DNA from: Neisseria chenwenguii
Lineage (GTDB): Bacteria > Pseudomonadota > Gammaproteobacteria > Burkholderiales > Neisseriaceae
DNA: 64,000 nucleotides
Assembly (NCBI RefSeq): GCF_002216145.1
Contig: NZ_CP022278.1
Location: forward strand, 1,612,001 to 1,676,000
Direction of reading: 5' to 3'
Shown: positions 1 to 64,000 of the stretch, in pieces
Layout of the letters: every line of letters begins with the position of its first letter
Numbering within the stretch: position 1 is the stretch's first letter
Notes under the pieces: generated by a model
Databases searched by the model: none
The model's input: only the letters and a program-made list of their open reading frames with translations
Told to the model about the DNA's origin: nothing
Position numbers and translations under genes: made by a program

Positions 1-73
1 AGTTCATCTGTCGCGTACTAACTGTACTGTCTGCGCCTTGCCGCTTTATATCTTTCTTATTTTATTTCACTAT
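1..73. repeat. Partial Correia element (CREE)
   Basis: This is the right-hand part of a Correia-type miniature element cut by the window edge. It closely matches the reverse complement of the complete copy at 11710-11816: GTACTGTCTGCGCCTTGCCG, then TATCTTTCTTATTTTATTTC, then a terminal CACTATG where the other copies have CACTATA. Confidence 0.75.
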
Positions 74-83
74 GTTTTATGAA

Positions 84-122
84 GAGGCCGTCTGAAAAAA
101 ATGCTGTTTTTCAGATGGCCTC
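84..122. terminator. DUS inverted pair
   Basis: GAGGCCGTCTGAAAAA faces TTTTTCAGATGGCCTC across a short loop. The right arm has one change from the DUS core. Such pairs serve as both uptake signal and terminator in Neisseria. Confidence 0.6.
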
Positions 123-166
123 AAGTATGAGCTTGGTTGAAATTCAAAAGGAAAAGGGAAAAAAAG

Positions 167-193
167 AAAAAGTCCGCCAGTAGCGGACTTTTT
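167..193 (-). terminator. Terminator of rplM-rpsI
   Basis: This is a perfect 11-bp stem (AAAAAGTCCGC / GCGGACTTTTT) with a 5-nt loop just downstream of the rpsI stop. On the minus strand it is followed by a T-rich run. It is a classical intrinsic terminator without a DUS. Confidence 0.9.
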
Positions 194-210
194 GTATCGG
201 GTAAAACGGA

Positions 211-603
211 TTAGCGTTTTGAGAATTGTTTTGCGCGACGTGCTTTGCGCAGACCCGGTTTTTTACGTTCGACTTCACGGGCATCGCGGGTAACGAAGCC
301 GGCTTGTGACAGAGCGGGTTTCAATGCTGCGTCAAAGTCGATCAGTGCACGGGTAATGCCGTGACGGATTGCGCCGGATTGGCCGGTTTCGCCGCCGCCG
401 ACAACATTTACTTTGATGTCGAAAGATTCGGCGTTTTCAGTCAGAACCAGCGGTTGGCGGACGACCATGCGGCTGGTTTCGCGGGCAAAAAATTCGTCAA
501 CAGGGCGGCCGTTTACGATGATTTGGCCGGTGCCTTTGGTCAGGAATACACGAGCCACTGAACTTTTGCGGCGGCCTGTGCCGTAGTAGTATTTACCGTT
601 CAT
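211..603 (-). CDS. rpsI: 30S ribosomal protein S9
   Basis: S9 is a protein of the small ribosomal subunit head; its C-terminal tail reaches the P-site tRNA. The 130-residue product has the normal length, the N-terminal [16 protein letters not shown] segment and the basic tail ending in FSKR that defines the family. It lies 9 bp downstream of rplM in the universal bacterial rplM-rpsI order and shares that promoter. The intrinsic terminator at 167-193 closes the operon. Confidence 0.98.
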
Positions 604-612
604 GTCGCGTCC

Positions 613-1044
613 TTATTTCAATTCTAAAGTTTTAGGCTGTTGCGCAGCATGGCCGTGTTCGGCGCCTGCGTACACTTTCAGCTTTTTGATCATGGCGTAA
701 CCCAAGGGGCCTTTGGGCAGCATGCCTTTAACGGCTTTTTCCAAAGCGCGGCCGGGGAACCGCTCTTGCATTTCGCGGAAAGTGCGCTCGTAGATACCGC
801 CGGGGAAGCCGGAGTGGCGGTAGTATTTTTTGCCTTCGAATTTGGTGCCGGTTACACGCAGTTTGTCGGCGTTGATTACGATAATGTAGTCGCCGGTGTC
901 AACGTGGGGCGTGTATTCGGGTTTGTGTTTGCCACGCAGGCGGTGGGCAACTTCGGCTGCAACGCGACCCAAAACTTTGTCTTGAGCGTCGATGACAAAC
1001 CATTCGCGCTTCACCTCGTGCGGTTTTGCTGAAAAGGTTTTCAT
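613..1044 (-). CDS. rplM: 50S ribosomal protein L13
   Basis: L13 is an early-assembly protein of the large ribosomal subunit that binds 23S rRNA. The 143-residue product is full length and shows the conserved segments [36 protein letters not shown] and GMLPKGPLG. It is the first gene of the rplM-rpsI operon. A strong sigma70 promoter lies 34-62 bp upstream. In E. coli this operon is autoregulated by L13; nothing visible here tests that. Confidence 0.98.
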
Positions 1045-1077
1045 GGTGGAAATCCAAATAGATATAGAAAGTTGCAG

Positions 1078-1106
1078 ATTTTAAAGGTCGGATTGCTTTT
1101 TGTCAA
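1078..1106 (-). promoter_or_regulatory. rplM-rpsI promoter
   Basis: Read on the minus strand, a TTGACA -35 box (1106-1101) and a TAAAAT -10 box (1083-1078) are separated by exactly 17 bp. This is close to consensus and correctly placed for rplM. Confidence 0.85.
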
Positions 1107-1153
1107 TCGTGTTGATGCCGTCTGAAATGCTTTTATCGGGCGGCGGAAAGTGA

Positions 1154-1181
1154 AAAGCCATACCGGTAAGGGTATGGCTTT
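1154..1181 (-). terminator. Terminator after 6S RNA
   Basis: AAGCCATACC and GGTATGGCTT form a 10-bp stem with a short loop, followed on the minus strand by TTTTC. It lies just beyond the 3' end of the 6S RNA. Confidence 0.75.
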
Positions 1182-1184
1182 ATG

Positions 1185-1365
1185 GGGAATCCCCGCAGAT
1201 GCCGTTTCGACTGAATCCGCTTGAACCTTGCTGACAAGGCGGTCACCTCGGGCAATTTCGGGTTCGTCTCAGAGAGACAATCGCGCCCATTGCAACTCCC
1301 GGCAACCTTAAGCGAACGTATTGGTTCAAAGGAATGTATGCCTTCACGAACACCGCAGGGAAAAA
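1185..1365 (-). ncRNA. ssrS: 6S RNA
   Basis: 6S RNA sequesters sigma70-RNA polymerase by mimicking an open promoter. On the minus strand the segment runs from CCCTGCGGTGTTCG near 1360 to AACGGCATCTGCGGGGA near 1185, and these ends pair as the closing stem. GGTTCAAGCGG and AGGTTGCCGGGAG occur inside, as in other proteobacterial 6S RNAs. The position directly downstream of zapA is the conserved location in beta- and gamma-proteobacteria. The ends are estimated from the pairing and may be off by several bases. Confidence 0.85.
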
Positions 1366-1374
1366 GGAAAAATG

Positions 1375-1671
1375 TTAATCTAAGCGGTGTAATACTTTTT
1401 CACACGCATTAGTCATGTCGGTTATTTTACGCTCAAATTCGCCGATTGCCAAATCATCTTTCAGGCTGATTTTGAGTAGATCGTGCACGACATTGAGGGC
1501 GGCCATGACGGCGATGCGGTCGCTGCCGACGACGCGGCCGCTGTCTTTGATGGCTTCGGCTTTTTTGTTTAGTAAATCAACGGCCTGCATCAAGGTGGCT
1601 TTTTCTTCGCTCGGAGTGTTGATGGTCAGGTTGATGTGCAGGATGTCGAGGCTGACTTGTTCGATGCTCAT
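1375..1671 (-). CDS. zapA: Cell division protein ZapA
   Basis: ZapA is a cytoplasmic Z-ring accessory protein that cross-links FtsZ filaments. The 98-residue product has the normal length. Its N-terminal segment (EQVSLDILHINLTINTPSEEKATLMQAV) is followed by the VGSDRIAVMAALNVVHDLL region and a C-terminal helix. It sits 9 bp downstream of a coiled-coil ORF and upstream of the 6S RNA gene, the usual zapA-ssrS linkage, so both probably come from one transcript. Confidence 0.9.
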   Translation of the reverse strand: MSIEQVSLDILHINLTINTPSEEKATLMQAVDLLNKKAEAIKDSGRVVGSDRIAVMAALNVVHDLLKISLKDDLAIGEFERKITDMTNACEKVLHRLD

Positions 1672-1680
1672 TGTTTGTCC

Positions 1681-2127
1681 TTAGTGCGAATGTTCTTCTT
1701 TGGGCAGGCGCGAGAGCAGGCTGCGCAGATGGTCGGCGCTTTCTTCGAGGGCGCTGCGGTAGCGGTTTTTCTCTTCGGTCAGGGCATCGATTTTGGTTTG
1801 CAGGTCTTCTTTGAGTCTGCCGACTTGAACCAGTAGGGCTTCGCTCAATTCGTTAACGGCGGCTTCGTGTTCGAGCTTTTGGCGTTCCTGTGCCTGAGTG
1901 AGGCGCAGGGTTTCTTCGTTGTGGCTCTGTTTGAGCTTTTCGGCGGCTTCCTGATGCTCGCGCTTGAGGCGCTCGGTTTCGGCTTGGTGCTCGCGCGTTT
2001 TTTGTTCCTGCTCGTGTTTGAGTTGGGTAATGACGCTGTTGAGGCGGGCATTCTCGCCCAAGAGCGTTTCAAACTTCTGGGTAAGCCGGTAAACGCTGGC
2101 TTCCAGTTTGTCGAGAGATTGGTTCAT
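1681..2127 (-). CDS. Coiled-coil protein upstream of zapA (ZapB-like)
   Basis: This is a predicted 148-residue cytoplasmic protein that is almost entirely coiled coil: residues of about 20-130 are rich in Glu, Lys, Gln and Leu with no globular motif. I start it at 2127 (MNQSLDKLEASVYRLTQKFE), which matches how small proteins next to zapA usually begin; an ATG 33 bp upstream would add a basic leader. Proteins of this kind beside zapA are often annotated TIGR02449 or ZapB-like. A role in Z-ring organisation is inferred only from context and shape. The ORF ends 9 bp before zapA. Confidence 0.7.
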   Translation of the reverse strand: MNQSLDKLEASVYRLTQKFETLLGENARLNSVITQLKHEQEQKTREHQAETERLKREHQEAAEKLKQSHNEETLRLTQAQERQKLEHEAAVNELSEALLVQVGRLKEDLQTKIDALTEEKNRYRSALEESADHLRSLLSRLPKEEHSH

Positions 2128-2193
2128 AGCGTGTTTTTTGCGTTGGATAATGGTTTGCAAGCATAGAGAGTTGCTTTGCGGCTGTCAATAAAA

Positions 2194-2220
2194 GGCCGTC
2201 TGAAAAGGGGGCAGACGGCC
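2194..2220 (-). terminator. DUS hairpin after gpsA
   Basis: GGCCGTCTGAAAA and the inverse CAGACGGCC form a stem-loop between the gpsA stop and the coiled-coil gene. Confidence 0.65.
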
Positions 2221-2238
2221 GGTGCCTGTATGGTTGGT

Positions 2239-3228
2239 TTATTCGAAACGCGCGCTGCGTTCCATCAGCCGCTCGACGACTTGCTGCGGGGTCATTTCTT
2301 TGCGGATGAGTTGCAGCAGGGTTTGGGTAATCGGCATGTCGATTTGGTATTTGCAGGCAGTGTTGAACACTTCTTCGATGGTGCTCACGCCTTCGGAAAC
2401 GTGGCCGATTTCTACCAAAACCTGATGCAGCTCTTTGCCTTCGGCGAGGCCGAGGCCGACGCGGCGGTTGCGCGAGAGGGCGCCGGTACAGGTTAGAATC
2501 AGGTCGCCGATGCCGGCCAGACCCATCATGGTTTTGGGTTGTGCGCCCATGGCAACGGCGAGGCGGGTGATTTCGGCCAGACCGCGCGTAACCAGTGCAG
2601 CGCGGGCGTTTAAGCCGTATTCGAGGCCGTCTGAAAGACCGGTGGCGATGGCCATGACGTTTTTTACCGCGCCGCCGACTGCGACACCGATGACGTCGCT
2701 GCTGCCGTAAAGGCGCATTACGTTGGTGTTGAGTTGGGGTACGAGTTCTTCAATCCAGGTTTTGTTTTCAGAGGCGAGTACAACAGCGCAGGGAAGTTGC
2801 TGTGCCAATTCCTGCGCGAAGCTGGGGCCGGAGAGGACGCCGATTTTTTTGTTGTCGGGCAAAACTTCTTTGACCACTTGAAACGTCAGCAGGCCGGTAT
2901 CCTGTTCAAAACCTTTGCAGGCGGTCAGCACGGGCAAATCTGCCGCGCCGTTGGCTTTTAAGAGCCCGCAACTGCTGCGCAGGCCGGCGACGGAGGTCAC
3001 GATTAAGGCCAAATCGGCGTTTTGCAGCGCGTCGGACAATTCGGCGTGTGCGTTTAAATTTTCAGGAAAAGCGAAGCCGGGCAGGGCGTGTTTGTTTTCG
3101 CGATCGGCTTGGAGCGTGGCGACGTGTTCGGCATTGCGTGCCCAGAGGGCGACGTCGTTGCCGTGATGTGCGAAGTGCAGGGCAAGCGCGGTTCCCCAAG
3201 AGCCTGCGCCCATAACGGTGATTTTCAT
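2239..3228 (-). CDS. gpsA: Glycerol-3-phosphate dehydrogenase [NAD(P)+]
   Basis: GpsA reduces dihydroxyacetone phosphate to sn-glycerol 3-phosphate, the backbone for phospholipid synthesis, in the cytosol. The 329-residue product has the Rossmann motif GAGSWG (residues 7-12), the CKG active-site segment around Lys105 and the catalytic Lys189 in GGAVKNVMAIATG. All family landmarks are present and the length is typical. It is transcribed toward the zapA cluster but separated from it by a DUS hairpin, so it is probably its own unit. Confidence 0.96.
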   Translation of the reverse strand: MKITVMGAGSWGTALALHFAHHGNDVALWARNAEHVATLQADRENKHALPGFAFPENLNAHAELSDALQNADLALIVTSVAGLRSSCGLLKANGAADLPVLTACKGFEQDTGLLTFQVVKEVLPDNKKIGVLSGPSFAQELAQQLPCAVVLASENKTWIEELVPQLNTNVMRLYGSSDVIGVAVGGAVKNVMAIATGLSDGLEYGLNARAALVTRGLAEITRLAVAMGAQPKTMMGLAGIGDLILTCTGALSRNRRVGLGLAEGKELHQVLVEIGHVSEGVSTIEEVFNTACKYQIDMPITQTLLQLIRKEMTPQQVVERLMERSARFE

Positions 3229-3365
3229 GGTGGTCTTCCGTGTAAAAGTTGCGCCTAACTTTAAAACAATCGGCGGTACGCCGCAAGTTTTCGGCAGTTT
3301 CCGGGTTCTGTATTAGAGTGTCTTATCTATTAATTAAATTAAATAATGCTATCGTAAATTTATTT

Positions 3366-3407
3366 TTGATTTATCGCAAAAACGTCCTTTGAAAGACTGG
3401 CTATACT
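3366..3407 (+). promoter_or_regulatory. FNR-type promoter of ccp
   Basis: TTGAT-TTAT-CGCAA (3366-3379) resembles the FNR consensus TTGAT-N4-ATCAA with one good and one degenerate half-site. TATACT at 3402-3407 is a good -10. A start near 3414 puts the box centre at about -41.5, the class II activator position. Gonococcal ccp is known to be FNR-dependent, which fits. Confidence 0.65.
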
Positions 3408-3464
3408 CCGGCTACATAATACAACAGGATGCAGGTGGCGGAGAAAGAAGGTTTATACCTGTTC

Positions 3465-3500
3465 GAACATTCGAGTTTTGAAGAACATTCGAGTTTTGAA
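3465..3500 (+). repeat. Tandem 18-bp duplication in ccp leader
   Basis: The 18-mer GAACATTCGAGTTTTGAA occurs twice in direct succession (3465-3482 and 3483-3500), 31 bp before the ccp start codon. The two copies are identical. Confidence 0.9.
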
Positions 3501-3530
3501 CCAAACTAACTTGCCAAAAGGAAATACATT

Positions 3531-4688
3531 ATGAATTACGTCATCCTTAAAAAAGCGGCTCTGTCTTTTGCCGTTTTGGCCGCATTGGCGGCCTGCGGCG
3601 ACAAGGCTGCGCAAAAAGCAGACGGTGCGGCGGCATCGGCTGTCCAATCGTCCCAATCTTCTACAGGTGCTGCGGTTGACAACAGCAATGCTTCGCCGGA
3701 AGACCAAGATTTGCTCAAACGTGCACAAGGTGTTTTCAAACCGCTGCCAAACGCGGAGGAAATGCAGAAAATCCGGCCGTTTACCGAGGAGCAGGTCAAA
3801 CTCGGACACCAGCTTTGGTATGAGCCGCGTCTGTCGAAAGGCAATACGGTCAGCTGTAACTCCTGCCACAACCTTGCTTCTGCAGGTGTAGACAACCTGC
3901 CGACCAGCCAGGGGCACAAAGGTGCATTTGGTGGCCGCAATTCGCCGACGGCGCTGAATGCGGCGCTGTTGGATACCCAGTTTTGGGACGGCCGTGCAAA
4001 AGATGTGGAAGAGCAGGCCGGCGGCCCGCTGCTGAATCCGGTGGAAATGGCCAATGCCGATGAAGCGGCGGCGGCGGGCAAAATTGCCAATATCCCTGAA
4101 TATCAGGAATTGTTTAAAGCGGCGTTTCCGGGAGACGGCGCGGTATCGTTTAAAAACATTACCACAGCCATCGCGGCATTTGAACGCACGCTGCTGACGC
4201 CGACCAAATGGGATGATTACCTGAAAGGCAATATCAATGCCTTAAACGAGCAGGAGCGCAAGGGTGTGCGCGCATTTATGGACAACGGCTGTATCGCCTG
4301 CCATGCGGGTGTGAACTTGGGCGGCAGCTCGTTCCAAAAATTCGGCTTGGTGCAGGGGCCTTACTGGAAGTTTATCGACGATCCGAAGCATGATACGGGT
4401 CGCGAGGAGGTAACCAAAAAAGCAGAAGACAAATTCTTCTTCCGCGTGCCGGGCTTGCGCAATGTGGCGAAAACGTATCCGTACTTCCACAACGGCAGCG
4501 TTTGGGAGTTGGATAAGGCGGTGAAAATCATGGGTCAGACCCAGCTGGGCAAGGACTTGCCGAAAGAGGATGTGGACAATATCGTGGCGTTCTTGGGCGC
4601 TTTGTCCGGTTCGGTTTCAGCCGAGGCGCGTACCGTGCCTGAGTTGCCGCTTTCCAAACCGCTGGAGTCGCACCCCGACAATAAATAA
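3531..4688 (+). CDS. ccp: Di-haem cytochrome c peroxidase, lipoprotein
   Basis: Ccp reduces hydrogen peroxide to water with electrons from c-type cytochromes on the periplasmic side. The 385-residue protein begins with a lipoprotein signal ending LAALAAC, with Cys22 as the lipidated residue, followed by a low-complexity Ala/Ser linker to about residue 55. Two haem-binding motifs follow, CNSCH (residues 109-113) and CIACH (near residue 255). The usual Ccp segments FGGRNSPTALNAALLDTQFWDGR and GLRNVAKTYPYFHNG are also present. Lipid anchoring is known for the neisserial enzyme. Expression is probably FNR-controlled (3366-3407). Confidence 0.95.
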   Translation: MNYVILKKAALSFAVLAALAACGDKAAQKADGAAASAVQSSQSSTGAAVDNSNASPEDQDLLKRAQGVFKPLPNAEEMQKIRPFTEEQVKLGHQLWYEPRLSKGNTVSCNSCHNLASAGVDNLPTSQGHKGAFGGRNSPTALNAALLDTQFWDGRAKDVEEQAGGPLLNPVEMANADEAAAAGKIANIPEYQELFKAAFPGDGAVSFKNITTAIAAFERTLLTPTKWDDYLKGNINALNEQERKGVRAFMDNGCIACHAGVNLGGSSFQKFGLVQGPYWKFIDDPKHDTGREEVTKKAEDKFFFRVPGLRNVAKTYPYFHNGSVWELDKAVKIMGQTQLGKDLPKEDVDNIVAFLGALSGSVSAEARTVPELPLSKPLESHPDNK

Positions 4689-4718
4689 CGGTTTCCGTTT
4701 TGCCTGAACGGGCTGGCA

Positions 4719-4750
4719 GGCCGTCTGAAACGTTTGGTTTTCAGACGGCT
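4719..4750 (+). terminator. DUS hairpin after ccp
   Basis: GGCCGTCTGAAACG is inversely repeated as TTTTCAGACGGC, followed by TTTTGC. It lies 30 bp beyond the ccp stop. Confidence 0.7.
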
Positions 4751-4928
4751 TTTGCATTCTTTGAAAGCGGTATTTTGTTTGAATCTTTACTTTGTCCTAT
4801 CGGATATTTTGCTATAAACTACCAAGATGTCCGGACGGCCTTTGTATGCCCCGAGCCGTTTATACAGGAAGCGTATGGAAGGTCGTCTGAAAAATACAAA
4901 ATGCCATATAAAAAATAAAGGATACCTC

Positions 4929-6113
4929 ATGAGTGTACACAGCGATATTCTCGTTGTCGGCGCAGGACCGGCAGGTTTGAGTTTTGCCGCCGGCTTGGCG
5001 GGTAGCGGTTTGAAGGTGACGTTGCTTGAACGCAGCCCGCTTGAGGTGTTGCAAAATCCGCCTTACGACGGGCGCGAGATTGCGCTGACGCATGTGTCGC
5101 GCGAAATTATGCAGCGTTTGGGGATGTGGGATTTGATTCCGAAAGATGAGATTTACCCGTTGCGCGACGCGAAAGTGTTGAACGGGCAGTCCGACTACCA
5201 GCTTCATTTTCCTGCGCCGACTCAGGCGCGCGGCGAGCCGGCGGATTGTTTGGGCTTTCTGATTTCCAACCACAATATCCGCAAGGCCGCTTATGAAGTG
5301 GTGTCCGAACTCGACAATGTGACTATTTTGGCGGGTACGGGCGTGAAAGAAGTGGCGGTTTCCGATGATGAAGCGCAGGTGGTTTTGGACAGCGGCGAAG
5401 TGCTGACCGCAGGCCTGCTCTTGGCAGCCGACAGCCGTTTCTCGCAAACCCGCCGCCAGCTCGGCATTTCGTCGGATATGCACGATTACAGCCGAACGAT
5501 GTTCGTCTGCCGTATGAAACATACCTTGTCAAACCAGCATACGGCGTTTGAATGTTTCCACTACGGCCGTACCATCGCGCTCTTGCCGCTTGAAGAAAAT
5601 CTAACCAATACCGTGATCACGGTGGATAGCGATAAGGCCGATTCCGTCAAAAAACTCAGCCCCGAGGAGTTGGCGGTGACGGTGAAAGAACAGCTCAAAG
5701 GCCGTTTAGGCGATATGGAGCTGGTCAGCACGGTTCACAATTATCCGTTGGTCGGCATGATTGCCCAGCGTTTTTACGGCAAGCGCAGCGCGTTGATCGG
5801 TGATGCGGCGGTCGGCATGCACCCCGTTACCGCGCACGGTTTCAACTTGGGTTTGTCCGGCGCGGATCTGCTGTCCAAGCTGGTGTTGGAAGCAGAGCAG
5901 CGCGGTCAGGATGTCGGCACGGCTTCGTTGCTGGAAAAATACGGCAGCAAACACATGATGCACGCCCATCCGATTTATCACGGCACCAATATGCTGCTGA
6001 AACTGTTTACCAACGAAACCGCCCCCGCTAAAATTCTGCGCGGCTTGGTTTTGCGCGCCAGCAACAATTTCCCGCCGCTGAAAGCGTTGATTACCAAACA
6101 GTTGACGGGTTAG
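4929..6113 (+). CDS. ubiM: Ubiquinone biosynthesis FAD hydroxylase, UbiM-like
   Basis: This is a UbiH/UbiF/UbiM family flavoprotein monooxygenase that hydroxylates the ubiquinone ring. In Neisseria a single UbiM is known to act at three ring positions. The product from ATG 4929 (MSVHSDILVVGAGPAG) is 394 residues. It carries the FAD GxGxxG motif at residues 11-16, an ALTHVSR segment and the second FAD motif GDAAVGMHPVTAHGFNLGLSGADLL. The frame is open further upstream, but the family starts at 4929 and AAAGGA lies just ahead. Substrate range cannot be read from sequence, so UbiM rather than UbiH or UbiF rests on genus context. Confidence 0.8.
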   Translation: MSVHSDILVVGAGPAGLSFAAGLAGSGLKVTLLERSPLEVLQNPPYDGREIALTHVSREIMQRLGMWDLIPKDEIYPLRDAKVLNGQSDYQLHFPAPTQARGEPADCLGFLISNHNIRKAAYEVVSELDNVTILAGTGVKEVAVSDDEAQVVLDSGEVLTAGLLLAADSRFSQTRRQLGISSDMHDYSRTMFVCRMKHTLSNQHTAFECFHYGRTIALLPLEENLTNTVITVDSDKADSVKKLSPEELAVTVKEQLKGRLGDMELVSTVHNYPLVGMIAQRFYGKRSALIGDAAVGMHPVTAHGFNLGLSGADLLSKLVLEAEQRGQDVGTASLLEKYGSKHMMHAHPIYHGTNMLLKLFTNETAPAKILRGLVLRASNNFPPLKALITKQLTG

Positions 6114-6128
6114 TTTGAATGTTGACGA

Positions 6129-6181
6129 AAGGCCGTCTGAAAACCCCGCTGCTTGTGCGGCTTGGTTTTCAGACGGCCTTT
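6129..6181 (+). terminator. DUS hairpin after ubiM
   Basis: AAGGCCGTCTGAAAACC is inversely repeated as GGTTTTCAGACGGCCTTTT, a long stem with a T tail 15 bp downstream of the stop. Confidence 0.8.
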
Positions 6182-6241
6182 TGATTTTTGTAACGGTCTC
6201 AGGCTGTGTTTGGATAATGCGCTGATATGATGAAAGTTCCT

Positions 6242-6334
6242 GTAGGGTGGATTTGCACCCACGCGTTTTAATGCTTTCAGGGAATATAAAACAAATAACA
6301 ACCCAAGCTGCGTGGGTGCAAGTACCCACCCTAC
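6242..6334. repeat. GTAG/CTAC paired repeat (REPIN-like)
   Basis: The left end GTAGGGTGGATTTGCACCCA is matched in inverted orientation by TGGGTGCAAGTACCCACCCT-AC at the right end, with about 45 bp between. It has the same GTAG...CTAC architecture as the other paired repeats in this window. No gene is present between 6114 and 6422. Confidence 0.7.
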
Positions 6335-6371
6335 GCAAAAATCACCATATTGTTAATGCGCAGCCAAATAT

Positions 6372-6400
6372 AAAAGCCTCTGCGAAATGCAGAGGCTTTT
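6372..6400 (-). terminator. Terminator of rpmB-rpmG
   Basis: AAAAGCCTCTGC / GCAGAGGCTTTT is a perfect 12-bp stem with a 5-nt loop. It is the intrinsic terminator for the minus-strand L28-L33 operon. Confidence 0.9.
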
Positions 6401-6422
6401 GCCGTTTTTGAAAGAAACCGGA

Positions 6423-6578
6423 TTATTTCAGTTTGGTTTCTTTGTAGATAACGTGTTTGCGGGCAACCGGGTCAAATTTTTTGATTTCCAGTTTGCCGGG
6501 CATAGTGCGTTTGTTTTTGGTCGTGGTGTAGAAATGACCAGTACCTGCACTTGATTCCAGTTTGATTTTATCGCGCAT
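6423..6578 (-). CDS. rpmG: 50S ribosomal protein L33
   Basis: L33 is a small protein of the large ribosomal subunit near the E site. The minus strand encodes 51 residues beginning [20 protein letters not shown] and ending VIYKETKLK, which is full length. The form has no CxxC zinc motifs, as is usual in proteobacteria. It lies 32 bp downstream of rpmB in the conserved rpmB-rpmG pair. Confidence 0.97.
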
Positions 6579-6610
6579 CGCAGTAATCCTTAAAATAAGC
6601 GTTCGTTAAA

Positions 6611-6844
6611 TTAAGCTTCGCCGCGGGCGCGCAAATCAGCCAATACGACGTCAATGCCTACTTTGTCGATGGTGCGCAATGCAGCGTTAGATACGCGCAG
6701 GCGAACCCAGCGGTTTTCACTTTCAACCCAAAAACGGCGTGATTGCAAGTTAGGCAAAAAACGACGTTTGGTTTTGTTGTTGGCGTGTGATACGTTGTTG
6801 CCAGACATCGGGCGTTTACCGGTCACTTTGCAAACTCGTGCCAT
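6611..6844 (-). CDS. rpmB: 50S ribosomal protein L28
   Basis: L28 is a structural protein of the large ribosomal subunit. The start at 6844 gives 77 residues beginning [20 protein letters not shown], the exact family start and length. Longer upstream starts would add a non-homologous leader. It is the first gene of rpmB-rpmG, with a recognisable promoter at 6881-6910. Confidence 0.97.
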
Positions 6845-6880
6845 GTTGGTCTCCAAACTTCTAAATATAGTAAAACTTGA

Positions 6881-6910
6881 TTTATACCACAAAACAGGGT
6901 TTTGGTTCAA
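6881..6910 (-). promoter_or_regulatory. rpmB-rpmG promoter
   Basis: On the minus strand TTGAAC (6910-6905) and TATAAA (6886-6881) are separated by 18 bp, ending 36 bp before the rpmB start. Confidence 0.7.
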
Positions 6911-7080
6911 GTATCTTTCTGAAAAAACGGTGTTTTGCTGTGCGGGAAAACGGGTTTGTTGTGTCTGTGCGAATGTGGGGGAACTTTATTATCTGGTTGA
7001 ATTTAAAAGAATATTTTTCAACAGAAATAGTAAGGCCGTCTGGAAAAAATAAACGGGTTTTTTGAGTGTTTCGGGAAAAC

Positions 7081-7106
7081 AAAGCCCCTGAATATTCAGG
7101 GGCTTT
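7081..7106 (-). terminator. Terminator of the M23 peptidase gene
   Basis: AAAGCCCCTGAAT/ATTCAGGGGCTTT is a perfect 26-bp palindrome followed on the minus strand by GTTTTCCC. A separate DUS copy lies at about 7115-7126, before the stop. Confidence 0.85.
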
Positions 7107-7125
7107 GACCGGCTTTTCAGACGGC

Positions 7126-8448
7126 CTAATCCAACTGTGCAACGGATACGGGCAAGTCGCGTACGGCTGCCAATGTGGCGTCCGACTCTTTCTGCCGGTT
7201 GCGGAATGCAGCCATGTTGGTCGGGGTCAGCTTCGGAGTCGGCAGGGCGACGGTGGCTGGGTTGACGGGTTGGTCGCCGATGCGGGCTTCGTAGTGCAGG
7301 TGCGGGCCGGTGGAGCGGCCGGATGAGCCGACGTAACCGATGATGTCGCCGGCGCGAACGCTGCCGTTGGCATCGGAAAATGCGCTCATGTGGCCGTAAA
7401 GCGTTTCAACGCCGTTGGCGTGTGTCAGCATCACGGTGTGGCCGTAGCCGCCTTTCCAGCCTTTAAAGGTAATTTTTCCGTCGGCCGGAGCACGAATCGG
7501 CGTGCCCATCGGGGCGGCGTAGTCGATACCGGTGTGCATACGGACGGTGTGCAATACTGGGTGGACGCGGTAGCCGAACGGCGAGGAAATGCGGGTGTAG
7601 ATAACAGGCTGGGTGTTGAAGCCTTCTTTGTGTTGCAGCGATTTGCCGTTTTCGTCGTAATAGCTGCCGTTTTCCTCGTCGCCTTTGCCCTGGCTGTAAT
7701 AATACGCGCGGTAGGCTTTGCCGCCTTTGACGACTTCAGCGGCGAGAATGTCGCCGGCTGTCATCGGCTGGCCACGGAAATACATGCTGTTATACAGCAG
7801 ACGGATGGAGTCGCCTTCTTTGAGTTCCTGCATATCGAAAGAATCGGCAAAGATTTCTTTCAACTGGATATAGACATCCGACGGGATTTCGGCGCGAAGC
7901 ATATCGCCGATGGCGGAGCTGCGGATTTGCACGGCGCGCAGCGTCGGCATGGTTTTCATGTCGATTTCGGAGGTGGAAGCCTGCCATTTGCCGTCCACTT
8001 TTTCCAGTGCGACCAAATTGCGTTCCAGCTCTTCGTCGGCAAAAAACTGCACATCGGTTACCGCGCCGGAGGCGTCCACACGGACATTAACCGACTGGTT
8101 TGGACGCAGATTGGTCATGTCGCGGTCGGCATTGTTTTTTGCCATGATGGCTTTGATGTCGGCATCGGCCACGCCCATGCGTTTCAAAACGTCGGCCAGC
8201 GAGTCGCCTTCCTGAACGACTTCCTGTGTCCAGTAGCTCGACTGGAATTTGTTGGCTTCCACAAACACCGCGGGCAGCTCTTCCGAAACGCGTTCTACTT
8301 TGAAATCATAGCGTTTGGGCATCGGATCGGTAACGGCATAAGCGGTCATCACGCCGGATACGGGCAACAGCATGCCCAAGAGCGACCAGCGCACGGGCTT
8401 GTTTTTCCAAAAACGGCTGAGAAATGAGAATTTGGCTTGTTTTGACAC
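7126..8448 (-). CDS. M23 family murein endopeptidase
   Basis: This is a zinc peptidase that cleaves peptidoglycan cross-links in the periplasm. The 440-residue protein has a single N-terminal hydrophobic segment (about residues 22-40), an OapA/LysM-like region (about 75-125), a middle domain and a C-terminal LytM/M23 domain. The metal ligands are visible as HTGID (His305, Asp309) and HLH (His383, His385). Architecture and size match Csd3-like enzymes and the meningococcal NMB0315 / gonococcal Mpg DD-endopeptidase, of which this is probably the counterpart. It is monocistronic, with its own terminator. Confidence 0.9.
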   Translation of the reverse strand: MSKQAKFSFLSRFWKNKPVRWSLLGMLLPVSGVMTAYAVTDPMPKRYDFKVERVSEELPAVFVEANKFQSSYWTQEVVQEGDSLADVLKRMGVADADIKAIMAKNNADRDMTNLRPNQSVNVRVDASGAVTDVQFFADEELERNLVALEKVDGKWQASTSEIDMKTMPTLRAVQIRSSAIGDMLRAEIPSDVYIQLKEIFADSFDMQELKEGDSIRLLYNSMYFRGQPMTAGDILAAEVVKGGKAYRAYYYSQGKGDEENGSYYDENGKSLQHKEGFNTQPVIYTRISSPFGYRVHPVLHTVRMHTGIDYAAPMGTPIRAPADGKITFKGWKGGYGHTVMLTHANGVETLYGHMSAFSDANGSVRAGDIIGYVGSSGRSTGPHLHYEARIGDQPVNPATVALPTPKLTPTNMAAFRNRQKESDATLAAVRDLPVSVAQLD

Positions 8449-8638
8449 TCTTCATCCTTTTATTCATGGTTTGTTTGCCGAATCGTCTGTTTTTAATCGG
8501 TATCGACGGCATTTTTTGTTGCGCTGTCAAACCGTTTCAGACGGCCTGAAAAGTGCGGCGGTGGAAAACCGCCCTGACAGCATCCGATATTATCGGGGCT
8601 GACTGTTTGATCTACACCATTGTTTTCTGAACTTTACC

Positions 8639-8658
8639 TTGTGGATATTATACCACAA
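8639..8658. promoter_or_regulatory. Palindrome with embedded -10-like box
   Basis: TTGTGG-ATATTATA-CCACAA has perfect 6-bp arms. On the minus strand the centre reads TATAAT, a possible -10 for the M23 gene. It lies between divergent genes (8448 and 8754) and could be an operator. No known regulator consensus is clearly matched. Confidence 0.35.
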
Positions 8659-8753
8659 TCCGCATGTGGGCCGTCTGAAAAAGCCTTGCGGTATCTGCTT
8701 GGAGGGTGGGGTGCGGTCGCGTAAAATGCGCGTTTTAACCGCCGTTTGCCGCC

Positions 8754-9731
8754 ATGAATCTGACGTTTGCCGTTCCCTCGCTCAACCGTTGCAGCGATGA
8801 AACAGTTCCGCCGCTCGACCTTCCTGCATTTAACCGTTTGCTGCGTTACGGCAGATTGCGTAAGCAGGCATCAAGGCCGTCTGAATTTTACAGCCGTTAT
8901 CTTTGGCGCGGCAGTCTGGCGGCGCAGGCCAAAGCCGCGCTGAACCTGCCGTCGGCTCAACCCGTCGCGTTTGCCGCGCCCGTTTCGCAGGAAATGGGGC
9001 TGCATCAGGCCAACATTATCGGCGGCAGCTATATCGGCATCCGCGCCGAAGAAGCGGCGGAACTTTGCCGCGGGCTAAACGAATTTTACCGCGTCGACGG
9101 CTGGCAGTTTTACCCGCTGCGCCCTGATTTCTGGCTGCTTTCCATGCCGTCTGAACCCGATTGGGACGCTGCGCCCGTGTTGGACATCTGCGGGCAGGGC
9201 ATCGACACTTTTCAGACGGCCTCAGCCGACGGGTTCGACTGGCTGGGCAGGCAGACCGAAATCCAAATGTGGCTGCACAACCACCCGCTCAACCAAACCC
9301 GCACGGATAACGGCGCCGCCCCCATCAACGGCCTGTGGCTGTGGAATCGGGATTGGCAGGGCAGTCAGCCCGAAGCGCGTTTGGCGGCAGACAGCGGCTG
9401 GGCGCAGTTTTACCAAGGCGCAAAAACCGCGCTGCCCGACAACCTTGCCGCATGGCTGGAAGATGCGGCCGGACTGAAGTTTTCAGACGGCCTGATTTTT
9501 CTCGATGATTTGGTCGTGAGCGGGCAAACCGGCGATGTGTGGGCTTATCACGATATTCTGCAAAACTGGGAAACGCGCTGGTTTGCCCCTGCACAGCAGG
9601 CATTGGCGCGAGGCCGTCTGAAAAAACTGACCATTGCCACTGACGGCGAAAACGGCGGCGAACTGGCGGTTACGTCGAAATCACGGCTGGCGTTTTGGCG
9701 CAAAGAGAAGCCGTTTGCGGGGATTTGGTAA
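8754..9731 (+). CDS. Conserved protein of unknown function (COG4255-like)
   Basis: This is a 325-residue soluble protein with no signal peptide or membrane segment. It has the conserved stretches RLLRYGRLRKQ, EMGLHQANIIGGSYIGI, EIQMWLHNHPLN, INGLWLWNRDW and FLDDLV. Proteins of this type are sometimes labelled phosphoglycerate mutase or phosphatase-like in databases. The metal-binding Asp/His set of that family is not evident, so I do not transfer the function. Several DUS lie inside the coding sequence and are read as RPSE, MPSE, FQTA, FSDGL or GRLK, which suggests recombination through uptake. Confidence 0.75.
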   Translation: MNLTFAVPSLNRCSDETVPPLDLPAFNRLLRYGRLRKQASRPSEFYSRYLWRGSLAAQAKAALNLPSAQPVAFAAPVSQEMGLHQANIIGGSYIGIRAEEAAELCRGLNEFYRVDGWQFYPLRPDFWLLSMPSEPDWDAAPVLDICGQGIDTFQTASADGFDWLGRQTEIQMWLHNHPLNQTRTDNGAAPINGLWLWNRDWQGSQPEARLAADSGWAQFYQGAKTALPDNLAAWLEDAAGLKFSDGLIFLDDLVVSGQTGDVWAYHDILQNWETRWFAPAQQALARGRLKKLTIATDGENGGELAVTSKSRLAFWRKEKPFAGIW

Positions 9732-9800
9732 TGCGCGGAAACCTTGCGTTGTGAAGTTCTGTATTTTGAGGCCGTCTGAAACTTCATGCTCAAGCTGTTG

Positions 9801-9907
9801 TATAGTGAATTAAAATAAGAAAGATACAAGGCGGCAAGCCGAAGACAGTGCAGGTAGTACGGCAAGGCGCAGCCAATGCTGTAGATTTCTTTTTTTGATT
9901 CACTATA
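9801..9907. repeat. Correia element (CREE), 107 bp
   Basis: The element is bounded by TATAGTGAAT and ATTCACTATA inverted termini with the internal Correia core ACAAGGCGGCAAG...GTAGTACGGCAAGGCGCAGCC. It is intergenic between the convergent genes ending at 9731 and 9971. Correia termini can carry -10 boxes and bind IHF. Confidence 0.9.
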
Positions 9908-9918
9908 CAAATTTAAAA

Positions 9919-9948
9919 CAGGCCGTCTGATACTTTCAGACGGCCTGT
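9919..9948 (-). terminator. DUS hairpin after OmpA-type lipoprotein gene
   Basis: ACAGGCCGTCTGATA and its inverse TTTCAGACGGCCTGT form a tight stem just beyond the minus-strand gene's stop, next to the Correia element. Confidence 0.75.
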
Positions 9949-9970
9949 TTCTTTACGCAATTAACGCTGC

Positions 9971-10651
9971 TTACATTTGCTGTTGCGCGGCTTTAACGGC
10001 GTTCTGATCGGGGTTGATCAGGATTTCGACGCGGCGGTTTTGGGCGCGGCCTTCAGCGGTGTTGTTGGAGGCAACGGGTTGGCGCGAGCCGTAACCGGCG
10101 GTGGTCAGGCGGCCGGCGCTGACGCCGCGGGATTGCAGGTAGGAAGCAACGGCTTGGGCGCGGTTGCGCGAAAGCGGGTTGTTGATGGCGTCGGAGCCGG
10201 TGCTGTCGGTGTGGCCGTTGATGGTCAGGGTGGTGTCGGGATATTGAACCAGCGTTTCGGAAGCGGCGTTCAGAGCGCTTTGGGCGTTGCTGCTCAAGGC
10301 GGCACTGCCGGTGGCGAAGGTGACGTTTTCAGGCATCACGAGTTTGATTTGGTTGCCTTGGCGTTCGACGGCCACGTTGGTGTTGGCGAGGCTTTGGCGC
10401 AGTTTTTTCTCTTGGTAGTCCATGTAGCCGCCGATGCCTGCGCCGAGCGCGCCGCAAGCCAATGCGGAGTTGCGCGCGCCTTTGCCGCCGTGGGTCAGGG
10501 CGCCGACGATGCCGCAGGCTGCGGCGCCGCCCAATCCGTACATGGCGGTTTTGCTGGCTTTTTGCTGGCCGGTGTAGGCGTCGGTTACGCAGCCTGCCAA
10601 TGCGAGGGGAGCTGCCAAAACGGCGAGGGTCAGGGGTTTCAGGAGTTTCAT
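9971..10651 (-). CDS. OmpA-family lipoprotein with glycine zipper
   Basis: This is a 226-residue envelope protein. The signal peptide ends LALAGC, with Cys21 lipidated. Next comes a Gly/Ala-rich glycine-zipper segment (about 37-80), and then a C-terminal OmpA peptidoglycan-binding domain. That domain includes TINGHTDSTGSDAINNPLS with Asp and the later NRRVEI Arg that contact diaminopimelate. The architecture is that of YiaD-like proteins, which tether the outer membrane to murein. A near-palindrome GTTAGTTAT/GATAACCAAC at 10722-10740 upstream could be an operator. Confidence 0.88.
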   Translation of the reverse strand: MKLLKPLTLAVLAAPLALAGCVTDAYTGQQKASKTAMYGLGGAAACGIVGALTHGGKGARNSALACGALGAGIGGYMDYQEKKLRQSLANTNVAVERQGNQIKLVMPENVTFATGSAALSSNAQSALNAASETLVQYPDTTLTINGHTDSTGSDAINNPLSRNRAQAVASYLQSRGVSAGRLTTAGYGSRQPVASNNTAEGRAQNRRVEILINPDQNAVKAAQQQM

Positions 10652-10817
10652 GTTTTTTCCTTTCGGGTGTGGATGATGTAATGGCCGTCTGAAGAACGCT
10701 TGTGCCTCAGAAGGCTGAAACGTTAGTTATGATAACCAACCTGATTGCTGCTTTAGAATTTGCTTAACCTGATATTACAACTGTTAGCGGATGTTAATCA
10801 TTATGTGGCGTCGGGGC

Positions 10818-11708
10818 TTACGGGCGCAGGGATTTTTCACGGCCGTTTTTGGTTTGCTGATGGTTTTTATACCATCTGACCAACATGAATTTAATCCGCA
10901 GTTTGACATCGTAGCCCACGGATCCTGCGCCGAGTATGAAGAGAATGGCGGCAACGGGCAGGGCGAAATGGTGGCCGATGGTTTGATACCCCCATGCGCC
11001 GATGAACCCTCCTCCGAGAAAGGCGCTCATCAACCCGGTTAACAGGCGTATTTTGGGGCGGTTGACGTTGACGTGTGGTAAGCAGGGGTGTTGTTTCTTT
11101 TTGTAATACAACAGCTTGGAAAGCTCGATTCCCAAATCGGTGGCGGAACCGGTCATATGGGTGGAGCGGATGGCGCCGCCTGAGAGCAGGGTAATGACGG
11201 TGTTGTGCATGCCCATGATGAAACACAGTAAAAACAAGGCCAACGACGGCATCACCATGCCGTCGAGTCCGACGTTCCAATGCAGCGCGGTGGTGCCGAA
11301 CAGGCCGAAAACCAGTAAATAAACCGCTTCCAGCCACATGGAAAAGCCGAAGCTGCCGCGAAAGCGTTTCTGCTGCGTCCAAAAGACAATCCAGCTCGAA
11401 TGCGCCGCGCCGCCGATAAAGCAGAGGATGCTGATAAAGGCAACGGCTGCAATGCCCCATTCGCCCAGATAAATCATGTCGGAAAGCAGCGACATCGAAC
11501 CGGTAACGTGCGAAGTGTAGCGGGCAAAGGCAAAAAAGCCGCCGGCATTAATCGCTCCGGCCAGAAAGGCCATGATGTAGCCTAAAAAACGGAAACGCGC
11601 GTCCGATACCTGCTGCTCGCGCAGGTAGGGGCGGTCGGCCTGCCAAAACGGCGGCGCGTGGCGGCGTTTGCGCCGTTTGGGCGCATGATGGCGGATGTCG
11701 TTTTCCAT
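10818..11708 (-). CDS. DUF1275 (YoaK) family membrane protein
   Basis: This 296-residue inner-membrane protein has about six hydrophobic segments. The DUF1275 signatures are FLAGAINAGGFFAFARYTSHVTGS, FIMGMHNTVITLLSGGAIRSTHMTGSATDLG and the late helix LPVAAILFILGAG. The family's function is unknown; a transporter-like role has been suggested. I start at ATG 11708 (MENDIRHHAPKRRKR, a basic N-tail). A Correia element begins 2 bp upstream, and no Shine-Dalgarno is visible. A start inside the element (11774) would add 22 residues encoded by the repeat. Confidence 0.82.
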   Translation of the reverse strand: MENDIRHHAPKRRKRRHAPPFWQADRPYLREQQVSDARFRFLGYIMAFLAGAINAGGFFAFARYTSHVTGSMSLLSDMIYLGEWGIAAVAFISILCFIGGAAHSSWIVFWTQQKRFRGSFGFSMWLEAVYLLVFGLFGTTALHWNVGLDGMVMPSLALFLLCFIMGMHNTVITLLSGGAIRSTHMTGSATDLGIELSKLLYYKKKQHPCLPHVNVNRPKIRLLTGLMSAFLGGGFIGAWGYQTIGHHFALPVAAILFILGAGSVGYDVKLRIKFMLVRWYKNHQQTKNGREKSLRP

Positions 11709-11709
11709 A

Positions 11710-11816
11710 TATAGTGAAATAAAATAAGAAAGATACAAGGCGGCAAGGCGCAGACAGTACGGGTAGTACGACAAGCTGCAGCCAACGAAGTAGATTTTTT
11801 ATCTTAATTCACTATA
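11710..11816. repeat. Correia element (CREE) abutting a start codon
   Basis: This 107-bp copy has TATAGTGAAA and AATTCACTATA termini and the same core as the copies at 1-73 and 9801-9907. Its left end is 2 bp from the DUF1275 start codon, so any promoter and leader for that gene lie within or beyond the element. Confidence 0.9.
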
Positions 11817-11993
11817 TTTTTCGTTTTTCAGACGGCCTGTTGCCATATGGGAATTTTATCAATGATTCAGAATGTAGGGGGATGTCGGCAGCTTAGGCCG
11901 TCTGAAAAATGTAGTGGAAATTTCTTGTTGCGAAATAAGGATGACAGGCGTAGATTTTAGTTGTTGAGAACAGTTTTCGACAAAGGAGGGACT

Positions 11994-12380
11994 ATGGAAG
12001 TTGTCCGGATTTTATTATTGGCTGCTTCGGCTGCCGCGCTTGCCGCCTGCGCGCTGACACCCGAACAGAAAGCCGCGCGCGAGGCGGCGCAGCGGCGTTA
12101 TGAGCAGAATCTTCAGGTATCGCTGGCGGCGCAGTGCGACAGGGAAACTGCGGATTTGATGCGGCGGCAGTTCGATATGATGGAGCAGGGCGTTCAGGCG
12201 CCGAAAGCGTTTCGTTTGCGCTATGTGGATAAAACCGCCGATCCGATGTTCCAATCCTGCTATAAATTGGCTTGGCAGAACTATATCTCGCAGCAGCGTT
12301 TGCAGGAAATGCGCAACCGCTATGATTATTGGGACGATTTTTACGGCTATCCGTTCCGCCGCCATCCGTTTTGGTGGTAG
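11994..12380 (+). CDS. Small lipoprotein, function unknown
   Basis: This is a 128-residue predicted lipoprotein. The signal ends LAAC with Cys19 lipidated. It is followed by an Ala/Gln/Arg-rich helical stretch and a Tyr/Trp/Arg-rich C-terminus ending FRRHPFWW. The start at 11994 is fixed by a perfect AAGGAGG at 11983-11989; an ATG-like codon 33 bp upstream lacks one. I recognise no enzymatic family. A DUS hairpin 31 bp downstream terminates it. Confidence 0.75.
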   Translation: MEVVRILLLAASAAALAACALTPEQKAAREAAQRRYEQNLQVSLAAQCDRETADLMRRQFDMMEQGVQAPKAFRLRYVDKTADPMFQSCYKLAWQNYISQQRLQEMRNRYDYWDDFYGYPFRRHPFWW

Positions 12381-12410
12381 TTTGGCCGGGGTGTTTGGGA
12401 AAATGACAGA

Positions 12411-12455
12411 GGCTGTCTGAAAAGTTGCATTGTGGGAACGGCTTTTCAGACGGCC
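12411..12455 (+). terminator. DUS hairpin
   Basis: GGCTGTCTGAAAAG (one change from the DUS core) is inversely repeated as GCTTTTCAGACGGCC, followed by TTTTCC. Confidence 0.7.
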
Positions 12456-12495
12456 TTTTCCCGCTTTGGCGTGGTAAAAACGGAAACTGGCAAAC

Positions 12496-12531
12496 AAAAA
12501 ACGCGCCTCCCAAAAAAAGAAGCGCGTTTTT
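12496..12531 (-). terminator. Terminator of rplU-rpmA
   Basis: ACGCGC and GCGCGT arms flanked by A and T runs (AAAAAACGCGC ... GCGCGTTTTT) form an intrinsic terminator downstream of rpmA. Confidence 0.8.
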
Positions 12532-12542
12532 CCTGATGCCGC

Positions 12543-12812
12543 TTATTCTTCGCCGGTGTAAGGGCGGATGCTAACGGTTTTGCGGTTCAATGCACCTTTG
12601 GTTTTGAACTCGACGTAGCCGTCCACTTTGGCAAACAGGGTGTGGTCTTTGCCCATGCCTACGTTGTCGCCGGCGTGGAATTTGGTGCCGCGTTGGCGGA
12701 CGATGATGGAACCGGCGGGAATCAGCTCGTTGCCGTAGGCTTTCACGCCCAGTCGTTTGGCTTCTGAATCGCGGCCGTTGCGGGTGCTGCCGCCTGCTTT
12801 TTTACTTGCCAT
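12543..12812 (-). CDS. rpmA: 50S ribosomal protein L27
   Basis: L27 has an N-terminal tail that reaches the peptidyl transferase centre. The 89-residue product begins [20 protein letters not shown] and contains [15 protein letters not shown], full length for proteobacteria with no cleavable leader. It lies 27 bp downstream of rplU in the standard rplU-rpmA operon. Confidence 0.98.
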
Positions 12813-12839
12813 TTGTAATACTCCTAAACTAGCTTGAAA

Positions 12840-13148
12840 TTAGGCGATTGCCACGATTTCGATTTGGGTGAAATTCTGACGGTGGCCTTGGCGTTTTTGG
12901 TAGTGTTTGCGGCGGCGCATTTTGAAAATGCGGATTTTTTCGCCACGACCGTGTGCCACTACTTTAGCCGTTACTTTTGCGCCTTCGATAAAAGGTGCGC
13001 CTACTTTTACAGATTCGCCGTCAGCAATCATCAAAACTTCGGTCAGTTCGATTTGGCTGTCGAGTTCGGCTGGTATCTGTTCTACTTTCAATTTTTCGCC
13101 AACGGTAACTTTGTATTGTTTACCGCCGGTTTTTACGACCGCGTACAT
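12840..13148 (-). CDS. rplU: 50S ribosomal protein L21
   Basis: L21 binds 23S rRNA in the large subunit. The start at 13148 gives 102 residues beginning [14 protein letters not shown], the family start. Longer upstream reading would add an unrelated leader. The C-terminal half has the [24 protein letters not shown] signature. It is divergent from ispB and has a consensus promoter at 13207-13235. Confidence 0.98.
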
Positions 13149-13206
13149 ACTCAACTCCATGAGAATTATGGTTAAATCAATCTGCACGCCATGTGCAGAA
13201 CGCGGA

Positions 13207-13235
13207 ATTTTATCGGTATCGGGCTGTTTTGTCAA
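13207..13235 (-). promoter_or_regulatory. rplU-rpmA promoter
   Basis: On the minus strand TTGACA (13235-13230) and TAAAAT (13212-13207) are spaced exactly 17 bp apart. The arrangement is nearly identical to the rplM promoter. Confidence 0.85.
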
Positions 13236-13393
13236 AGATATTTCGGGTGCTTGGCAGTCTGCGGTATGATGCCGTCTGAAAAGGGCAGCGGAAAGATGTT
13301 TTGTCGGCACGTTGCTGCTATAATCGCGTGCCGTAACATTCTTATCCTGCCGACAAACCCTGCGCGTTTGCGTTTCCCGTTAAAGTTTCTGTC

Positions 13394-14368
13394 ATGCTCG
13401 AAAATCTGCCTTATTTCCAACGCCATTTGCCCGATGATTTGGCCAAAGTCAATGTGGTCGTCAACCAGGCCGTGCAGTCTGATGTGGCGCTGATTTCCCA
13501 AATCGGTACCTACATTATCGGCGCAGGCGGCAAGCGTTTGCGCCCGATTATCACGATTTTGGCGGGCAAGGCGGTCGGTTATGATGATGAAAAACTGTAT
13601 TCGTTGGCGGCGATGGTGGAATTTATCCATACTTCGACGCTGTTGCACGACGATGTGGTCGATGAGAGCGAATTGCGGCGTGGACGAAAAACGGCCAATA
13701 ATCTGTTTGGCAACGCGGCGGCGGTGTTGGTGGGCGACTTCTTATATACGCGCGCGTTCCAACTGATGGTCGGTTCGGGCAGCATGAAGATTTTGGAAGT
13801 GATGGCGGATGCGACCAACATCATTGCCGAGGGTGAGGTGATGCAGCTGATGAACATCGGCAACACCGACATTACCGAAGCCGAATATGTTCGGGTGATT
13901 CAATACAAAACCGCCAAGCTGTTTGAAGCCGCCGCGCAGGTCGGCGCGATTTTGGGCGGTGCCACGCCCGAGCAGGAACAGGCGCTGAAGGATTACGGGA
14001 TGTACGTCGGCACGGCGTTCCAAATCATTGACGATGTGTTGGATTATTCGGGCGAAACGGAAGAAATCGGCAAAAACGTCGGCGACGATTTGGCCGAGGG
14101 CAAGCCGACGCTGCCGCTGATTTATCTGATGCGAAACGGCTCGGAACAGGCGGCAAACGATGTGCGCACGGCTTTGGAAAATGCCGACCGCAGTTATTTT
14201 GAGAAAATCCACGACCATGTCGTCAATTCCGATGCGCTGGCGTATTCCGTCGGTGAGGCGCGCAAGGCGGTGGAACAGGCGGTGGCTTGCCTGAACGCGC
14301 TGCCGCAGAACGAAATCACCGAAGCCATGCGCCAACTGGCGGAGGAATCGCTGGCGCGGGTAAGCTGA
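13394..14368 (+). CDS. ispB: Octaprenyl diphosphate synthase
   Basis: IspB condenses isopentenyl diphosphate units onto farnesyl diphosphate to make the C40 ubiquinone side chain. The 324-residue protein has both Asp-rich motifs, HDDVVDE (Asp86, Asp87, Asp90) and IIDDVLDY (Asp213, Asp214, Asp217). It also has the GGKRLRP diphosphate-binding segment at about residues 46-51. The divergent ispB / rplU-rpmA arrangement is widespread in proteobacteria. A TATAAT at 13319-13324 is a plausible -10. Octaprenyl length is inferred from family and genus. Confidence 0.95.
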   Translation: MLENLPYFQRHLPDDLAKVNVVVNQAVQSDVALISQIGTYIIGAGGKRLRPIITILAGKAVGYDDEKLYSLAAMVEFIHTSTLLHDDVVDESELRRGRKTANNLFGNAAAVLVGDFLYTRAFQLMVGSGSMKILEVMADATNIIAEGEVMQLMNIGNTDITEAEYVRVIQYKTAKLFEAAAQVGAILGGATPEQEQALKDYGMYVGTAFQIIDDVLDYSGETEEIGKNVGDDLAEGKPTLPLIYLMRNGSEQAANDVRTALENADRSYFEKIHDHVVNSDALAYSVGEARKAVEQAVACLNALPQNEITEAMRQLAEESLARVS

Positions 14369-14383
14369 TAAAGTTTTGGGAAC

Positions 14384-14458
14384 CTCGCCGTAGTTCAACG
14401 GATAGAACGTATGCCTCCTAAGCGTAAAATACAGGTTCGATTCCTGTCGGCGGGGCCA
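14384..14458 (+). tRNA. tRNA-Arg (anticodon CCT)
   Basis: A full cloverleaf can be folded. The acceptor CTCGCCG pairs with CGGCGGG, the D-arm is GTTC/GAAC, and the anticodon stem TATGC/GCGTA carries loop CTCCTAA. The T-arm is ACAGG-TTCGATT-CCTGT, followed by discriminator G and an encoded CCA at 14456-14458. Anticodon CCT reads AGG. Confidence 0.95.
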
Positions 14459-14468
14459 GATTCGAGAA

Positions 14469-14500
14469 AAGGCCGTCTGAAAAATTCAGACAGCCTTTTT
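14469..14500 (+). terminator. DUS hairpin after tRNA-Arg
   Basis: AAGGCCGTCTGAAAAATT is followed by its slightly degenerate inverse TTCAGACAGCCTTTTT. Confidence 0.75.
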
Positions 14501-14609
14501 CCTTATGATCTGCCGTTTCAAACACTTAGAATAAACCCTAAAGCCAACACAGCAGGACTTCCAGACAGATTGTCAACAAAATTTCCTCTGCCGCCTTGAA
14601 ACCGAAGCC

Positions 14610-14782
14610 GTTTTGGCTTAGAATGCATTGCTTCTACGGCGCAGCCCGAGATGGCGGCTGAGGCCGAAAAAAGCACGTTACGCAGGTTTGAAATCTGCGG
14701 GGCGTGTTTTTTTTTAACCTGATACTTTAAGCAGATACCTTACAGGCCGTCTGAAAAGCAACCCCAGTTTTCAGACGGCCTC
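14610..14782 (+). promoter_or_regulatory. carA leader with attenuator-like hairpin
   Basis: The 314 bp between the DUS terminator and carA contain no ORF. A TAGAAT (14620-14625) could be a -10. The leader then has GCACG..CGCAG / CTGCG..CGTG arms (14672-14706) followed by nine T residues, an intrinsic terminator before the gene. A second, DUS-based hairpin spans 14743-14782. Two terminators between promoter and start codon suggest transcription attenuation, presumably by pyrimidine or arginine status. No leader peptide with telling codons was found. Confidence 0.5.
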
Positions 14783-14814
14783 TTCAAAAAAATCACGCAG
14801 ACAGGAATTCCCCC

Positions 14815-15948
14815 ATGACTACTCCGGCACTTTTGGTTCTCGCAGACGGCAGCGTATTTCACGGCGTATCCGTCGGTTTTGACGGTTCGACTTCCGGCGA
14901 GGTAGTGTTCAACACCTCGATGACCGGCTATCAGGAAATCCTCACCGACCCGTCTTACTGCAAACAAATCGTTACCCTGACCTACCCCTACATCGGCAAC
15001 ACCGGCACCAACGGCGAAGACACCGAAAGCCGCGCCGTCTATGCCGCCGGCCTGATTATCCGCGACCTGCCCCTGCTGCACAGCAACTTCCGCAGCAGTG
15101 AAAGCCTGCAGGAATATCTTGTTCGCAACCAAACCGTTGCCATCGCCGACATCGACACCCGCCGTCTCACCCGTATCCTGCGCGACAAAGGCGCACAGGC
15201 CGGTGCCATTCTCACCGGCGCCGACGCCACCGCCGAAAAAGCCCGCGAACTCATCGCCCAATTCGGCAGCATGGTCGGCAAAGACCTCGCCAAAGAAGTA
15301 ACCGTATCCGAAGCCTACCAATGGACCGAAGGCGAATGGCAGCTCGGCAAAGGCTTCGGCAGGCCGTCTGAAATGCCCTACCACGTCGTCGCCTACGACT
15401 TCGGCGTCAAAACCAATATCCTGCGTATGCTTGCCGAACGCGGTTGCCGCCTGACCGTCGTGCCCGCGCAAACCCCCGCCGCCGACGTGCTCGCCATGAA
15501 CCCCGACGGCGTATTCCTGTCCAACGGCCCCGGCGACCCCGAACCCTGCGGCTACGCCATCACCGCCATTCGGGAAATCCTTGCCACCCGCAAACCCGTA
15601 TTCGGCATCTGCCTCGGCCACCAACTGCTCGGCCTCGCCAGCGGCGCCAAAACCAGCAAAATGCCCTTCGGCCACCACGGCGCCAACCACCCCGTGCAGG
15701 ATTTGGACAGCGGCCGCGTGATGATTACCAGCCAAAACCACGGCTTCCAAGTCGACGAAAACACCCTGCCCGACAACGTGCGCGTTACCCACCGTTCCCT
15801 GTTCGACGGCACCGTGCAAGGCATCGAACTCACCGACCGCGCCGCCTTCAGTTTCCAAGGTCACCCCGAAGCCAGCCCCGGCCCGCACGACGTCGCCTAC
15901 CTGTTCGACAAATTCATCGACAGCATGAAAGCGGCCAAAGCAGCATAA
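14815..15948 (+). CDS. carA: Carbamoyl-phosphate synthase small subunit
   Basis: CarA hydrolyses glutamine and passes ammonia to CarB to make carbamoyl phosphate for pyrimidines and arginine. The 377-residue protein has the N-terminal CarA domain ([22 protein letters not shown]). The class I glutamine amidotransferase follows, with nucleophile Cys266 in GICLGHQ and the His/Glu pair in [14 protein letters not shown] is read as RPSE in the linker between the domains (15361-15372). In Neisseria, carA and carB are known to be separated by a large variable intergenic region, as here. Confidence 0.97.
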
Positions 15949-15997
15949 AACTTTCAGACGGCCTGCCACACAATAAGGCCGTCTGAAAAACCGTTCT

Positions 15998-16192
15998 AGC
16001 TGAGACCTTTGCACAAAACAAAATGTCTGCCTCAAAGCCGTTTGCAACAGACAAAATGCCAACTGCCGTTATTCCGGTGCAGGCAGGAATCCATGCCTGA
16101 TTTTATGAAACATATTTCAAAACAGCATATTGCTTGATTTTAACCATAGATTCCCGCCTACACGGGAATGACGGCAGCCGAATTTTCAGACG
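15998..16192. repeat. Neisserial intergenic mosaic element (NIME) with dRS3
   Basis: ATTCCCGCCTACACGGGAAT (16150-16169) is a dRS3 inverted repeat. A degenerate copy lies at 16071-16090. Between them are RS-type sequences similar to 40129-40224. No gene is present between carA and the transposase start at 16328. Confidence 0.8.
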
Positions 16193-16215
16193 GCCTTTGA
16201 AATTTCGGCAATACC

Positions 16216-16255
16216 GTAGGTTGGGTTGAAAACCCAACAAAAACGATTGGGCTGA
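16216..16255. repeat. REP copy left of the RAYT gene
   Basis: GTAGGTTGGGTTGAAAACCC starts a small palindrome with the GTAG head. It is preceded by the same CTTTGAA-TTTCGGCAA context that precedes each downstream unit at 16974 and 17090, so the transposase gene appears to sit inside the repeat array. Confidence 0.75.
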
Positions 16256-16327
16256 ATTTAAGTATGGTTTGTGACGCATCGCGTCTCGAATTCAAAACAC
16301 CCAATCACATGAAACACAGGAACCGCC

Positions 16328-16855
16328 ATGCGCTACCGTCGTGCCTTTACCCGAGGCGGCTGCTATTTCTTTACCCTTGCCCTGCAAGACAGGAAACAAG
16401 ACACGCTGGTGCGGCATATTGACGAATTAAGACAGGCATTTTATGTGGTCAAAAAACGGCATCCTTTTGAAATCATTGCCGTATGCGTTTTACCCGAACA
16501 CCTGCATTTATTGGTCAGGCTGCCTGAAAACGACAGCGACTACCCCACCCGCCTGCGCTTGATTAAAGCCAAATTCTCGCAGGCGTTACCCAAGACAGAA
16601 AACCTGTCCGCTTCACGCCAAAGCAAAAACGAACGCGGTATTTGGCAGCGGCGTTATTGGGAACACGAAATCCGCGACGAGCGCGATTTGAATGCCCATA
16701 TTGATTACATTCATTTCAATCCCGTCAAACACGGATATGTAACGCGCGTGGCGGATTGGCCGTTTTCATCGTTTCACCGGTATGTGGCAAACGGGATTTT
16801 GCCGAAAGATTGGGCGGGCAACGGCGCGGAAATTGAAGGAAATTTTGGGGAATAA
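16328..16855 (+). CDS. REP-associated tyrosine transposase (RAYT)
   Basis: This single-domain Y1 transposase of the IS200-like RAYT class (175 residues) cuts single-stranded REP hairpins. The HUH motif is His58-Leu-His60 in CVLPEHLHLLV, and the catalytic Tyr is Tyr127 in NAHIDYIHFNPVKHGYV. The N-terminal RRAFTRGGCYFFTLA segment is typical. It is not flanked by IS200 ends but by GTAGGTTGGG palindromes (16216; 16858 onward), which are its likely substrates. The frame appears intact. RAYTs are usually single-copy, vertically kept genes rather than selfish insertion sequences. Confidence 0.9.
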   Translation: MRYRRAFTRGGCYFFTLALQDRKQDTLVRHIDELRQAFYVVKKRHPFEIIAVCVLPEHLHLLVRLPENDSDYPTRLRLIKAKFSQALPKTENLSASRQSKNERGIWQRRYWEHEIRDERDLNAHIDYIHFNPVKHGYVTRVADWPFSSFHRYVANGILPKDWAGNGAEIEGNFGE

Positions 16856-16857
16856 CG

Positions 16858-17160
16858 GTAGGTTGGGTTGCCAAACCCGACAAAGCCGTAGGATTTAAGA
16901 AAGCGTTGGGTCATGACCCAACCTACACAGAAATTCCACGTTTTCAGACGGCCTTTGAAGTTTCGGCAACACCGTAGGTTGGGTTGCCAAACCCAACAGA
17001 ACCGTGAAATTTAAGAAAGCGTTGGGTCATGATCCAACCTACACAGAAATTCCACGTTTTCAGACGGCCTTTGAAGTTTCGGCAACGCCGTAGGTTGGGT
17101 TGCCAAACCCAACAAGACCGTGAAATTTAAGAAAATGTTGGGTCACGACCCAACCTACGC
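16858..17160. repeat. Three tandem REP-pair units, 116-bp period
   Basis: Near-identical units begin at 16858, 16974 and 17090. Each reads GTAGGTTGGGTTGCCAAACC, a TTTAAGAAA spacer, then GTTGGGTCATGACCCAACCT-AC. The first two units also include ACAGAAATTCCACG and an inverse DUS. The exact 116-bp spacing indicates recent tandem duplication. Confidence 0.9.
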
Positions 17161-17173
17161 TTGCTTGCTTTTG

Positions 17174-17242
17174 GTAGGTCGGGCATTAATGCCCGAAATA
17201 ATTCGCACCCAAGTAACAGTCGGGCATAAATGCCCGACCTAC
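17174..17242. repeat. REPIN-like pair, GTAGGTCGGGCAT subfamily
   Basis: GTAGGTCGGGCATTAATGCC opens the element and GGCATAAATGCCCGACCTAC closes it in inverted orientation, 69 bp in all. It is the same subfamily as the element inside the mod gene at 49557-49647. Confidence 0.85.
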
Positions 17243-17267
17243 GGTTGCTTTGAAACAACAGCAACCC

Positions 17268-17407
17268 CGTAGGTTGGGTTGCAAACCCAACAAAACCGTT
17301 AAATTTAAGAAGAGGTTGGGTATTGACCCGTTAAAGAAGTTGGGTTGTCGAACCCAACGTTTTGAAATAATTGAACGATGTAATGTTGGGTTTTCAACCC
17401 AACCTAC
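17268..17407. repeat. Further REP cluster
   Basis: GTAGGTTGGGTTGCAAACCC at 17268 is followed by GTTGGGTTGTCGAACCCAAC and TGTTGGGTTTTCAACCCAAC, closing with CTAC at 17407. No gene is present between 16856 and 17442; the stretch is repeats throughout. Confidence 0.8.
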
Positions 17408-17442
17408 GCTTGCTATCTAAATACATTTGAGGAAAAAAGAAT

Positions 17443-18195
17443 ATGAACAAGTTTTCATCTGAAGTTTGCAAAGCCCTTGCATATTACGTTTACCGCTTAA
17501 TTGACCCAAGAAATGGTGAAACTTTTTATGTGGGCAAAGGCAAGGACAACCGAGTTTTTGAACATTTGAAACAATGTTTGAAAATAACGGAAGATGGCGA
17601 AGATGAACTGACTTTGAAATATAGTAGGATTCGCGCTATCCAAAAAGCCGGATTGGAAGTTATCCATATCATTCATCGACATGGCATGAATGAGAAAACC
17701 GCTTTTGAAGTAGAAGCTGCTTTAATAGATGCCTATCCAGGGCTATCAAATGAACAAAACGGGCATGGCAATAGTGAATTTGGTTCGATGCATGTATCCG
17801 AAATACAAGGTAAATACGATGCACCTGTTGCACAATTTGACAGTAATCACAATTTATTGATTATTAATATTAATCGTTCTTTAGATAAAGAAAAATCAGC
17901 TTATGATGCTGTTCGCCTAGCCTGGCGGCTTGATGTTGAGCGGGCAAAGCGTGCGCATTACATCTTGGCGGTTGAAAAAGGCTTAATTGTGGATGTTTTG
18001 CAAGCGCATGAATGGCTGCCTGCTACTAAGGAAAATTTTCCTGAGCTTAATGAAACCATAGAAGGACGTTTTGGTTTTCACGGAGAATCACTTTCTAAAA
18101 ATAATGAAGTACGCCATAAATATCAACGCAAAAGGCTGCCCGAAGAATATCGTAAACGGAGTGCCAGCAATCCCGTTAAATATAGCTTTAAATAA
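17443..18195 (+). CDS. GIY-YIG domain protein (LEM-3/ANKLE1-like nuclease fold)
   Basis: This 250-residue protein is encoded in DNA visibly richer in A+T than carA or carB. The N-terminal third has GIY-YIG nuclease landmarks: YYVYRLID (residues 14-21), FYVGKG (28-33), Arg37 and the metal-binding Glu91 in FEVEAALIDAYPG. The spacing FYVGKGKxNRVFEH resembles LEM-3/ANKLE1-type domains more than UvrC. The C-terminal half (about 120-250) has no family I recognise and ends in a basic tail. The gene lies 25 bp before carB and may be co-transcribed with it. A nuclease role is inferred. Confidence 0.7.
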   Translation: MNKFSSEVCKALAYYVYRLIDPRNGETFYVGKGKDNRVFEHLKQCLKITEDGEDELTLKYSRIRAIQKAGLEVIHIIHRHGMNEKTAFEVEAALIDAYPGLSNEQNGHGNSEFGSMHVSEIQGKYDAPVAQFDSNHNLLIININRSLDKEKSAYDAVRLAWRLDVERAKRAHYILAVEKGLIVDVLQAHEWLPATKENFPELNETIEGRFGFHGESLSKNNEVRHKYQRKRLPEEYRKRSASNPVKYSFK

Positions 18196-18220
18196 CTCAA
18201 AATCTCTAAGGTAAAACACC

Positions 18221-21430
<3,210 letters not shown>

Positions 21431-21444
21431 GCCGGTAAGAGCGT

Positions 21445-21479
21445 AAAAGGCCGTCTGAAAATTTTCAGACGGCCTTTTT
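21445..21479 (+). terminator. DUS hairpin after carB
   Basis: AAAAGGCCGTCTGAAAATT / TTTTCAGACGGCCTTTTT is an almost loopless long stem with a T tail. Beyond it, 21505-21530 shares a CTGACACTTCGAxTACGCTC fragment with the NIME at 40086. Confidence 0.85.
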
Positions 21480-21630
21480 GATTTTTATAAAGGTCTCAGG
21501 ACGTCTGACACTTCGATTACGCTCAGTGCGGGTACTTCCTGTTCGGCAAACCGCCCCAACGCTTCTCCCCGGGCGAACGTCCGCCGTATAATGTTCCCAT
21601 TCTTTCCAACTCTGTAAACGAGGCTGAAAA

Positions 21631-22290
21631 ATGACCGTATCCAAACAAGACGTTTTAAACGCGTTCACCTTCCGTGCAGCCTGCCGCCACTACGACGGCA
21701 GCCGAAAAATCAGCCGCGAAGACATGGACTACATCCTCGAATTGGGGCGGCTTTCGCCCAGCTCCGTCGGCTCCGAGCCGTGGAAATTCGTGGTTGTCCA
21801 AAACAAAGCGCTGCGCGATGCCATCAAACCCATAGGCTGGGGCGTTGCAGGGCAGTTGGACGATTGCAGCCATCTGGTGGTCATTCTGGCCAAGAAAAAC
21901 GCCCGCTACGACAGCGAATTCATGCGCAACGTCTTGATCCGCCGCGGCCTCTCGGGCGAACAGCTTGAGGCAGGTTTGGCAAAATATAAGGCGTTTCAGG
22001 TAAACGATATGAAACAGGCGGCAAACGAGCAGACGCTGTTTGACTGGGCGGCCAAGCAAACCTATATCGCGCTGGGCAATATGATGACCGGCGCGGCGTT
22101 AATCGGCATCGACTCATGCCCGATTGAGGGTTTGGAATACGACAAAGTGAACCAACTCTTCACCGACGCGGGCGTGTTCGACCCTGCCGAATGGGGCATC
22201 GCGACGATGTGCACTTTCGGCTACCGCGCCAAAGACATCGCCAAAAAAGCGCGCAAACCTGTGGAAGAAGTGGTTCAGTGGGTGGAATAG
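21631..22290 (+). CDS. NAD(P)H nitroreductase, NfsB-type
   Basis: This FMN enzyme of the nitroreductase family reduces nitroaromatics and quinones in the cytosol. The 219-residue product has the family length. It shows the N-terminal FMN-binding segment (FRAACRHYDGSRKI), LGRLSPSSVGSEPWKFVVVQN, KQTYIALGNMMTGAALIGIDSCPIEG and the C-terminal FGYRAKD. The pattern matches NfsB-like oxidoreductases rather than NfsA. It is monocistronic with a DUS hairpin downstream (22366-22400). The physiological substrate is unknown. Confidence 0.88.
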   Translation: MTVSKQDVLNAFTFRAACRHYDGSRKISREDMDYILELGRLSPSSVGSEPWKFVVVQNKALRDAIKPIGWGVAGQLDDCSHLVVILAKKNARYDSEFMRNVLIRRGLSGEQLEAGLAKYKAFQVNDMKQAANEQTLFDWAAKQTYIALGNMMTGAALIGIDSCPIEGLEYDKVNQLFTDAGVFDPAEWGIATMCTFGYRAKDIAKKARKPVEEVVQWVE

Positions 22291-22306
22291 GCCGTCTTTC
22301 AACTGC

Positions 22307-22346
22307 GTAGGTACGATTAGCCGCCGCAAGCGGCGTAATCGTACGA
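22307..22346. repeat. REP unit, GTAGGTACG subfamily
   Basis: GTAGGTACGATTAGCCGC is followed by its inverse GCGGCGTAATCGTAC. It is a single palindromic unit of the same subfamily as 23801-23966. Confidence 0.7.
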
Positions 22347-22533
22347 ACGGTTGGGATTGATTAAGATGCCGTCTGAAAAGTTTGTTAGTTTTCAGACGGC
22401 ATTGTTGTCTGTACGGTTTTCAGACGGCCTGAGACTTTTGCAAAAGCCTCAGGCCTTTATCTTCCCCCGTGCTTGAAATCTGCCAAACCGTGCCAACATC
22501 AACACAACGTTTCACTTTAAAGAAGGCAAAAAA

Positions 22534-23712
22534 ATGACCCACGAAAAATACGCGCCGCTGTTTCAGCCCTATACGCTCAACAACGGCGTCGAAATCAAAA
22601 ACCGCCTCGTCGTCGCGCCGATGACGCATTGGGCGTCAAACGAAGACGGCACGCTTTCCGACGCCGAGCGCACGTTTATCGGCAACCGTGCGCAGGATTT
22701 CGGCATGTTTATCATGGCGGCGACGCTGGTGTCGCCCGAGGGCAAGGCGTTTGCGGGCGAGCCGGGCGCGTTTGCCGAAACGCAGCTTGCCGGTCTGACC
22801 GAGGCGGCCAATATTATTAAAAAACAGGGCGCCAAGCCGGTTTTGCAGCTTCATCACGGCGGTTATCAGGCGGTTGACGAACTCATCGGCGGGGCGGACA
22901 AAGTCGCGCCGTCCGACGTGCCGCCCGGTGTGAGTTCCACCGGCACGCCGACTACCGCCGCCCGCGCGATGACGGAAGAAGAAATCGCAAACGTGATTCA
23001 AGCCTTTGGTTTTGCAACCGATTTGGCCATCCGCGCAGGCTTTGACGGCGTGGAAATCCACGGCGCCAACGGCTATCTGCTGCAACAATTCGTGTCCGGA
23101 CATTTCAACCGCCGCAGCGACCAATGGGGCGGCAGCATCGAAAACCGCCTGCGTTTCCCGATGGCGGTGGTGGACGCCGTGTGCGCGGCGAAAGCCAAAC
23201 ACGCCCGCGATGATTTTATCGTCGGCTACCGCTTCTCACCCGAAGAGCCGCAGGAAGACGGCATCACAATGGCCGACACCTTCGCGCTGATTGACGCGCT
23301 GAAACAGAAACCGCTGCAATATCTGCACGCTTCGCTGTGGGATTTCTACAAAAAAGCCCGCCGCGGCGCCGACACCGTGCGCAGCCGCCTCGACCTGATT
23401 CACGAACGTCTCGGCGGCGCGCTGCCGCTCATCGGCGTCGGCAACCTGTTTACCGCCGACGATGCGTTAAACGCGCTGAACACCGGCTGGGCAGAGTTCC
23501 TCGCGTTCGGCAAAACCGTGCTCATCAACCCGAATTTCGCCACGCTGATTAAAGAAGGCCGCGAAGCCGAAATCCAAACCGAAATCGACCTCGACCGCCC
23601 CGACCGCTACGGCTATTCCGATTACCTCTGGAACCTGCAACCGTTGGGCTTGGACTTCCTGCCGCCCGTGAAAGGCAAAAGTGCGGATTGGAAACCGCTG
23701 GACGCGGGTTAG
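22534..23712 (+). CDS. Old Yellow Enzyme family NADH:flavin oxidoreductase
   Basis: This is a 392-residue FMN-dependent TIM-barrel ene-reductase. The N-terminus YAPLFQPYTLNNGVEIKNRLVVAPMTHW is the FMN-binding start of the family. LQLHHGGYQA and the HGANGYLLQQFVSGHFNRRSDQWGGSIENRLRFP signature are complete. It lacks the C-terminal FeS/FAD domain of 2,4-dienoyl-CoA reductase, so it is the short OYE form. AAGAAGG precedes ATG 22534. It has no evident operon partner; the natural substrate is unknown. Confidence 0.88.
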   Translation: MTHEKYAPLFQPYTLNNGVEIKNRLVVAPMTHWASNEDGTLSDAERTFIGNRAQDFGMFIMAATLVSPEGKAFAGEPGAFAETQLAGLTEAANIIKKQGAKPVLQLHHGGYQAVDELIGGADKVAPSDVPPGVSSTGTPTTAARAMTEEEIANVIQAFGFATDLAIRAGFDGVEIHGANGYLLQQFVSGHFNRRSDQWGGSIENRLRFPMAVVDAVCAAKAKHARDDFIVGYRFSPEEPQEDGITMADTFALIDALKQKPLQYLHASLWDFYKKARRGADTVRSRLDLIHERLGGALPLIGVGNLFTADDALNALNTGWAEFLAFGKTVLINPNFATLIKEGREAEIQTEIDLDRPDRYGYSDYLWNLQPLGLDFLPPVKGKSADWKPLDAG

Positions 23713-23737
23713 GCGTTAGGCTGTTTTTTTTGTGAAC

Positions 23738-23792
23738 GAGGCCGTCTGAAAATTGGTTGCTGAGCGCAGCCGAAGTCAGACGGCCTCGTTTT
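23738..23792 (+). terminator. DUS hairpin
   Basis: GAGGCCGTCTGAAAATTGG and its inverse GTCAGACGGCCTCGTTTT lie 26 bp after the stop. Confidence 0.7.
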
Positions 23793-23800
23793 GAATAGTG

Positions 23801-23966
23801 GTAGGTACGGTTAGCCGCTCTAAAGCGGCGTAACCGTACGCTGTTTGGACGTACCTGCCGGCTATGCCGTCTGAAAAATAAGGCTGCGGGCTTTGGGGAT
23901 TTGTGCGATACGGCTTTTGCGGGTTTGTACGGTTACGCCGCCTTTGGGGCGGCTAACCGTACCTAC
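23801..23966. repeat. REPIN-like pair with a DUS in its centre
   Basis: GTAGGTACGGTTAGCCGC...GCGGCGTAACCGTAC on the left is mirrored by GTACGGTTACGCCGCC...GGCGGCTAACCGTACCTAC on the right, with an ATGCCGTCTGAA uptake sequence at 23863-23874 between them. No gene is present between 23713 and 24110. Confidence 0.8.
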
Positions 23967-24110
23967 TGCTGCCATCCTGATTTCCTCAAACCTTCCCGCT
24001 GATACAACACTCAAGGCCGTCTGAAATATCGTTTCGTCGTTTTCAGACGGCCTGATGCCGTTTGTCGTGTTAAAATGCCGTCTGAATTTATAATGACGAA
24101 ATTAACAATC

Positions 24111-25019
24111 ATGAATACAAAAATCCAACACGCATTACATCAGCTCGGCGGTCTGATTCTGGGCAAGGAACACGTTTTGCAGCAGCTTTTCGCCGCAGTC
24201 TTGGCGGGCGGGCACATTCTGCTCGAAGACGTGCCGGGCGTCGGTAAAACCACGCTGTCGCAGGGTACGGCGGCGGTTTTGGGTTTGCGCTACCAGCGCG
24301 TTCAGTTCACCAACGATATGTTGCCTTCCGACCTGCTCGGCGTGAACATTTTCCGGCCGAACGAGGGCAGATTCGAGTTTCACGCCGGCCCCGTGTTCCA
24401 CGAATTTCTGCTTGCCGACGAAATCAACCGCGCGTCGCCCAAGCTGCAATCCGCGCTGCTGGAGGCGATGGAGGAGCGGCAGGTTTCGGTGGACGGCAAA
24501 ACCTACCCTCTGCCGCGCCCGTTTATCGTGATGGCGACGCAGAATCCGACCGAACAGCTCGGCACGTTTCCGCTGCCCGAATCGCAGCTCGACCGCTTCA
24601 TGATGCGCCTGAGCATGGGCTATCCGAGCGCCGAGGCCGAGCGGCAGCTTTATTTTCAGGGTACGAGCCGCAGCCTGATTGGCGCTTTGCAGGCGGTGTG
24701 CAACGCCGAAACTTTGCAGCTTTGGCAGTACGAAGCGGCAGACGTCGCGTTTTCGCAGGCTGCCGCGGATTATGTGTTCCGCCTGGTTCAGGCCACGCGC
24801 CAATCGGGGCGTTTTGTGATGGGGCTCAGCCCGCGCGCGGGTTTGTCCGTGGTAAACGCCGCCAAAGCGTGGGCGTATATGCAGGGGCGCGGCCACGTTT
24901 TGCCCGACGACATCAAAGCCGTGTGGGTCGCCGTGGCCAACCACCGCGTCAAATCCGTGCAGCAGGGTGTGTCTTCGGCGCAGGTTCTGACGGAAATGCT
25001 CGACCATGTGGCCGTCTGA
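24111..25019 (+). CDS. MoxR-family AAA+ ATPase
   Basis: This is a MoxR-type AAA+ ATPase, usually acting as a chaperone with DUF58 or VWA partners. From ATG 24111 it has 302 residues. Walker A is GVGKTT (residues 43-48), Walker B is LLADEIN (near 105), and sensor 1 lies in IVMATQNPTEQLGTFPLPESQLDRF. An upstream ATG (24075) lies inside a DUS and is unlikely. The 3' end overlaps the DUF58 gene by 14 bp, and the stop codon belongs to a DUS that gives the C-terminal AV. Confidence 0.88.
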   Translation: MNTKIQHALHQLGGLILGKEHVLQQLFAAVLAGGHILLEDVPGVGKTTLSQGTAAVLGLRYQRVQFTNDMLPSDLLGVNIFRPNEGRFEFHAGPVFHEFLLADEINRASPKLQSALLEAMEERQVSVDGKTYPLPRPFIVMATQNPTEQLGTFPLPESQLDRFMMRLSMGYPSAEAERQLYFQGTSRSLIGALQAVCNAETLQLWQYEAADVAFSQAAADYVFRLVQATRQSGRFVMGLSPRAGLSVVNAAKAWAYMQGRGHVLPDDIKAVWVAVANHRVKSVQQGVSSAQVLTEMLDHVAV

Positions 25020-25920
25020 AAACTGCCCGCCCGTCGCGCCGCACGAAGCCGCAGCGCTGCGCCACATCCGTTTCAGACCGACACGGCTCGGCCTCGGATT
25101 GGCGGTGATGGTCGGGCTGCTCTGGCTGGTCGGGCTGAACTACCAAGCCAACCTCGCCTACATCGCCGCGTTTTGGCTGTTCGGTTTCATCATTGCCGCC
25201 GTGATGCAAAACCTGCGCCAGCTTACCGGCCTGCGCCTCGAATGGACGATGCCGTCTGAAATTTTCGCAGGCCAGCCCGCCGCGTTTACCCTAAACGCCG
25301 CTGGCAACACCCGCCGCCGCCATCTCCGGCTGGTGCACAACCATCAGGAAAACTGGCAGCAGTGGCCGCTTTCAGACGGTATGGACAGCCTGCCGCAAAC
25401 CCTTACTGCACCCATGCGCGGCTATCTGCGCCTGCCTGAAATCCGCATTGCCACAGCCGCCCCCTTCGGCATCTGCACCGCCGAAGCCGCGTGGACATGG
25501 CACAGCGACAAAATCGTCTTCCCCGCGCCCATCGCCCACGATGCCCCGCCGGGTTTCCACGCCGATGAAAGCCGCGAAACACAGGCTGTGTTTGCCCAAA
25601 GCAGCGACGACCTGTCCCACCTGCAAGCGCACCAAGACGGCACGTCATTGCAGCACATCGCATGGAAAGCCTACGCCAAAACCGGCGAAATGCTCGACAA
25701 ACGCTTTGAATCCGTGGAACAAAACCGCGGCAGCCACATCATTTCCTACCGCGACTACCCGCCCGACAGCAGCACCGACCAACTCGCCGGACGGCTGTGT
25801 TTCCGAATCCTAGAAGCCGAACGCTGCGGCCTGCGCTACGAATTAGAGCTGCCCAGCCAAACCGTTGCCCCGCAGAAAGGGCAGCGGGAAATGGCGCTGA
25901 CGGCGCTGGCGTTGTGGTAG
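25006..25920 (+). CDS. DUF58 domain protein
   Basis: This 304-residue inner-membrane protein has two adjacent hydrophobic segments (about 28-45 and 48-67). They are followed by a periplasmic/cytosolic beta-rich part and the DUF58 core DGTSLQHIAWKAYAKTGEMLDKRFE. It is translationally coupled to the MoxR gene by a 14-bp overlap. In most bacteria the pair is followed by a TgpA-type transglutaminase; here a DUS terminator and repeats follow instead. Function is unknown. Confidence 0.85.
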   Translation: MWPSENCPPVAPHEAAALRHIRFRPTRLGLGLAVMVGLLWLVGLNYQANLAYIAAFWLFGFIIAAVMQNLRQLTGLRLEWTMPSEIFAGQPAAFTLNAAGNTRRRHLRLVHNHQENWQQWPLSDGMDSLPQTLTAPMRGYLRLPEIRIATAAPFGICTAEAAWTWHSDKIVFPAPIAHDAPPGFHADESRETQAVFAQSSDDLSHLQAHQDGTSLQHIAWKAYAKTGEMLDKRFESVEQNRGSHIISYRDYPPDSSTDQLAGRLCFRILEAERCGLRYELELPSQTVAPQKGQREMALTALALW

Positions 25921-25937
25921 GGTCGGATGGAAGGGCA

Positions 25938-25968
25938 GAGGCCGTCTGAAAATATTTCAGACGGCCTG
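25938..25968 (+). terminator. DUS hairpin
   Basis: GAGGCCGTCTGAAAATA and TATTTCAGACGGCCT form the stem 17 bp after the DUF58 stop. Confidence 0.75.
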
Positions 25969-25982
25969 AATAAGGAGGCTTT

Positions 25983-26055
25983 GTAGGCCGGGCTTCAGCC
26001 CGGCAAAATTTTCCGAAACATTTCATTAAACCTGCTGGGCTGAAGCCCGGCCTAC
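25983..26055. repeat. REPIN-like pair, GTAGGCCGGGCTTC subfamily
   Basis: GTAGGCCGGGCTTCAGCCCG is closed by CGGGCTTCA on the opposite strand, reading GGGCTGAAGCCCGGCCTAC, 73 bp in all. No gene is present between 25921 and 26245; DUS copies fill the rest. Confidence 0.85.
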
Positions 26056-26245
26056 GGCAAACGGCGTTTCAGTAGGCAGGTCGCGAGGAACGCTTAGCTT
26101 TATCCCTAAGCAAAGCTCAACCGTCCGAATGATAATGCCGTCTGAAAAGTCCAAACCTTTCAGACGGCATCTTGCCAACCCAAGCCCTTTTCAGACGGCC
26201 TGTTATAATGCAGGCCGTTTTATTTATGGAAAAAGGCCGTCTGAA

Positions 26246-27064
26246 ATGACTTTGGATGAATGGCTGCGCGCCTGTCCGCTGCCGCGTTCGGAAGCGCGGA
26301 TGCTGTTGCAGTTTGCGGGCGGGTTTTCGCGGGCGGAGCTGGTAACGCGTGGAAATGAAGCGCTGCCCGGTGTGGCAGCGGAGGCATTGGCGGCATTGGT
26401 TGCACGCCGGCAGGCGGGGGAACCGGTGGCGTATATTTTGGGTGAACGCGGGTTTTACGGGCGGATGTTTGCGGTCAATCCGAGCGTTTTGATTCCGCGC
26501 CCCGAGACCGAGCATTTGGTCGAAGCGGCGATGGCGCGGCTGCCGCAGGGCGGGCGCGTGTGGGATTTGGGAACGGGCAGCGGCGCGGTGGCGGTGACGT
26601 TGGCGTTGGAACGCCCCGATGCAGCGGTTCGCGCGTCGGACATCAGCGAGGAGGCACTGGAAACGGCGCAGGGCAATGCGGCCAAACTGGGCGCGGCGGT
26701 GGAATTTGCGCTCGGTTCGTGGTTTGCGGTTGACAGGCCGTCTGAAAAAAACAGCTATGATGTGATTGTTTCCAACCCGCCGTATATCGAAAAAGATGAT
26801 GCGCATCTGCAACAGGGCGACCTGCGTTTCGAGCCGCAAAACGCGCTGACGGATTTTTCAGACGGCCTGACCTGCATCCGCGCGCTGGCGTCGGGTGCGC
26901 CGGAATATCTGAAAACGGGCGGTTGGATTTTGTTGGAACACGGTTACAATCAGGGTAATGAGGTTCAAAAAATTCTTATAAATCAAGAGTTTGAAAACGT
27001 GGAAACGCTGCCTGATCTGGCAGGGCTTGACAGGGTGACATTCGGACAATGGTTACGCGCGTGA
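26246..27064 (+). CDS. prmC: Release factor glutamine methyltransferase
   Basis: PrmC methylates the Gln of the GGQ motif in release factors RF1 and RF2 using S-adenosylmethionine. The start at 26246 (MTLDEWLRACPLPRSEARML) gives 272 residues. It has the N-terminal helical domain, the SAM motif VWDLGTGSGAVAVTLALERP and the catalytic NPPY in IVSNPPYIEKDD. A DUS abuts the start codon. Two more DUS (about 26737 and 26857) flank the NPPY segment in frame, read as RPSE and FSDGL. Confidence 0.93.
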   Translation: MTLDEWLRACPLPRSEARMLLQFAGGFSRAELVTRGNEALPGVAAEALAALVARRQAGEPVAYILGERGFYGRMFAVNPSVLIPRPETEHLVEAAMARLPQGGRVWDLGTGSGAVAVTLALERPDAAVRASDISEEALETAQGNAAKLGAAVEFALGSWFAVDRPSEKNSYDVIVSNPPYIEKDDAHLQQGDLRFEPQNALTDFSDGLTCIRALASGAPEYLKTGGWILLEHGYNQGNEVQKILINQEFENVETLPDLAGLDRVTFGQWLRA

Positions 27065-27197
27065 AAGTTATCTTTTGGTAAGATGACGAAAGGGCGGGTT
27101 TTGTTTACGCGCTTTTGCCGAGCGGCTACAAAACGGCGGCGGAAATGGGGGCATAATCACCATACATTCACTCCCGTATGTATGAAAGGACGAGGAC

Positions 27198-27575
27198 ATG
27201 AGTTACAAAAAACAAATCGCAGTCGCGCTGACCGCCGCTGCGCTGATTTTCCCAAGTACCACCGTTCAGGCGCGCGGTACGGAGAACCGTACCAAAGCCA
27301 CGTTGGCCGGTGCGGCCGCAGGCGCGGCACTGGCGGGCATCATGGGTGCGAACGGCAAAGGTATGCTGGTCGGTGCAGCAGCCGGCGGTTTGGCGGGTAA
27401 TGCCTATGCCTACCGCAATAAGAAGAAAAATCAGGAAGACGCGCGCGAAGAGCGTAAACGCCGCTGGCACGATGCCCGTCGCGACTGGTATAAGGATCGC
27501 AAGCACAAGGCAAAGCGCCATCACAAACGCCATTACCGCGAGTGGGATGAAGATTGGGATGACGAGAACACCTGA
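27198..27575 (+). CDS. Glycine-zipper exported basic protein
   Basis: This 125-residue protein has a Sec signal peptide (cleavage likely after VQA, about residue 25). A glycine-zipper hydrophobic stretch follows (about 36-70, AGAAAGAALAGIMGANGKGMLVGAAAGGLAGNA). The C-terminus is very basic and His/Arg/Lys/Trp-rich, ending WDEDWDDENT. The pattern matches YMGG-like Gly-zipper families, often associated with the outer membrane. An AAAGGACGAGGAC precedes the ATG. Function is unknown. Confidence 0.75.
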   Translation: MSYKKQIAVALTAAALIFPSTTVQARGTENRTKATLAGAAAGAALAGIMGANGKGMLVGAAAGGLAGNAYAYRNKKKNQEDAREERKRRWHDARRDWYKDRKHKAKRHHKRHYREWDEDWDDENT

Positions 27576-27613
27576 TTCCGATAGGATTTCCCAGTATCAC
27601 AACTCCCTGACTC

Positions 27614-27657
27614 ATGCCGTCTGAAAAAGCCAGAATGCTTTTCAGACGGCCTTTTTG
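27614..27657 (+). terminator. DUS hairpin
   Basis: ATGCCGTCTGAAAAAGC is inversely repeated as GCTTTTCAGACGGCC with a TTTTTG tail. The remaining 27658-27900 holds no gene. It is presumably the promoter region of the next gene. Confidence 0.75.
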
Positions 27658-27900
27658 TTTTTTGCCGGGTCTCTGTTTCAGACAGCATGGTCTTTTGGAC
27701 AAAACGGAAGACCGGCCAAGATCTGCCGGCGTTAGTCCTAAGGAAACAGTGCAGTTCGGAGGGCTGTTTCGGACGGTCTTTCTGCGTTTTGGGAACTGCT
27801 TAAAACTGGTATGTAAAAGCGTGTTAGGTTATGATATTTCTTCTGACGTTATCTTGATCACCCCTGAAACCGCGCTGCGGTCTAATAGAATGGAGGAAAC

Positions 27901-29271
27901 ATGAATGCCGTTGTGATTGCGGTTGTAGTGATGTTGGCGCTGTCGTTGGCGCGGGTGCACGTCGTGTTGAGTTTGGTCATCGGCGCGTTTGTCGGCGGGC
28001 TGGTAGCAGGTATGCCGCTGACCGATGTGGCGGCGGGCGCGGACGGAAAAGCGGTGGAGGGTATTATCACCGTGTTCCAGAAAGGTTTGGCGGGCGGAGC
28101 GACGATTGCGCTGTCTTACGCCATGCTCGGTGCGTTTGCGATGGCGATTACCCATTCGGGGCTGCCGCAGCAGCTGACGGGCGCGGTGGTGCGCAAACTG
28201 AACGCGGAGGGCGGCCATCATGCCGCAAGCGGTGTGAAATGGGCGCTCTTGATGGTTTTGCTGGCGATGGGGGTGATGAGCCAAAACGTCGTTCCGATTC
28301 ATATTGCGTTTATTCCGATGATTGTGCCGCCGCTTTTGATGGTGTTTAACCGCCTTGGGGTTGACCGTCGCCTGATTGCCTGCGTGATGACTTTCGGTTT
28401 GGTAACGACGTATATGTTTCTGCCTTACGGCTTCGGCTCGATTTTCTTGAACGAAATCCTGCTCGGCAACATCAAACAGTCGGGCATGGCGGTGGACGGC
28501 ATCAATGTGATGAAGGCGATGGCGATTCCCGCGCTGGGCATGGCGGCAGGCTTGCTGTGGGCGTTTGTCCACTACCGCAAACCGCGCGTTTACCAAATCA
28601 GCCAGGTTGATGCGGACAACAACGATGCGTCGGTCAAGCAGCCCGAGCCGTCGTCTTACCGCAGTCTGGTGGCGGCGGTGGCGATTGCGGTTTGTTTCGC
28701 TATCCAGTTGATTTATAAAGATGCGCTGCTCTTGGGCGCGATGCTCGGGTTTGCCGTATTTATGACTTTGGGCGTGGTGCGCCGCAATGATGTGAACGAC
28801 GTTTTCGGCGCAGGCATCCGCATGATGGCGATGGTCGGTTTCGTGATGATTGCCGCGCAGGGTTTTGCCGCAGTGATGAAGGCCACGGGCGACATCCAGC
28901 CGCTGGTGGAGGGAAGTATGGCGGCGTTTGGCGGCAGCAAAGGCTTGGCCGCGTTTGCCATGCTGGTTGTCGGTCTGCTGGTGACAATGGGCATCGGCTC
29001 GTCGTTTTCCACGCTGCCGATCATTACCGCGATTTACGTTCCCCTCTGCATCAGCCTCGGCTTTTCGCCGCTGGCAACCGTGTCCATCATCGGCACGGCG
29101 GGTGCGCTCGGTGATGCCGGTTCGCCTGCATCCGATTCGACTTTGGGCCCCACGATGGGCTTGAACGCCGACGGACAGCACGACCACATCCGCGATTCCG
29201 TCATCCCGACCTTCCTCCACTACAACCTGCCGCTGCTCGCTGCCGGCTGGATTGCCGCGATGGTGTTGTGA
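27901..29271 (+). CDS. YuiF/NhaC-superfamily membrane transporter
   Basis: This 456-residue inner-membrane protein has about twelve hydrophobic segments. It belongs to the COG2056 (YuiF-like) group of the ion-transporter superfamily; members are annotated as Na+/H+ antiporters or as amino-acid (histidine) permeases. Conserved stretches include HVVLSLVIGAFVGGL, GVMSQNVVPIHIAFIPMIVPP, TTYMFLPYGFGSIFLNEI and GTAGALGDAGSPASDSTLGPTMGLN. GGAGG lies just before ATG 27901. The stop overlaps the slyX start (TGATG), so the two are translationally coupled. The substrate cannot be decided from sequence. Confidence 0.85.
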   Translation: MNAVVIAVVVMLALSLARVHVVLSLVIGAFVGGLVAGMPLTDVAAGADGKAVEGIITVFQKGLAGGATIALSYAMLGAFAMAITHSGLPQQLTGAVVRKLNAEGGHHAASGVKWALLMVLLAMGVMSQNVVPIHIAFIPMIVPPLLMVFNRLGVDRRLIACVMTFGLVTTYMFLPYGFGSIFLNEILLGNIKQSGMAVDGINVMKAMAIPALGMAAGLLWAFVHYRKPRVYQISQVDADNNDASVKQPEPSSYRSLVAAVAIAVCFAIQLIYKDALLLGAMLGFAVFMTLGVVRRNDVNDVFGAGIRMMAMVGFVMIAAQGFAAVMKATGDIQPLVEGSMAAFGGSKGLAAFAMLVVGLLVTMGIGSSFSTLPIITAIYVPLCISLGFSPLATVSIIGTAGALGDAGSPASDSTLGPTMGLNADGQHDHIRDSVIPTFLHYNLPLLAAGWIAAMVL

Positions 29272-29489
29272 TGGAAGAATTGGAACAGCGCATTACCGAG
29301 CTGGAAATTCAGACGGCCTTGCAGGACGATTTGATTGCCAGCCTGAGCGACACCATCGCCAAAATGCAGCAGACGCTGGATTTGCAGCAGGCGCAAATGC
29401 GCGTGCTCTACCAGAAAATGCAGGACAAAGGCGCAAACGGCGAACGCGAAGCATACAGTTTGCGCGACGAGATTCCGCCGCATTATTGA
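29271..29489 (+). CDS. slyX: SlyX family protein
   Basis: This 72-residue, mostly coiled-coil cytoplasmic protein (MEELEQRITELEIQTALQDDLIASLSDTIA) ends with the SlyX-typical SLRDEIPPHY. The length is normal. The start ATG overlaps the transporter's TGA by one base. SlyX has no established function. Confidence 0.88.
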   Translation: MEELEQRITELEIQTALQDDLIASLSDTIAKMQQTLDLQQAQMRVLYQKMQDKGANGEREAYSLRDEIPPHY

Positions 29490-29506
29490 ATACTGTTTGG
29501 GAAACC

Positions 29507-29548
29507 AAAGGCCGTCTGAAAATTGTTTTTTAGACGGCCTTATTTTTT
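29507..29548 (+). terminator. DUS hairpin after slyX
   Basis: AAAGGCCGTCTGAAAATTG is matched inversely by TTTTTTAGACGGCCTTATTTTTT. Confidence 0.75.
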
Positions 29549-29766
29549 AGCGTTTGATTGCACCGGTATTTGGGCAATGCTGTGGGTTATCGGAATCAAA
29601 GTATTCGGCGGATTGGAGCCGCCGTGAGAATTTCAGGTATCAGGCCGTCTGAAAAGGTACGCTTTGTTTTCAAACGCTTGAGTTGAGGTAAATCACGTTC
29701 TGTCTGTTGAAAGCCGTGATTTCTAACTTTATAATCCGCTGACATTCTTAAACACATCGACTGAAC

Positions 29767-30102
29767 ATGACCGGACAATCCTCTGTTTCCCAAGCAGAAG
29801 CCATGCGGCTTTTGAAAGACTGCATTCCCATTTTCACGGTATTGTCGGATGAAAACCGCCATTTGATTTTGAAACTGCTGCTGGAAAACGGCGAGATGAA
29901 CGTCAACCAAATCACCGAAAATCTGCACCTTTCGCGCCCTGCGGTTTCCCATCACCTTAAAATCATGCTGGCCGCCCATGCCGTCAGCGTCCGGCAGACG
30001 GGTAAAGAGCGGTTTTATGCGTTGGCTATGAAAGAAGAAGTGGAAAAGATGGGTGTATTGGTTGAGGTGCTGAAATTTTATTGTCCTGAGCAAACCGACT
30101 GA
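29767..30102 (+). CDS. ArsR-family winged-helix repressor
   Basis: This is a 111-residue transcriptional regulator. The ArsR fold is clear: IFTVLSDENRHLILKLLLENGEMNVNQITENLHLSRPAVSHHLKIML with recognition helix SRPAVSHHLK, then the wing VRQTGKERFYAL. It lacks the CxC metal site of the metal-sensing ArsR members, so the signal is probably not a thiol-bound metal. It lies 99 bp upstream of an OYE gene. The intervening promoter carries a GTTTAAA palindrome, so it likely represses that gene. Confidence 0.88.
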   Translation: MTGQSSVSQAEAMRLLKDCIPIFTVLSDENRHLILKLLLENGEMNVNQITENLHLSRPAVSHHLKIMLAAHAVSVRQTGKERFYALAMKEEVEKMGVLVEVLKFYCPEQTD

Positions 30103-30132
30103 TTTCAGACGGCCTTGAAGTGCGGTTATTTC

Positions 30133-30178
30133 TTGACTGAAAGTCTGCATACGGTATAATAGGTTTAAATTTTTAAAC
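30133..30178 (+). promoter_or_regulatory. Promoter and probable ArsR operator
   Basis: TTGACT (30133-30138) and TATAAT (30155-30160) are spaced 16 bp apart. They are followed at once by the palindrome GTTTAAATTTTTAAAC (30163-30178), which covers the expected start point. This is a textbook repressor layout for the downstream oxidoreductase gene. Confidence 0.75.
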
Positions 30179-30201
30179 ATATAAACTGATAAGGTATAAA
30201 A

Positions 30202-31413
30202 ATGCTTTTCCAACCGTTTACTTTCCCCAACGGCGTAACCGCCAAAAACCGCTTTTTCAAATCCGCTATGGAAGAGCAGCTTGCGCATAACGACCAGCCT
30301 ACGCAGAATTTGGTCAAGCTCTACCATACTTGGGCAAAAGGCGGAGCAGGCGTGCTGGTAACCGGCAATGTTATGGTGGCCGAAAACGGCAAAGGATCGA
30401 TTAACGATGTGGTATTGCATGATGAACGCAGCATGGCTGTGCTGAAAAGCTGGGCGGAGGCCGGTAAACAGAACCAGTCCCTCATCATTATGCAGATTAA
30501 CCATGCCGGCAAACAATCACCCAAAGCCGTCAATGCCACCCCCGTCGCACCAAGCGACGTGCCGTTGGTGGGTATGGACGGTTTCATCAACCCGCCGCGG
30601 GCATTGGGTGGCCAAGAAATCGAAGAGTTGGTTCAGGCTTTTGTCCGTACGGCGCAGCTGGCTGAGCAGGCAGGATTTTCCGGCGTGCAAATCCATGCTG
30701 CCCACGGATACCTCATCAGCCAGTTTTTATCGCCGCACCACAACCGCCGCGATGACGAATGGGGCGGAAGTTTGGGCAACCGTATGAATTTTCTGTTAAA
30801 AATCTATCAGGGAATCCGGGAAAATGTCGGCAGGGATTTTTTGGTGGGGGTAAAACTGAATTCGGCCGATTTTCAAAAAGGCGGATTCGATGAAGACGAA
30901 AGTATTCGGGTGGTACAAAAATTATCTGAATTAGGGATTGATTTTATTGAAATTTCCGGTGGGAATTATGAAAGCCCGCAAATGCTGTCTGAAAAATCCA
31001 GCACGCGCCGACGCGAAGCCTTTTTCATTGATTATGCCGAAAAAGCACGCAAAGTCAGCCGTGTGCCGCTGATTATTACCGGCGGTTTCCGCTCGGAACA
31101 GGCGATGAACGAAGCATTGCAAAGTGCTCATCTGGATATGGTCGGCGTGGCGAGGCCGTTTGCACTCATGCCCGATTTGCCCAACCGAATCCAAAACGGC
31201 AATTATCAGACTGTGCAAACTGAACGCATCCAAACAGGTTTCCGCCTGTTGGACAATAAGGTCGGTGCCGTACTGGAAATGGATTGGTATATGGCGCAAA
31301 TGGCTTTAATCGGGCAGGGGAAATCACCCAATCCCAAATTGTCGGCGTGGAAAGTATTACTCAAAACCTTGTGGCAAAACGGCAAAGCAGGGCTTTCGAC
31401 AGGGCGCAGCTGA
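30202..31413 (+). CDS. NADH:flavin oxidoreductase (OYE/2,4-dienoyl-CoA reductase-like)
   Basis: This 403-residue FMN TIM-barrel enzyme opens with the FMN-binding start FQPFTFPNGVTAKNRFFKSAM. MQINHAGKQSPKAVNATPVAPSDV and the HAAHGYLISQFLSPHHNRRDDEWGGSLGNRMNF signature follow, then ITGGFRSEQAMNEAL near the phosphate site. It has no C-terminal FAD/FeS domain. It differs from the OYE at 22534-23712 throughout. Its own promoter with an ArsR-like operator suggests induction by a small electrophile or nitro compound; that is inference. Confidence 0.88.
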   Translation: MLFQPFTFPNGVTAKNRFFKSAMEEQLAHNDQPTQNLVKLYHTWAKGGAGVLVTGNVMVAENGKGSINDVVLHDERSMAVLKSWAEAGKQNQSLIIMQINHAGKQSPKAVNATPVAPSDVPLVGMDGFINPPRALGGQEIEELVQAFVRTAQLAEQAGFSGVQIHAAHGYLISQFLSPHHNRRDDEWGGSLGNRMNFLLKIYQGIRENVGRDFLVGVKLNSADFQKGGFDEDESIRVVQKLSELGIDFIEISGGNYESPQMLSEKSSTRRREAFFIDYAEKARKVSRVPLIITGGFRSEQAMNEALQSAHLDMVGVARPFALMPDLPNRIQNGNYQTVQTERIQTGFRLLDNKVGAVLEMDWYMAQMALIGQGKSPNPKLSAWKVLLKTLWQNGKAGLSTGRS

Positions 31414-31460
31414 TTCGTCTGCTTCTTGATTGTGTGATTTCTGATTTGTAAAAATATTAA

Positions 31461-31494
31461 GAGGCCGTCTGAAAAATATTTTTCAGACGGCCTC
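31461..31494. terminator. DUS hairpin between convergent genes
   Basis: GAGGCCGTCTGAAAAAT and ATTTTTCAGACGGCCTC form a perfect stem serving both the OYE gene and lysA. Confidence 0.85.
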
Positions 31495-31513
31495 AATCAT
31501 TAAAAACAAACTC

Positions 31514-32734
31514 TTACAAACACGCCAACTCATTGGCCATTTGCTGTTCCAGCGTTTCGCGTTGGCGGATGAGCTTGGCTTCGCTGCCACTGACCAACAC
31601 TTCCGCCGCGCGGTTGCGGGCGTTGTAGTTGCTGGCCATGCTCGCGCCGTATGCGCCTGCGCTGCGCACGGCCAGTAAATCACCCGCTTCGCAGGCGATT
31701 CGGCGGTTTTGGCCGAGGAAGTCGCCGGTTTCGCAAATCGGGCCGACGATGTCGGCGGTGAAGGCGGGCGTGGTTTTTTCTTCCGTGTTTTCAATATGAT
31801 GGTAAGCGTCGTAAAGGGCAGGGCGCATGAGGTCGTTCATGGCGGCATCGACCATCACGAAGTTTTTCTCTTCGCCCTGTTTGACAAATTCCACGCGCGT
31901 GAGCAGCGTGCCGGCGTTACCGACCAAGCTGCGGCCGGGCTCGAGAATGAGTTTGAGCGGACGGCTGCCGATGAGTTTTTTCACTTCGGCGGCGTAGTTT
32001 TGCAGGTCGGGAACGGTTTCGTCGTTGTAAACGATGCCGACGCCGCCGCCCAAGTCGAGGTGTTCGATGGCGATGCCTTCGGCGGCGAGGGTATCGACCA
32101 AGAGCAAAATGCGTTCGCAGGCTTCGATGAGCGGGCTTAAGTCGGTGAGTTGCGAACCGATGTGGCAGTCGATGCCGACGATTTTCAGGTTTGGCTGCTT
32201 GGCGGCGTATCGGTAGGCTGCGGGCGCGTCGGCGTAGGCAATGCCGAATTTGTTGGCTTTCAGGCCGGTGGAAATGTAGGGGTGGGTTTTGGGGTCGACA
32301 TCGGGATTAACGCGCAGCGATACGGGCGCGGTTTTGCCCAGTCGTTCGGCTACGGCCTGTATGCGGTCGATTTCGGGAATGCTTTCCATGTTGAAGCATT
32401 TCACGCCGGCTTCGAGGGCGTAGGCGATTTCGGCTTCGCTTTTGCCGACGCCGGAGAAAATGGTTTTGCCGGCATCGCCGCCTGCGGCCAAAACGCGGGC
32501 GAGTTCGCCGCCGGAAACAATGTCGAAACCGCTGCCGAGCGAGGCGAAGTGTCTGATGATGCTGAGGTTGCCGTTGGCTTTGACGGCGTAGCAGATCATG
32601 GGGTCAAGCGCGGCAAAGGCACGGGTGTAGTTTTGGTAGGCTTCGGCCAGCGCGCTTTGGCTGTAAACGTAAAGCGGGGTGCCGAATTCTTCGGCGAGGC
32701 GGGGCAGGGGGATGCGTTCGCAATGTAGGGTCAT
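31514..32734 (-). CDS. lysA: Diaminopimelate decarboxylase
   Basis: LysA decarboxylates meso-diaminopimelate to L-lysine with pyridoxal phosphate. The 406-residue protein has the PLP lysine Lys52 in CYAVKANGN, the HIGSQL segment, the glycine-rich phosphate loop HLDLGGGVGI and the substrate motif CETGDFLGQNR. The length is typical. It lies 4 bp downstream of the small lipoprotein gene, an lptM-lysA arrangement opposite cyaY that is common in beta- and gamma-proteobacteria. Confidence 0.97.
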   Translation of the reverse strand: MTLHCERIPLPRLAEEFGTPLYVYSQSALAEAYQNYTRAFAALDPMICYAVKANGNLSIIRHFASLGSGFDIVSGGELARVLAAGGDAGKTIFSGVGKSEAEIAYALEAGVKCFNMESIPEIDRIQAVAERLGKTAPVSLRVNPDVDPKTHPYISTGLKANKFGIAYADAPAAYRYAAKQPNLKIVGIDCHIGSQLTDLSPLIEACERILLLVDTLAAEGIAIEHLDLGGGVGIVYNDETVPDLQNYAAEVKKLIGSRPLKLILEPGRSLVGNAGTLLTRVEFVKQGEEKNFVMVDAAMNDLMRPALYDAYHHIENTEEKTTPAFTADIVGPICETGDFLGQNRRIACEAGDLLAVRSAGAYGASMASNYNARNRAAEVLVSGSEAKLIRQRETLEQQMANELACL

Positions 32735-32738
32735 GGTG

Positions 32739-32909
32739 TTAATCCGGAGATTGGGCGGTCGGCTCTTTGGAATTGTTGAATTTCAGGCCGGTTTGGATAA
32801 CGCCGAAACGGGCTTTGTCGCCTTCTTTGGGCAGGTATAAATCGCCTTTGTAGCCGCAGGCGGAAAGCAGCAGCGCGGCTGCGGCGGCAAAAATGAGCTT
32901 GTGTGGCAT
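32739..32909 (-). CDS. lptM: Small lipoprotein, LptM (YifL/LppL)-like
   Basis: This 56-residue lipoprotein (MPHKLIFAAAAALLLSACGYKGDLYLP) has lipobox LSAC with Cys18, followed by the GYKGDLYLP segment shared by LptM/YifL proteins. LptM stabilises the LptD-LptE lipopolysaccharide translocon in E. coli. The start is set at 32909; upstream codons would put the signal peptide internally. It is co-transcribed with lysA. Confidence 0.82.
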   Translation of the reverse strand: MPHKLIFAAAAALLLSACGYKGDLYLPKEGDKARFGVIQTGLKFNNSKEPTAQSPD

Positions 32910-32978
32910 GGTAAACTTCCGTGTTGAGCGCGAATATGGCAAGATTCGGTATCTTAAACAAAAAGCCGGCAAAAAGCC

Positions 32979-33302
32979 ATGATGACCGAAAGCGATTTTA
33001 TCCGCCGCACCGAGGCGCTGTTTACCCATATTGAAGACCAAATCGATGAAAACGGCTGGGATTTCGACTGCCAAAGCACAGGCAACGTCCTGACCATCGA
33101 GGCTTCAGACGGCACACAGATTATTGTCAACCGCCACACGCCGAATCAGGAATTGTGGATTGCGGCGAAAAGCGGCGGCTACCATTTCGCCGAAAAAGAC
33201 GGCAAATGGCTGGCAACGCGCGACGGCAGCGAATTTTTCGCGGTGTTGAACGAAGTATTGAGCGCGGCTTCGGGCGAAGCGGTTGCGATTGCTGCGCTGT
33301 AA
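32979..33302 (+). CDS. cyaY: Iron-sulphur cluster assembly protein CyaY (frataxin)
   Basis: CyaY is a bacterial frataxin that binds iron and modulates IscS in Fe-S assembly. The 107-residue product has the acidic first helix ([20 protein letters not shown]), [34 protein letters not shown] and a C-terminal helix, all as in the family. Two adjacent ATG codons (32979, 32982) are possible starts. It is divergent from lptM-lysA, as in many proteobacteria. Confidence 0.95.
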
Positions 33303-33356
33303 ATTTTTCAGACGGCCTGAGGTTCAGGTTAACTCAATGATTGCAAAGGACAAAAA

Positions 33357-33863
33357 ATGCCCCTCTTGGACAGTTTCAAAGTCGATCACACCCGTATGCA
33401 CGCCCCCGCCGTGCGCGTGGCGAAAACCATGACCACGCCGAAAGGCGACACGATTACCGTGTTCGACCTGCGTTTTACCGTGCCCAACAAAGAAATCCTT
33501 TCCGAAAAAGGCATACACACGCTGGAGCATCTGTTTGCCGGCTTTATGCGCGACCACCTCAACGGCGATGCGGTTGAAATCATCGACATTTCACCGATGG
33601 GCTGCCGCACCGGTTTTTACATGAGCCTGATCGGCGCGCCCGGCGAACAGCAGGTCGCCGAGGCTTGGCTGGCTTCGATGAACGACGTTTTGGCAGTAAA
33701 AGACCAAAGCAAAATCCCCGAGCTCAACGAATACCAATGCGGCACTTACCTGATGCACTCGCTAGAAGAAGCGCAGCAAATCGCGCAAACCGTGTTGACG
33801 CGCGGTGTGAAAGTGAACCGCAACGACGAGCTGACGCTGGACGAAAGTTTGCTGAACGCTTAA
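33357..33863 (+). CDS. luxS: S-ribosylhomocysteine lyase
   Basis: LuxS cleaves S-ribosylhomocysteine to homocysteine and the autoinducer-2 precursor. The 168-residue protein has the metal motif HTLEH (His54, Glu57, His58), the catalytic Cys83 in GCRTGFYM and the third metal ligand Cys in [16 protein letters not shown] good AAAGGA precedes the ATG. It is monocistronic. Confidence 0.97.
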
Positions 33864-33900
33864 ACCAGGGCCGTTCGGCATCCGATTCTGAACGGACAAT

Positions 33901-34432
33901 ATGAACGAATTTGACTTTATCCGATCCGCCGCTATCTGCAAAAGCAGCAGCACGATGCCGAACTGCTGCTCGGTGACGGTGCGGCGGTTATCCGCCCGCG
34001 CATGGGGTTCGATTTGTGTTTCGGTGGCGATATGTTGTTGAAAGACAACCATTTTTTTTGCCGATGTTTCGCCGGAGGATTTGGCTTGGAAAGTATTGGC
34101 GGTAAACATTTCCGACATGGCGGCGATGGGTGCGAAACCGCGTTGGGTGCTGTTGAGCGCAGGATTGCCGGAGTTGGATGAAGACTGGCTGGCGCGTTTT
34201 TGCGGCAGTCTGTTTGAACTGGCGGCACGTTTCGGCGTGGTGTTGATCGGCGGCGATACAACCCGCGGCGATTTGGTGTTTAACGACACCATTATTGGTG
34301 AGCTCCCCAGTGGCCGAGCCTTGCGCCGTGATGCGGCGGAATGCGGCGACGATGTTTGGGTGTCGGGCAGGGTGGGGTTGGCGGCGGCGTTGCAATGCCG
34401 TCTGAAAAAAATTGCGCTGCCGTCAGATGCCT
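33901..34432 (+). pseudogene. thiL: thiL, 5' part (disrupted)
   Basis: Thiamine-monophosphate kinase makes thiamine diphosphate. The first residues MNEFDFI are followed by a tandem duplication ATCCG-ATCCG (33919-33928). This shifts the frame and leads to TGA at 34039. The next segment, which should contain the GDGAAVI metal/ATP site, is out of frame. A run of eight T (34052-34059), one more than expected, restores the frame. DLAWKVLAVNISDMAAMGAKPRWVLL and GGDTTRGD can then be read to about 34432. There the sequence stops resembling ThiL, and it resumes at about 35485. Confidence 0.88.
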
Positions 34433-34433
34433 T

Positions 34434-34727
34434 TTCCTTTATTTTGCCACATTCACAAGCCTATGAAAAAGGCAAAAAGATTGTGGAAAAAATGAAACAT
34501 TTAATCCCACGCAAACTTTATCCAATGCCCGTGCAATCTATCGTTGAGAATAAAGTTATTGCCCGAGAAGATATTCCGCCACTACGCAAAAGTGTCACAG
34601 GAGAAGGCTTTTCAGGTAGTCTTTCCAAGAAAAAACGCACAGCGAAGAAAATAAACAACGCCAACGTAAATTAGGCAATGCAGATGTGCCACAATCAGCA
34701 TTTCATGCGATTTTGAATTTGGATTAG
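34434..34727 (+). pseudogene. C-terminal LepA/EF4-like remnant in the thiL insert
   Basis: The frame reads AYEKGKKIVEKMKHLIPRKL, then VENKVIAREDIPPLRK and SLSKKKRTAKK. After a one-base slip near 34655, a shifted frame gives QRQRKLGNADVPQSAF followed by HAILNLD and TAG at 34725. This order is that of the EF4/LepA C-terminal domain, and only that domain is present. It is A+T-richer than the flanking thiL and has no start of its own. It is probably passenger DNA brought in with the next gene. Confidence 0.65.
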
Positions 34728-34828
34728 TTGAAAAAAATCTCTTTTAGATTGCATAGTTAGAATCTGAATGGGACCTTGCGGAAATATTTAAGCAACTCGC
34801 ATAGCAAAACAGTAAAAAAATCAGTGGA

Positions 34829-34843
34829 ATTTGACCGCTTGCA
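34829..34843 (-). other. Pasteurellaceae Apl-type uptake signal-like sequence
   Basis: The minus strand reads GCAAGCGGTCAAATT. The Actinobacillus/Mannheimia (Apl) uptake signal core is ACAAGCGGT, usually followed by C and an A/T-rich flank. Eight of nine core bases match, and the TCAAATT flank fits. No neisserial DUS is seen inside the insert. Confidence 0.6.
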
Positions 34844-34864
34844 ACATCAAAAGAAGGAGTTTTT

Positions 34865-35428
34865 ATGGCGATTGTGTCAGTACCAGTAGAAAAATCATAC
34901 CGATTATTAAACATCGGAGCGACGACCTTGGTGTCGGCAAAAGCGGAAGGCATTGAAAACGTGATGGCGGTGGCGTGGTCGTGTGCCTTGGATTATGGGG
35001 CGTTATCGAAAGTCACCACCGTGTTGGATAAACAGGCGTTCACCCGTGGCTTGGTGGAAAAGAGCGGTCTGTTTGCTATTCAAATTCCCGTGGCAAATCA
35101 GGCGGAATTGGTACTCAAACTCGGCACCACATCACGCCATACCGACCCACATAAATTAGACGGCGTGGAGATTTTCTACCAAGACGGTTTCGATATTCCG
35201 CTCGTCAAAGGCTGTGCTGGCTGGATTTTATGCGAACTGATACCAAGCGAAGACAACCAACAAAACCACGATCTCTTCATCGGCAAAGTTATCGCCGCCT
35301 ACGCCGACGACCGAGTGTTCAAAGACAACCATTGGATCTTCGACCAAGCCCCGAATGAGTTAAGAACCTTGCATTATGTGGCGGGCGGGCAGTTTTATTT
35401 GATTGGGGAAGGGGTTGAGGCGGAGTAA
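34865..35428 (+). CDS. Flavin reductase-like FMN-binding protein
   Basis: This 187-residue intact protein has a flavin-reductase-type split beta-barrel: SYRLLNIGATTLVSAKAEGIENVMAVAWSCALDY, LVEKSGLFAIQIPVANQAELV, TSRHTDPHKLDGV and a late GCAGWILCELI. Such proteins transfer reducing equivalents through FMN. AAGAAGGAG lies 7 bp before the ATG. The gene is the only intact one in the thiL insert and differs from its neighbours in base composition. It is followed by a GTAGGGTGGG repeat. It is probably of Pasteurellaceae origin (see the uptake-like site 22 bp upstream). Confidence 0.75.
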   Translation: MAIVSVPVEKSYRLLNIGATTLVSAKAEGIENVMAVAWSCALDYGALSKVTTVLDKQAFTRGLVEKSGLFAIQIPVANQAELVLKLGTTSRHTDPHKLDGVEIFYQDGFDIPLVKGCAGWILCELIPSEDNQQNHDLFIGKVIAAYADDRVFKDNHWIFDQAPNELRTLHYVAGGQFYLIGEGVEAE

Positions 35429-35432
35429 TGAA

Positions 35433-35456
35433 GTAGGGTGGGTTTGCTAACCCACC
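35433..35456. repeat. GTAGGGTGGG repeat at the right edge of the insert
   Basis: GTAGGGTGGGTTTGCTAACCCACC is a self-complementary unit with the GTAG head, related to 6242-6334. It marks the end of the foreign segment, about 30 bp before thiL homology resumes. Confidence 0.65.
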
Positions 35457-35484
35457 AATTCAAATATTTTAGGAAAACTAGAGA

Positions 35485-35914
35485 TGTCTTTACTGAATGT
35501 GAAAACGAGCTGCTGCGTCCGATGCCGCGTGTGGCGTTGAGCGGGGCGATCTTGCCGTTTGCGCACGCCGCGCTGGATGTTTCAGACGGCCTCGCGCAGG
35601 ATTTGGGGCATATTTTGAACGCTTCGGGCGTGGGCGCGGAAATCTGGACGGAACGGCTGCCGACGCTGCCGGCGCTGAAAACGGCGTTGACCGCCGAGCA
35701 ATGGTTTGCCTGCACACTGGCAGGCGGCGACGATTACGAGCTGGTGTTTACCGCGCCCGCGTCCTATCGCGAGGCGGTATCGGCGGCAGCAGAACGCAGC
35801 GCCACGCCGGTGGCGCGCATCGGTAAAATCAACGGCACAGGCCGTCTGAAAATTTTGGATTCAGACGGCCGCGAAATCAAACTGACTCATTTGGGATTCG
35901 ATCATTTTGGCTGA
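35485..35914 (+). pseudogene. thiL: thiL, 3' part (disrupted)
   Basis: From about 35485 the frame reads VFTECENELLRPMPRVAL, then HAALDVSDGLAQDLGHIL, LAGGDDYELVFT and GREIKLTHLGFDHFG, the ThiL C-terminal domain with the substrate-binding DVSDGL and GDDYEL motifs. Left and right junctions share a short GATGxCTTT match (34427 and 35485), which could be recombination microhomology. It overlaps the pgpA start by 8 bp, as an intact thiL-pgpA pair would. Confidence 0.88.
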
Positions 35915-36395
35915 CTTTAAACCCACTTTCGGCTGGCTGGTGCAGCGGCCGCTCTGTTTTCTCGCTTTCGGCTTCGGCAGCGGTCTGGCGCCGGTTGCGC
36001 CGGGGACGTTTGGCACGCTGCCTGCGCTGCCGCTGGCCTTTGTTTTGCACTATTGCGGGGTATCGGGCTGGTTGCTGGCGATATTGTGCACAATTCTGTT
36101 TGCCGCCGGCATCGTGATTTGCAATACCGCCGAAAAATTGTTGGGGATACAGGATTACGGCGGCATCGTTTGGGACGAAATCGTCGCTATGCTGCTGGTG
36201 TTGGCGTTTGTGCCGTTTGACGGATTGTGGTGGCTGTGGGCATTTGCCGTTTTCCGTTTGTTTGATGCGATAAAACCCTTTCCGATCAAATGGTTTGATG
36301 CACGGATACACGGTGGTTTCGGCATTATGCTGGATGATGTCATTGCGGCATTCATGACGCTGATTGTCATGAATGCAACAGTTTTGCTCGTGTAG
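35907..36395 (+). CDS. pgpA: Phosphatidylglycerophosphatase A
   Basis: PgpA dephosphorylates phosphatidylglycerophosphate at the inner membrane. The 162-residue protein has three or four hydrophobic segments and the PgpA motifs FGSGLAPVAPGTFGTLPALP, GIQDYGGIVWDEIVAM and RLFDAIKPFPIKWFDARIHGGFGIMLDDVIA. The likely start is TTG 35907, overlapping the end of thiL; no ATG gives the conserved N-terminus. thiL-pgpA adjacency is common in beta-proteobacteria. Whether pgpA still receives readthrough past the damaged thiL is unclear. Confidence 0.93.
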   Translation: MADFKPTFGWLVQRPLCFLAFGFGSGLAPVAPGTFGTLPALPLAFVLHYCGVSGWLLAILCTILFAAGIVICNTAEKLLGIQDYGGIVWDEIVAMLLVLAFVPFDGLWWLWAFAVFRLFDAIKPFPIKWFDARIHGGFGIMLDDVIAAFMTLIVMNATVLLV

Positions 36396-36516
36396 TTTGC
36401 CTACTTTCAAATGTCTTTTGCCAAAACCGAATACTTGTCAGTAAAATATACCGAGTCATATAAATGACGTAAATTAACAAAATTTAAAAATTTTCAAACA
36501 ATACACGGGGCAAAAA

Positions 36517-36885
36517 ATGAACGAAATCGAAATCAGCGTGCAACCGCGCTATATGGCTGGCCAGAGCGACGTTTACCGCGACCGCTACGCGTTTAACTAC
36601 CAAATTACCATCTGCAACCGCAGCGACCACGTTGTGACCCTGCGCCGGCGTTTTTGGGAAATTACCGACGGCCACGGCGAAACCGGTCCGGTCGGTCAGG
36701 CAGGTTTGGTGGAAGAGCAGCCGGTTCTGTATCCGGGCGAGCAGTACGAATACAACAGCGGTTCGCAAATCAGCACCCCGTGGGGCAGCATTGAAGGCGC
36801 GTATGAATTTGAAGACAGCATCGGCAAACGCTTTATCGTCGGCGTGCCGAAATTAGAATTTAAAGCGGGATTTACTTTGCAATAA
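36517..36885 (+). CDS. apaG: ApaG (DUF525) protein
   Basis: This 122-residue immunoglobulin-like beta-sandwich protein has the ApaG pattern ISVQPRYMAGQSD, RYAFNYQITICNRSDHVVTLRRRFWEITDG, and PVLYPGEQYEYNSGSQISTPWGSIEGAYEF. The length is normal. ApaG is linked to Co2+ tolerance and phosphodiesterase phenotypes, but its biochemical role is not settled. It is monocistronic, with a DUS hairpin downstream. Confidence 0.94.
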   Translation: MNEIEISVQPRYMAGQSDVYRDRYAFNYQITICNRSDHVVTLRRRFWEITDGHGETGPVGQAGLVEEQPVLYPGEQYEYNSGSQISTPWGSIEGAYEFEDSIGKRFIVGVPKLEFKAGFTLQ

Positions 36886-36898
36886 CAAGGGATTGGGA

Positions 36899-36938
36899 AA
36901 GGCCGTTTGAAAGAACTTTTCTTTCAGACGGCCTTTTT
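36899..36938 (+). terminator. DUS-like hairpin after apaG
   Basis: AAGGCCGTTTGAAAGAA (one change from DUS) is inversely repeated as TTCTTTCAGACGGCCTTTTT. Confidence 0.75.
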
Positions 36939-36994
36939 ATTTGCAAAACTGCCTGAAATCTGCACTAATGAAATTTTCTTTTGGAGAGCAGAAA

Positions 36995-37226
36995 GTGAAA
37001 ACGGAAAAGCAGAAAATGCTCGAGGGTGTGCTTTATGATGCCAATTATAATCCTGAATTGGCGGCGGAGCGTGTGGCGGCGGATTTGTGTTTTGAGTGGT
37101 GGTTGCGGCGGGCAGCGTGGTCACGAAGGATATTCCCGGCGGCGTGGGGTTGCAGGTGGTGTTCCTTGTCGGGTATTGCGTAAGATTACGGAACAGGATA
37201 CGGGAAATCTGCATGCTTTCGGGTGA
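36995..37226 (+). pseudogene. maa: Maltose O-acetyltransferase remnant
   Basis: From GTG 36995 the frame gives MKTEKQKMLEGVLYDANYN and PELAAERVAADLCFE, the N-terminus of Maa/galactoside acetyltransferases. It then jumps to VVAAGSVVTKDIPGGV with a shifted remnant of AGGVPCRVLRKITEQD. The central hexapeptide repeats and catalytic His are missing, a deletion of roughly 120 residues. No functional product is possible. Confidence 0.75.
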
Positions 37227-37318
37227 GCGAAAACAGCAGTCGCGCGTCAGCCTGTCTGCGCCGTGCGATTCCGTTTTCAGGCAGGCGTTTTTATTTTTGT
37301 TTTTGATTTTTGACATTC

Positions 37319-37372
37319 AGGCCGTCTGAAAATCCATTGTGCCAACGCAGTCGGATTTTTCAGACGGCCTTT
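37319..37372. terminator. DUS hairpin with long loop
   Basis: AGGCCGTCTGAAAATCC and GGATTTTTCAGACGGCCT flank a loop of about 17 nt between the maa remnant and the minus-strand gene at 37385. Confidence 0.75.
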
Positions 37373-37384
37373 GTGCAGCCAAAG

Positions 37385-37876
37385 CTACGCAATTTCTGCA
37401 AACTTCGCCCAATGCGCCTCTACATATGCTGCTACGGCGGCCAGATCTTCGTCGGCGGCATCGTAATAGTCGCCGTCGAGTTCTTCAAAATCAGGAAACT
37501 TGGCGCGGATTTCGTCTAAGGGCGCGTCCTGTTCCGCCAGCGCTTCGATTTCGGCGCCGTGTTTTTCGTAAAGCGCACGGGCTTTGTCGAGGATTTTCGG
37601 CGTCGGCTTGATGCGCCAGCGGCGCAGGCTGTCGGCCAGCGGGTTGAGCAGCACATATTCGCCGTAGCCCGCGGCAATCAGCTGCACGAATCCGCCTTCC
37701 TGCACTTGGCTGTCGAGGTAGGTAAAGGCCAAAAGCGTGTGCTGCTCGTCGTTGAGGCAGGCCATTTCCGCGTCGTTTTGCCGTTCGGCGTAATCGAGAT
37801 AGGCGGCGGAGAGAGTGTAAAGAAATTCGGCGGGATTGTTTGAATTTAATTCGTGGGGTTGGAAAAGTGTGGTCAT
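37385..37876 (-). CDS. DMP19-like (DUF4375) acidic protein
   Basis: This 163-residue, strongly acidic soluble protein has long helices: FLYTLSAAYLDYAERQNDAEMACLNDEQHTLLAF, DSQVQEGGFVQLIAAGYGEYVLLNPLADSLRRWRI, and an Asp/Glu-rich C-terminal half (FPDFEELDGDYYDAADEDLAAV). It resembles the DUF4375/DMP19 family. The meningococcal DMP19 dimer mimics DNA and blocks a repressor from its operator. That this copy acts the same way is inferred from similarity and charge. It is monocistronic. Confidence 0.75.
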   Translation of the reverse strand: MTTLFQPHELNSNNPAEFLYTLSAAYLDYAERQNDAEMACLNDEQHTLLAFTYLDSQVQEGGFVQLIAAGYGEYVLLNPLADSLRRWRIKPTPKILDKARALYEKHGAEIEALAEQDAPLDEIRAKFPDFEELDGDYYDAADEDLAAVAAYVEAHWAKFAEIA

Positions 37877-38137
37877 GATAGATATGTTTTGATTGAAAAA
37901 ATAACAGAGTTAATTATAAACATAATATTTTAAACTAGCTAGATTCAATAAAACTGCTGATTTATAAATAAAACTTAAATGACAATATCTTTTTTTGATT
38001 GTAAATTTTAAAAATATTTCTATTTTTAGTGAACTAAAACAATTTTTTTACATCAGATAGAAGTTGTTTTTAGAGTAAAGCCAACAAACGGCAACTTTTA
38101 TTGCCGAACGGTTAATCTTGAATCGGAAAAGGAAACC
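37877..38137. promoter_or_regulatory. A+T-rich divergent intergenic region
   Basis: These 261 bp between two divergent genes are markedly A+T-rich, with long A and T runs (37900-38060) and no DUS. They presumably hold promoters for both genes; AAAGGAAACC precedes the plus-strand start. No operator was recognised. Confidence 0.4.
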
Positions 38138-40039
38138 ATGTCTAGCCTACTTTCTTCCATTGGTAATACCACTATTAATAATAACAAGGTAAATCATTAT
38201 AAAACCTATCAACACAATCAATACGGCAAATACATCGATGTCGAAGATTTCGGTGCCGACCCGACGGGTAGAAAAGACAGTTCGGCCGCCATCAATGCCG
38301 CGCTGGAAGCCGCGCATAAAGAAAAAGCCATGCTCTATATGAAAGGCACGTTTTACATCTCCGAACAGATTGCCATCGACGCCGGCACCTCGGGTGTCAA
38401 AGGCATTTTCGGTGCGGGCATGGATAAAACCGTGATTAAGTTTAACAAAGCGCAAAAAGGCGTGTTCAACTCAAACTCCAACAACGACGACATCCGCGAA
38501 TACGCCGGTATTCTGATTGACGGGCAAAACCGCAAAACCGTCGCCGATTTGTCGGTCGAATACACCGGCAGCGATTTTTACCGCAAAGGGCAGAGCTATT
38601 TCGGCAAAGTCACCGGCATTTTGGTCAACGACGCCGACAACACCTTAATCAGCAAAGTCGAAGTTTCCGGTGCCAACCGCGCGGGCGTCCACTTCACCTC
38701 CACCGCCTCGCAAATCCACGAAAACGGCCACCGCCTGACTTTTAAAGAGCGCGTCGCCGGCGGCCAGCTCGACGAAAACGACGCCAACGTCCCCTTGGGA
38801 GAAAACAACCGCATCGTCGATTCCAACCTCCACCACAACCGCGTCGCCGGCGTCTTGGTCGCCTATCAGAAAAACTTTACCGCCGACGGCAACTATCTGG
38901 CCTGGAACGGCCACAAAGCCGACGGCGGTACCGGCTACGGCATCGCCACCATGGCGGGCAGCTACAACTATGGCGTGACCTACAAAAACAACACCACCGA
39001 CCACAACTACCGCAAAGGATTAGACGTACACGACGGCAACAACATCCTGATTGCCAACAATATTTCCAACGGCGACCGCCTTTACGGCATCGCCGTTTAC
39101 AACCGCCAGTTTTATATGGACGACGTCAAAATCATCGGCAACACCGTTACCCAAGACAAAAATTTCCGCCTTGCCGCCGACGACAATCCCGGCCTGAGCT
39201 ACCATATGTATTCAGGCATCCAGCTCCAGACCAACACCCAGTTTAAAAACCTGCCCGGCGACGGCGACGGCTATTTCAAAATCAGCAACAACACCATCAA
39301 AGGTTTGGATGTTTACAAAGACGACATCCAAACCTACGGCATCGAGTTCCGCAACCACGAAAAGCAGATGGATTACACCCTGAACATCACCAACAACAAC
39401 ATCAGCGGCGATTCCACCAAATATCTGGTTGCCGTCATCAACGACACCCGCAACGGCATCGGCTCGGGCGACATAAACATCAGCGGCAACAAAGCCGACA
39501 TCGGCAGCATCGGCAAAGGTGCTTCTCCGGTTTACATTGACGAACGCAATTCGGACAAACTCGGCCTCCACGGCTCCGTGACCGTCAACGGCAACAGTAT
39601 CAGCGTGCGCGATGCCGCCGACGGCTACAACGACTTTGCCTTCCTGCGCGGCAACGCCGAAACCTACAACATAACCCGCAACAAACTGAATTACGGCGAC
39701 AACATCGACCGCACCCTCGTCGAAGTGCGCGGCACCGGACGGCTGGATTCCGACGTCAACGTCGCCGGCAACCAGTTCAACTCGTCCGACGAAAGCTTCA
39801 ACGACGCACGCTACGGCGGCTGGCTCAAATACCAAACCGCCGACGTTTTTTCAGACGGCAACAGCCACAACAGCGCCAAACTCGCCGCCCTCGACACCGG
39901 CAGCCGCGGCATGACCCTGCTCGACGTTTACACCAGCGTCCTCCACACCGTCAACACCGCCCAGCAAGCCGAATATTCCGCCAATGCCGCAGCAGTCAGA
40001 ATCAATGACGACAGCGCGGGTAACGGCTCGGTTTATTAA
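38138..40039 (+). CDS. Right-handed beta-helix protein, C5-epimerase/pectate-lyase-like
   Basis: This 633-residue protein has no signal peptide or membrane segment. From residue 33 it reads IDVEDFGADPTGRKDSSAAINAAL and GTFYISEQIAIDAG, then GIFGAGMDKTVIKFN, the N-terminal cap and first turns of the pectate-lyase/AlgE superfamily. Many Asn-ladder turns follow to about residue 560 (NNRIVDSNLHHNRVAGVLVA, NNTTDHNYRKGLDVHDGNNI, NNIISGD-type). No RTX Gly-Asp repeats follow, unlike AlgE epimerases. Without a signal peptide it is cytoplasmic or exported by a non-Sec route. Substrate is unknown, probably a polysaccharide. Confidence 0.75.
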   Translation: MSSLLSSIGNTTINNNKVNHYKTYQHNQYGKYIDVEDFGADPTGRKDSSAAINAALEAAHKEKAMLYMKGTFYISEQIAIDAGTSGVKGIFGAGMDKTVIKFNKAQKGVFNSNSNNDDIREYAGILIDGQNRKTVADLSVEYTGSDFYRKGQSYFGKVTGILVNDADNTLISKVEVSGANRAGVHFTSTASQIHENGHRLTFKERVAGGQLDENDANVPLGENNRIVDSNLHHNRVAGVLVAYQKNFTADGNYLAWNGHKADGGTGYGIATMAGSYNYGVTYKNNTTDHNYRKGLDVHDGNNILIANNISNGDRLYGIAVYNRQFYMDDVKIIGNTVTQDKNFRLAADDNPGLSYHMYSGIQLQTNTQFKNLPGDGDGYFKISNNTIKGLDVYKDDIQTYGIEFRNHEKQMDYTLNITNNNISGDSTKYLVAVINDTRNGIGSGDINISGNKADIGSIGKGASPVYIDERNSDKLGLHGSVTVNGNSISVRDAADGYNDFAFLRGNAETYNITRNKLNYGDNIDRTLVEVRGTGRLDSDVNVAGNQFNSSDESFNDARYGGWLKYQTADVFSDGNSHNSAKLAALDTGSRGMTLLDVYTSVLHTVNTAQQAEYSANAAAVRINDDSAGNGSVY

Positions 40040-40052
40040 AGGTAAGGTGGAG

Positions 40053-40255
40053 GCCGAGACCTTTGCAAATATCAAAAATGCCGTCTGACACTTCGACTAC
40101 GCTCAGCGCTAGAACTTTCACGGACGTTATTCCCGCGCAGGCGGGAATCCACGCTTGATTGTCTGAAACTTATCAAACAACACATTGCCTGTATTTAACC
40201 GTGGATTCCCGCTTGCTCGGGAGTGACGTCGGTTGTAGGCGTAACCGTTTTCAGA
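40053..40255. repeat. NIME with two dRS3 copies
   Basis: ATTCCCGCGCAGGCGGGAAT (40129-40148) is a perfect dRS3; ATTCCCGCTTGCTCGGGAGT (40205-40224) is a variant. The element opens with GAGACCTTTGCA like the one at 15998. No gene is present between 40040 and 40394. Confidence 0.85.
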
Positions 40256-40320
40256 CGGCTTTCGGGCAGGTGATTTCTTGTTTTTGCAATCATCTCGGAT
40301 TGATTCAAACCGCAAAGCCA

Positions 40321-40356
40321 AAGGCCGTCTGAAATTCAGTTTTCAGACGGCCTTTG
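40321..40356 (-). terminator. DUS hairpin
   Basis: AAGGCCGTCTGAAATTC and its inverse GTTTTCAGACGGCCTTTGG lie downstream of the minus-strand lipoprotein gene. Confidence 0.75.
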
Positions 40357-40394
40357 GCTTTTTACAAAAGTCCCGTTTTTTTAAACCCGCTCCG

Positions 40395-40742
40395 CTACTC
40401 CGCCACTTCCGTAAACACAATCACTTTTTTCCCGCGCGTCAGCGTAGCGAAACCTTCCTGAACGTGCCAGCGCGTTTTCGGGTTGGCGTATTCCACACCT
40501 TTGGCCCAAGTCTGAATCTGCTTGAGCTTTTCCGCCGTATGCCCTTGGCGCAGTTCCACCGTCAGCGGGCTGCTGTTGTTGTGGTAAACCGCCGTAATCC
40601 GCTGCCCGCGCGCGGCTTTGTATTTCACCGCATACGACTGTGTTTCGAGCACAACGGCACGCGGTGCGTCGGGACGCACGGCTTTGTACGAACCGCAGGC
40701 GGCCAGCAGCAGCGCAAGCGCCGGCAGGAAAATTTTCAACAT
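40395..40742 (-). CDS. MliC-like small lipoprotein (possible lysozyme inhibitor)
   Basis: This is a 115-residue lipoprotein starting at 40742 (MLKIFLPALALLLAACGSYK) with lipobox LAAC, Cys16. The mature part has the order ITAVYHNNSSPLTVELRQG, then AKGVEYANPKTRWHVQEGFATL, TRGKKVIVF, which parallels MliC domains (VYDN..LxL..ASGARY..W..GDEATL). The Cys pair of MliC is absent. An inhibitor role against c-type lysozyme is therefore only suggested. It ends 10 bp before the zinc-finger gene's end on the same strand, so the two may share a transcript. Confidence 0.55.
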   Translation of the reverse strand: MLKIFLPALALLLAACGSYKAVRPDAPRAVVLETQSYAVKYKAARGQRITAVYHNNSSPLTVELRQGHTAEKLKQIQTWAKGVEYANPKTRWHVQEGFATLTRGKKVIVFTEVAE

Positions 40743-40752
40743 CCGTTTGTCC

Positions 40753-40944
40753 TCAATGATGGCCGGCTTCGCCGTGCAGGCGGTACACCGTGCCGCAATA
40801 GGGGCATTCGATGGAGGAATCGGATTCAATCGGCAGAAAAACGCGCGGGTGGCCGTTCCACGTTTCGTGCTTCGGGCCCGAGCAGGCAAGCGGCAGGTCG
40901 TTCGGCGTAATATCGACCACTCTGTTTTCAGCGGTAGTGTTCAT
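40753..40944 (-). CDS. CHCC zinc-finger domain protein
   Basis: This 63-residue protein has the zf-CHCC pattern: Cys21 and His26 (LACSGPKHETWNGHPRVFLP) and the CPYC pair (ECPYCGTVYRL). Related domains occur in the NDUFS6 subunit of mitochondrial complex I. Stand-alone bacterial versions are of unknown function. It is upstream of, and probably co-transcribed with, the MliC-like gene. Confidence 0.85.
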   Translation of the reverse strand: MNTTAENRVVDITPNDLPLACSGPKHETWNGHPRVFLPIESDSSIECPYCGTVYRLHGEAGHH

Positions 40945-40987
40945 GTTTGGATTCCTTTGCGGGTTTCGGGATATTGTACCCGACGGA

Positions 40988-41041
40988 AAGGCCGTCTGAA
41001 AATCCGATTACGGAAGTAATCAAAGTTTTCAGACGGCCTCT
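40988..41041. terminator. DUS hairpin
   Basis: AAGGCCGTCTGAAAATCC is inversely repeated as AAGTTTTCAGACGGCCTC. It lies 28 bp after the ilvE stop on the minus strand. Confidence 0.75.
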
Positions 41042-41069
41042 TTATTGTTCCGACTGTTCAAACCGCCAA

Positions 41070-42068
41070 TCAGCAGACTTCGACCAGCCAGCCGTATTTG
41101 TCTTCCGCTACGCCGTATTGGATGTCGGTAATCGCTTTGCGCAGGGCGTAGCCGCGCTCTTGGCTTTTCACTTCGATTTCTTTGCCATCGATGACAAACG
41201 AGGTCACGGGCGAAATCACGGCGGCGGTACCGGTCAGCACGGCTTCGGCGCCGTTTTCGACGGCGGCTTTGAGTTCGGCCACGGTGAAATTGCGTTCGCT
41301 GACTTTATAGCCCAAATCTTTGGCGACGGTCAGCACGGAATCGCGGGTTACGCCGTGCAGGAATTCGTCGGTCAGCGGTTTGGTGATGATTTCGTCGCCG
41401 TTGATTAAAATGAAGTTGGACGCGCCGGTTTCTTGAACGTCGCCGTCGGGACAGAACAAAATCTGGCTCGCGCCGTGTTCGGCTTTGGCTTTCAACACCC
41501 ACGGCATCGCGGAGGCGTAGTTGCCGCCGCATTTCACGCGGCCCATGTGCGGTGCGCAGCGGATGTGTTCGGTTTCGACCAAAATTTTGACGGGCGAACC
41601 GGCTTTAAAATAGTCGCCGACGGGCGAAGCGAGAATATAGAGCAGCGCGGTTTCAGACGGCGCGCCGGCTTTGCCGATAACGGGGTCGGTGCCGATCAGT
41701 GTAGGGCGCAGGTAGAGCGCGGCAGGGGCATCGGGAATTTCTTCGGCCGAGCGTTTGACCAACTCGATTAAGGCAGCGAGGTAGGCGTCGGTTTCGGGTT
41801 TGGGCAGATGGAGGATGTCGGCGCTCTGCTGCATACGCGCGATGTTGGCGGCGGGGCGGAACATCACGATTTTGCCGTTTGCCTGGCGGAAGGCTTTCAG
41901 ACCTTCGAAACATTCGCTGCCGTAATGCAGCGCGTGTGCGCCCGGGGCAAGGGTAAGGTCGTGCGACGACTGCCATTCGACCGGCTGCCATGCGCCGTCT
42001 TTAAACGCGATAACGGGCATTTCGGCGTGGAAAACGCTGCCGAATACGGCGGGTACGGGTCTGCTCAT
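41070..42068 (-). CDS. ilvE: Branched-chain amino acid aminotransferase
   Basis: This class IV PLP transaminase interconverts Leu, Ile and Val with their 2-oxo acids. The start at 42068 (MSRPVPAVFGSVFHAEMPVI) gives 332 residues. Landmarks are HYGSECFEGLKAFR, the PLP lysine Lys179 in GRVKCGGNYASAMPW, ETGASNFILINGDEI and LTGTAAVISPV. It is the longer (BCAT-II-like) form. The frame is open 39 bp further upstream into a hairpin leader, but the conserved start and position favour 42068. Confidence 0.94.
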   Translation of the reverse strand: MSRPVPAVFGSVFHAEMPVIAFKDGAWQPVEWQSSHDLTLAPGAHALHYGSECFEGLKAFRQANGKIVMFRPAANIARMQQSADILHLPKPETDAYLAALIELVKRSAEEIPDAPAALYLRPTLIGTDPVIGKAGAPSETALLYILASPVGDYFKAGSPVKILVETEHIRCAPHMGRVKCGGNYASAMPWVLKAKAEHGASQILFCPDGDVQETGASNFILINGDEIITKPLTDEFLHGVTRDSVLTVAKDLGYKVSERNFTVAELKAAVENGAEAVLTGTAAVISPVTSFVIDGKEIEVKSQERGYALRKAITDIQYGVAEDKYGWLVEVC

Positions 42069-42099
42069 GATGAAACTGCCTTTCTTATTTTTTGCTGCG

Positions 42100-42134
42100 G
42101 CTGCCAAACGCGCTTTATCGCGCTTTGCGGCAGC
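42100..42134 (-). promoter_or_regulatory. Stem-loop in ilvE leader
   Basis: On the minus strand GCTGCCGCAAAGCGCG and CGCGTTTGGCAGC form a strong stem with an ATAA-type loop. It ends 31 bp before the ilvE start and is followed by an A-rich run rather than T. It may shape translation or mRNA stability. The rest of 42135-42523 holds no gene; a TAAACT near 42367 could be a -10 for lapA, and a DUS lies at about 42391. Confidence 0.4.
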
Positions 42135-42523
42135 ACTTGCCTAGGTGGAAACAAAGGTTAAACGATACGCCTGCGGATATGGTTTTGGCAAGCGGAAAAC
42201 GAGGAATTTTTTGCAGTTTTCGGTGGTGGCGGATTTTGCAAAGTGCCGACTGTTGCGGATAAGGGAAAAATCGGCCGGAAAAATTGTCAGCAATACGCCG
42301 CTGCAAAAACAGAGCCGCCTGAAAAGCCCCATACCTTGCCGGCAGTACCCGAAAGCGGATAAATCGTTTAAACTAGCGCTCCCATCCCGACTTTCAGACG
42401 GCCTCTGTACCGCTGCGTTTTCCAATCCGACCGCTTGTCGGAAAAACTCTGCCTTAGAGGCCGAAACGCTGCATCATTCCGCTCTTTATGCCGTCTGAAA
42501 TCCCCTGTTTATCGGAGACTTCG

Positions 42524-42844
42524 ATGAAAATCATTTCCCTCGTTATCAAAATCGTCATCCTGCTGGTATTTCTGCTCTTGGCTATTGCCAACATCCACAT
42601 GGTCGATTTCAATTACCTGCCCGGCCAAAAAGTCAACACCCCGCTGATTATCGTTTTGTTCGGCGCTTTCGTGATCGGTGTCGCTTTCGGTATGTTTGCA
42701 CTCTTTGTCCGACTGCTCGGCCTGCGTGCGGAAAACAACCGTCTGCGCGCCGAAGTGAAGAAAAACGCCCGCTTTACCCAAGCCGCGCAGATGGTTGCGC
42801 AAAACAGCCCCGTGCCGTCTGAAAACACCAAGCCCAAAGTCTGA
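42524..42844 (+). CDS. lapA: LapA-domain inner-membrane protein
   Basis: This 106-residue protein (MKIISLVIKIVILLVFLLLAIANIHMVDFNYLPG) has two membrane segments (about 5-22 and 40-62) and a cytoplasmic C-terminus, with the DUF1049/LapA pattern. LapA partners LapB in control of LPS synthesis. The start at 42524 excludes an upstream ATG lying in a DUS. It lies 21 bp upstream of lapB; the two form the conserved lapA-lapB operon. Confidence 0.88.
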   Translation: MKIISLVIKIVILLVFLLLAIANIHMVDFNYLPGQKVNTPLIIVLFGAFVIGVAFGMFALFVRLLGLRAENNRLRAEVKKNARFTQAAQMVAQNSPVPSENTKPKV

Positions 42845-42865
42845 GCCGCTTCTTAAAGGAAGATT

Positions 42866-44035
42866 ATGGACAACGAAATCTGGATGTTCCTCCTGCCGAT
42901 TATCCTGCTGCCCGTATTTTTCGCGATGGGCTGGTTTGCCGCACGCGTCGATATGAAAACCGTGCTCAAACAGGCAAAAAGCATTCCCGCCGGTTTTTAC
43001 AAAAGCCTCGACGCGCTGGTTGACCGCAACAACGGCCGCGCCGCACGCGAATTGGCCGAAGTCGTCGATCAGCAGCCTGAGTCTTACAGCCTGAACCTCA
43101 CTCTGGGCAAACTCTACCGCCAGCGCGGCGAAAACGACAAAGCCATCAAAATGCACCAAGCCCTGCTCGAATCGCCCGACACCGTCGGCGAAAAACGCGA
43201 GCGGGTTTTGTTCGAGCTCGCGCAAAACTACCAAAACGCCGGCCTCGTCGACCGCGCCGAACAAATCTTCCTCAACCTCAAAGAAAGCGACATGGCGCGT
43301 GAGGCGCAGCTGCACTTGATCAGCATCTACCAGCAGGATCGCGACTGGGAAAAAGCCATCGAAATGGCGCAGCTCTTAAGCCGAAACGAACAAACCTACC
43401 AGTTTGAAATCGCCCAGTTTTACTGCGAACTCGCCCAAGCCGCCCTTTTCAAATCCAACTTCGACGCTGCCCGCGGCTTTGTCCACAAAGCGCTGGAAGC
43501 CAACAAAAAATGCGCCCGCGCCAACCTGATTCTGGGCGACATCGAATACCGGCAGGGCAACTTCGCCGCCGCCGTTGACGCCTATTCCGCCATCGAACAG
43601 CAAAACCATGCCTACCTGAGCATGGCGGGAGAAAAACTCTACGACGCCTACGCCGCCCAAAACAAACAGGAAGAAGGGCTCAACCGCCTCATCGGCTACA
43701 TGAAAACCTTCCCCGATTTAGACTTAATCAACGTCATCTACGAAAAATCCCTGCTGCTCAAAGGCGAAACCGAAGCCGCGCAAACCGCCGTCGAAATGGT
43801 GCGCCAAAAGCCCGATCTCAACGGCGTGTACCGCCTGCTCGGCCTCAAGCTCAGCGACATGAACCCGACCTGGAAAGCCGACGCCGACATGATGCGCGCC
43901 GTCATCGGCCGCCAGCTGCAAAAAAGCGTGATGTACCGCTGCCGCAACTGCCACTTCAAATCCCAAGTCTTCTTCTGGCTCTGCCCCGCCTGCAACAAAT
44001 GGGAAACCTTTACGCCGAACAGGATCGAAGTTTGA
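42866..44035 (+). CDS. lapB: Lipopolysaccharide assembly protein LapB (YciM)
   Basis: LapB is an inner-membrane-anchored TPR protein that in E. coli presents LpxC to FtsH and coordinates LPS assembly. The 389-residue protein has an N-terminal anchor (residues 3-20), about nine TPR-like helical repeats (about 65-350) and a C-terminal rubredoxin-like metal site, CRNCHF and CPACNKW. AAGGAAG precedes the ATG. Full family length; co-transcribed with lapA. Confidence 0.95.
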   Translation: MDNEIWMFLLPIILLPVFFAMGWFAARVDMKTVLKQAKSIPAGFYKSLDALVDRNNGRAARELAEVVDQQPESYSLNLTLGKLYRQRGENDKAIKMHQALLESPDTVGEKRERVLFELAQNYQNAGLVDRAEQIFLNLKESDMAREAQLHLISIYQQDRDWEKAIEMAQLLSRNEQTYQFEIAQFYCELAQAALFKSNFDAARGFVHKALEANKKCARANLILGDIEYRQGNFAAAVDAYSAIEQQNHAYLSMAGEKLYDAYAAQNKQEEGLNRLIGYMKTFPDLDLINVIYEKSLLLKGETEAAQTAVEMVRQKPDLNGVYRLLGLKLSDMNPTWKADADMMRAVIGRQLQKSVMYRCRNCHFKSQVFFWLCPACNKWETFTPNRIEV

Positions 44036-44057
44036 AGTCTGCCCCGTTCCGGCGGGA

Positions 44058-44092
44058 AGAGGCCGTCTGAAACGTATTCAGACGGCCTTTGA
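44058..44092 (+). terminator. DUS hairpin after lapB
   Basis: GAGGCCGTCTGAAACGT and its inverse ATTCAGACGGCCTTT lie 22 bp beyond the stop. Confidence 0.8.
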
Positions 44093-44217
44093 CGTATCCG
44101 CCGAAAGGCGGGCTCCCGTTTGAATGCCGTTCAGACGGCCTGATACCGTTTCTGCATCATCAATGCTAGAATCCGTTAACTTTTATCTTTATCCGAACAA
44201 TCCAAACAGGAAAACCC

Positions 44218-45606
44218 ATGTTTGCTTTCAAATCCCTACTCGATATGCCGCGTCTCGAAGCGGCGGCGGTGGCGGCGGCCTTAATTGCCGCGCTGGGTTA
44301 TGCGATTATCGCGCTGGGCTGGCTGCCGCATATGGCGGTTTTGACCGCGATTGTTGCGCTGCTGTTTTACGGCCTCGCGCGCGGTTTGAAATACACCGAT
44401 ATGCAAAACGGCATGATCGGCGCGGTCGGGCAGGGCATGGGCGCGGTTTACCTGTTTTTCTTCATCGGCCTGATGGTCAGCGCGCTGATGATGAGCGGCG
44501 CGATTCCGACGCTGATGTATTACGGTTTCGGCCTGATTTCGCCGACTTATTTTTATTTTTCCGCGTTTGCGCTTTGTTCGGTCATCGGCGTGGCCATCGG
44601 CAGCAGCCTGACCACCTGCGCCACCGTCGGTGTGGCGTTTATGGGCATGGCAACAGCGTTTCATGCCGATTTGGCGATGACGGCGGGCGCGGTGGTTTCA
44701 GGCGCGTTTTTCGGTGACAAAATGTCGCCGCTCTCAGACACCACGGGCATTGCCGCCTCGATTGTCGGCATCGATTTATTTGAACACATCAAAAACATGA
44801 TGTACACCACCGTCCCCGCATGGCTGATCAGCGCCGCGCTGATGCTGTGGCTGCTGCCCAATGTCGCCGCCAACGATTTGAACAGCGTCGAACTTTTCCG
44901 CAGCCAGCTTGAAGCCACGGGGCTGGTGCACGGTTATGCGCTGATTCCGTTTGTATTGTTGGTGGTATTGGCGCTGTTGCGCGTCAACGCCGTCGTTGCC
45001 ATGCTGTTTACCGTCGTCGCGGGGATTGCCGTTACCTATTTCCATTCCTCGCCCGATTTGAAACAGCTCGGCGCGTGGTTTTACAGCGGCTACAAACTCG
45101 AAGGCGACGCCTACAAAGACATCGCCCGCCTGATTTCGCGCGGCGGCTTGGAATCCATGTTTTTCACGCAAACCATCGTGATTTTGGGCATGAGCTTGGG
45201 CGGACTGCTGTTCAGCCTCGGCGTCATTCCCGCCCTGCTCGACGCCGTGCGCTTGCTGCTGACCAACGCCGCGCGCGCGACTTCCAGCGTTGCCGCCACC
45301 GCCGTCGGCGTGAATTTCCTCGTCGGCGAACAGTATTTGAGCATTCTCTTGGCGGGCGAAACATTCAAGCCCGTGTACGACAAACTCGGTCTGCACACCC
45401 GAAACCTCTCGCGCACGCTCGAAGACGCGGGCACCGTCATCAACCCGCTCGTGCCTTGGAGCGTCTGCGGCGTCTTCATCAGCCAAGCGTTCGGCGTGGC
45501 GGTTTGGGACTACCTGCCGTATGCGTTTTTCTGCTATTTGTGTTTGATTCTGACGCTGCTGTTCGGCTGGACGGGGCTGACGTTGAGTAAGAAAGAGGCC
45601 GTCTGA
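44218..45606 (+). CDS. nhaC: Na+/H+ antiporter, NhaC family
   Basis: This 462-residue inner-membrane protein has about eleven hydrophobic helices. NhaC landmarks include YLFFFIGLMVSALMMSGAIPTLMYYGF, GSSLTTCATVGVAFMGMA, SGAFFGDKMSPLSDTTGIAASIVGIDLFEHIKNM and the late EDAGTVINPLVPWSVCGVFI. The family exchanges external protons for internal sodium. The stop codon is supplied by a DUS, giving the C-terminal KKEAV. It is monocistronic. Confidence 0.92.
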   Translation: MFAFKSLLDMPRLEAAAVAAALIAALGYAIIALGWLPHMAVLTAIVALLFYGLARGLKYTDMQNGMIGAVGQGMGAVYLFFFIGLMVSALMMSGAIPTLMYYGFGLISPTYFYFSAFALCSVIGVAIGSSLTTCATVGVAFMGMATAFHADLAMTAGAVVSGAFFGDKMSPLSDTTGIAASIVGIDLFEHIKNMMYTTVPAWLISAALMLWLLPNVAANDLNSVELFRSQLEATGLVHGYALIPFVLLVVLALLRVNAVVAMLFTVVAGIAVTYFHSSPDLKQLGAWFYSGYKLEGDAYKDIARLISRGGLESMFFTQTIVILGMSLGGLLFSLGVIPALLDAVRLLLTNAARATSSVAATAVGVNFLVGEQYLSILLAGETFKPVYDKLGLHTRNLSRTLEDAGTVINPLVPWSVCGVFISQAFGVAVWDYLPYAFFCYLCLILTLLFGWTGLTLSKKEAV

Positions 45607-45720
45607 AAAGTTTGTTTGAATCCGATTAAACCCTCTCGCATTGACGCGTTTGCAAGGCTCGTTAATCAATCCGGTTTGTGAGGGTGAATTACTGTAACGT
45701 GTAGATTTTCAGCAAGCGCC

Positions 45721-45789
45721 GTAGGCTGGGATTCAGCCCGGCTTTTCAGACAGGCGCGCTATTTTCTGCTGGGCTGAAGCCCAGCCTAC
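45721..45789. repeat. REPIN-like pair, GTAGGCTGGG subfamily
   Basis: GTAGGCTGGGATTCAGCCCG opens and GGGCTGAAGCCCAGCCTAC closes the 69-bp element. It is very like 25983-26055. No gene is present between 45607 and 45875. Confidence 0.85.
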
Positions 45790-45875
45790 GACGCCGAAGG
45801 GCAAAACATATTTAGGCCGTCTGAAAAATCTTCAGACGGCCTGACGCCGAAATCAAAAAACCATAGGAAAACCCG

Positions 45876-46691
45876 ATGCACACAAATCCAACCCTAGACG
45901 TCGTCATTCCCTGCTACAACGCCGCGCGAACGCTGCTTACCGCCGTTGAAAGCGCCGCCGCGCAGCGCGATGTGCGCAATATCTGGCTGGTGGACGACGC
46001 TTCTACCGACAACACCCGCGACGTGATGCGCAACCTGACGATGGCTTTCCCGCAGGTGCGCTGCGAATATATGCCGCAAAACGGCGGTTCGGCCAAAGCC
46101 CGCAACTGGGGCGCGTTGCAGAGCGACGCCGATTTCGTCGCCTTTCTCGACGCCGACGACGCCTACGAAACAGGCGTGCTCACGCCCGCCTATATGGCTT
46201 TAGAGCAGTTCCACTACCTCAGCCTCGTGCGCCTGAAACTGCGCCCCGTCGGCTTTCCCGCCCGCTATCTCGACCATCCCGAATTTCCCCGCGCATGGCA
46301 GCGGCTGGCCATGACCGTCGGCGGCAATACCGTGTTCCGCCGCTGTATCCTGCTGGCGGCGGGCGGTTTTCCGCAAGACGGACTGTTCCGCCAATTCGGC
46401 GGCGAAGACGCCGCGCTCGGCATCGCGCTCACCCGCAGCAGCGTCGTCGGCACGCTGTTCGGCAGCGAAGACGCCGCCGTGCAACACGTTTACCGCGACG
46501 GCATCCACGCCGAACGCCTGCTCGACGCCGAGCTGTTCGGCCAGACATTTGCCGACATTACCCCCGAACACGCCGCGCAGGCCGAAGCCGTTACCGCCAA
46601 AATCTGCCGCCGCCTCGACGAAATGAAAGCGCATTCGGCGTTCGACCAAACCGGCATCACCGCGCTGGAAGCAGGGTACGAGGCCGTCTGA
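45876..46691 (+). CDS. Family 2 glycosyltransferase
   Basis: This 271-residue cytosolic GT-A-fold transferase has the N-terminal nucleotide-sugar motif LDVVIPCYNAARTL, VDDASTDNT and the metal-binding DxD in FVAFLDADDAYETG. The acceptor half contains TVGGNTVFRR and QFGGEDAALGIAL. There is no membrane segment. It stands alone, not in an LPS or capsule cluster, so acceptor and sugar are unknown. The stop codon comes from a DUS, giving the C-terminal YEAV. Confidence 0.87.
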   Translation: MHTNPTLDVVIPCYNAARTLLTAVESAAAQRDVRNIWLVDDASTDNTRDVMRNLTMAFPQVRCEYMPQNGGSAKARNWGALQSDADFVAFLDADDAYETGVLTPAYMALEQFHYLSLVRLKLRPVGFPARYLDHPEFPRAWQRLAMTVGGNTVFRRCILLAAGGFPQDGLFRQFGGEDAALGIALTRSSVVGTLFGSEDAAVQHVYRDGIHAERLLDAELFGQTFADITPEHAAQAEAVTAKICRRLDEMKAHSAFDQTGITALEAGYEAV

Positions 46692-46759
46692 AAACTTCGG
46701 TGGTCGGTGGGTATGGTCGGACCACTACGCTGTCTAACCGAAGTTTTCAGACGGCCTTC
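46680..46759 (+). terminator. Long DUS stem at the end of the GT2 gene
   Basis: GAGGCCGTCTGAAAACTTCGG overlaps the stop and is mirrored by CCGAAGTTTTCAGACGGCC about 40 nt later, with GGTCGG/CCGACC-type pairing inside. Confidence 0.7.
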
Positions 46760-46821
46760 AGGCATTTTTTCCGGTTTTTTTGCAAAGGCCTTACGCTGAT
46801 TGTTTTGAGGGAACGAAAAAC

Positions 46822-46862
46822 AAGGCCGTCTGAAAACAATCTATTTTCAGACGGCCTTTTCC
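46822..46862 (-). terminator. DUS hairpin after hemH
   Basis: AAGGCCGTCTGAAAACA is inversely repeated as ATTTTCAGACGGCCTTTTCC. Confidence 0.75.
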
Positions 46863-46879
46863 CATTCAGCCAAGCCCGC

Positions 46880-47890
46880 TCAATCCCAACCCTGCAGATT
46901 CCGCTTCACCAAATCCGCCAGCGCCGAGAGCCAGGCGGCGTTGTCGTTCAGGCACGGAATGTAGCTGTATGCCTTGCCGCCGGCGGCGTGGAACTGTTCG
47001 CGGCCGGTCAGGGCGATTTCTTCCAGCGTTTCCAAGCAGTCGGCGGTAAAGCCGGGGCAGAAGACGTCGAGTTTGTTTACGCCTTGTGCGGGCAGTTTGT
47101 CCAATAAATCCTGCGTGCTCGGCTCTACCCATTTGGCGCGCCCGAAGCGGCTTTGGAAGGAAACGATGTAGTCTTGTTCCGCCAAACCCAGTGCGTCGGC
47201 GAGGAGGCGGGCGGTGTGGCGGCATTCGTCGGGGTAGGGGTCGCCGTCGTCATGGCTTTTTTGCGGAATGCCGTGGAAACTCAACATCAATTTGTCGCCG
47301 CGCCCGTGTTGCGCCCAATATGTTTCGATGTGCTGCTTCATCGCCGCGATATAGCCCGCATCGTCATAAAAACGCGAAACGGTGCGCACGCTCATTTGAT
47401 TGCGCTGTTTGAGCAGGTTTTGAAACACCTTATCCAAGGCCGCGCCCGTGCTGGAAGCCGCATACTGCGGATAAAGCGGCACCACCAAAAGCCTGCCCAC
47501 CCCCTGCGCCTTAAAATCCGCCATCACGTCCGCCACACTTGGATTGCCGTAAGTCATCGCATGGCGCACGATGACATCGGGCAACCGCGCCGCCAGCGCC
47601 GCCGCCTGCCGTTCGGTGTAAACCGCCAGCGGAGAGCCTTCCTTAAACCAGATTTTTTCATAACCGTGCGCCGATTTTTTCGGGCGCAGCGTCAACACCA
47701 AACCGCGCAAAACCGGCTGCCACAGCCACGAGGGCAGCTCCACCACGCGCTTGTCCGATAAAAAATCACGCAGATAAGGCTTCACCGCCGCCGTCGTCGG
47801 CGCATCGGGCGTACCCAAATTCAGCAGCAATACGGCGGTTTTGTTTTGTTTGTCGTAGGGGAGGGCAGGTTCGGTATGAAAATACGGCAT
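46880..47890 (-). CDS. hemH: Ferrochelatase
   Basis: HemH inserts Fe2+ into protoporphyrin IX, the last step of protohaem synthesis. The 336-residue protein has the N-terminal AVLLLNLGTPDAPT, RLLVVPLYPQYAASSTGAALDKV, the signature with the catalytic His in LSFHGIPQKSHDDGDPYPDEC and the Glu in FCPGFTADCLETLEEI. It has no C-terminal hydrophobic anchor. It is monocistronic and convergent with the GT2 gene. Confidence 0.96.
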   Translation of the reverse strand: MPYFHTEPALPYDKQNKTAVLLLNLGTPDAPTTAAVKPYLRDFLSDKRVVELPSWLWQPVLRGLVLTLRPKKSAHGYEKIWFKEGSPLAVYTERQAAALAARLPDVIVRHAMTYGNPSVADVMADFKAQGVGRLLVVPLYPQYAASSTGAALDKVFQNLLKQRNQMSVRTVSRFYDDAGYIAAMKQHIETYWAQHGRGDKLMLSFHGIPQKSHDDGDPYPDECRHTARLLADALGLAEQDYIVSFQSRFGRAKWVEPSTQDLLDKLPAQGVNKLDVFCPGFTADCLETLEEIALTGREQFHAAGGKAYSYIPCLNDNAAWLSALADLVKRNLQGWD

Positions 47891-47943
47891 GGTTTCGGCT
47901 TATGGAAATTGAAAGTGAAGTGAACGGCATTTTAGCAATGATA

Positions 47944-47971
47944 AGGCCGTCTGAAAAATTTTCAGACGGCA
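47944..47971. terminator. DUS hairpin upstream of mod
   Basis: AGGCCGTCTGAAAAAT and its inverse TTTTCAGACGGCAT lie in the 193-bp space between hemH and mod. A TAAAAT at 48039-48044 is a candidate -10 for mod. Confidence 0.65.
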
Positions 47972-48087
47972 TGGGAGACCGGCTGCCGTATCTTCAGCCG
48001 CTTATGCTTTAAGACGAAGCGGAATCATGGAAAATCCGTTAAAATCCCGACTATTTCCAATTCCCCAAACAAAGGGCGCAACAATGG

Positions 48088-48127
48088 CCGAACCGAACCG
48101 AACCGAACCGAACCGAACCGAACCGAA
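48088..48127 (+). repeat. Phase-variation tract (CCGAA)8
   Basis: Eight perfect CCGAA units (equivalently seven complete ACCGA) begin one base after the second codon starts. A 5-bp unit changes the frame with each slip. With eight units the ATG frame runs MAEPNRTEPNRTEPKLYTI and stops. Confidence 0.95.
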
Positions 48128-49556
48128 ATTATACACGATTTAGAAAATAATCTCAATCAAAACAATCTGTTAAAACTCAAATCCCTGTTCCCCGAAGTCT
48201 TCTGCGAAGACCAAATCGACTTTGAAAAGCTCAAGCTCATTCTCGGCGCAGACAACCTTTGCGCCGAAAACGAACGCTACCAGCTCAACTGGGCGGGCAA
48301 AACCGCGGCCTACCGTGCGCTGCAAACGCCCACTTTCAACACCTTGATTCCCTGCAAAAGCGAAAGCGTGGATTTTGATGCCACGCAAAACGTCTTTATC
48401 GAAGCCGAAAACATGGAAGCGTTGAAAATCCTGCAAAAATCCTATGCAGGCAGCGTGAAAATGATCTACATCGACCCGCCCTACAACACGGGCAGCGACA
48501 GCTTTATCTATCCCGACAAATTTTCCGAAACCCGCGACGAATACGCCCGCCGCGTGGGCGACAAAGATCAGGAAGGCTACCTGAAACGCGACGGCGTATT
48601 CCAAGGCGCGTTCCGCAAAAACGGCAAAGACAGCGGGCATTACCACAGCAACTGGCTCAACATGATGCTGCCGCGCCTGCATCTGGCGAAAACGCTGTTG
48701 CGCGAAGACGGCGTGATTTTTATCTCGATTGATGACAACGAACAGGCGCAGTTGAAATTGCTGTGTGATGAAGTGTTTGGGGCGGAGAATTTTGTGGCTG
48801 ATGTGATTTGGCAGAAAAAATACGCTGCAACAAATGACGCAAAAGGATTTTCTACCTTACACGATTACATTTTGGTTTATCAAAAAAGTTCTGAATTTGA
48901 AAGAAATTTACTTCCACGAACAGAGGCTCAAAATAAACCCTATAAAAACGATGATAAAGATGGAAAGGGTCTATGGCGAAGCGATAATTTATTAGTTAAA
49001 TCATTTTCTGCCAGTGCAGTATATCCCATTACAAATCCAAATACAGGGGAAAAATTCTTTCCCCCACAAGGAAGTTCGTGGCGGGCAAGTCAATCCACAA
49101 TGGAAATTTGGTTAAAGGAAAATCGCATATTTTTTGGGAAAGATGGTTTAGGAGCACCACAATTAAAAAGATATTTAAATGAAGTTCAACAAGGCAGAGT
49201 GCCAACAACGTGGTGGAATTTTGAAGAAGTTGGACACAATGATGCCGCCAACAAAGAATTGCAAAATCTTTTTAATTCCAAAGCACCATTTGACACGCCA
49301 AAACCAACAACATTATTAGCACAAATGTTAAAAATTGGTTCAAATTCAGACGGCATCATTATGGATTTCTTTTCAGGTTCCGGCACCACCGCCCACGCCG
49401 TGATGCAGCTTAACGCCGAAGACGGCGGCAACCGCCGCTATATCTGCGTGCAGCTTCCCGAAGAAACGGACGAAAAATCCGAAGCGCGCAAGGCGGGTTT
49501 TGCCAACATCGCCGAAATCGCCAAAGAGCGTATCCGCCGTGCGGGTGCGCAAATCC

Positions 49557-49647
49557 GTAGGTCGGGCATTGATGCCCGACAAGACAGGCCGTCTGAAAAT
49601 GCGGAGGTTGTCGGAGACGGTGTGTCGGGCATCAATGCCCGACCTAC
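49557..49647. repeat. REPIN-like element inside mod
   Basis: A perfect 24-bp inverted repeat, 49557-49580 (GTAGGTCGGGCATTGATGCC...) and 49624-49647 (...GGCATCAATGCCCGACCTAC), encloses an AGGCCGTCTGAA uptake sequence. It is read in frame as IRRSGIDARQDRPSENAEVV then GDGVSGINARPT. It is the same subfamily as 17174-17242. Confidence 0.9.
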
Positions 49648-50085
49648 CGATACGGGCTTCAAAGTCTTCAAACTCGCCGAAAGCAACTTCAAGCAATGGC
49701 GCAGCCCCTCCGACCGCAGTTCAGACGGCCTTGAAGCGCAGCTGGAAATCTTCCGCGATGTGGTCGAACCGCACGCCACCGCCGAAAACATGGCCTACGA
49801 ACTGGCCTTGCGTTTGGGCTTCCAACTCACCGACCCGATGATTTTTTCAGACGGCGTGGTGTGGCTCGACAACGCGGCAGGCAGCCGCAAAACGGCCTTG
49901 CTGCTGGAAACGGTCGGCGATGAATTGTTGCGCGATGTGCTGGCGCAGTCGCCGCAAAAAGTCTTCGCGCTGGACAAGGCGTTCGGCGGCGATGATGCGC
50001 TGAAAACCAATGCGGCCTTGCAGTGCAAAGATGCGGGTGTGGCGTTTGAAACGCTTTGATGCCTGTCTGAAAAAGGAAAAAAGCG

Positions 50086-52692
50086 ATGCAGTTGAAATTT
50101 GAAACGCTGGATTACCAAAGCGATGCGGTTGAGGCCGTTGTCCGCCTGTTTGAGGGCGAGCCGAACCATACGCAACTTTTTGAACTGAATGCGGCGGGTG
50201 CGTCGCCGATTGTGGCGAACCGCCTGCATTTGGTGCGCGATGAAATCGGCAAAAACCTGAATGCGGTGCAGCGGGATTTCAGGCTGCCTGAAACGCCGAT
50301 CGGCGAACACGGCCTGAATTTTTCGGTGGAAATGGAAACGGGCACGGGCAAAACGTATGTGTATCTGCGCACGGTTTTTGAGCTGAACAAACGCTACGGC
50401 TGGAAAAAATTTGTGATTGTGGTGCCGAGCGTGGCCATCCGCGAGGGCGTGGTGCAGAGTATCCGCGCGATGAGGCCGCATTTTCAGACGGCCTTTGACC
50501 ATCCGGTTTTCCAATCGGCGGTGTACAGCAGCGACCGACTGAATACGCTGCGCAATTTTGCCGCCAACAATCATATTGAAATTCTGATTATGAACATCGA
50601 CGCGTTCAAGAAAGACGACAATGTGATTAACCGCGTGAACGAAAGCGGCGATGCGCCGATTGAGTGGATTAGCGGCACGAACCCGATTGTGGTGATTGAC
50701 GAGCCGCAGAATATGGAAACGGAGTTGGCAAAACAGGCGATTGATGCGCTTCATCCTTTGTTTGTGCTCCGTTATTCTGCGACGCATAAAAATCCCTACC
50801 ATAAAATCTACAGCTTAAATCCGATTGAGGCGTACAACAAAAAGCTGGTGAAGCAGATTGAAGTCGAGCCGGTTTTGGCGAAAAACGATGTGAACGGCGC
50901 GTATGTGGCCTTGAAGGAATTTGTGTCGGGCAAGAAAAAGCTGGCGGCGAAAGTGGAAATCCATGTGGCCGATAAAAAGGAAACCAAGAAGAAAACGGTG
51001 AGCGTGTCGTCGGGCGACGATTTGTTTGACAAGTCGGGCGGCAACGAAAGCTACCGGCACGGTTTCATCATCAACGGCTTAAATGCGGAAATGGGCGAAA
51101 TGGCTTTGTCGGGCGGGCAAATCATCACGCTGGGCGAAAGCGACGACCTAATCCGCGACGAAGTGATGAAAAAGCAGATTGAATGCACAATCAAAGAGCA
51201 TTTGGCGAAGGAAAAACGCTTAAAGCCGCGCGGCATTAAGGTTTTATCGCTGTTTTTTATCGACAAAGTGGCGAATTACCGCAACGGCGGCAAATTCGCG
51301 CGCTGGTTTGAGGAAATTTACCGACGTGAAACAGGCGAAAATTCAGACGGTGTGCATGACGGCTATTTCAGCCAAGACAAAGATACCAGCGGCAAAACCA
51401 AAGCCGATGAAGATACTTACGATCTGATTATGCGCGACAAGGAAAAGCTGCTTTCCTTCGACAGCCCGTTGCGCTTTATCTTCTCGCATTCCGCGCTGAA
51501 AGAGGGCTGGGACAATCCGAACGTGTTCCAAATCTGCACGCTCAACGAAACCCGTTCGCCGATTAAAAAGCGGCAGGAAATCGGGCGCGGTCTGCGTTTG
51601 GCGGTCAATCAGCAGGGCGAGCGTGTGCGCGACGAGGGCGTGAATATTCTCACCGTTATCCCGAACGAAAGTTACGAAAGTTTCGCTACCAATCTGCAAA
51701 AAGAATACGAAGACGAATGCGGCATCAAGTTCTGCAACGGCGGTGTGAAGGAAAAAGCGAAACGCACGCGGCAGACCTTCCGCAAAGGTTTTACGCTCGA
51801 TCCCGTTTTTCTGGAAATCTGGCAGAGATTGCAGCATAAAACACGTTATTCGGTGCAGTTTTCGCGTGATGAATTAATTCAGACGGCCTCTAAAGCGGTG
51901 CACGGTATGCCGACAATCGACAAGCCGAAAATTACGGTGCAAAAGGCGGCCATTCATCAAACGCAAACCGACGGCATTTGGGGCGAGGAACGCAATTCTT
52001 GGGCGGAACAGGCGGATATTGAATGGGATATTCCCGATGTGCTGGGCGAAATCCAAAAGAAAACCAGGCTGACGCGGCAGACGCTGTTTGAAATCGTGCA
52101 GCAGTCGGGGCGCGCAGGCGATATTGCCGACAATCCGCAGCGTTTTGTGGATTTAGTAAGCGAAAAAATTCAGACGGCCCTGCACGGCCTGATGATTGAG
52201 GGCATCGAATATTTCAGGCTGTCTGAAAACGGCGAATATGCGCAAAGTCTGGCACGCTGGCAGGAGTTGGAAGAAATCGGCGCGGAATTTTTTATGAATG
52301 AATATACGTTTAAGGTAAACCAAAATGACGGGAACAAGCAGGAAAAGACCATCTTTGCCGACTATATCCCGCTTGATTCCAATACGGAAAAACGGTTTGC
52401 CCAAGATTGTGAAAGCCATGAAGATGTGCAACTGTATTTCAAACTGCCTGACTGGTTTAAAATCCCGACGCCAATCGGTAATTACAATCCCGATTGGGCC
52501 GTCGTGATGAGAAACCGCGAACGGATATTTTTTGTTGCCGAAACCAAAAATACCGGAAAAGGTATTCAGGATGGCGTGTCTGAGAAACAGTTATCACTAA
52601 AAGAGCAGCAAAAAATCGTGTGCGCCCGCAAGCATTTTGAGGTATTTGATGGAATTGAATACCGCGTTGTGCAGAAGCTAAATGAGTTGTAA
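50086..52692 (+). CDS. res: Type III restriction subunit Res
   Basis: Res is the ATP-dependent translocase/nuclease that acts with Mod. The 868-residue protein has SF2 helicase Walker A METGTGKTYVYLRT (about residue 84), the DEAD-like VIDEPQNM and RYSATHKNPYHKIYSLN. Motif VI lies in RQEIGRGLRLAVNQ, and a C-terminal PD-ExK site in NPDWAVVMRNRERIFFVAETKNTGKG. The gene starts 26 bp after mod and is intact. With mod OFF the complex should lack specificity and be inactive. Confidence 0.95.
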   Translation: MQLKFETLDYQSDAVEAVVRLFEGEPNHTQLFELNAAGASPIVANRLHLVRDEIGKNLNAVQRDFRLPETPIGEHGLNFSVEMETGTGKTYVYLRTVFELNKRYGWKKFVIVVPSVAIREGVVQSIRAMRPHFQTAFDHPVFQSAVYSSDRLNTLRNFAANNHIEILIMNIDAFKKDDNVINRVNESGDAPIEWISGTNPIVVIDEPQNMETELAKQAIDALHPLFVLRYSATHKNPYHKIYSLNPIEAYNKKLVKQIEVEPVLAKNDVNGAYVALKEFVSGKKKLAAKVEIHVADKKETKKKTVSVSSGDDLFDKSGGNESYRHGFIINGLNAEMGEMALSGGQIITLGESDDLIRDEVMKKQIECTIKEHLAKEKRLKPRGIKVLSLFFIDKVANYRNGGKFARWFEEIYRRETGENSDGVHDGYFSQDKDTSGKTKADEDTYDLIMRDKEKLLSFDSPLRFIFSHSALKEGWDNPNVFQICTLNETRSPIKKRQEIGRGLRLAVNQQGERVRDEGVNILTVIPNESYESFATNLQKEYEDECGIKFCNGGVKEKAKRTRQTFRKGFTLDPVFLEIWQRLQHKTRYSVQFSRDELIQTASKAVHGMPTIDKPKITVQKAAIHQTQTDGIWGEERNSWAEQADIEWDIPDVLGEIQKKTRLTRQTLFEIVQQSGRAGDIADNPQRFVDLVSEKIQTALHGLMIEGIEYFRLSENGEYAQSLARWQELEEIGAEFFMNEYTFKVNQNDGNKQEKTIFADYIPLDSNTEKRFAQDCESHEDVQLYFKLPDWFKIPTPIGNYNPDWAVVMRNRERIFFVAETKNTGKGIQDGVSEKQLSLKEQQKIVCARKHFEVFDGIEYRVVQKLNEL

Positions 52693-52730
52693 AGGTTGGG
52701 TTGCTGTAAGGTAACCGCCTCTTAATGAGT

Positions 52731-52775
52731 AAGGCCGTCTGAAATCATGTGTATATTAATTTCAGACGGCCTTTT
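52731..52775. terminator. DUS hairpin between res and tgt
   Basis: AAGGCCGTCTGAAATCA and its inverse ATTTCAGACGGCCTTTTA flank a short loop between convergent genes. Confidence 0.8.
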
Positions 52776-52797
52776 ATGTTTAACAGGTCAAATCCAA

Positions 52798-53925
<1,128 letters not shown>

Positions 53926-53997
53926 TTAGAACAACGGTTTGAATGTTTCAGACGGCCTGTTCCGGCAGGGTGTCGCGTTGCGGCTGCGTGCCGAGAA

Positions 53998-54049
53998 AGG
54001 CCGTCTGAAAAGCAAAAATGCAATCATAACGTGTTTTCAGACGGCCTGA
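53998..54049. terminator. DUS hairpin upstream of tRNA-Val
   Basis: AAAGGCCGTCTGAAAAGC and GTTTTCAGACGGCCTGAA flank a loop of about 20 nt between tgt and the tRNA promoter. Confidence 0.6.
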
Positions 54050-54062
54050 AAGCAGCAGGCTG

Positions 54063-54091
54063 TTGTGTTTGCCGAAAAACGCCGTTATAAT
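54063..54091 (+). promoter_or_regulatory. tRNA-Val promoter
   Basis: TTGTGT (54063-54068) and TATAAT (54086-54091) are spaced 17 bp apart, with the mature tRNA 18 bp downstream. Confidence 0.7.
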
Positions 54092-54109
54092 TGCGCCTTA
54101 CTTAATTTC

Positions 54110-54186
54110 AGGCACGTAGCTCAGTTGGTTAGAGCACCACCTTGACATGGTGGGGGTCGTTGGTTCGAATCCAATCGTGCCTACCA
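54110..54186 (+). tRNA. tRNA-Val (anticodon GAC)
   Basis: The cloverleaf is complete. The acceptor is AGGCACG/CGTGCCT, the D-arm GCTC/GAGC with loop AGTTGGTTA, and the anticodon stem CCACC/GGTGG with loop TTGACAT. The T-arm is GTTGG-TTCGAAT-CCAAT, followed by discriminator A and an encoded CCA. Anticodon GAC reads GUC/GUU. Confidence 0.96.
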
Positions 54187-54294
54187 GAATACTGGAACAG
54201 CAAAAGGTTTCTGGCAAACTTTTTGCTGTTTTTTATATGTTTTTCAAAATGCCGTTTCAGGTCGTCTGAAAATCTTCGGAGTCTAAATAATAAA

Positions 54295-56208
54295 ATGCTG
54301 AACATCACTTTGCCCGACGGCTCTGTCCGCCAATACGAAGCCCCCGTTACCGTTGCCCAAATCGCAGCGTCCATCGGTTCGGGTTTGGCGAAAGCGACGG
54401 TGGCCGGTAAGGTCAACGGCAGATTGGTGGATGCGTCAGACCCGATTAACGAAGATGCGCATGTGCAGATTATTACGCCTAAAGACCAAGAGGGTGTGGA
54501 AATTATCCGCCATTCCTGCGCGCATTTGGTCGGTCATGCCGTCAAACAGCTTTATCCGGAAGCCAAAATGGTCATCGGCCCGGTGATCGAAGAGGGCTTC
54601 TATTACGACATCGCTACGGAAAAGCCGTTTACCCCTGAAGATGTCGCCGCCATCGAAACGCGTATGAAAGAATTGATTGCGCAGGATTACGATGTCGTCA
54701 AAATCATGACCCCGCGCGCGGAGGCGATTAAAATTTTCGCCGACCGCGGCGAGGAATATAAACTGCGTCTGATTGAAGATATGCCCGAAGTGGAAGCGAT
54801 GGGGATGTATCATCATCAGGAATATGTCGATATGTGCCGTGGCCCGCATGTGCCGAATACCCGTTTCCTGAAAAACTTCAAACTGACCAAGCTGGCAGGC
54901 GCTTATTGGCGCGGCGACAGCAACAACGAAATGCTGCAACGTATCTACGGTACGGCTTGGGCAAGTAAAGAAGAGCTGAAGGCCTATATCCAGCGGATTG
55001 AGGAAGCGGAAAAACGCGACCACCGCAAATTGGGCAAGCAGCTTGATTTGTTCCATTTGCAGGAAGAGGCGCCGGGTATGGTGTTTTGGCACCCGAAAGG
55101 CTGGGCACTTTGGCAGGTGATTGAGCAGCATATGCGCAAAGAATTGGATGCTGCGGGCTATAAAGAGGTGAAAACACCTCAGATTATGGACAAAACTTTT
55201 TGGGAAAAATCCGGCCACTGGGAAAACTACAAAGACAATATGTTTGTCACCAGTTCGGAAAAGCGCGAATACGCGGTTAAGCCGATGAATTGCCCGGGAC
55301 ACGTCCAGATTTTCAAGCACGGCCTGCGCTCTTACCGCGATCTGCCGATGCGCTTGGCGGAGTTCGGTTCGTGCCACCGAAATGAACCTTCCGGCGCTTT
55401 GCACGGTCTGATGCGTGTGCGCGGATTTGTTCAGGATGATGCGCATATTTTCTGTACCGAAGATCAGATTGTCGCCGAATCCCGCGCGTTTAACGAACTT
55501 TTAATGCGCATTTACAGGCAGTTCGGCTTTCATGATGTGTCCGTCAAACTTTCGCTGCGCCCCGAAAAACGTGCGGGCAGCGACGGAATTTGGGATAAAG
55601 CCGAAAACGGCTTGCGCGAAGCCTTAACCGCTTGCGGTGTCGAATGGGAAGAATTGCCGGGTGAGGGCGCGTTTTACGGCCCCAAAATCGAATACCATGT
55701 CAAAGATGCCATCGGCCGCTCTTGGCAGTGCGGTACTTTGCAGTTGGATTTTGTTCTGCCCGAGCGTTTGGATGCCGAATATGTAACCGAAGACAACGGT
55801 CGTGCCCGTCCGGTTATGCTGCACCGCGCCATTCTCGGCTCGCTGGAGCGCTTTATCGGTATCTTGATTGAAAACCATACCGGTTCGTTCCCGTTGTGGC
55901 TGGCGCCGGTGCAGATGGTGGTAATGAATATTACCGAGCACCAAGCCGATTACTGCCGCGAAGTGGCGGCAAAACTTCAGACGGCAGGTTTCCGTGTCGA
56001 GTTGGATTTGCGTAACGAAAAAATCGGCTACAAAATCCGCGACAACAGCCAATACCGCTTCCCTTATCAAATCGTGATTGGCGATAAAGAGAAGCAGGAA
56101 GGCAAAGTGGCCGTGCGCCGCAAAGCAGAAGATTTAGGTTCGCTGGAGTTGGATGATTTTATCGCTCAGTTGAAGCAGGAAATCGCAGAATCTCTGGCCA
56201 ATCATTAA
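54295..56208 (+). CDS. thrS: Threonyl-tRNA synthetase
   Basis: This class II synthetase charges tRNA-Thr. The start at 54295 ([20 protein letters not shown]) gives 637 residues. It has a TGS domain (1-60) and an editing domain with [16 protein letters not shown] and CRGPHVPNT. The catalytic core follows with [36 protein letters not shown] and a C-terminal anticodon-binding domain. The frame is open upstream to the tRNA, but only 54295 matches the family. A CGGAG lies 12 bp upstream. It heads the conserved thrS-infC-rpmI-rplT order. Confidence 0.98.
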
Positions 56209-56229
56209 TTTAAAACAAGGAGTATCATC

Positions 56230-56748
56230 ATCGCTCAAGAACGCGAAGCACGAATCAACGGCGAAATCACCGCCAAAGAAGTGCGATTAATCAGTGATTC
56301 AGGAGAACAGCTCGGTGTCGTGTCTGTTCGTGAGGCTCTGGCTATGGCCGAAGAGCAGGACGTTGATTTGGTGGAAATTTCCCCTACCGCCAAACCGCCC
56401 GTCTGCAAACTCATGGACTACGGCAAATACAAATACCAGCAGGCGAAAAAACGCGACGAAGCCAAGAAAAACCAAAAGCAGGTGCAGATTAAGGAAATCA
56501 AGTTCCGTCCGGGTACCGACGAAGGCGATTACCAAATCAAGATGCGCAACATCAACCGCTTTTTGGCTGACGGTGACAAGGTGAAAGTAACCTTGCGTTT
56601 CCGCGGTCGCGAGATGGCCCACCAGCAGCTTGGCGCACAACTTTTGGAACGTGTAAAAGAAGATTTGGCCGAAGTGGCTCAAATCGAATCGTTCCCGAAA
56701 ATGGAAGGCCGTCAGATGGTGATGATGATTGCGCCTAAAAAGAAATAA
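56230..56748 (+). CDS. infC: Translation initiation factor IF-3
   Basis: IF-3 prevents premature subunit joining and proofreads start codons. No ATG, GTG or TTG fits the conserved N-terminus. AAGGAG (56217-56222) is followed by three ATC codons (56224, 56227, 56230), then [20 protein letters not shown]. The ATC at 56230 is 7 nt from the Shine-Dalgarno and is my choice, giving 172 residues. Rare AUU/AUC-type starts in infC support autoregulation, since IF-3 discriminates against them. The body has [22 protein letters not shown] and [18 protein letters not shown], the IF-3 signatures. Confidence 0.93.
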
Positions 56749-56895
56749 AGCTATAATGCTCGGCTTGTTCCGTTGCCGTGCGGGGCAGGTTTTGATGAAA
56801 ACGGTAAAAACCGTGGTGTTCGGGTTGCAAGTGTTTAAAGCCTCAGGTTTTAAACCCCCCTTATGCCTTATCTAAAAAACGAATGGAGTTTTCCC

Positions 56896-57093
56896 ATGCC
56901 TAAGATGAAAACCAAATCCAGCGCGAAAAAACGCTTTAAAGTTTTGGGTAACGGTGGTGTAAAACGTGGTCATGCGTTCAAAAGCCATATCCTGACCAAA
57001 AAAACTACGAAAACAAAACGCCAATTGCGCGGTACCGCTATGGTCAATGATCGTGATTTGGCTTCTGTTGCTAAAATGTTACCCTATGCTTAA
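56896..57093 (+). CDS. rpmI: 50S ribosomal protein L35
   Basis: The start at 56896 gives 65 residues, [20 protein letters not shown] through SVAKMLPYA, full length for L35. ATGGAG lies 14 bp upstream. The 147-bp gap after infC has a TATAAT (56752-56757) and may hold a second promoter and leader; in E. coli the L20 protein represses this pair by binding the leader. Confidence 0.97.
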
Positions 57094-57105
57094 GGAGTTT
57101 GAATT

Positions 57106-57465
57106 ATGCCACGCGTAAAACGCGGTGTAACCGCACGTGCCCGTCATAAAAAAGTATTAGCATTAGCCAAAGGTTATCGTGGTCGCCGTAAAAATGTCTA
57201 CCGCGTTGCCAAACAGGCGGTAATGAAAGCAGGACAATATGCCTACCGCGACCGCCGTCAACGCAAACGCCAATTCCGCCAACTGTGGATTGTGCGTATC
57301 AATGCAGGTGCCCGTGAAAACGGTTTGTCTTACAGCAAATTCATGAATGGCCTGAAACGCGCTGCAATTGAAATCGACCGCAAAGTACTGGCTGATTTGG
57401 CTGTATTCGACAAAGCAGCATTTGCACAGCTGGTTGAAAAAGCCAAAGCCGCTTTGGCTGCTTAA
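57106..57465 (+). CDS. rplT: 50S ribosomal protein L20
   Basis: L20 is essential for early large-subunit assembly and an autoregulator of rpmI-rplT. The 119-residue product starts [20 protein letters not shown] and includes [33 protein letters not shown], full length. It lies 12 bp after rpmI. Confidence 0.98.
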
Positions 57466-57480
57466 TCTGTTAAACGATAA

Positions 57481-57510
57481 AAAAAGGAAACCCGAAGGGT
57501 TTCCTTTTTT
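57481..57510 (+). terminator. Terminator of the thrS-rplT operon
   Basis: AAAAAGGAAACCC-GAA-GGGTTTCCTTTTTT is a 13-bp stem with a 3-nt loop and a T tail, a strong intrinsic terminator without a DUS. A separate DUS hairpin at 57654-57677 precedes pheS. Confidence 0.95.
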
Positions 57511-57663
57511 GTATTTTTAGAGGTGCTATGTATTTGATTTTTTTCTTTAAAAGCCCTATTTTTTTAATAATGTTTGCGCTAAAATACCAACCGATTTCAT
57601 CTAAACGGATTGGTCGTAAGAGGTTGTTTTTGCAAATATCTGCAACCTGTCAGGGCCGTCTGA

Positions 57664-58716
<1,053 letters not shown>

Positions 58717-58816
58717 ATTTTCAGACGGCCTGAAAAGCAATATTCAGAAAGAGTGTTATAGTGTTCTCTCATCCAACACTTTTCCTCAAACATTAAACCC
58801 AACCGACTAATACACC

Positions 58817-59835
58817 ATGCTGGCTGAGACCGAATTAATCAACAATATTGCCGTTATTATTGAGCAAGCGCGGCAACATGTTCGCCAAAGTGTGAACAGC
58901 GCAATGGTATAAAGTTATTGGGAGATTGGCCGCTTAATCATTGAGTACGAGCAACAAGGTAAAGAACGCGCAGCTTATGGAAAAGCACAGTTGCAGCGTA
59001 TTTCAGAAAAGCTAACCAAGCGTGTCGGCAAAGGGTTTGATGTGACCAATTTACGCAATATGCGTGCTTTTTATTTGGCGTTTCCAATTCGAGAGACACT
59101 GTCTCTCGAATTGAGCTGGTCGCACTACAATCGTTTGGCAAAAATAGAAAATCTTGAAGCCCGCCAATGGTACGCACAGGAAACCATCAGCCAAAATTGG
59201 AGTGTTCGTGCGCTTGACCGTCAAATAAGCAAGCTTTATTACGAGCGTCTGCTCGCCGCTCAAAATAGGGCGCTGGTCGAGCAAGAGGCAACTGCGCAAA
59301 CACAACCGTTGACCGACAGTATCCATCATTATTTGTGTGACCCATATATCCTTGATTTTCTGAGTTTACAAGATAAAACTTATCAAGAAAGCGATTTAGA
59401 GCAAGCCATTATCAGTAATTTGCAGGACTTTTTACTGGAAATGGGTAAGGGTTCGCTTTTGTTGAGCGGCAGTAGCGCATCCGCTTTGAAGATGAAGATT
59501 TTTACATTGATTTGGTCTTTTACAACTATAAGCTTAAATGCTTTGTTTTGATTGATTTGAAACTTGGTAAGTTCAAACACCAAGATGTCGGCCAAATGGA
59601 TACTTATGTCCGTTTGTATAATGAGAAATATAAGGCTGCGGACGATAATCCCACCATTGGTTTGTTGCTATGCAGTGAAAAAAGTGAAGCGGTTGCCCGC
59701 TATTCCGTATTGGCAGACCAGAAACAGCTTTTTGCCGTGAAATATTCACCCTACTTGCTCAGTGAAGAAGAGTTGCAAGCTGCGTTGGCCGTGCAGCGAC
59801 AAGAAGCTATGTGGCATTTATCAGGAAAAGAATAG
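58817..59835 (+). pseudogene. YhcG-type PDDEXK nuclease domain protein (DUF1016), broken
   Basis: The reading frame shows the YhcG N-terminal domain (ELINNIAVIIEQARQHVRQS ... SYWEIGRLIIEYEQQGKERAAYG) and the C-terminal PDDEXK half (FYIDLVFYNYKLKCFVLIDLKLGKFKHQDVGQMDTYVRLYNE). It is interrupted three times: TAA at 58910 (a Tyr codon in homologues), a one-base loss near 59450, and TAG at 59473 (expected Gln or similar). The remaining text is well conserved, so inactivation is recent. YhcG proteins often sit beside type I restriction systems. Confidence 0.85.
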
Positions 59836-59854
59836 GCTGCCTGAAAGTAGAAAA

Positions 59855-60849
59855 ATGAAAAAACTAAGCTATCTAGAATTATCCGTACTGGCCGCACAAG
59901 CGCTAAACCGCCCAGCAAGTCCAATGGAAATCTGGGATTACATTATTGAAAAACAACTTTATACGCAGCTGAAATCGTATGATGCGCAGTTTGGACTTGC
60001 CTCACTTGGTAAAACACCATGGGCAACAGTTGGTGCAGGTATTTATGAAAACGCAAAAAAAAAAGCAACAGGACAATTCCAACAACTGGAGGGTAGTAAG
60101 AATCCTAAGCGATTTATTTTAAAGGGAATGGCTGAGAAACATATTTATAAACAGCCCAAAATCGAAAAAATAACGGGACATGAATTTCATGAACGTGATC
60201 TACCCCCTTTATTGGTAAAATGGCTGTGGATTAATCCGGTTTTTAATGCTTATGCACGGACTATCTTTCACGAGAGTAGCAAGAAAAATCAAAAAGGTGC
60301 AGACAAATGGCTGTACCCAGATGTGGTGGCGGTAAATTTTGAATATGCCAACTATACTGAAAATAATGTTTTAAATTTAATTAAAAAATTTGATAAGTTA
60401 CCAATCAAAATTTTCTCTTTTGAATTAAAAATAGATCTAAATTTCTCAAATTATAAAGAATATTTTTTCAGGCAGTCAGTAATTCCAGTTGGGCAAACGA
60501 AGGTTATTTAGTGGCCCTGAATATTTCAGAAGAAGATGAATTTATTGAAGCTTTACAGAAGTTAAGTTTGAGTTTTGGTATCGGTATCATTAAGTTAGAT
60601 GCCAAAAATATTTCACAAAGTAAGATACTTGCACCGGCTCGATTTAAAACACAAATGGATTATTCGGTGGTAAGTGAGCTGGTGGGTAAAAACAATATAT
60701 TCTCTAAATTCTTAAAGACAACAGTTGAATTTGACCCTGAAAACGAAAGCCGTTATTCAAATGAATTTGACAAAATATTGGATGACGAATCCTTTGAACA
60801 GCATTTAAAAACCAAGAAAATTTTAAATTTTCTAATTAATCACGAGTAA
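59855..60849 (+). pseudogene. HrgA-like (COG2958) HARE-HTH/nuclease protein, frameshifted
   Basis: The N-terminal HARE-HTH winged helix (MKKLSYLELSVLAAQALNRPASPMEIWDYI ... GKTPWATVGAGIYENAKK) is followed by a PDDEXK-like core, DKWLYPDVVAVNFEY and FSFELKIDLNFSNYKEYFF. The frame then breaks at a six-T run (60463-60468). With seven T it would continue FFQAVSNSSWANEGYLVALN into the ORF from 60511 that ends ILNFLINHE at 60849. The whole would be about 331 residues. HrgA-like genes are restriction-associated. The A+T-rich sequence differs from pheS and pheT. Confidence 0.8.
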
Positions 60850-60852
60850 ATC

Positions 60853-63216
60853 ATGCAATTCTCCTACACCTGGCTCAAAACCCAAGCCAATCCCAATCTT
60901 TCTCCCGAGCAACTTGCCCACCTGCTGACCATGGCCGGTTTGGAAGTTGAAGAAACCGAAACCGCTGCGCCCGCATTCAGCGGCGTGGTGGTGGCGGAAG
61001 TGAAATCGGTGGAGAAACACCCCGATGCCGACCGTCTGAACGTCACCCGTGTGGATGCGGGGACAGGCGAACTGATTCAGATTGTCTGCGGCGCGCCGAA
61101 TGTCCAGACAGGCATGAAAGTGCCGTGTGCCTTGCCGGGTGCGGTGTTGCCGGGCAATTTCAAAATCAAGCCGACGAAGATGCGCGGGGCGGAGTCGAAC
61201 GGAATGCTGTGCTCCACCGACGAGCTTGGTCTGCCCGACGACGGCGTAAACGGCCTGCATGCGCTGTCGGCGGATGCGCCCGTCGGCCAAAATCTGCGCG
61301 ATTATCTGGATTTGGACGACACGCTGTTCACGCTGAAAATCACGCCGAACCGTGCGGACTGCCTGAGCATCAAAGGCTTGGCACGCGAAGTGGCAGCGCT
61401 GACGGGCTGCACGTTCAGGCAGCCTGAAATTCAGACGGCCTCCGTGCAGAGCGCAAAAACCCAGCCCGTGCGCATCGATGCGCCGGAAGACTGCGGCCGC
61501 TTTATCAGCCGCGTGATTGAGAACGTAAACGCGGCCGCGCCCACACCCGCGTGGATGCGGCAGCGGCTGGAGCGCAGCGGCGTGCGCAGCATTTCGGCGT
61601 TGGTGGACATCGGCAATTATGTGATGCTGGAACTCGGCCAGCCGATGCATGTTTTCGATGCCGACAAGCTTTCGGGCAGCCTGATTGTGCGCCGCGCGAA
61701 AGAGGGCGAAACGCTGGCCTGCCTGAACGAGAAAACGGTATGCCTGTCTGAAAACACTTTGGTAATTGCCGACGAAAAAGGCGCGCTGAGCATGGCCGGT
61801 TTGATGGGCGGCGAGGCGAGCGCGGTTTCAGACGGCACGCGGAACATTGTGCTGGAAGCCGCGTGGTTCGCCCCCGAAATCATCGCGGGCAAGTCGCGCC
61901 AATACGGCTTCGGCTCCGATTCGTCGTTCCGCTTCGAGCGCGGCGTGGACTACACTTTGCAAGCCGACGCCGTCGACCGCGCCACCGAATTGGTGCTGCA
62001 AATCTGCGGTGGCACGGCAGGCGAAACGGTGGAAGCCGTAGGCAGACTGCCGTCTGAAAAACGCGTGTCCGTGCGCTTGGCGCGCGTGGAAAAACTGCTC
62101 GGCGTCGCCATTCCCGCCGCGCAAATCGAAACAATTTTGCAACGCCTTGGGTTGAACCCCGTTGCCGTTTCAGACGGCTTTGAAGTGACCGCACCGGGCT
62201 TCCGTTTCGACATCGAAATCGAGGCCGATCTCATCGAAGAAATCGGCCGCGTGTACGGCTACGAAAACATTCCCGACGACGCCACCTCAGGCCGTCTGAA
62301 AATGATCAGGCTGCCTGAAACCCGACGCAGCCGCTTCGCCCTCTATAACGAAATGGCCGCGCGCGGCTACCGCGAGGTCGTCAGCTACGCGTTTGCCAAC
62401 GAGCAGTGGGAAACCGATTTCGCCGCCAGCGCCGACCCCATCCGCCTGCAAAACCCGCTGGCCGCACAATACGCCGTGATGCGTTCCACCCTCATCGGCG
62501 GGTTGGTCGAAATCCTGCAAAACAACCTGAACCGCAAGCAAAACCGCGTGCGCATCTTCGAAATCGCCCGCGTGTTCCGCAAACATTCAGACGGCAGTTT
62601 CGAGCAGACCGAACGCCTCGGCGGCCTCGTATACGGCAGCGCCGCGCCCGAACAATGGGGTGAAAAAGCCCGTGCTGCCGATTTTTACGACGTTAAAGCC
62701 GACGTCGAACAGCTTTTGTCCGGTAAAAATGCCGCCTTCGCCAAAGCCGCCCACCCCGCGCTGCACCCCGGCCGCACCGCCGAAATCCTGCTCGACGGCC
62801 GAACCGTCGGCTTCATCGGCGAGCTGCACCCGCAATGGCTGCAAAAATACGACTTGCCGCAAGCCCCGCTGGTGTTCGAAATCGACACCGCCGCCGTACT
62901 CGCACGCGACAAAACCGTGTACCGCCCCGTTTCCAAATTCCAACCCGCCCGCCGCGATCTGGCCTTCGTCATGCCCGAAGCCATGACCCACGACCAGCTT
63001 CTCACCGCCTTACGCAGCGTAAAAAGCCCGCTGATTCAAGAGATTGAAGTATTCGACGTGTACCGCGGCGCCGGCCTGCCCGAAGGCGCAAAAAGCATGG
63101 CGGTGAAAGTGCTGCTCCAAGACATGAATGCAACACTGACCGATGAAGCGGTGGAGCCGGTGATGGCGAAAATGGTGGAAGCCGCCGCCGCAACCGGCGC
63201 GCAACTGCGCGGTTAA
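60853..63216 (+). CDS. pheT: Phenylalanyl-tRNA synthetase beta subunit
   Basis: PheT provides tRNA binding and editing for PheRS. The 787-residue protein has an N-terminal tRNA-binding (EMAP-like) domain (about 40-150, VKSVEKHPDADRLNVTRVDAG), the B3/B4 editing domain (about 210-390), B5 and a degenerate class II core. A C-terminal ferredoxin-fold anticodon-binding domain ends it (SKFQPARRDLAFVMPEAMTHDQLL). It is full length and starts 3 bp after the accessory insert, so it may depend on transcription through damaged genes. In-frame DUS occur at several places. Confidence 0.98.
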   Translation: MQFSYTWLKTQANPNLSPEQLAHLLTMAGLEVEETETAAPAFSGVVVAEVKSVEKHPDADRLNVTRVDAGTGELIQIVCGAPNVQTGMKVPCALPGAVLPGNFKIKPTKMRGAESNGMLCSTDELGLPDDGVNGLHALSADAPVGQNLRDYLDLDDTLFTLKITPNRADCLSIKGLAREVAALTGCTFRQPEIQTASVQSAKTQPVRIDAPEDCGRFISRVIENVNAAAPTPAWMRQRLERSGVRSISALVDIGNYVMLELGQPMHVFDADKLSGSLIVRRAKEGETLACLNEKTVCLSENTLVIADEKGALSMAGLMGGEASAVSDGTRNIVLEAAWFAPEIIAGKSRQYGFGSDSSFRFERGVDYTLQADAVDRATELVLQICGGTAGETVEAVGRLPSEKRVSVRLARVEKLLGVAIPAAQIETILQRLGLNPVAVSDGFEVTAPGFRFDIEIEADLIEEIGRVYGYENIPDDATSGRLKMIRLPETRRSRFALYNEMAARGYREVVSYAFANEQWETDFAASADPIRLQNPLAAQYAVMRSTLIGGLVEILQNNLNRKQNRVRIFEIARVFRKHSDGSFEQTERLGGLVYGSAAPEQWGEKARAADFYDVKADVEQLLSGKNAAFAKAAHPALHPGRTAEILLDGRTVGFIGELHPQWLQKYDLPQAPLVFEIDTAAVLARDKTVYRPVSKFQPARRDLAFVMPEAMTHDQLLTALRSVKSPLIQEIEVFDVYRGAGLPEGAKSMAVKVLLQDMNATLTDEAVEPVMAKMVEAAAATGAQLRG

Positions 63217-63345
63217 GCCCCTTTTTATACCGCCAAACAGCGAAATCGGGCAGGGCGGAAAATCTGCCCGATTTTCCACTTTGGTACTTGAATTTTAAGC
63301 GAAAATTAGTAATAATCCTCACCTCTTGAAACAGAAGGGAATAAC

Positions 63346-63648
63346 ATGACTCTGACTAAAGCCGAATTGGCCGACATTTTGGTGGATAAAGTAAGCAACG
63401 TGACCAAAAACGATGCCAAAGAAATCGTCGAACTCTTTTTCGAAGAAATCCGCACCACATTAGCGCGCGGCGAAGAAATCAAAATCTCAGGCTTCGGCAA
63501 TTTCCAGTTGCGCGACAAACCGCAGCGCCCCGGCCGCAACCCGAAAACCGGCGAAGAAGTACCGATTACCGCCCGCCGCGTGGTTACATTTCATGCCAGC
63601 CAAAAACTCAAAGGTATGGTGGAGCACTACTATGACAAACAGCGCTAA
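63346..63648 (+). CDS. ihfA: Integration host factor alpha subunit
   Basis: IhfA pairs with IhfB to bend DNA at specific sites; in Neisseria IHF binds Correia elements. The 100-residue protein has [32 protein letters not shown], the [32 protein letters not shown] arm and a C-terminal helix. pheST-ihfA-(MerR-like) order is conserved in proteobacteria. Confidence 0.97.
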
Positions 63649-63952
63649 CCCCCTTATTCCCGCCAAGCGCTATTTCACGCTCGACGAATTGTGCGAACTG
63701 GTACAAATCAGCCCGATGCAGTTTGCCCAATGGCAGCGCGAAAACGGCGTAGTCGTCGGCTACGGCGGCGACCGCTATACCCGCGCCGATGCAGTTAAGC
63801 TATTGAAACTGAAAGACACTTTCGCACCCTATATCGACGGTCTCAGCCAAGGCAGATTGGATGCCGAAGGTAATCCTGCCGCCGATGCGGAAGAAGTCCG
63901 CAGCAGCTTGAAAAAAATTCTGGCAGGCGTCGAGCAGGCATTGGCCGGATAA
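63632..63952 (+). CDS. MerR-like helix-turn-helix protein downstream of ihfA
   Basis: This is a 106-residue protein from ATG 63632 ([20 protein letters not shown]), overlapping the ihfA end by 17 bp. It has a MerR-type winged helix ([26 protein letters not shown] ... [12 protein letters not shown]) followed by a short acidic helical tail. Small MerR-like proteins follow ihfA in many proteobacteria; targets are unknown. Translational coupling to ihfA is likely. Confidence 0.85.
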
Positions 63953-64000
63953 ATTTTTATAGCCGGATGGCTGAAAACGGATGCTAAACAGTCGGGTATC

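Follow-up and report, generated by a model that had tools for sequence, protein, structure and literature searches.

A foreign insert, probably captured from Pasteurellaceae DNA, divides thiL in Neisseria chenwenguii

The thiL gene of Neisseria chenwenguii is divided by a foreign insert of 1,057 bp, and no thiL bases have been lost. The insert lies within the stretch of DNA that was analysed here (64 kb, hereafter the window) and carries an intact flavin-reductase-like gene with Actinobacillus-type relatives, a credible uptake signal before this gene and the C-terminal remnant of a divergent LepA/EF4 paralogue. Taken as a whole, the findings make it probable that DNA of an unsampled member of the Pasteurellaceae, from the Apl (Actinobacillus-type) uptake group, was captured into thiL at a short microhomology. 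The features are collected in Table 1.

Table 1. Features of the split thiL gene and of the insert, with positions in the window.
Feature	Position	Strand	Evidence
thiL 5' part, left of the insert	33901..34425	+	AIRS domain (Pfam); TIGR01379 pieces below cut-off; alignment with 19 intact relatives
Foreign insert, 1,057 bp	34426..35482	.	Flanks read through when joined; site empty in 19/19 same-genus loci
Left junction 9-mer GATGCCTTT, codes DAF as the LepA paralogue does	34426..34434	+	Sequence comparison
Divergent LepA/EF4 paralogue, C-terminal remnant, frame change near its end	34426..34728	+	LepA_C E 3.9e-19
Candidate Apl-type uptake signal GCAAGCGGTCAAATTC, 2 mismatches to ACAAGCGGTCAAATTT	34827..34842	-	String match, profile score, position
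Flavin-reductase-like gene, intact, 187 aa	34865..35428	+	Flavin_Reduct E 3.9e-14; relatives; tree
Palindrome GGTGGGTTTGCTAACCCACC in the right end of the insert	35437..35456	+	Sole window copy at <=2 mismatches; 0.00 expected
Right junction 9-mer GATGTCTTT, codes DVF of thiL	35483..35491	+	Sequence comparison
thiL 3' part	35483..35914	+	AIRS_C E 1.5e-8; TIGR01379 165-320

The split thiL gene and the thiamine pathway

The initial annotation had placed a break in ThiL homology at about 34430 to 35485. This break is real: the last thiL-like base is at 34425 and the first one again at 35483, and the joined flanks give an uninterrupted ThiL reading. Same-genus thiL loci were taken from a search of 24 other members of the genus, and in all 19 that were read (L004-L022) thiL is a single open frame without the insert; an intact thiL in sister strains had been named at first as a finding that would support the capture. 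In the window thiL is also out of frame 5' of the insert and part of a conserved motif is missing, so that, together with the insert, the gene has become a pseudogene through more than one lesion. The GC content is 0.57-0.60 in thiL and 0.34-0.39 in the parts of the insert other than the reductase gene; within the insert, the LepA remnant (0.39) differs from the reductase (0.50). The genome is a single 2.5-Mb contig with a completeness of 100 and a contamination figure of 0.14.

Inside the insert the Pfam scan covered the reductase and LepA frames, and it recovered both the EF4/LepA C-terminal remnant and the intact flavin-reductase-like gene that had been read from the sequence at first. Promoter-like and terminator-like sites within the insert did not exceed chance level. 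Near the palindrome, stretches of 25-32 bases match three Pasteurellaceae-family genomes (G126, G148 and G150) and one Neisseria genome (G023). Elsewhere in the window, a 633-aa open frame (38138-40039) was judged by eye to be a candidate right-handed beta-helix protein, pectate-lyase- or epimerase-like.

A search of the whole genome with the ThiL model (TIGR01379) found no place that passes the cut-off; below it were the two parts of the divided thiL and a single weaker hit. This hit falls in a 344-aa frame that is probably PurM. A second thiL was discarded, none being over the cut-off. Two TPP riboswitches in the genome score over the cut-off. One stands before a run of thiM, thiD and thiE, all of which exceed their cut-offs. 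The second is found 5' of a cytX frame (L128 928-1758, at about 664.9-665.8 kb of the genome) that matches profile positions 298-385 of 386, below the cut-off; as only its end fits the model, cytX looks internally deleted from its sequence. With thiM, thiD and thiE open and thiL broken, thiamine salvage is open as far as thiamine phosphate and the kinase acting on this product is broken. A thiamine gene has thus been interrupted, probably by a foreign capture, while thiE, thiD and thiM stay open.

The reductase gene and the uptake signal before it

The reductase frame gave a full-domain match to PF01613 with a score of 53.5 (gathering score 27), and none of the NCBIfam equivalogs reached its own cut-off on it. 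In a scan of the collection, which gave 5 relatives among 80 candidate stretches, the protein was 90% identical to that of Actinobacillus genomosp. 2 and 86% identical to that of A. ureae, the next relatives being those of Rodentibacter mrazii (59%), a Cardiobacteriaceae MAG (57%) and a Burkholderiaceae MAG (45%). When at most three candidates per genome were scored, 51 of 140 Pasteurellaceae-family genomes had some DNA match to the insert, and 8 of the 140 matched almost the whole reductase gene with 77-79% DNA identity. After the Actinobacillus-type loci, further reductase loci reached at most 66% protein identity. Among the Neisseriaceae, 10 of 83 genomes matched the reductase, the own genome counted; seven of the matches were full-length with 53-59% identity, one had 25%, and one (G016) was a 53-residue piece with 64%. 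This last frame (L030 529-990, G016:C55), from another Neisseria, is 64-66% identical to the reductase of the insert over its last 53 residues and is possibly another remnant or capture.

In a tree of 26 rows the window reductase fell inside an Actinobacillus-type clade of 8 rows, itself included, with a support of 100/100; its exact place inside this clade is unsure (82/37). The tree was made with 25 homologues and left out A. ureae, the match of which is in two pieces, as well as several further Pasteurellaceae and Neisseriaceae loci. The Pasteurellaceae kinship proposed for the gene is therefore upheld by both the tree and the identities, which are 86-90% to the Actinobacillus-type proteins and at most 59% to the near-full-length Neisseriaceae ones. 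The nonsynonymous distance to four clade members was 0.06-0.07, and the synonymous distance was 4.4 for one pair and beyond measure for the other three, that is, near saturation. The GC3 of the gene is 0.59, as compared to 0.34-0.43 in its clade. With a DNA identity of 77-79% and synonymous sites near saturation, the gene came either from a member of the group that has not been sampled or by an old transfer, after which it drifted towards its new host. The insert had no match in phage records; in plasmid records, 8 gave partial reductase matches covering 12-19%, and nothing was confirmed for the reductase in viral contigs.

The initial annotation had also reported an Apl-type uptake signal. 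As a bare string this was not significant, as the window has 2 matches with at most 3 mismatches to ACAAGCGGTCAAATTT and 1.03 are expected. We scored the window with a profile made from 35 distinct sites of 15 Apl-type loci, some of which share genomes. The signal scored 22.6, the top of the window, with the runner-up place at 15.7; the profile's own sites scored 8.8-36.6 with a median of 28.5, so the window signal is below the median. On the plus strand, the distance from the first base of CCGCTT to the reductase start is 30 nt in the window, G110 (L052) and Actinobacillus genomosp. 2 (L034); in G113 it is 46 nt. In 7 of the 11 reductase loci examined, no Apl or Hin core was found in the same orientation within 70 nt of the start. 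The top profile score and the position before the reductase start, and not the bare string, are the reason why the signal is credible as judged from sequence, and this position looks inherited. The signal had been placed on the minus strand, which was correct, and at 34829-34843, which was one base off the 16-base match. Separately, in G123 (L057) the place at -30 that the Apl core takes in Apl-type relatives is occupied by a Hin-type core in the same orientation, as though one signal type had replaced the other at this site.

The Apl type is described by Redfield et al. 2006 (PMC1626085) as ACAAGCGGT with AT-rich flanking repeats. Likewise, the window has the same CAAGCGGT core followed by AT-rich bases and a score in the range of the known Apl sites, but 8 of the 9 core bases are matched (GCAAGCGGT), the first being G rather than A.

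The neisserial uptake tag (DUS) GCCGTCTGAA has 116 copies in the window, with 81 of the variant AGGCCGTCTGAA and 15 of ATGCCGTCTGAA. As had been noted at the outset, the insert contains none of them, GCCGTCTGAA being absent between 34407 and 35580; this is weak evidence, because 19 of the window's 115 gaps between neighbouring DUS copies equal or exceed it in length. One DUS (34397-34406) lies 20 bases before the left joint; its position is unchanged in L004-L006, so that it predates the insert.

The LepA remnant and the junctions

The remnant corresponds to positions 493-567 of the LepA model, with a second piece in another frame. Of 61 Pasteurellaceae-family genomes, 60 had a LepA with 34-39% identity to it, and the remaining one, Actinobacillus genomosp. 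2, had no match. Its identity to the LepA of the host was 35%, as compared to 53% over 75 residues for a LepA on the Rhizobium plasmid pMK-3 (QDG94611.1). The remnant is ruled out as a Pasteurellaceae lepA and as a copy of the host gene by these identities, and the Pasteurellaceae origin that had been assigned to it was not borne out. Other plasmid LepA proteins were 48% (Nicoliella) and 42% (Leuconostoc) identical to the remnant. When LepA was searched across the class, 1e-15 was passed by 3 of 369 genomes in addition to the own one, with 41-44% identity. With the end of the paralogue as query, 138 of 140 Pasteurellaceae-family genomes gave one LepA match and 2 gave none, with identities of at most 42%; a second LepA was found in none of the 140. 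No match to the remnant, or to a two-row alignment of the LepA paralogue, was confirmed in viral contigs.

The motifs DAF, KLYPxPxQ, VIAREDIPPLRK and GFxGSLS are common to the remnant and to the pMK-3 paralogue, the one reference sequence of this comparison, and are missing in the six ordinary LepA proteins compared. The pMK-3 protein is at most 51% identical to LepA from other plasmid records, the exception being an incomplete copy (97%) on pMK-2, another plasmid of this strain. This Rhizobium strain has the divergent paralogue on both plasmids (L110 1519-3309, CP041206.1; L135 2501-3712, CP041205.1, the partial copy), adjoining a MarR gene and with efflux (RND) genes nearby. A paralogue of the pMK-3 kind would be a full-length GTPase beside a MarR gene, whereas the window has a broken C-terminal piece with thiL upstream and no MarR gene in the insert. 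The passages on LepA seen of PMC4342817 mention no such bacterial paralogue. As the remnant is unlike the LepA of Pasteurellaceae, the choice is between an unsampled donor and a mosaic insert.

The order of a LepA-like piece and the reductase, which had been expected in the donor, was not recovered: blastn with the insert against 12 kb around the reductase (G110, G112, G113, G138 and L034) matched the reductase, with short stray matches. When at most three candidates per genome were scored, all parts of the insert in order were not found in one donor genome, and the reductase alone matched.

The two junctions share GATGxCTTT, as had been claimed, and the exact joints can slide within this motif. 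GATGCCTTT and GATGTCTTT are identical in 8 of 9 bases; across the window, 15 of 62,800 positions have such a match (9 bases, no more than one mismatch) at a distance of 1057. Because DAF is conserved in the LepA paralogue, the left 9-mer was assigned to the incoming DNA. Of the two parents of this match, the thiL side is observed and we infer the donor side from the DAF of the paralogue. From the sequence, the left copy most likely arrived with the foreign DNA, which would make the 8/9 match a microhomology and not a target duplication. No inverted repeats were found at the ends of the insert (19-21 mismatches in 30).

Origin of the insert and comparison with known exchange

In the reading that we favour, this Neisseria would have taken up DNA of an Apl-group Pasteurellaceae that has not been sampled, presumably by transformation, and joined it into thiL. 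The left joint would have been guided by the 8/9 bases that thiL GATGTCTTT has in common with GATGCCTTT of the incoming LepA-paralogue fragment, and the right joint would have been made at the same thiL position, which accounts for the absence of any loss of thiL sequence. The donor uptake signal would be a passenger and not the tag that Neisseria recognises. The reductase gene probably came with its leader; it stays open while thiL carries further lesions, and may still be in use. A capture of Pasteurellaceae DNA in thiL, as first proposed, is thus favoured by the kinship of the reductase and signal, by the intact relatives, by the low GC of the parts outside the reductase and by the joints. 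Against it stand the origin of the LepA remnant, the GC3 and synonymous distances of the reductase, the 7 of 11 loci with no core before the gene, the G at the first core base and the unsure place within the clade. A single donor for all parts may be assumed in this reading, but it is possible, if somewhat doubtful, that the insert was put together as a mosaic in two or more steps. Pasteurellaceae would then have supplied the signal and reductase, and the LepA scrap would be of different origin, perhaps plasmid-borne; thiL would have received the two already combined. The identity of the remnant to pMK-3, the single LepA of the Pasteurellaceae-family genomes and the GC difference between remnant and reductase are consistent with this; on the other side, in an unsampled donor the reductase could be preceded by a degenerate LepA paralogue, and the stretch between 34728 and 34864 shows no break in composition that would prove a joint.

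An unlikely variant is that the insert entered as a small circle by a single crossover at the nine near-identical bases (Campbell-like illegitimate integration), carrying a scrap of a mobile EF4 paralogue family; such an entry would leave the target whole, flanked by a hybrid repeat. In the searches made, this family was seen only on the plasmids of one Rhizobium strain. A clean insertion with the target whole and a 9-bp near-repeat at both ends would also suit a transposon-like element that duplicated 9 bp of its target, after which one of the copies mutated. We consider this quite improbable, since the ends lack inverted repeats and the left 9-mer codes the DAF of the LepA paralogue, which a target copy would fit only by chance. 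That the insert belongs to Neisseria itself, as native DNA or as a locus long present in the genus, is very improbable: although full-length reductase relatives exist in seven other Neisseriaceae genomes of 83, besides the 53-residue piece, they are much more distant than Actinobacillus, the tree sets the window in the Actinobacillus-type clade and the insert is missing in all 19 relatives. An assembly artefact or contamination that put foreign DNA into thiL is hardly credible given the single contig and its quality figures, a thiL that picks up again exactly where it was broken off, and an insert with at most 79% identity to any sampled genome.

Uptake tags are thought to separate the two competent families. 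Under the favoured capture from Pasteurellaceae, a piece with the donor tag at its ancestral place and with both joints legible would be a natural record of this barrier being crossed, and the tag and joints are unusually readable for a cross-family capture. The transfer had been described as a clear one between uptake dialects, and the readable signal and joints agree with this; it is less clear-cut in that the nearest sampled genomes are only 77-79% identical and synonymous sites near saturation. No literature naming this locus was found by title or start of abstract, which does not prove its absence. Chromosomal gene exchange between Haemophilus and Neisseria was reported in 1998 (Kroll et al., PNAS 95:12381; cited in PMC2397512, PMC7371117 and PMC3630211). 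According to the passages seen of PMC3630211, exchange between N. meningitidis and H. influenzae is rare, and the Pasteurellaceae tag on DNA did not lead to significant transformation of N. meningitidis. In view of the 1998 report, the present insert is a clear and well-marked new case of an already known kind. As far as the cited passages describe it, the Haemophilus-Neisseria exchange likewise placed genes of one competent mucosal family inside the other. On what the citations convey, the insert in thiL differs in that it points to an Apl-group donor, has kept the signal before the gene and interrupts a gene at a short shared sequence.
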